Shown in pieces: positions 1 through 21,744 of a DNA stretch of 21,744 nt. The position numbers were made by a program, and so were the translations under genes. Source of the stretch: Candidatus Binatia bacterium (GTDB lineage: Bacteria > Desulfobacterota_B > Binatia > UBA9968 > JAJDTQ01); the NCBI GenBank assembly GCA_022827045.1, contig JAJDTQ010000166.1, positions 1 to 21,744 of the forward strand, read 5' to 3'. The notes beneath the pieces were generated by a model. That model was not told the DNA's origin and searched no databases. It was given only the letters and a program-made list of their open reading frames with translations. Numbering within the stretch: the first letter of the stretch is position 1; each line of letters begins with the position of its first letter.

Positions 1-274
1 CGTTCGTCCCGGCGGCGTGGTCAACTTCTTCGGCGGCTGCCCGCCGGGGACACGCATCCCGCTGGACACGACGCTCGTCCACTACAACGAGCTTGCTATC
101 AAGGGCACCTACCATCATCGTCCGAGCACGGTCGCGCGAGCCCTGGACATGCTGAGCCGCGGGACAGTTGACCCCAAGCCGCTGTTGTCCGCCGAGGCGC
201 CACTGGAGGGTCTTGAGGAGGCGCTGCGGTCGATGATGGCGAAGAAGGCCCTGAAGGTCGTGATCCGGCCCTGA
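1..274 (+). CDS. Zinc-dependent alcohol/polyol dehydrogenase-like protein, C-terminal fragment (5' end outside window)
   Basis: Only the last ~90 codons are present. The frame is open from base 2, so the gene starts left of the window, and a TGA at 272-274 ends it. The visible part has a glycine-rich beta-alpha turn (GGVVNFFGGCPPG), the segment LVHYNELAIKGTYHHRP, and an ending with EEALRSMMAKKALKVVIRP. This is the usual C-terminal layout of medium-chain zinc dehydrogenases of the threonine/sorbitol dehydrogenase type, which oxidise secondary alcohols with NAD(P). The catalytic zinc ligands lie in the missing part, so the substrate cannot be named. The gene converges on the phnE2 gene, with 44 bases between the two stops, and shows no functional link to it. 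Confidence 0.75.
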   Translation, partial: VRPGGVVNFFGGCPPGTRIPLDTTLVHYNELAIKGTYHHRPSTVARALDMLSRGTVDPKPLLSAEAPLEGLEEALRSMMAKKALKVVIRP

Positions 275-288
275 CCTCCCCATGGATT

Positions 289-310
289 GCCCGAGCCTGG
301 CTCGGCGGGC
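289..310. terminator. Possible bidirectional hairpin between convergent genes
   Basis: CCGAG (291-295) pairs with CTCGG (301-305) around a five-base loop, with a little further GC pairing outside. It lies in the 44-base gap between two convergent stop codons, where a terminator is expected. No T-run follows on either strand, so it would have to act as a weak or factor-assisted terminator. Confidence 0.25.
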
Positions 311-318
311 GGCCCGGG

Positions 319-1194
319 TCACACCACCCGCCGCCGCAGATACGCGCTCAGGTAGTCCACCCCGGTCACCAGGATGTAGAGCGCTATCAGCAGCGTCAGG
401 AGCTGTTGCTCGAGGAACAGGCTCAGGGCGATGTGGATGCGCTGCCCCAATCCGCCCGCGCCCACGAAGCCCAGGACCGCGGCGACGCGGATGTTCACCT
501 CCCAGCGGTACAGGGTGTAGGAGATGAACTGCGGCAGGACCTGGGGCAGGATGGCGTAGAAGAGGATCTGGATCTTGCCGGCGCCGGTGGACTGGAGGGA
601 CTCCACGGGCTGCAGGTCCACGTCCTCCAGCACCTCGGCGAAGAGCTTGCCCAACACGCCGCCGGTATGGACCCCTAGCGCCAGCACGCCCGGGAACGGA
701 CCCAGGCCCACCAGGAAAACGAATACCAGGGCCCACAGCATCTCGGGGATGGTGCGCAAGAAGTTCAGGATGGCCTTGGCCGCCAGATAAGGGATACGGC
801 GCAGGAGGACCCGATGGCGCCGGGACTCCATCTCGTAGAGAAGTCCCGCGTACACGAGGTTGCGCGAGCCGAAAAAGGCCAGGGACAGCGCGATGACCAC
901 GGACAGGAGCGTGCCGATCAACGAGATGGCCAGGGTCTCCCAGGCGCCCTCGACGGCGTCGGCCACGACCTTGGCGGAGAGATCGGGGGGGAAGAGGCGC
1001 TCCACGTACTCGGCGATGGCGCCGCCGCCGTCGGCGCTGAAGAGCATGCCCAGGTCGATCTCCGAACCCTGGTAGCTCCAGACGAACAGCGCCCCCAAGA
1101 GCGCCAGCAGCGCCCAGGTGGACGTCCGGGAGCGGTCCCGGGCGCCCGCCTTGAGGGCTGCCAGTTGATCGGCGTTGGCGGCGGAGTGGTTCAT
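319..1194 (-). CDS. phnE: PhnE-like ABC transporter permease (second permease)
   Basis: A 291-residue inner-membrane protein of the PhnE family, one of two permease subunits that form the channel of the importer encoded upstream. One hydrophobic segment near the N-terminus (about residues 25-40) is followed by the binding-protein-dependent transport domain with several membrane segments. The cytoplasmic EAA-type loop that contacts the ATPase is visible as ESLQSTGAGKIQILFY followed by LPQVLPQF. The ATG (1194-1192) overlaps the stop of the preceding permease as ATGA, so translation is probably coupled; a longer open frame continues upstream but only as a shadow of that gene. The protein is clearly related to its neighbour (shared STGAG, SYTLYRWE and VGAGGxGQ segments), so the pair arose by duplication. 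Phosphonate, phosphite or selenate are possible substrates; the permease itself does not decide. Confidence 0.85.
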   Translation of the reverse strand: MNHSAANADQLAALKAGARDRSRTSTWALLALLGALFVWSYQGSEIDLGMLFSADGGGAIAEYVERLFPPDLSAKVVADAVEGAWETLAISLIGTLLSVVIALSLAFFGSRNLVYAGLLYEMESRRHRVLLRRIPYLAAKAILNFLRTIPEMLWALVFVFLVGLGPFPGVLALGVHTGGVLGKLFAEVLEDVDLQPVESLQSTGAGKIQILFYAILPQVLPQFISYTLYRWEVNIRVAAVLGFVGAGGLGQRIHIALSLFLEQQLLTLLIALYILVTGVDYLSAYLRRRVV

Positions 1195-2036
1195 AACAAC
1201 GACCGTACCTTGGCGCTGACGTAGTCCGCCCCCGCCACCAGCGAGAACAGGATGATCAGCAAGGTCGTCACCTCGTGGAAGTTGAACATCCGGATGGAGA
1301 TCTCGATCTGCTGGCCGATGCCGCCGGCCCCCACCAGGCCCAGGATGGCCGAGGTGCGCACCGCGCATTCCCAGCGGTAGAGCGTGTAGGAGGTGATGTT
1401 GGGCAGCACCTGGGGGAACCAGCCGTAGAAGAAGATCTGCAGCCGCCCGGCGCCGGTGGACTGGATGGCTTCCAGGGGGCGCTCGTTCACCGACTCGAAT
1501 ATCTCGGAGTAGACCTTGCCCAGCATCCCGCCGTAGGCGACCCCGATGGCCAGCACTCCGGGGAACGGGCCCAGGCCCACCGCGCGCACGAACATGAAAG
1601 CCCACACGAACTCGGGGATGCAGCGGAAGAGGCTCAGGAGGCCTCTGGCAAGGCCGTAGAGGCAGACCTTGAAAGCATGTCTCGGGCCGAAGCCCCGATA
1701 CTCGGACTCGTGGAGGATGCCCTGGAAGCTGAAGGTGCTGGTGGCCAGCAGTCCCAGCGGAAAGCCGATGAGCACCGCGATGAGGGTTCCCATCACCGAG
1801 ATCTGTATGGTCTCCAGGGTGGGCCGGACCATCAGCTCCAGGAAATCCCAGGACAGCTCCGGCGGATACATGCCGGTGACGAACCGCCACAGGTGCTCCC
1901 TGCCCTCGGCCTCGAAGAAGATCCCCGGATCCACCTCGGCCCGGCGCCAGCTGTCCGCCAGCACTATGAGGAACAGTCCGCCGAATACGTAAGGGAAGAT
2001 CGACCGCGAGCCGAGCGTCCCGGGAGTGGAGTTCAT
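1191..2036 (-). CDS. phnE: PhnE-like ABC transporter permease (first permease)
   Basis: A 281-residue inner-membrane permease of the PhnE family, paralogous to the next gene. An N-terminal membrane anchor (FPYVFGGLFLIVLA) is followed by a periplasmic stretch and then the transport domain. The EAA loop reads EAIQSTGAGRLQIFFYG and then FPQVLPNITSYTLYRWE. The ATG at 2036-2034 lies 10 bases after the phnC stop; a GTG two codons earlier (2042-2040) is an equally possible start, and neither has a strong ribosome-binding site, which fits translational coupling to phnC. It ends in an ATGA overlap with the second permease. The adjacent binding protein and ATPase indicate a complete high-affinity importer. 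Confidence 0.85.
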   Translation of the reverse strand: MNSTPGTLGSRSIFPYVFGGLFLIVLADSWRRAEVDPGIFFEAEGREHLWRFVTGMYPPELSWDFLELMVRPTLETIQISVMGTLIAVLIGFPLGLLATSTFSFQGILHESEYRGFGPRHAFKVCLYGLARGLLSLFRCIPEFVWAFMFVRAVGLGPFPGVLAIGVAYGGMLGKVYSEIFESVNERPLEAIQSTGAGRLQIFFYGWFPQVLPNITSYTLYRWECAVRTSAILGLVGAGGIGQQIEISIRMFNFHEVTTLLIILFSLVAGADYVSAKVRSLL

Positions 2037-2046
2037 GGACACCGGG

Positions 2047-2859
2047 CTAGACCGCGGTCCGCCGGTGCTCCGGTTCCCGGTAGGGCTCGCCGGCGCCGTT
2101 CACCGCGGCGTGGCCGGAGTAGAGCTCTTGTAGAAGCTCCGGGGTCACCCGCGAGGTAGCGGTGTCAAACAGCTTAACCCCCGCCTTCATGCCGATGACC
2201 CGGGGGAAATACGCCAGCGCCAAGTCGGTGCTGTGAAGGTTCACCAGCAGCGTCTTGTGGGTGTCGTCGCTGATGGCGATGAGCAGCTTGATGATGGTCT
2301 CGGCCAACGACGGATCCACCGACGACACCGGCTCGTCCGCCAGGATGACGTCGGGGTCCTGCACCAGCACGCGGGCGATGGCGACCCGCTGCTGTTGTCC
2401 GCCGGAGAGCTCGTCCGTACGGCTGAAGAGCTTCTCGCCGATGCCCACGTCGGCCAGCGCCCGGTGTGCGGTCTCCAGTTGGGAAGGCCTCGCCAGCGAC
2501 GCCAGGGAGCCCAGCAGCGACCAACTCCCCAGCCTGCCGGACAGCACGTTGTGGAGCACCCGCAAGCGGGGCACCAGGTTGTGCTGCTGGTAGATCGTCC
2601 CGATGCGGCGACGCATCTCCCGCAGACTCCGGCCGTACAGCTCCGCCACCTCCTGTCCGCCGATACGCAGATGTCCCGAGGTGGGCCGGATCGTGCAGTT
2701 CAGCATCCGGAAGAGCGTGGTCTTCCCGGCGCCGCTGGGGCCGATGAGGGCCACCCGCTCACCGCGGGCGACCTTCAAGTCGAACCCCTCCAGCGCCACC
2801 TGGCCGCGTCCGAACACCTTTCGGACGCCGTCCAGGTGATATTGTTGCGCGGGCTTCAA
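2047..2859 (-). CDS. phnC: PhnC-like ABC transporter ATP-binding protein
   Basis: A 270-residue ATPase that powers the importer from the cytoplasmic side. Walker A is GPSGAGKTT (residues 40-48), the Q-loop region is GTIYQQHNLV, the signature is LSGGQQQR (151-158), Walker B is VILADEP (171-177) followed by VSSVDP, and the switch histidine is in LLVNLHSTDLAL. These match PhnC in order and length. The open frame extends far upstream inside phnD, but the real start is the TTG at 2859-2857. It overlaps the phnD stop as TTGA, has AAGG about five bases ahead, and leads directly into YHLDGVRKVF, a normal PhnC N-terminus. The non-ATG start and 4-base overlap suggest coupled, moderated translation. The substrate is set by the binding protein, not by this subunit. 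Confidence 0.9.
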   Translation of the reverse strand: MKPAQQYHLDGVRKVFGRGQVALEGFDLKVARGERVALIGPSGAGKTTLFRMLNCTIRPTSGHLRIGGQEVAELYGRSLREMRRRIGTIYQQHNLVPRLRVLHNVLSGRLGSWSLLGSLASLARPSQLETAHRALADVGIGEKLFSRTDELSGGQQQRVAIARVLVQDPDVILADEPVSSVDPSLAETIIKLLIAISDDTHKTLLVNLHSTDLALAYFPRVIGMKAGVKLFDTATSRVTPELLQELYSGHAAVNGAGEPYREPEHRRTAV

Positions 2860-3719
2860 TTGACCTTGAGCATGCCCGCGGCGATGGCAGCCTTCTTGAT
2901 GCCGTCCCAATCCGAGTCCTTGGCCGGAATGAACTTCTTGGTGCGCTGGAGATCCATGATCTTCTTGTCCTCGGGCTTCGAGTAGTCGAGCTTGAGCAGC
3001 GCCTGCTTGAACTTCTCCCGGATTTCCTTGGACACGCCACCCCGGGCCACCCACACGTAATCGACGTACGGCGGCGTGGTCCAGAAGACGTTGGTCTTGG
3101 CGGTATCGATCTTCTTGTTGTTGACGAGCTTCTTCCACACCAGAAAGTTCAGCGCGCCGGCGTCGACCCGTCCGGCCGCCACCCATGCCGCGGTGGCGTC
3201 GTGGGCGCCGCTGAAACCGAACTTCTTGAAGTCCCGTTCGGGGTCGACCCCGGCCGCCTTGAGGAAGTGACGCGGCATCAGGTGTCCGGAGGTGGAGCTT
3301 ACGCTGCCGAAGGCGAAGGTCTTGCCCTTGAGGTCCGCCAGTTCCTTGATGCCGGAGTCCGTGCGTGCGACGAAGACGCTCTTGAAGCTCGCATCCTCCT
3401 CGCGCATGGCTAGGCGCGTGGCGCCCTTGGCGCGCTGCGTGGCCTGGACCGAGGTGAAGCCGCCATACCAGACGATGTCGAGCCGGTTCGCCGCCAGCCC
3501 CTCCACGGTGGCGGCATAGTCCACCACCGGCACGAACTTGACCTTCACCCCCACCTCCCGGGCAATATAGTCGGTGAAGGGTTTGTACTTCCGCAGCAAC
3601 TCCTGCGGGTCCTCGTCCGGGATCGCCGACACCCGCAGCGTGTCCGCCGCGGCAATCCCGCCTACTGTCCAGGCAACCAAAACCACCACGCCCAGCAGCC
3701 ATGCCAACTTACGCCTCAT
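2856..3719 (-). CDS. phnD: PhnD-family periplasmic substrate-binding protein (phosphonate-type oxyanion; selenate possible)
   Basis: A 287-residue exported protein. A Sec signal peptide covers about residues 1-25 (MRRK, hydrophobic core, then GGIAAA before DTLRV). The mature part has the PhnD-family fold: AIPDEDPQELLRKYKPFTDY, DIVWYGGFTSVQA, LKGKTFAFGSVSSTSGHLMP and SGAHDATAAWVAAGRVDAGA. The ATG at 3719 has a strong GGGAGG site seven bases ahead. It captures an oxyanion in the periplasm and delivers it to the two PhnE permeases. The family is usually called phosphonate/phosphite-binding, but the AIPDEDP start and the SSTSGHLMPRHFL block also resemble a subgroup that I recall being named putative selenate-binding protein. 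With no C-P lyase or phosphonatase gene in the window and a selenoprotein gene about 2.5 kb away, selenium oxyanion uptake is a serious alternative. Confidence 0.85.
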   Translation of the reverse strand: MRRKLAWLLGVVVLVAWTVGGIAAADTLRVSAIPDEDPQELLRKYKPFTDYIAREVGVKVKFVPVVDYAATVEGLAANRLDIVWYGGFTSVQATQRAKGATRLAMREEDASFKSVFVARTDSGIKELADLKGKTFAFGSVSSTSGHLMPRHFLKAAGVDPERDFKKFGFSGAHDATAAWVAAGRVDAGALNFLVWKKLVNNKKIDTAKTNVFWTTPPYVDYVWVARGGVSKEIREKFKQALLKLDYSKPEDKKIMDLQRTKKFIPAKDSDWDGIKKAAIAAGMLKVN

Positions 3720-3786
3720 CGCGATACCTCCCGGAGTTGTGTTTCGGTTGAGTGGATATCAAGATGACCTATATGTCAAATAGACG
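3720..3786 (-). promoter_or_regulatory. Gap between lysR and phnD with possible promoter or operator
   Basis: This 67-base gap is the only sizeable non-coding space in the lysR-phnDCEE string. On the minus strand it contains a perfect TTGACA (3779-3774), then AT-rich sequence with TTGATATCC, and the strong phnD ribosome-binding site GGGAGG. No -10 hexamer sits at the normal 16-18 base spacing, so a sigma-70 promoter is not proven. The AT-rich part (GATATC and TATATG flanking about nine bases) could be a LysR-type binding site. It is clearly less GC-rich than its surroundings. Confidence 0.3.
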
Positions 3787-4734
3787 TTAGCTATGAGCCA
3801 CGGGTTCCCATAGACGGGTCCGCGGCGCGCGGTTCAGGAACTGCACGAACGCCCGCGGCACTGGCGCCAGCGGGCGTTCGCGGTGGGTCACCTGGTAGAA
3901 GGGGCGCACCAGGTCCAGGCCCTTGACACGCACCTCCTTGATCAGGCCCTGCTGGACCTCGCGCCGGATGGCGGCGCGGGAAAGGACGGAGAACCCGAAC
4001 CCCTCCATGAGCGCCTCCTTTACCGCGGCGGTGCTGCCGAGCTCCATTCCCACCTTGAGGAACCGCTCGGGCTCCCCGCCGCGCCTGGCCACGAGCTGCA
4101 GGAACGAACGCAGGGTCCCGGACCCGCCCTCCCGGGAAATGAACGGCTCTTTGCCGAGGTCCTGGAGCGCCACCTGCTTCAGGCCCGCCCAGCGGTGGTT
4201 CGGGGGCACCGCCACGATCATCTCGTCCTGCCACGTCTTGCGGTACATCAGCCGCTCGTCGCGCGTGCGGAAGCCGGTGAAGCCCAGCTCCAGCGTGCCG
4301 TCGAGGATTGCCGCCACGATGGCCGCGGAATCGCCGATGCGGAGCACCGGCCGCACGTCCGGAAAGCGCGCCACGAAGCTTCCCAGAACGCCCGGCAGGA
4401 TGTACTCCCCGGGGACGTTGCTGCCGCCCAGCCGCAACTCCCCTTCCACCTTCCCCTGGATGCGGTCGAGCGCCGCCAGGGCCTGGTTCTTGAGCTTCAG
4501 CACCGCGCCTGCCTGCTCGTACAGCAACCATCCGGTGGAGGTCAGGTCGAACCTGCCGCCGGAGCGTCTGAAGAGCTTGCACCCCAGTTGCTGCTCGAGG
4601 CTCTGGACGTGGGCGGTCACGGTGGGCTGCCTGAGGGAGAAATGCTCCGCCGCGAGCGAGAAGCTGCGCAGCTCCGCCACCCAGTAGAAAATCTCGAGCT
4701 TGCGAAGATCCAGGTCCCTCGAACTCTTGGCCAT
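3787..4734 (-). CDS. LysR-family transcriptional regulator (CysB-like; possibly selenium-associated)
   Basis: A 315-residue DNA-binding regulator. A winged helix-turn-helix occupies about residues 7-67 (LRKLEIFYWVAELRSFSLAA, then LRQPTVTAHVQSLEQQLGCK and LFRR). A LysR effector-binding domain follows, with GELRLGGSNVPGEYILPGVL, FPDVRPVLRIGDSAAIV and LGKEPFISREGGSGTLRSF. The ATG at 4734 has GGGAGAG ahead of it; a longer open frame upstream is a shadow of the divergent gene. The gene is directly upstream of, and on the same strand as, phnDCEE and divergent from ygfZ, so control of the importer is the simplest guess. The PGEYILP and RIGDS segments resemble CysB/CysL-type regulators and, from memory, the LysR group described as associated with selenium metabolism. 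The effector is unknown. Confidence 0.88.
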   Translation of the reverse strand: MAKSSRDLDLRKLEIFYWVAELRSFSLAAEHFSLRQPTVTAHVQSLEQQLGCKLFRRSGGRFDLTSTGWLLYEQAGAVLKLKNQALAALDRIQGKVEGELRLGGSNVPGEYILPGVLGSFVARFPDVRPVLRIGDSAAIVAAILDGTLELGFTGFRTRDERLMYRKTWQDEMIVAVPPNHRWAGLKQVALQDLGKEPFISREGGSGTLRSFLQLVARRGGEPERFLKVGMELGSTAAVKEALMEGFGFSVLSRAAIRREVQQGLIKEVRVKGLDLVRPFYQVTHRERPLAPVPRAFVQFLNRAPRTRLWEPVAHS

Positions 4735-4752
4735 GCTCTCTCCCGTGTCTAG

Positions 4753-4768
4753 CGGGCTGCGGAGCCCG
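4753..4768. repeat. Perfect inverted repeat in the lysR-ygfZ divergent gap
   Basis: CGGGCT (4753-4758) and AGCCCG (4763-4768) form a six-base perfect inverted repeat around GCGG. It lies in the 73-base gap between the divergent lysR and ygfZ starts. A wider imperfect pair, CTAGCGGG (4749-4756) and CCCGGCTAG (4786-4794), surrounds it. It could be an operator or a hairpin in the lysR leader. No convincing -35/-10 pair is seen on either strand, and ygfZ has no clear ribosome-binding site. Confidence 0.35.
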
Positions 4769-4807
4769 TTGCCATGCCGCACCAACCCGGCTAGTGTAGT
4801 CTTCGCC

Positions 4808-5869
4808 ATGAAGATATCGCCCCTCGCCGACTTCCACAAAGAGAACGGCGCGCACTTCGTCGAAAGAGAGGGATGGAGCCTGCCGGCGCACTTCGGCGAC
4901 CCCGGCGCGGAATACGACACGGTGCGCTCCGCCGCGGGCTGGCTGGACCTGGCCGACCGGGCCATTCTCTTCGTCTCGGGTCCCGACAGGGTCGAGTGGC
5001 TCCAGGGAATGCTGTCCAACGACGTCGAGGCTCTCGATCCCGGCGAGGGAATACCCGCGGCGATCCTGAACATTCAGGGCAAGATCCTTGCGGACGTGCG
5101 GGTCTTACGCACCGCCGATGCCTTTCTGCTGGAGCTGGACGAGCCGCTCGCGGCGGGTGCGCTGGAGCACCTGAACCGCTACCTGATCGCCGACGAGGTG
5201 GAGATTTCCAACCTCTCGGACGAACTGGCGGTGATCTCCATCCAGGGACCGGAGGCGGAGACGGCACTATCCGGGCTTCTGGAGGTGCGTTCGCTGCCGG
5301 CCGGAGAGCTGGGCCATGAGGAAGTGGAATGCGCCGGCGAGCGGCTCCGGGTCGTCCGCGCGACCCATACCGGAGAGCCCGGATTCGATCTCGTGGCGGC
5401 CAGGGGCAGGGTCGCGGCCATGGCGGGGCTCCCGCAAGCACGCCGCATTCCGTGGATCGGCTCGGAAGCGAGGGAGACCCTGAGGATCGAGGCCGGGATA
5501 CCCCGGTACGGAGTGGACATGGACGCCGACACGCTCCTCCTGGAGACCTGTCTCGACGACGCCGTCAGTTTCACCAAGGGATGCTATCTGGGGCAGGAAA
5601 CCGTGGAACGCATTCATTCCCGGGGCCACGTGAACCGCAAGCTCGTGGGGCTCACGGCCGAGGGAGACACGGTGCCGGTTCCGGGCGCCCCGGTCCTGGT
5701 CGACGAACGTCCCGTCGGCCGCATCACCAGCGCCGTGCCCTCGCCGCGGCTTGGCCGCCCCATCGCCCTCGGCTACGTCCATCGCGATCACATCGCACCG
5801 GGCAGCGCCGTCCTGATCGGACACGGGGACGAGGAAATCGCCGCCTCGGTCCGTGCCCTGCCCTTCTGA
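4808..5869 (+). CDS. ygfZ: YgfZ/GcvT-like folate-binding protein (iron-sulfur cluster maintenance)
   Basis: A 353-residue cytoplasmic protein of the glycine-cleavage T-protein superfamily. YgfZ proteins use folate to help repair or assemble certain iron-sulfur enzymes and do not cleave glycine. The family signature KGCYLGQE is present with its key cysteine at residue 259, followed by TVERIHSRGHVNRKLVG. Upstream are FVSGPDRVEWLQGMLSNDV and LNIQGKILADVRVL, typical of the N-terminal domain. The chosen ATG (4808) gives the normal N-terminus MKISPLADFHKENGAHFVE; the open frame extends upstream into lysR but that part has no family similarity. No Shine-Dalgarno sequence precedes the ATG, so it may be weakly translated or leaderless. 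It is the only complete plus-strand gene here. Confidence 0.9.
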   Translation: MKISPLADFHKENGAHFVEREGWSLPAHFGDPGAEYDTVRSAAGWLDLADRAILFVSGPDRVEWLQGMLSNDVEALDPGEGIPAAILNIQGKILADVRVLRTADAFLLELDEPLAAGALEHLNRYLIADEVEISNLSDELAVISIQGPEAETALSGLLEVRSLPAGELGHEEVECAGERLRVVRATHTGEPGFDLVAARGRVAAMAGLPQARRIPWIGSEARETLRIEAGIPRYGVDMDADTLLLETCLDDAVSFTKGCYLGQETVERIHSRGHVNRKLVGLTAEGDTVPVPGAPVLVDERPVGRITSAVPSPRLGRPIALGYVHRDHIAPGSAVLIGHGDEEIAASVRALPF

Positions 5870-5879
5870 ATTGCCCGGC

Positions 5880-5912
5880 AAAAAAACAGGGGCGACGCGC
5901 GCGCCGCCCCTG
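5880..5912 (-). terminator. Intrinsic terminator for the peroxiredoxin transcript
   Basis: On the minus strand an eight-base perfect stem (CAGGGGCG with CGCCCCTG, 5887-5894 and 5905-5912) encloses a GC-rich ten-base loop and is followed at once by seven Ts (5886-5880). It lies 33 bases after the stop of the selenocysteine peroxiredoxin and 11 bases after the stop of the convergent ygfZ. It probably ends the long minus-strand transcript. The plus-strand hairpin lacks a T-run, so it is a poorer terminator for ygfZ. Confidence 0.85.
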
Positions 5913-5944
5913 CTCGTGTGTCCGGCGGTTTGTAGCGAGATACG

Positions 5945-6403
5945 CTAGAGCTTGTCCAGCTCGGCCAGCAGGTCGCTGTTCTCGGGGATACCGCCCTCGT
6001 AGACCTGGGCGAACCGCACGGTCCCCTGCTTGTCGATGATGAAGACCGCCCTCTTGGGGAAACCCTGGTCGCGCAGGCAGTCGTACTGCTCGCACACCGC
6101 CCCGTGGGGAAAGAAATCCGAAAGCATCGGGAAGCTGATGCCGCCCATCTGCTCCGCAAACGCCTTGTGGGCGAACACCGAATCAACACTCACGCTCAGG
6201 ACCTGAGCGTCTTTGGCCTCGAAGCTGGCCTTGTCAGCCTCGAAGTTGCTCAATTCCCGCTGTCAGCCGCCGGTGAAATCCAGCGGATAGAACGCCAGCA
6301 CGACGTTCTTCTTGCCCGCGTAGTCGCTCAGGGACACGTTCTCTTCCCGGGTGACCGGCAGGCTGAACTCGGGGGCCTTTTCCCCCACGTTTGGCATCGC
6401 CAT
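5945..6403 (-). CDS. Selenocysteine-containing AhpE-like peroxiredoxin (in-frame TGA = Sec at residue 47)
   Basis: A thiol-type peroxidase that reduces hydrogen peroxide and organic peroxides in the cytoplasm. Reading through one TGA (6265-6263) gives 152 residues, the normal length for AhpE-like peroxiredoxins (153 in M. tuberculosis). Before it stand [13 protein letters not shown] and [11 protein letters not shown]; after it [14 protein letters not shown], then [20 protein letters not shown] and [10 protein letters not shown]. The TGA codon occupies the peroxidatic-cysteine site: Pro40, Thr44 and residue 47 make the P-x3-T-x2-C motif, and Arg118 is the conserved active-site arginine. Cys104 and Cys109 could form a selenenylsulfide with Sec47. 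The ATG at 6403 has AAAGGAGA eight bases ahead. No other stop or frame change occurs. A candidate SECIS hairpin follows the TGA, and a terminator follows the gene. A recent nonsense mutation is the alternative but would have to hit exactly the catalytic codon. Confidence 0.87.
6217..6245 (-). promoter_or_regulatory. Putative bacterial SECIS element inside the peroxiredoxin gene
   Basis: In the mRNA, CUUCGAGGCUG pairs along its full 11 bases with CAGCUUCGAGG (nine Watson-Crick pairs and two G-U pairs), closing a seven-base loop ACAAGGC. The stem starts 17 nt after the UGA and the loop starts 28 nt after it, within the range where bacterial SECIS loops are recognised by SelB. If the closing G-C pair opens, the loop begins with G, another feature of bacterial elements. 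The hairpin lies entirely in coding sequence (residues 53-63), as is normal in bacteria. Pairing was worked out by hand, with no energy calculation. Confidence 0.65.
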
Positions 6404-6431
6404 CAAACGATCTCCTTTCTGAAATGTAGAA

Positions 6432-6448
6432 GCAGGTATCGGACCTGC
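6432..6448. repeat. Inverted repeat upstream of the peroxiredoxin gene
   Basis: GCAGGT (6432-6437) and ACCTGC (6443-6448) are a perfect six-base inverted repeat around five bases. It lies in the 81-base gap between the Nudix stop and the peroxiredoxin start, about 30 bases ahead of the ATG. It may be an operator for peroxide control or a small leader hairpin. No T-run follows, so it is a poor terminator. Confidence 0.35.
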
Positions 6449-6484
6449 CCACGTCCGCACGATGCGATCAGTCGATAGGGGTTC

Positions 6485-7030
6485 CTAACACACTTGCCCC
6501 TCCCCATAAAGGCGCTCGAATTCCTTGAGGGCTTCCACCGTGCTGGGAAACGCCAGCTCGTCCCAGGGAATCCGCGCCAGCGGGAAGGTTCCGGCCTCGG
6601 TGCTCTCGTCCCCGGCGGCGAGGACTCCTCCCATCACTTCCGCCACGTAGACGATGATCACGTTGGGCGAACCGGGATAGGAATAGACCCCCAGGAGCGA
6701 CCTCGTCTCCACTTCCAGGTGGCTTTCCTCCAGGGTCTCCCGCACCGCCGCCTCGGTGGTGCTCTCGCCGCGGTCCACGTAGCCGCCGGGGAAGACCCAC
6801 TTCCCCATGGCCGGCTCGATGCCGCGACGCAGCAGCACCACGCCGCCGTCCAGCGTGCAGATGGTTCCGGCCACCACCTTGGGGTCCTGGTAGAAAATGA
6901 ACGAACACTTCTCGCAGACCAGCCGTCCGGGCTCGTTGCTCTTGAGGACGCGTCGCACCAAGGACCCGGCGCAACGAGGACAGAAGCGGTAGCCGCCGCC
7001 TCCGTGATGATGGCCGTGGTGGTGATTCAT
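6485..7030 (-). CDS. Nudix hydrolase with zinc ribbon and histidine-rich N-terminus
   Basis: A 181-residue enzyme that probably hydrolyses a nucleoside diphosphate linked to another group (for example NADH, ADP-ribose or an oxidised nucleotide). The N-terminus starts HHHGHHHGGGG, an unusual metal-binding-looking run, then a zinc ribbon with Cys17/Cys20 and Cys39/Cys42 (CPRC and CEKC). The Nudix box runs from Gly83 to about residue 105: GGYVDRGE, then REtlEE with Glu98, Glu101 and Glu102 as likely metal ligands. The ATG at 7030 has AAGG five bases ahead; a GTG two codons upstream overlaps that site and is less likely. The gene follows the secreted hypothetical gene by 7 bases and precedes the peroxiredoxin by 81. 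The exact substrate cannot be read from the sequence. Confidence 0.85.
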   Translation of the reverse strand: MNHHHGHHHGGGGYRFCPRCAGSLVRRVLKSNEPGRLVCEKCSFIFYQDPKVVAGTICTLDGGVVLLRRGIEPAMGKWVFPGGYVDRGESTTEAAVRETLEESHLEVETRSLLGVYSYPGSPNVIIVYVAEVMGGVLAAGDESTEAGTFPLARIPWDELAFPSTVEALKEFERLYGEGQVC

Positions 7031-7037
7031 GTCCACC

Positions 7038-7571
7038 TTACGGTTGCTCCCAAGAGCAGTTCACGGTCGTGAGAACCTGCTTGTTGCGGCGATAGGTCGC
7101 GTCGTAGTCACAGCTTCCGCGAACGTTGGAGAACCTGCCGGTACCTCCGTCAAGGCTTCCTTGGCCGCTGCCGCCCGTCTCCACGCCCCCGCCGGTCCTT
7201 TTGCCCGACATGTAGAGCTTGTTCTCGCCCCGGGCGTCCTCGAACGTGCAGGCTGTCTCCAGACGGAAGCTCTTCGGGGTTTTCCTGCCGTAGACCACGC
7301 ACATCGTGTCACCGTGGGCACCCTTTGTAAACGGATCGCCGGAACTCTCGACAATAACGCCCACCCCGTGCAAACCGCCGCCGAAGACGGTCAGCTCCGG
7401 CTGTTCTATCGTGGTGTAGCCGTGAGTCGAAACCATGAGCATGGTGAAGGTACCGCTCGCGGCGGCGAAAACAGGCTGGACCATGCCCAGGCTCCCGGCT
7501 GCGACGATGCCCAGCGCGGCCGTCATTCGCCTCGCCGACGCCAGAACTCCAAGGATCTTCTTCGGTTGCAT
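7038..7571 (-). CDS. Secreted hypothetical protein with four cysteines
   Basis: I do not recognise this 177-residue protein. It begins MQPKKILGVLASARRM with a hydrophobic core and a likely signal cleavage near QPVFAAAS (about residue 37), so it should be exported. The mature part has four cysteines (contexts DTMCVV, TACTFED, RGSCDYD, VNCSWEQ), enough for two disulfides, and is rich in glycine and beta-type segments. The stretch GGTGRFSNVRGSCDYD resembles the closing strand region of small secreted beta-barrel proteins, but I cannot assign a family. The ATG at 7571 has GGAGGGG seven bases ahead. It is 23 bases after the rluB stop and 7 before the Nudix start, so it is probably co-transcribed with both. 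Confidence 0.8.
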   Translation of the reverse strand: MQPKKILGVLASARRMTAALGIVAAGSLGMVQPVFAAASGTFTMLMVSTHGYTTIEQPELTVFGGGLHGVGVIVESSGDPFTKGAHGDTMCVVYGRKTPKSFRLETACTFEDARGENKLYMSGKRTGGGVETGGSGQGSLDGGTGRFSNVRGSCDYDATYRRNKQVLTTVNCSWEQP

Positions 7572-7594
7572 GGCAAACCCCTCCGTTCCAAGTC

Positions 7595-8356
7595 TCAAAC
7601 CCGCCCGTCCAGGGCTACTTCGCGCTTGAGGCGCGTCACCTCCGCCTCGGTCAGCGGACGTATTTCTCCGCGCGCCAGATGACCGAGGGCGATGGGGCCG
7701 AAGCGGCTTCTGGCGAGGCGTTCCACCGTGTGTCCCAGGACCTCCACCATCCGGCGGATCTCCCGGTAGCGGCCCTCGCGGAGCTCCACCTCGAGCCACA
7801 CCTTCTGTTTCAGTCGCCGCAGCACCTTCACTCCCGCCGGCGCGGTCACGCCGTCCGCCAGGCTCACTCCCCGGCGCAGCCGTTCCAGTTGTGCTTCCGA
7901 AGGCATCCCGCTCAACTTGACCTCGTAGGTCTTGCGAACCCCGTAGCGGGGATGCGTCAGGCGGTAGGCCAGATCGCCGTCGTTGGTGAGGAGCAACAGG
8001 CCCGAGGTACCGTAGTCCAGCCGTCCCGCCGGAACGACGCCGGACGGATGGCGCCCGGCACGCAGGTAGTCGGACACCGACGGCCGCCCCTCGGTGTCCC
8101 GCATGGTCGTGATGACGCCGGCGGGCTTGTGGAACGCGAGATAGACCCGGGACGCCACAGGCCCAAGCGCCCGGCCGTCCACCCGGATGGTGTCGCATGC
8201 GACGTCCGCGCGGGTTCCCAGCTCGAGGACGCGGCGCCCGTTCACCGTGACGCGGCCTTCGAGTATCCACTGCTCGGCCTGGCGCCGGGAAGCGAGGCCC
8301 GCGTGCGCGATGATCCTTTGAAGCCGTTCCATGCCGAGTGCCGCTCTGCCGGTCAC
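7595..8356 (-). CDS. rluB: RluB-family 23S rRNA pseudouridine synthase
   Basis: A 253-residue RNA-modifying enzyme that converts a uridine in 23S rRNA to pseudouridine. An S4 RNA-binding domain occupies about residues 9-56 (ERLQRIIAHAGLASRRQAEQ). The catalytic domain follows, with HKPAGVITTM, the motif GRLDYGTSGLLLLTNDG (catalytic Asp114) and EGRYREIRRMVEVLGH, all typical of RluB/RluE. The start is the GTG at 8356, which overlaps the scpB stop as GTGA and has AGGAG eight bases ahead. An internal ATG (8332, residue 9) is possible but lacks a ribosome-binding site. The scpA-scpB-rluB order is conserved in many bacteria. The exact target position in rRNA is inferred from family only. Confidence 0.9.
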   Translation of the reverse strand: MTGRAALGMERLQRIIAHAGLASRRQAEQWILEGRVTVNGRRVLELGTRADVACDTIRVDGRALGPVASRVYLAFHKPAGVITTMRDTEGRPSVSDYLRAGRHPSGVVPAGRLDYGTSGLLLLTNDGDLAYRLTHPRYGVRKTYEVKLSGMPSEAQLERLRRGVSLADGVTAPAGVKVLRRLKQKVWLEVELREGRYREIRRMVEVLGHTVERLARSRFGPIALGHLARGEIRPLTEAEVTRLKREVALDGRV

Positions 8357-8964
8357 TCCAGGTTCTCCTGGCTGTCCGCGGCCTCACCCTCGTCCGGACC
8401 GGCCTCGCCCTGAACTTCGGCGTCGGGCTCCGGCAACGCCTGCGTCAGCTCCTCCATCTCCTGCAGGGTCGGCAGGCTCTTCAAGTCCTTGAGATTGAAC
8501 GCCTCGAGGAACTCGCCGGTGGTGCCGTAGAGGAAGGGTTTGCCGGCCACATCCTTCCGGGCCACGATCCGAATCATGCGCCGCTCCAGCAGCGTGGACA
8601 CGACCCCGTCCACGTTGACCCCGCGAATCTCCTCGATTTCGGCCCGGGTCACGGGCTGGCGGTACGCGACGATAGCGAGGGTTTCCAGGGTCGCCCGGCT
8701 CATGCGCGCCGGCTTTACGGCCGTCAGCCGGCGTACGAACTCCGCGTGCTCGCTGGGCGTCCTCAACTGATAGCCGTTGGCCACTTCCGCCAGGCGAAGA
8801 CCCCTTCCCGCCTCCTCATACTCCCGCCGCAACTCCCCGAGGGCGTCGGTGACCTCCTTGCGCGGAATCTCTCCCACGGCATCCCTCAAACGGTCCGCGG
8901 ACACCGGACCGTCCGCCGCCAAGAGGAGGCTTTCGAGGATCGCCTTGAGGCGCTCACTCTCCAT
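8353..8964 (-). CDS. scpB: Segregation and condensation protein B
   Basis: A 203-residue partner of ScpA in the SMC-ScpAB condensin that compacts and helps segregate the chromosome. Two winged-helix domains are visible: residues ~1-75 (RLKAILESLLLAADGPVSAD, EVANGYQLRT) and ~85-165 (LSRATLETLAIVAYRQPVTR with M for L, EIEEIRGVNVDGVVSTLLER, GKPFLYGTTGEFLEAFNLKD). The C-terminal tail is acidic and low in complexity. The ATG at 8964 overlaps the scpA end by 11 bases and has GGAGG six bases ahead; a GTG two codons earlier is too close to that site. The gene ends in a GTGA overlap with rluB, giving a coupled scpA-scpB-rluB set. Confidence 0.93.
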   Translation of the reverse strand: MESERLKAILESLLLAADGPVSADRLRDAVGEIPRKEVTDALGELRREYEEAGRGLRLAEVANGYQLRTPSEHAEFVRRLTAVKPARMSRATLETLAIVAYRQPVTRAEIEEIRGVNVDGVVSTLLERRMIRIVARKDVAGKPFLYGTTGEFLEAFNLKDLKSLPTLQEMEELTQALPEPDAEVQGEAGPDEGEAADSQENLE

Positions 8965-9721
8965 AGTCACCCTCCGGCGAATCCGCCGTCATGGCCGCGC
9001 TGGCCTCCGACAGCGACAGCATCGGCTCCATGACGATGGGCCCCAGCCGTTCCTTCTGGAACACGTGCACCGCGCGGATGCGGATGAGCTCCAGCAGCGC
9101 CAGGAAGGTCACCACCACGTCCATCCTGGAACCCGCGGAGTCGAACAGCTCGTGGAACAGCACCGATGAGGCGCGGTGCAGCTCGTCGAGGATGTAGGTC
9201 ATGCGTTCGCGCACGGACACCGTTTCCTGCACCACCGTGTGCACGGACGGGCCCGGGAACCTTTCCAGCACCCGCTGCAGCGCCGACATCAGGTCGAACA
9301 CCGAGAGCTGCTCGAAGCTCACCTCCGCGGTCCGCTCGGGGCGGCCCTGGTGGACGAACACGTCCCGGTTGAGGATTTCCCGCTCCTCGAGTTCCCGGGC
9401 CGCGTTCTTGAAGCGCTCGTACTCCAGCAGGCGGCGGATCAACTCTTCGCGGGTGTCGCCGCCCTCCTCCTCGTCATCCTCGTCCTCGTCGTCCGGAGGC
9501 AGCAACATCCTGGACTTGATGTGCACCAGGGTCGCGGCCATGACGAGGTACTCTCCGGAGACGTCGAGGTTGAGGCCCTGCATCAACTCCAGCGTTTCCA
9601 GGTACTGCTCGGTGATGGCGGCGATGGGGATGTCGACGATGCTGAGCTCGTTCTTCTTGATGAGATGGAGCAGCAGGTCCAACGGACCTTCGTAGATCTC
9701 GAGTTGAACATGCACCGCCAT
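8954..9721 (-). CDS. scpA: Segregation and condensation protein A
   Basis: The 255-residue kleisin subunit that bridges the SMC heads in the chromosome condensin. The N-terminus has the ScpA signature YEGPLDLLLHLIKKNELSIV followed by DIPIAAITEQYLETL and GEYLVMAATLVHIKSRMLLP. The C-terminal winged helix includes VVVTFLALLELIRIRAVHVF. Between them is a strongly acidic linker (DDEDEDDEEEGGD, about residues 77-89), longer than in many homologues. The ATG at 9721 follows the trpS stop by 6 bases and has no clear ribosome-binding site, which suggests coupling to trpS. It overlaps scpB by 11 bases. Confidence 0.93.
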   Translation of the reverse strand: MAVHVQLEIYEGPLDLLLHLIKKNELSIVDIPIAAITEQYLETLELMQGLNLDVSGEYLVMAATLVHIKSRMLLPPDDEDEDDEEEGGDTREELIRRLLEYERFKNAARELEEREILNRDVFVHQGRPERTAEVSFEQLSVFDLMSALQRVLERFPGPSVHTVVQETVSVRERMTYILDELHRASSVLFHELFDSAGSRMDVVVTFLALLELIRIRAVHVFQKERLGPIVMEPMLSLSEASAAMTADSPEGDYGE

Positions 9722-9727
9722 GGTGGG

Positions 9728-10705
9728 CTACAGCGTCAGCGCCGACCGGACCTCGCTCATGGTCGCCTCGGCCTGCTCGCCGGCGACACGGTTGCCCTCG
9801 GCGACGACGTCCCGGATGTCGTCCGGCCGGTTGTCGTAGTACGCCTTCTTCTCCCGGAAAGGCGCGAGGTCGTCGACGACGTGCCGGATCATCACCTTCT
9901 TGCAGTCGAGGCAACCGATACCGGCGCTCCGGCATCCTTCCGAGACCTCCTGGATCTCCTCCGGGGTGCAGTAGATCTTGTGCAGGTTGAATGCCGGGCA
10001 CTTCTCCGGCTCGCCGGGGTCGGTCCTGCGGGCCCGCGCCGTGTCCGTCACCATGCGGCTCAGCTTGCGGTCGATGGTCTCCGGCGAATCCGAGAGGAGC
10101 ACGGAGTTGCCGTAGCTCTTGCTCATCTTGCGTCCGTCGAGGCCCGGCAATCGCTGGGTCTCCGTGAGCAGCACCTCGGGTTCGGGGAACACCGGACCGT
10201 AGAAGCTGTTGAAGCGCCGGACGATCTCCCGGGTGAGCTCCACGTGGGGCGCCTGGTCCACCCCCACCGGCACCCGTTGGGCCTTGTACATGATGATGTC
10301 CGCTGCCTGCAGCACCGGATAGCCGAGAAAGCCGTAGGTCGACAGGTCGCGCTCCTTCAGCTCGGTCATCTGCTCCTTGTAGGTCGGGTTCCTTTCCAGC
10401 CAGGAAACCGGCGTCAGCATGGACAGCAGCAGATGGAGCTCGGCGTGCTCCTTGATGTCCGATTGCCGGAAGATCGTACACCTCGCGGGGTCGAGGCCGA
10501 CGCTGAGCCATTCCGCCACCATCGCCCGGGTGCCGTCCGAAATGCCGTCCGGAGACTGGTAGTCCGTGGTCAGCGCATGCCAGTCGGCGACGAAGAAGAA
10601 ACAGCGGTAGTCGTCCTGCAGGCCCACCCAGTTGCGCAGGGCGCCGTGGAGATGGCCCAGGTGAAGCAGTCCGGTGGGGCGCGCGCCGCTTACGATGGTA
10701 TCCAT
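9728..10705 (-). CDS. trpS: Tryptophanyl-tRNA synthetase with putative [4Fe-4S] cysteine motif
   Basis: A 325-residue class I synthetase that charges tRNA-Trp. The HIGH motif is HLGH (15-18, in TGLLHLGHLHG), and KMSKS is at residues 193-197 (GRKMSKSYGN). Tryptophan-pocket segments YPVLQAADIIMY and VPVGVDQAPHVELTREI are intact. In the anticodon-binding region Cys236, Cys258, Cys265 and Cys268 give C-x21-C-x6-C-x2-C (ending CRSAGIGCLDC). This is one residue short of the C-x22-C-x6-C-x2-C motif that holds a [4Fe-4S] cluster in Thermotoga maritima TrpRS, at nearly the same residue numbers; Cys246 lies between. The ATG at 10705 is 9 bases after the M50 stop, with no strong ribosome-binding site. 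Confidence 0.95.
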   Translation of the reverse strand: MDTIVSGARPTGLLHLGHLHGALRNWVGLQDDYRCFFFVADWHALTTDYQSPDGISDGTRAMVAEWLSVGLDPARCTIFRQSDIKEHAELHLLLSMLTPVSWLERNPTYKEQMTELKERDLSTYGFLGYPVLQAADIIMYKAQRVPVGVDQAPHVELTREIVRRFNSFYGPVFPEPEVLLTETQRLPGLDGRKMSKSYGNSVLLSDSPETIDRKLSRMVTDTARARRTDPGEPEKCPAFNLHKIYCTPEEIQEVSEGCRSAGIGCLDCKKVMIRHVVDDLAPFREKKAYYDNRPDDIRDVVAEGNRVAGEQAEATMSEVRSALTL

Positions 10706-10714
10706 GGCATCAAC

Positions 10715-11371
10715 TTACACGACTCCGACCAGGACGGCCAGAAACCAGATCACGAAGTCCATGATCGGCACCAGCGTGTAGGTCAGCGCCCCGGTCATGA
10801 GCAGCGCGACCACGATGATGAGGCCGAATGGCTCGATGCGGGCCACCTGCATGGCCTGGGGCTCGGGCAGGAGGCCCACCAGCACCCGCCCCCCGTCCAG
10901 CGGCGGCACCGGAAAGATGTTGAACACCGCCAGCATGACGTTGATGCGGACGCTGGTGAGGCACATGTACCACAGGTACGAGAACACCGAGCCGGCCGCG
11001 ACGCCGCCGCTCATGAGGATGAACTTCACCAGCAGCAGGCTCAGGACGGCGAGGATGATGTTGGCGCCGGGCCCCGCCAGCGCCACCTTGATCATGTCGC
11101 GCCTGGGATCCTTCAGGTTGTCGTAGTCCACGGGGACGGGCTTGGCATAGCCGAACACCGGCCCGCCGGCCCAGATGAGCAGGGCCGGCAGCAGAACCGT
11201 GCCGACGATGTCGATGTGCGAGAAAGGGTTCAGGGTGAGCCGGCCCATGATGGCAGCCGTGGGATCACCCAGCCGGTAGGCCACCCATCCGTGCGCCACT
11301 TCGTGAAAGACGATGGCCACGAGCACTGGGAAAGCCCAAATCGACAGTTGCCACAGGAACTCTTGGGCCAT
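10715..11371 (-). CDS. M50 (site-2 protease family) membrane metalloprotease
   Basis: A 218-residue polytopic inner-membrane zinc protease of the compact M50 family without a PDZ domain. The zinc motif HEVAH is at residues 23-27 inside the first membrane segment (VLVAIVFHEVAHGWVAY). The third ligand is Asp159 in NIFPVPPLDGGRV. LGDPTAA and GRLTLNPFSHID between them are typical of this group. Such proteins sit next to trpS, scpA and scpB in many bacteria, but their substrates are mostly unknown; a role in regulated intramembrane proteolysis is inferred from the family only. The ATG at 11371 is 44 bases after the xerD stop. Confidence 0.9.
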   Translation of the reverse strand: MAQEFLWQLSIWAFPVLVAIVFHEVAHGWVAYRLGDPTAAIMGRLTLNPFSHIDIVGTVLLPALLIWAGGPVFGYAKPVPVDYDNLKDPRRDMIKVALAGPGANIILAVLSLLLVKFILMSGGVAAGSVFSYLWYMCLTSVRINVMLAVFNIFPVPPLDGGRVLVGLLPEPQAMQVARIEPFGLIIVVALLMTGALTYTLVPIMDFVIWFLAVLVGVV

Positions 11372-11415
11372 TGCACATTCTTAAGTGACGGGTTGCGAAA
11401 ACACAACGCCGCCTC

Positions 11416-12333
11416 TCAACCCTTGCCGCCGGGGGTTTCCCGCGGATGGAACTGCTGGTGGACCTTCTTGATGCGGCTCCGGCTCACGTGCGTGTAGATC
11501 TGGGTGGTGGCGATGTCCGAATGCCCGAGCATCGACTGCACCGCGCGCAGGTCGGCGCCGCCCTCCAGAAGGTGGGTGGCGAAGGAATGGCGCAGCGTAT
11601 GGGGCGTCACCCGGTGCTGCAGGCCGGCCCGGCGGGCGTACCCGCGCAGCAGCTTCCAGAAGCCCTGGCGCGTGAGCGGCCTGCCGGAGCGCGTGAGGAA
11701 CACGTAGTCGCTGTAACCACCGCGCAGGAAGAACGGGCGCACGTCGCGCAGGTAGCGCTGCAGGCACTCGTACGCAAAGCGGCCGAAGGGGACCTGCCGC
11801 ACCTTGGCGCCCTTGCCCTTGATGGTCAGATAGTTGCCTTCCATGCTGACCTGCCGCAGCGTCAGGGAGACCAGTTCCGAAACCCGCAGCCCGCTGCCGT
11901 AGAGCAGTTCCAGCATCGCGCGGTCCCTCGCCCCCAGGGGTTTGGCCTCGTCGGGCTGATCCAGCAGGATGCGCATGTCCGTGCCGCCGAGGGTTTCGGG
12001 CAGCCGGCCGGCGGCGCCCCGGGACGAAAACTCGGGCACCGGGTCGCTGGAGATCATCTCCTCCTTGAGGAGGAACCGATAGAACCGGCGCATGCTGCCC
12101 AGCAGACGCGCCACCGAGCGTTCGCTGAGACGCTGCCCCCTGAGGTCGGCGATGTACGCCCGCAGGTCGGACGCGGCGGCATCGCCCCAGGCGCGCACGC
12201 CGGCGGCGGAAAGGAACTCCGCCAGCCGGTTCAGATCGCGGCTGTAGGCCTCCAGGGTGTTGGCCCGCAACCCCCGCTCCACGGCCAACGTCTCGATGAA
12301 GAGGTCAACCGGCCGCGTCAGATCGTCCGTCAT
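11416..12333 (-). CDS. xerD: Tyrosine recombinase XerD
   Basis: A 305-residue site-specific recombinase that, with XerC, resolves chromosome dimers at dif. The N-terminal core-binding domain (about residues 8-95) includes LAVERGLRANTLEAYSRDL. The catalytic set is complete: Arg150 (GSGLRVSEL), Lys174 (KGKGAK), His245 and Arg248 (TPHTLRHSFATHLLE), His271 (LGHSDI) and Tyr280 (TQIYTHV). The ATG at 12333 lies inside the end of glnD (29-base overlap), with AGGAG about 13 bases ahead, so translation is probably coupled. No integration site or mobile-element gene lies nearby, and the housekeeping context argues for XerD and against a phage integrase. XerC or a single-recombinase homologue cannot be fully excluded. 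Confidence 0.9.
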   Translation of the reverse strand: MTDDLTRPVDLFIETLAVERGLRANTLEAYSRDLNRLAEFLSAAGVRAWGDAAASDLRAYIADLRGQRLSERSVARLLGSMRRFYRFLLKEEMISSDPVPEFSSRGAAGRLPETLGGTDMRILLDQPDEAKPLGARDRAMLELLYGSGLRVSELVSLTLRQVSMEGNYLTIKGKGAKVRQVPFGRFAYECLQRYLRDVRPFFLRGGYSDYVFLTRSGRPLTRQGFWKLLRGYARRAGLQHRVTPHTLRHSFATHLLEGGADLRAVQSMLGHSDIATTQIYTHVSRSRIKKVHQQFHPRETPGGKG

Positions 12334-15052
12334 CCTTCGGACCCAACTCCTGGTGGAGTGCGTCGCTCAAGGCGTGCAGGCGCCCCTCGTCAAGGATCTT
12401 CCTGCCTTCTCCGTCGGCGACGTAGAAGACGTCGGCCACCTGGTCGACGTCGGTGGAAATCTTGGCCAGGTGAATGGCGAAGCCGAGCGTCGAGAGCAGG
12501 TAGGTGATGGTGAAGAGAACCCCCGGCCGGTCCTGCGTGTACACCTCGACGATGGTGAAATCATCCGACGCGGCATTGTCCCACCGCACATGGGTGGGAA
12601 CTTTCACCGGGGGCCTGTGCGACCACGAGGGCCGCGACCGCCCTACCAGCTCGGCGACGTCCACCTTTCCCTTCAGGACCCTTTCCAGGGACAGCTCCAT
12701 GCGCGACCACTTCCCCGAGTCCATGACCACCTCTGCCCTGCCCTGATGCGAAATGCGGAAGACGTCGAGAATGAGTCCGTCCCGGCGGGTGTTGATGCGC
12801 GCGCTCAACACGTTGAGCTCCATGGCGGCAAAGACCCCGGCGATGGACGCGAACAGGCCGGGCTGGTCGTGGGCGCAGATGGCGACCTCGCTGTGGCCGT
12901 GCTCCGGATGATGGAACACCGCCGCCAGGAACGGCTCGTCCCGGAGGCGCCGCAGCAGCCGGTAGTGGAAGCGCATGTCCTCCTCCCGGGTGGTGAGGAA
13001 GTAGCGCCTGGGCATGGCTTCGACGAAGTCCCGCCGCACCTCGTCGGCGGGATGCTCGGCGCCGAGCTCGGCCATGACCCGCTCCTGTATGCGCCGCACC
13101 TTCAGGTCACGGTCCGGTCTCGCGTACTCTCCCTTCTCGCGCTCTTCCAGGACGTCGTGAGTATGGTTGAAGAGCTCCTCCAGCAACGACGCCTTCCAGT
13201 TGTTCCAGACGTCGGGCCCCACCGCCTTCATGTCCGAATACGTCAACACGTAGAGGGCCTTGAGGTTCTCCGCCGTGCCCATGGTATCCGCCAGGTCCAG
13301 CACGGTCTTCTCGTCCTGGATGTCGCGGCGAAAGGCGGTGCCGGTGAGCAACAGGTGATGAAGCACGAGAAAGGCCAGCAGCTCCTGCTGGTCGACGTTG
13401 AGACCCATGCGCTCGGCTACCCGCAGGGCCATGTCGCGCCCCAGTTCCGAGTGGCCGCCGCCCTGGCCCTTGCCGATGTCGTGGAACAGGATGCCCAGGA
13501 TCAGGATCTCCGGCCTTTCGACCTCCCGGGCAAGCTGCGACAGGCGCGGCAGCGAGTCCTCGAACTCCCCCGACCGCAGGCGCTCGAACTCCTTGACCGC
13601 CCGCATCAGGTGCTGGTCCACGGTGTAGATGTGGTAGAGGTCGTGCAGCGCCATGCAGCGCACCCGGCCGAATTCCGGGATCAGGGCATCCAGGACTCCG
13701 GTGCGATGCATCTCCAGGAGGGTTTCGTAGATCCAGTCGTTGCCGCGCAGAATGTCGAGAAACCCGCGGTTGGCCCCGGCCGATGCCGGGAGTTCCCCTT
13801 CCATGGCTCCGACCCACGCCCTGACCATCTCCCGGGAGTCCTGTCCCAGGTTCAAACGGTACCTTTGCAGGTCCACGAAGAGGTCGAGCAGGTCCTCGGG
13901 AGGCCGGCGCCCGCCGTTGACGGGCCTCACCGCGAGCGTCCGCTCCGTGATCCGCACGCCGGGGCGCAGTTCACGCCCGGGCCGCGGCCGGCGGCGCTGA
14001 GCGGGATCGTGATCCACCGCGCGGTGGATCACGAGCGACGACAGCCGATTGACCTCCTCGGCGTGCAGGTAGTACGAGCGCATGAAGGTCTCGACCTCGC
14101 TCAACCGCTCCTCCCTGTCGAAACCCAGCGCCTGCGCCGCCTGTTCCTGAGACTCGAAGGTCAGCCGGTCCTGATGCCGGCCCGCCAGGAAATGGAGCTC
14201 GTTGCGTGTGCGCCAGAGGAAGTCCCGTCCCCGTTCCAGGACGTCGGCATCCTCTTGCTCCAGAAGGCCCGTACGGGGCAGGTCCTGGAGATCGGCGGCG
14301 CCGCCCTTCGCCCGCGCGATCCACATGGCCGTGTGGATGTCGCGGAGCCCCCCCTGCCCTTCCTTGATGTCGGGCTCCAGCAGGAAGACCGACTCGCCGT
14401 GGCGCTGGTGCCGCCGATCGCGTTCGCTGATCTTGGTGCCGACGAAGCGGTCGGCGCCGCCCCCGCTGAGCTGCCTCCAGAACACCCGCTCCAGGTCCCG
14501 ATACAGCCCTTCGTCGCCGCAAATGTGGCGCGCGTCCACCAGCGCGGTCTGGATCACCTGGTCGCGCCGGGCATGGCGCGCGCACTCGGTCACCGTGCGG
14601 GTCGCATGACCCACGGTCAACCCGGCGTCCCACAAGGGATAGAGGATCCTGTGGGTGACGAACTCCACGTAAGACGCGGCCCGCCAGCCATACAGGAACA
14701 GGATGTCGATGTCCGAGTAGGGATTCAGCTCGCCGCGCCCATATCCGCCCTGGGCCACCACCGCGCAGCGGCCCTTCGACGGCGCCGCCCGGTCTTCCTC
14801 CGCCGCCTCGAACAGGCGGCGCAAGAGGCAGTCGATCATCTCGCCGTATGCCCGCACCACCTCCACGCCCGAAGCCCCCGAGCGATGGGACCGAAGCAGC
14901 CGCTCGCGCCCCTGGTCGATGTACGCCCGGACGCCTTCTCCCGGATTCACGCCCCGGAGTTGCTCGTCCGCGAGCCTCCGCCAGGGCGTGCCCCCTCCGG
15001 CCGCGCGCGTCGGACCCTGCAATTCTCCGCTCCCCCCCACGGCTGTCGTCAT
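12305..15052 (-). CDS. glnD: Bifunctional PII uridylyltransferase / uridylyl-removing enzyme
   Basis: A 915-residue nitrogen sensor that adds or removes UMP on PII proteins in response to glutamine. The nucleotidyltransferase domain has GGYGRGEL (102-109) and SDIDILF (113-119) with metal-binding Asp114 and Asp116. The HD hydrolase domain has LFHDIGKGQGGGHSELG (His524/Asp525) and DLYHIYTVDQHL. Two ACT domains follow: ICAHDQPGLFASIAGVFAAM from about residue 720 and VYTQDRPGVLFTITYLLSTL from about 830. The ATG at 15052 overlaps the amidase stop by one base (TAATG). The open frame continues upstream antisensibly through the amidase gene in another frame, but that part is low-complexity and not GlnD-like. 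No glnB, glnK, amtB or glnA is in the window. Confidence 0.95.
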   Translation of the reverse strand: MTTAVGGSGELQGPTRAAGGGTPWRRLADEQLRGVNPGEGVRAYIDQGRERLLRSHRSGASGVEVVRAYGEMIDCLLRRLFEAAEEDRAAPSKGRCAVVAQGGYGRGELNPYSDIDILFLYGWRAASYVEFVTHRILYPLWDAGLTVGHATRTVTECARHARRDQVIQTALVDARHICGDEGLYRDLERVFWRQLSGGGADRFVGTKISERDRRHQRHGESVFLLEPDIKEGQGGLRDIHTAMWIARAKGGAADLQDLPRTGLLEQEDADVLERGRDFLWRTRNELHFLAGRHQDRLTFESQEQAAQALGFDREERLSEVETFMRSYYLHAEEVNRLSSLVIHRAVDHDPAQRRRPRPGRELRPGVRITERTLAVRPVNGGRRPPEDLLDLFVDLQRYRLNLGQDSREMVRAWVGAMEGELPASAGANRGFLDILRGNDWIYETLLEMHRTGVLDALIPEFGRVRCMALHDLYHIYTVDQHLMRAVKEFERLRSGEFEDSLPRLSQLAREVERPEILILGILFHDIGKGQGGGHSELGRDMALRVAERMGLNVDQQELLAFLVLHHLLLTGTAFRRDIQDEKTVLDLADTMGTAENLKALYVLTYSDMKAVGPDVWNNWKASLLEELFNHTHDVLEEREKGEYARPDRDLKVRRIQERVMAELGAEHPADEVRRDFVEAMPRRYFLTTREEDMRFHYRLLRRLRDEPFLAAVFHHPEHGHSEVAICAHDQPGLFASIAGVFAAMELNVLSARINTRRDGLILDVFRISHQGRAEVVMDSGKWSRMELSLERVLKGKVDVAELVGRSRPSWSHRPPVKVPTHVRWDNAASDDFTIVEVYTQDRPGVLFTITYLLSTLGFAIHLAKISTDVDQVADVFYVADGEGRKILDEGRLHALSDALHQELGPKDDGRSDAAG

Positions 15053-16158
15053 TATGGATTTCCCCTCTTCCGCAACACGTTGGCGTAGTTCTTGATGCCG
15101 CGGTACAGCCCCTCGACAATGGCCTCCTGGAACTCGGCGCGTTGCAGCGCCCGTGCCTCGCGGCGATTGCTGACGAAGAACAGCTCCGTCAGCGCGGCCG
15201 GCATGCGCGCTCCCACCAGCACGTAGAACAACCCCTTCTTCACCCCCAGGTCCTTGGCGCGCGGATAGTGCGGCCGGGTCCTCTTCACCAGCGACGACTG
15301 GAGGTGGCTCGCCAGGCTGATGGAATCCGACAGGTACACGTTCAGCTTGAGGTCGCTCAACATGATTTGCAAGTCCGTGAGGTTCCTGCGCGCGGTGCCG
15401 TTCTCCCTCGCGGCCAGCTTCATGGTGGCTTCGTCCGTGGTCTTGTCCAGGTAATAGGTCTCCAGGCCGCCGGCCCTGCGATTGTGGCTGGCGTTGGCGT
15501 GAAGGGAAAGGAACAGGTCGGCGCGCTCCGCGTTGGCCATGGCCGTGCGTCCCTTGAGGGGAATGAACACGTCGGCGTTCCTGGTAAGGACCACGTCCAT
15601 TCCCATGCGACGGCGGAGCTTGGGAGCCAGCCTCCTGGCCACGCGAAGCACCACGTCCTTCTCCTTGAGGCCGCCCGCGCCGATGGCGCCGGGATCTTTC
15701 CCGCCATGGCCCGGGTCCAGCACGATCCTGCGGACCGCCAACTGCCTGCCCGCAGCCGATCCGCTCTTCCGCTCCACGTCCACCATCAGCCGGTGGGGCT
15801 TCGACAGCAGCACCGCGTCGTGGCTGCCGGGCCGCTTGAGATCGAGCACCACCCGCACCACGTCCGCCTTGTACTGAGCCAGCCGGACCCTGCGAACCAG
15901 CGAATCGCCGACCTGGACCCGCCGCCCGGTCCTCAGGCGAGCCCCCGCGAGATCCAGGTAGATGCGCGGCGGCAGGCGCTTTCGGGGAACCGCCGCCAGG
16001 GTCCGGATGGTGTATTTTACCGGCCCGGACAGGTCGAGGATCACCCGCGTGTAGTTGGATGAGGAGAGGTGCCGCACGCCCGTGAGCACCGCGGCGTCGA
16101 CCTCGAACGCCGAGCCCGCAGCGCACAACCCAAGCAACACCGCCAGTAGACGCGCCAA
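15052..16158 (-). CDS. N-acetylmuramoyl-L-alanine amidase with AMIN domain (AmiC-like)
   Basis: A 368-residue exported peptidoglycan hydrolase that cuts the amide bond between MurNAc and the stem peptide, usually during septum splitting. A signal peptide covers about residues 1-22 (LLAVLLGLCAAGSAFEVDAA). An AMIN targeting domain follows (~25-128: VRHLSSSNYTRVILDLSG, PPRIYLDLAGARL). The Amidase_3 domain starts at about 144, with zinc ligands His151 (LDPGHGGKDPGA), Glu166 (LKEKD) and His220 (LFLSLHANAS), and catalytic Glu325 (AALTELFFVSN). The start is a TTG at 16158 with GGGGAGG four to five bases ahead; no ATG gives the signal peptide. It is 22 bases after mutS and shares a base with glnD. 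Confidence 0.92.
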   Translation of the reverse strand: MARLLAVLLGLCAAGSAFEVDAAVLTGVRHLSSSNYTRVILDLSGPVKYTIRTLAAVPRKRLPPRIYLDLAGARLRTGRRVQVGDSLVRRVRLAQYKADVVRVVLDLKRPGSHDAVLLSKPHRLMVDVERKSGSAAGRQLAVRRIVLDPGHGGKDPGAIGAGGLKEKDVVLRVARRLAPKLRRRMGMDVVLTRNADVFIPLKGRTAMANAERADLFLSLHANASHNRRAGGLETYYLDKTTDEATMKLAARENGTARRNLTDLQIMLSDLKLNVYLSDSISLASHLQSSLVKRTRPHYPRAKDLGVKKGLFYVLVGARMPAALTELFFVSNRREARALQRAEFQEAIVEGLYRGIKNYANVLRKRGNP

Positions 16159-16180
16159 TCCGCCTCCCCGTGGTTCCTGA

Positions 16181-18781
16181 CTACTTGGACAGGCTCCTGG
16201 CCTCCGTCACCAGCTCGTCCAAGACGGTCAACGCCTCCAGGGGGGTGAGCGCGTTGGTATCGATGGCCTGGAGCTTCTCCCGCAACCGGTCCTGACCCGA
16301 GTCGTACAACATCAACTGGACCCCCTCCGGCGCCGGGTCGACGCCGGCAAGGCGAGGTTGCCCCCAGGCATTCAGCTCCTCGCCCTCCAGGTTCTTGAGA
16401 ATCTCCTTGGCCCGCTCGATGAGCGAACGCGGCAATCCGGCCAGGCCGGCCACCTGGATGCCGTAGCTGCGACTGGCCGGACCCTCCTTGAGGGTGCGCA
16501 GAAAGATCACCTCCCCTTGCCATTCCCTGACCGCGAAGTTGAAGTTCTTCACGCGTTCCCGCGTGCGCGCCAGACTCGTCAGCTCGTGGTAGTGGGTGGC
16601 GAACAGCGTGCGCGGCCGGTGCGGCGACTCGTGCAGGAACTCGGCAAGCGACCAGGCAATGGAAATGCCGTCGAAGGTGCTCGTGCCGCGGCCCACCTCG
16701 TCCAGGAGGATCAGGCTCCGGGGCGTGGCCAGGCGCAGGATGCGGGCCGTCTCCTTCATCTCCACCATGAACGTCGACTCTCCCGCCGCCAGCGCATCGG
16801 TGGCACCGAAACGGGTGAACAGCCGGTCCACCAGGCCCACGTGGGCGGCGTCGGCGGGCACGAAGCTGCCCATCTGTGCGAGGATCACCACCAGCGCCAC
16901 CTGCCGCATGTAGGTGGACTTGCCCGCCATGTTGGGGCCGGTCAGGAGCATGATCTGCGTGGCCTCGGAATCCATCCCGCAATCGTTGGGGACGAATCCG
17001 CCGCGCCCCAGCGCGGCCTCCACCGCCGGATGCCGCGCCGCGCGCATGGCCAAGGTCAGGCTGGAGTCCACCCGCGGGCGGACGAAGCGCCGGGTTTCGG
17101 CGGTCTCCGCCAGCGCCAGCAGCGCGTCGAGCCTGGCCAGCGCCAGGCTGGACTGCTTGAGAACCGGGTAGTGAGCGGCGATACGGTCGAGCAGGTCCGC
17201 AAAGATCCGCGCTTCCAGCTTCAGTATCTCCTCGTCGGAGCCCAGCACCCGGGCCTCGTAGTCCTTCAGCTCGGGGGTGATGAACCGTTCGCCGTTGGTC
17301 AGCGTCTGCTTGCGGATGTAGTTGTCCGGAACGTTGCCGAGATTGGCCCGGGTGACCTCGATGTAGTACCCGAACACCTTGTTGTAACGTACCTTCAGCG
17401 AGTTGATGCCGGTGCGCTGGCGCTCCTGGTGCTGCAGGTCGGAGATCCAGCCCTTGGCGTTGCCGCGGATGGACGAGAGCGTGTCCAGCTCTTCATCGAA
17501 ACCGGCGCGCACGAAACCCCCTGCACGGGCGGTGGCCGGGGGCGCGTCCACCAGCGCCCTTTGCACCAGTTCCACCACCTCCGGCGCCGGCTGCAGTTGC
17601 GACCGAAGCCGGGTCAGCGGCTCGCTGCCGCACCCCGCCAACTGCCCGCGCACCGCTTCCAGCGCCCGCAGCGTGTCCTTGATGGCGGTGAGATCCCGGG
17701 GCGACGCGCTCCGGGAGGCGATTCGGCCGGAAAGCCGCTCCAGGTCCTGGACCCCGTGGAGGGCCTCCCGCAGCCTCCGCCGCATCTCCGGAGCGGCCAC
17801 CAGCTCCTCCACGGCGTCCTGCCGGCGTCGGATCCGTTGCTCGTCCAGCAAGGGATAGAGGATCCACTTGCGCAGCTCCCGCGCCCCCATGGCCGTGCGG
17901 GCCGGCTCCAGGACGCCGAGCAGCGAGCCGCGTTTGCCGCCGTCGAAGGCGCGCACCAGCTCGAGATTGGCCTGGGTGTTCTCGTCCAGCATGAGGAACT
18001 GCGAGGCGCGATACGGCTCCAGCGCGGTCAAAACCTGCACGGCACCGGGTGAGCGGTCTTCCAGATAGGCCAGAATGGCGCCCGCGGCCCGCACCCCCAG
18101 CGGCCACTCATCCTGCGGGCCCTGGTAGATGCCGCTGCTGTTCAGCCTCTGGACCGCGGCCCCCGAGAACCACGTCTCCGGCCCCGGGGTGCAGTGCACT
18201 GCTGCATAATCCTCGCGCAGACCGGCAAGAGGACCGGAAAGAGTGTCGGGGATCAGCAGCTCCCGCGGCTGAATCCGCCCCAACTCGTTGGTGAGGGCCG
18301 CGTAGCCCGTCATCTGGGTGAAGCGGAACTCGCCGGTGGTGACGTCGGTGAAGGACAGCCCGTACTCGTCGCGGGCGGCGGTGACGGCGACGAGGAAATT
18401 GTTGACCTCGGCGTCGAGTCCCTCACCCTCGGTGAGAGTGCCGGGGCTGATGACCTTGATCACCTCGCGCCGCACGACTCCCTTGGCGAGCTTGGGGTCC
18501 TCGGTCTGCTCGCAGACCGCCACCTTGAAGCCGGCGGACAGGAGCTTTCCGATGTAAGGGGTGGCCGCGTGGTGCGGCACGCCGCACAGGGGCACGGGCC
18601 CGCCGTCTGTGCGGTTGCGGCTGGTGAGCGCGATGTCGAGCACCTTCGACGCCCTTTCCGCATCCTCGAAGAACATCTCGTAGAAGTCCCCGAGCCGGAA
18701 GAACAGGATGGCGTCCTGGTGACGCTCCTTGATCTCCAGGTACTGATGCATCATGGGCGTGAGCCGTGTCCGCTCCATCAT
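16181..18781 (-). CDS. mutS: DNA mismatch repair protein MutS
   Basis: An 866-residue mismatch-recognition ATPase of normal MutS length. The mismatch-reading Phe-x-Glu is Phe33/Glu35 (GDFYEMFFED). Connector, lever and clamp regions are intact (for example RYNKVFGYYIEVTRANLG). Walker A is GPNMAGKST (Lys621), Walker B is LILLDEVGRGTSTFDG, and FATHYHEL follows. The C-terminus ends with the helical dimer segment NALTPLEALTVLDELV. Two ATGs are adjacent (18781 and 18778), with AGGA about five bases ahead. It appears to be the first gene of the long minus-strand set, 64 bases after the VWA gene; the gap contains no obvious terminator, so read-through from upstream is possible. No mutL is present here. 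Confidence 0.97.
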   Translation of the reverse strand: MMERTRLTPMMHQYLEIKERHQDAILFFRLGDFYEMFFEDAERASKVLDIALTSRNRTDGGPVPLCGVPHHAATPYIGKLLSAGFKVAVCEQTEDPKLAKGVVRREVIKVISPGTLTEGEGLDAEVNNFLVAVTAARDEYGLSFTDVTTGEFRFTQMTGYAALTNELGRIQPRELLIPDTLSGPLAGLREDYAAVHCTPGPETWFSGAAVQRLNSSGIYQGPQDEWPLGVRAAGAILAYLEDRSPGAVQVLTALEPYRASQFLMLDENTQANLELVRAFDGGKRGSLLGVLEPARTAMGARELRKWILYPLLDEQRIRRRQDAVEELVAAPEMRRRLREALHGVQDLERLSGRIASRSASPRDLTAIKDTLRALEAVRGQLAGCGSEPLTRLRSQLQPAPEVVELVQRALVDAPPATARAGGFVRAGFDEELDTLSSIRGNAKGWISDLQHQERQRTGINSLKVRYNKVFGYYIEVTRANLGNVPDNYIRKQTLTNGERFITPELKDYEARVLGSDEEILKLEARIFADLLDRIAAHYPVLKQSSLALARLDALLALAETAETRRFVRPRVDSSLTLAMRAARHPAVEAALGRGGFVPNDCGMDSEATQIMLLTGPNMAGKSTYMRQVALVVILAQMGSFVPADAAHVGLVDRLFTRFGATDALAAGESTFMVEMKETARILRLATPRSLILLDEVGRGTSTFDGISIAWSLAEFLHESPHRPRTLFATHYHELTSLARTRERVKNFNFAVREWQGEVIFLRTLKEGPASRSYGIQVAGLAGLPRSLIERAKEILKNLEGEELNAWGQPRLAGVDPAPEGVQLMLYDSGQDRLREKLQAIDTNALTPLEALTVLDELVTEARSLSK

Positions 18782-18845
18782 GTCATCCTAACACGGGACG
18801 GGGCGGCGGACCTCGGCGAGCCGATGCGATCCGCGCGACAGGCTG

Positions 18846-20438
18846 CTACACCTTGCGCCGCTGGCCCAGCAGGTAGTCCACGAGCAGGTACTGTCCCAGA
18901 CGATCGGGACGGGTGTAGAAAGCGCGCCCCTTGTTGAGCCGGGTCATCTCGTCCACGAAGCCCTTCAACACCGGGCTGTCGTCCAGCATGAAGGTGTTGA
19001 TGGTGATGCCCCGCTGGGTGACCCGTTTCGCTTCCTTCAGGGTCTCCTCGGCCGCGCGCTGGCTGATGCCGCCGAAGCTCAGCGGCCATTCGCAATAAAG
19101 CCGTCCCTGGCGGCAGTACGCGGTGGGCTGGCCGTCGGTGATGACGATGATCTGCTGGTTGCGGGTCGAACTCCGCTTCTTCAACAGGTCGATGGCGAGA
19201 TGGAGTCCGTCCTGAAGGTTGGTGAAGGGATCTCCCATGTTCCAGGTGGCTTCCGGCAGATCCTTCGCCTTCAGCTCCACCGCCCGGGTAAAGAAACCGA
19301 CGATGCCGAAATAGTCCTGGGGATACTTGGAACGGCACAGGGACTCCATGGCCAGGGCCACCTTCTTGGCCGCGGCGAATCGCCCGTCCCAGCTCATGGA
19401 CCAGCTCATGTCCAGCAGCAGGACCGTGGCGGCCCGGGTCGAGTACTGGGAATCGAAGACCATGAAGTCCCTCGGCTCGAGGCTCAAGGGCACCTTCGCG
19501 TCGCGTCGCAGGGCGGCCCGGAGGGTTTCGTTGAGGTTGAGGTTCAGGGGGTCGCCGGAGACGTACGGCCTGCTCGACTCGGGCACGACCTCCTGGGAGC
19601 CGTGCCGGGCGATCTGATGACGACCGGCCGCGTCCCGGCTGAGCTGCTTGTAGATGTCCCGCAGGGCGATCTGGCCGATGCGCCGGACGCCCCGCGGCGT
19701 CAGTTCGAAGTGGTCGCCCTTGTCGACGACGTAGCCGCCGTCCTCAAGGGAAGACTCCAGCCGCATCACCCCCTCGTAGTCCTCCTGGGCCTGCGCTCCC
19801 AGCAGGCTGTTCAGAAGGTCCATGTCCACGTCCTTGGGATGGCTGCTGGACAGCTGCCCCTCCAGCCTCTGCAGCCCCTCCATGCGTTCCTGGAGCTCCG
19901 AGGCTTCCTCGAAATTCAACGATTCCTGGCCCCTGAAGAGGTTTCCCTCACGTCGAATATAGTTTTCGAGCCGGCGTATCTTGTCCAGTTGGGAGAGGAT
20001 CTCCTCGAAATCCTTCTTTGCCTCCGGATTCTCGAAATTGTAGCCCGCCAGCCGCTCGATGGCGTCGCTCAGCTTGGGCGGAAGGTGCTGCAGGAACTCG
20101 TCCTTCCTCTCCGCCTCCGCCCGGTCCGGGTTCTCCTGCAGGGTCTTGCGTTCGCTGGCGACGATGTCCTGAAGCTTCTCCTGGATCTCGTCGAGCGCCG
20201 AGCGGATCTGGTACTGCTCGTACATCCGGCGCTTTTCCCGGGCCACCTGCGACAGCAGGTCGTCGAGGCCCGCGACGCGCTCCTCGTCCTCGCCCATGCC
20301 GCGCTGCATCAGGCGGCGCATGGACTGCTGCAGGTCTCCGGTCTCGTCGAGGTGCTCGTTCAGTTGGTCGAACACCTCGTCCGGGCGCATGGACCTGTCC
20401 TGCACCCCGTTCCAGCGACTGTAGCGGGCGTGGATCAT
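18846..20438 (-). CDS. VWA-domain protein paired with a MoxR/chelatase-type AAA+ ATPase
   Basis: A 530-residue cytoplasmic protein with no signal peptide. Residues ~20-230 are highly charged and helical, with probable coiled coils (for example REKRRMYEQYQIRSALDEIQ). A von Willebrand A domain fills the C-terminal third, with the metal-ion site DMSWSMS (Asp343) and later FTNLQDGLHLA and IVITDGQPT. The N-terminus IHARYSRWNG matches the start I recall for this family, which supports the ATG at 20438 although no ribosome-binding site precedes it; ATG 20390 is the alternative. The AAA+ partner is 85 bases upstream. Such pairs are thought to remodel or insert metal or cofactors into client proteins. 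The client here is unknown. Confidence 0.85.
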   Translation of the reverse strand: MIHARYSRWNGVQDRSMRPDEVFDQLNEHLDETGDLQQSMRRLMQRGMGEDEERVAGLDDLLSQVAREKRRMYEQYQIRSALDEIQEKLQDIVASERKTLQENPDRAEAERKDEFLQHLPPKLSDAIERLAGYNFENPEAKKDFEEILSQLDKIRRLENYIRREGNLFRGQESLNFEEASELQERMEGLQRLEGQLSSSHPKDVDMDLLNSLLGAQAQEDYEGVMRLESSLEDGGYVVDKGDHFELTPRGVRRIGQIALRDIYKQLSRDAAGRHQIARHGSQEVVPESSRPYVSGDPLNLNLNETLRAALRRDAKVPLSLEPRDFMVFDSQYSTRAATVLLLDMSWSMSWDGRFAAAKKVALAMESLCRSKYPQDYFGIVGFFTRAVELKAKDLPEATWNMGDPFTNLQDGLHLAIDLLKKRSSTRNQQIIVITDGQPTAYCRQGRLYCEWPLSFGGISQRAAEETLKEAKRVTQRGITINTFMLDDSPVLKGFVDEMTRLNKGRAFYTRPDRLGQYLLVDYLLGQRRKV

Positions 20439-20466
20439 GAGCGGTAAACCGCGGTCATCAGCGTGC

Positions 20467-20540
20467 TTCCGTAAGTGAATGGGAGCGGCCGGGTCGAAGC
20501 GCCGCCCCTACGTCGTCGGGGAGTCACTTTCCGTAAGTGA
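20467..20540. repeat. 12-base direct repeat spanning the end of the AAA+ gene
   Basis: TTCCGTAAGTGA occurs exactly at 20467-20478 and again at 20529-20540, 62 bases apart. The second copy encodes part of the ATPase C-terminus (ITYGK before the stop); the first lies in the 85-base gap before the VWA gene. It looks like a small tail duplication. The rest of the gap (20439-20523) holds no gene and no clear promoter. Confidence 0.6.
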
Positions 20541-21744
20541 TTCGGCCACCTGCGGCTTCCTTGTTGAGCTTTTGGTGGAGGTGCAGGCCTTCCAGCACCA
20601 ACTCCGTGGCCGAGGCCAGAAAACTGGGCGAATCCACGTCGCCCAGGGAACGTATGGCTTCCTGGAGGCCCGGTATCTCCTTGATGCCCTCGAGATAGTC
20701 CTCCGAGCGCATTTCGTCGGAAACCTCCACTCCCCAGCCGGAGTTGAAGTACTCGATGACGCTCTGCAGCGCGTTGACGTCGAGCCGCGTGTCGAAGGTC
20801 TTGAGTATCGCCCGGTTCAGGAGACGCTCGATCAACTCTTCCTCGTTCTTCTCCTCGCCCACGTACTCCACCTCGATCTTCCCGCAGGTGGACGGAAGCA
20901 CGGCGTGGAGATCGCTCACCCGCGGCACGATGTCGGTTTCCCCGAGACGCAGCGCGCGCTTTTCCGCGTTGCTGATCATGCTCTCGTAGTTGTTGATGCT
21001 GATGCGGACGCTGACGCCGGACGACTGGTTGATCTCGCTCGAGTTACGCGCTTCGAACGTCAAATGTCCCAGCACTTCCTTCATGAAGTCCGGGATCGTC
21101 ACGGCGTGGCTGCGGCCGTCCAGCGGGGCCGACTCCTGCTCCATGATGTCGATCTCGTGCTCGACCTGACGCGGGTAGTGCGTCCTGATCTGCACGTCGA
21201 AGCGATCCTTCAAGGGCGTGATGATGCGGCCGCGGCTGGTGTAGTCTTCGGGGTTCGCGCTGGCCACAATGATCACGTCGAGGGGGAGACGGATCTTGTA
21301 TCCCTTGATCTGGACGTCCTTCTCCTCCATGAGGTTGAATAGCCCCACCTGCACCTTTTCGGTCAGGTCCGGAAGCTCGTTGACGGCGAACACGCCGCGG
21401 TTGGTGCGGGGTATGAGGCCGTAGTGAATGGTCTCCTCGTCCGCCAGATACCGCCCTTCCGCCACCTTGATGGGATCGATCTCGCCGATCAGGTCGGCGA
21501 TGGAAACGTCCGGGGTGGCCAGCTTCTCGCCGTACCGCTGTTCCCGGCTGATCCACTCCACTTCAAGATCGTCTCCCTGCTGGGCCAGCCGGCACCGGCG
21601 CGGAGCGCATACCACGTTGTAGGGATCGCAGTTGATCTCGCAGCCCTTCACCCTCGGGGTCTTTTCGTCCAGCAACGTCGTGAGGCCGCGGATGATGCGC
21701 GACTTGGCCTGGCCCCGCTCTCCGAGGAAGACCATGTGATGACC
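20524..21744 (-). CDS. MoxR / magnesium-chelatase subunit I-like AAA+ ATPase, partial (5' end outside window)
   Basis: About 406 residues are visible; the frame stays open to the window edge, so the N-terminus is missing. Walker A reads GERGQAKSR within HHMVFLGERGQAKSRIIRG. Later come FAVNELPDLTEKVQVGLFNL (Walker B region, with ...NELPDL in place of a classical DE pair), the chelatase-like insert MEEKDVQIKGYKIRLPLDVI, VASANPEDYTSRGRIITPLKDRF (sensor 1 and arginine-finger region) and a C-terminal helical lid. This resembles bacterial AAA+ proteins annotated as magnesium chelatase or MoxR-like that pair with a VWA protein, and the VWA gene follows. No chlorophyll or cobalamin synthesis gene is present, so a true chelatase role is unlikely. 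The ATG at 21735 is internal, not the start. Confidence 0.85.
   Translation of the reverse strand, partial: GHHMVFLGERGQAKSRIIRGLTTLLDEKTPRVKGCEINCDPYNVVCAPRRCRLAQQGDDLEVEWISREQRYGEKLATPDVSIADLIGEIDPIKVAEGRYLADEETIHYGLIPRTNRGVFAVNELPDLTEKVQVGLFNLMEEKDVQIKGYKIRLPLDVIIVASANPEDYTSRGRIITPLKDRFDVQIRTHYPRQVEHEIDIMEQESAPLDGRSHAVTIPDFMKEVLGHLTFEARNSSEINQSSGVSVRISINNYESMISNAEKRALRLGETDIVPRVSDLHAVLPSTCGKIEVEYVGEEKNEEELIERLLNRAILKTFDTRLDVNALQSVIEYFNSGWGVEVSDEMRSEDYLEGIKEIPGLQEAIRSLGDVDSPSFLASATELVLEGLHLHQKLNKEAAGGRITYGK

Follow-up and report, generated by a model that had tools for sequence, protein, structure and literature searches.

An in-frame TGA that very probably encodes selenocysteine at the peroxidatic position of an AhpE-type peroxiredoxin in Candidatus Binatia

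The window analyzed here, a 21,744-nt stretch of DNA from a Candidatus Binatia bacterium, contains a peroxiredoxin (Prx) gene whose frame carries a TGA exactly where the peroxidatic cysteine is expected. We asked whether this codon is read as selenocysteine (Sec), is the mark of a pseudogene or sequencing error, specifies another residue, or separates two proteins. On comparison with related sequences, the gene very probably encodes a selenoprotein, an AhpE-type peroxiredoxin with Sec as its peroxidatic residue.

A peroxiredoxin frame with a single internal stop

The joined frame (6403-5945, minus strand) translates as MAMPNVG...LAELDKL*, and, as originally predicted, the TGA at residue 47 in FTGG-U-QREL (6265-6263) is the sole stop inside it. 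The start codon (ATG, 6403-6401), ribosome-binding site and terminator, all described beforehand as intact, are present in the sequence as judged by eye (Table 1). Residues 6-131 of the joined protein, a span that includes the TGA, matched Pfam AhpC-TSA (PF00578) at 8e-38. The peroxiredoxin motif Pxxx(T/S)xxC, with U replacing C, and the conserved Arg are found as Pro40, Thr44 and Arg118; the same three residues, pointed out earlier for this gene, were seen in 18 of 18 distinct clade members as well as in the window. Among Prx subfamilies the protein is nearer to AhpE than to the others in sequence and fold; the structure prediction of the 152-aa protein is a monomer model. Within the window, Rfam at gathering thresholds gave no match and ARAGORN found no tRNA.

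Table 1. Features of the peroxiredoxin locus and its surroundings in the window
Feature	Position	Strand	Basis
Putative Sec AhpE-type peroxiredoxin CDS, 152 aa, U at residue 47	5945..6403	-	frame, Pfam match, relatives
In-frame TGA at peroxidatic Cys position, read as selenocysteine	6263..6265	-	frame and alignments
Ribosome-binding site AAAGGAGA, 7 nt before ATG	6411..6418	-	by eye
Terminator-like GC-rich hairpin and T run between convergent genes	about 5880..5910	-	by eye
SECIS-like hairpin with a stem of 10-11 bp (first base 17 nt past TGA) and a loop of 7-9 nt	6217..6245	-	fold z, pair counts, partial SECIS-model fit
Upstream NUDIX hydrolase gene	6485..7036	-	kept in relatives
Convergent downstream GcvT-like gene	4700..5869	+	kept in relatives

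The neighborhood of the gene is also kept. Among 18 loci examined, which differ in length, the NUDIX gene lies upstream in 17 and the convergent GcvT-like gene is present in 15. This common gene order and the identity of up to 99% to relatives point to Candidatus Binatia as the source. At locus L003 the peroxiredoxin is 93% identical to that of the window, compared with 87% for NUDIX, 76% for LysR and 72% for GcvT.

The TGA codon in relatives and the machinery to read it

A scan of a genome collection identified 51 loci encoding a relative of the window protein. The codon for residue 47 was TGA in all 12 loci at 72–99% identity, which are recorded as Candidatus Binatia (4) or Deltaproteobacteria (8); three distant loci (L017, L024 and L038) also have TGA, and the remaining 36 of the 51 have Cys. 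Among 98 genomes of the class of genome G003 (Candidatus Binatia) there were 11 matches at 64–93% identity, each with exactly one TGA, at residue 47; five of these 11 genomes also belong to the 12 close-relative genomes. A search with the joined protein, as had been recommended, returned TGA homologues (the 12 close loci) and, at greater distance, homologues with Cys at 47; an in-frame TGA kept among homologues and aligned with the Cys of others is the pattern by which a selenoprotein is recognized.

A lone stop in a Prx frame that is normal elsewhere would fit a single error, the true codon being TGC or TGT in a gene that is decaying or misread. However, the same TGA occurs at 12 of 12 close relatives' loci, and two MAG loci at 99% identity (L001 and L002) also read TGA, which makes a base-calling error very unlikely. 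Further stops in relatives, named in the original prediction as a sign against it, were found in the aligned frame of none of the 12 close loci and none of the 11 class matches. Both halves of the gene are under purifying selection: in 10 of 12 comparisons with relatives, dN was lower than dS before as well as after the TGA. In the first half, L002 differs by a single non-synonymous change and by no synonymous one (dS 0), and dS is saturated on both sides in L008. A pseudogene or sequencing error is therefore extremely unlikely, and the retention of TGA at 64–99% identity refutes it for practical purposes.

Alternatively, the locus might produce two proteins, a 46-residue N-terminal peptide and a 102-residue C-terminal protein started separately at a TTG (6253), with Sec rare or absent. 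The 102-aa frame does appear in the program-made list of open reading frames, and 79 of the best 120 of 1433 database matches, at 68–94% identity, begin past the TGA. Yet these 79 fragment records start at six different query positions, as forced gene calls would, and the Pfam match spans the TGA, so that neither half holds a complete domain. With both halves conserved as well, we regard this alternative as very improbable.

Databases hold the AhpE-type Sec branch mostly as such fragments or with Trp in place of Sec. JGI proteins P0002-P0005 (72–78% identity) and the database protein P0053 (50%) show Trp where the Sec would be, as expected if the gene caller translated TGA as Trp. Apart from fragments and Trp entries, all relatives found above 60% identity keep the Sec codon, and the best Cys form among the best 120 of 1433 database matches is only 53.6% identical. 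Because all close relatives have TGA and the best listed Cys form is this distant, the AhpE-type branch appears to be Sec-only.

The sel-gene search covered the genomes of the 12 closest relatives at curated cut-offs. selA, selB and selD each scored above cut-off in 11 of the 12, with one TGA within each selD, and selC (tRNA-Sec) in nine; in G009 all four genes lie on one contig within 5 kb. The nine tRNA-Sec matches score 73–78 bits against 47, the tRNA-Sec cut-off being a lenient one that 5 of 14 control genomes pass. No selC above cut-off was found in G001 or G012. The main exception to the machinery accompanying the TGA gene is G010, in which the gene is present but selA, selB, selC and selD are all below cut-off. 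Such a genome would suit the two-protein alternative; however, TGA is present in seven of the 14 AhpC/TSA matches listed for it (15 in total; one of the seven is a 58-residue piece), so the sel genes are probably missing only from the MAG. TGA-bearing Prx loci of this genome include L010, L090, L117, L135 and L139. In a wider draw from the class, selB was present in 33 of 34 genomes with TGA among the matches listed and in 43 of the 64 without (Fisher p 0.0006, uncorrected for relatedness and MAG completeness, with TGA status taken from the matches listed). The sel genes found in most close-relative genomes, though not in G010, together with the retained TGA support the original assignment of the codon to Sec.

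These data also bear on whether TGA is read here as another residue, either Trp under code 4 or Cys. The four JGI proteins at 72–78% identity have W at this place, as a code-4 gene call gives. However, TGA terminates eight of the 16 window genes, on which ground we reject a change of code to Trp, and Trp is incapable of peroxidatic chemistry. The Sec machinery in relatives, including the 73–78 bit tRNA-Sec in 9 of 12, and the TGA-containing selD in 11 of 12 likewise stand against this reading, which we consider exceedingly improbable.

The hairpin after the TGA

If the codon is read as Sec, SelB with Sec-tRNA would be recruited by a hairpin directly past the UGA and insert Sec at residue 47; the codon, the machinery in relatives and a conserved hairpin are the bases for proposing insertion. 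The 50-nt stretch that starts with the TGA has a folding energy of -17.6 kcal/mol (z -2.6), with 3 of 200 shuffles equally good, while the 40 nt from the TGA alone show no excess folding (z 0.39). Since the 60 nt preceding the TGA fold as well against shuffles (z -2.64), the window's single z-score after the TGA is not special. Across genes, mean z after the codon was -0.98 in 39 TGA genes versus -0.29 in 28 Cys genes (p 0.017); before the codon it was -0.35 and -0.50, respectively.

In an alignment of 19 relatives (16 distinct), the 11-bp helix had 88.1% standard pairs, compared with 24–54% when slid, and seven of its 11 pairs were free of unpaired cells. At pair 22/48, seven sequences have CG, five UG and four UA, and pair 30/40 is UA in seven, CG in five and broken in four; by eye, pairs 28/42 and 29/41 are broken in rows L091-L094. 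Percent paired and covariation score exceeded all 500 shuffles, and double-change cells all but two. Two of the five helix measures failed against the same 500 shuffles, namely pairs with a double change (189 as high) and further pair types (500), and RNAalifold recovered a 7-bp stem only, with no pair showing a compensatory double change.

The bSECIS model, as given in the available part of PMC13188914, has a loop of 3–9 nt with G at one of its first two positions, an upper stem of 4–16 bp and a UGA-to-loop distance of 16–37 nt. When loop, stem, G and spacing were compared, the stem (10–11 bp) and spacing (27–28 nt) were within range; the 10-bp form agrees on all four points, and the 11-bp form lacks the G. 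The hairpin evidence is therefore modest, supporting Sec insertion without being decisive.

Candidate chemistry, the wider repertoire and known systems

Held in place by Pro40, Thr44 and Arg118, the selenolate of Sec47 would be expected from family chemistry to attack peroxide and form a selenenic acid, and by analogy with known chemistry Sec may make the protein a fast peroxidase. Two cysteines could then serve in resolution. At least one of Cys104 and Cys109 is present in every one of 18 clade members, with unequal retention (17 of 18 for Cys109, 15 of 18 for Cys104), which makes Cys109 the better-kept candidate resolving residue. Of 38 Cys-type rows, 13 have a Cys aligned at 104 and two have one at 109; of 44 Sec rows outside the clade, two have one at 104 and none at 109. 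We dropped the idea that these cysteines mark Sec enzymes only, as Cys-type rows also have Cys at both positions. The selenenic acid might be reduced by the protein's own thiol (Cys109, with Cys104 taking its place in the single member that lacks it) and then by a thioredoxin- or glutaredoxin-like partner; alternatively, an outside thiol might reduce it directly.

The database name "mycoredoxin-dependent" would imply a mycothiol/mycoredoxin partner, but MshC scored above cut-off in 0 of 12 genomes. Strong matches below cut-off occurred in 10 of the 12; three such loci were read by eye as cysteinyl-tRNA synthetase, leaving a mycothiol partner unsupported. A TGA flagged in one of these synthetase-like loci precedes its likely start. 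GshB was above cut-off in two of 12 genomes.

Other peroxiredoxins with TGA were sought in 12 genomes (G002, G003, G004, G009, G010, G035, G049, G056, G081, G092, G098 and G109), which were chosen for TGA-bearing Prx, so that their share of 84 matches with one TGA among 150 listed AhpC/TSA matches (159 in total), or 4 to 12 per genome, is not an estimate for the class. Of these 84, one also has a TAA and none a TAG, a pattern that argues further against decay or misreading. The position of the TGA was checked in the fetched loci: among 63 aligned class loci, chosen mainly for TGA, it lies at residue 47 in 53, five are of the UxxC type, and five have Cys. Motifs among fetched class loci include FTGG-U, WTPT-U, FTPG-U, FTFV-U, DTPG-U and U-PYC. 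Loci L130, L135 and L136 have FTFV-U-PTEINEF, with the TGA at the peroxidatic place, which we take to resemble typical 2-Cys (Prx1/AhpC) enzymes.

A tree of 54 Sec rows and 56 Cys rows needs 10 Sec/Cys changes, at least four of them forced by well-supported (starred) branches. The 13 Sec-AhpE rows group together with an SH-aLRT of 93, on a branch that is not starred. L106 (G072) is a Cys form nested amid Sec forms, a possible recent Sec/Cys switch. L024, from a MAG recorded as Bordetella parapertussis, falls among class Sec forms, and L019, from one recorded as Streptomyces griseus, falls with Chitinophagaceae; their placement makes both species names look doubtful.

We tentatively propose, as a reading that is rather less than even in likelihood, that in much of the Prx repertoire of the Binatia class, over several branches, Sec is now the usual peroxidatic residue, and that the AhpE-type branch is Sec-only (no Cys form of it being known), mycothiol-free and converted from a 1-Cys to a Sec-Cys enzyme through Cys109 or Cys104. 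With this finding the Sec peroxiredoxins gain an AhpE-type branch, and the wider TGA-bearing set suggests that uncultured Binatia put much selenium into peroxide defense. This Sec/Cys set is natural material for asking when Sec is preferred over Cys in the same fold.

Among the closest known systems is Mycobacterium tuberculosis AhpE (Rv2238c; PDB 1XXU, 4X0X and 5ID2), whose peroxidatic residue is Cys where the window protein would have Sec. In the alignment it has Ser and Val where the window protein has Cys104 and Cys109; the Ser had been noted in the original prediction. PrxU (NCBIfam NF040737), which is linked to Eubacterium acidaminophilum, has a TxxU motif whose Sec is the peroxidatic residue, as is proposed for the window protein. 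However, the window protein scores 84.2 bits against NF040737, far below its cut-off of 270, and is therefore not a PrxU-family member. Sec Prx with a TxxU motif are listed as a bacterial selenoprotein family in the available parts of three surveys (PMC1088965, PMC9312934 and PMC13188914), which assign Prx to COG1225 (Bcp) or PF00578. Neither AhpE nor Binat* occurs as a word in the available main text of PMC13188914 and PMC9312934, and a search of open-licence PMC papers gave none on selenoproteins in Binatota or Binatia. Prx-like selenoproteins with UxxC are already known, according to the same portions of the three surveys, and AhpC/TSA-family matches of this type occur in the class (five fetched loci). 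In these the TGA lies three residues before a Cys, in a thioredoxin-like motif, and not at residue 47 as it does here.
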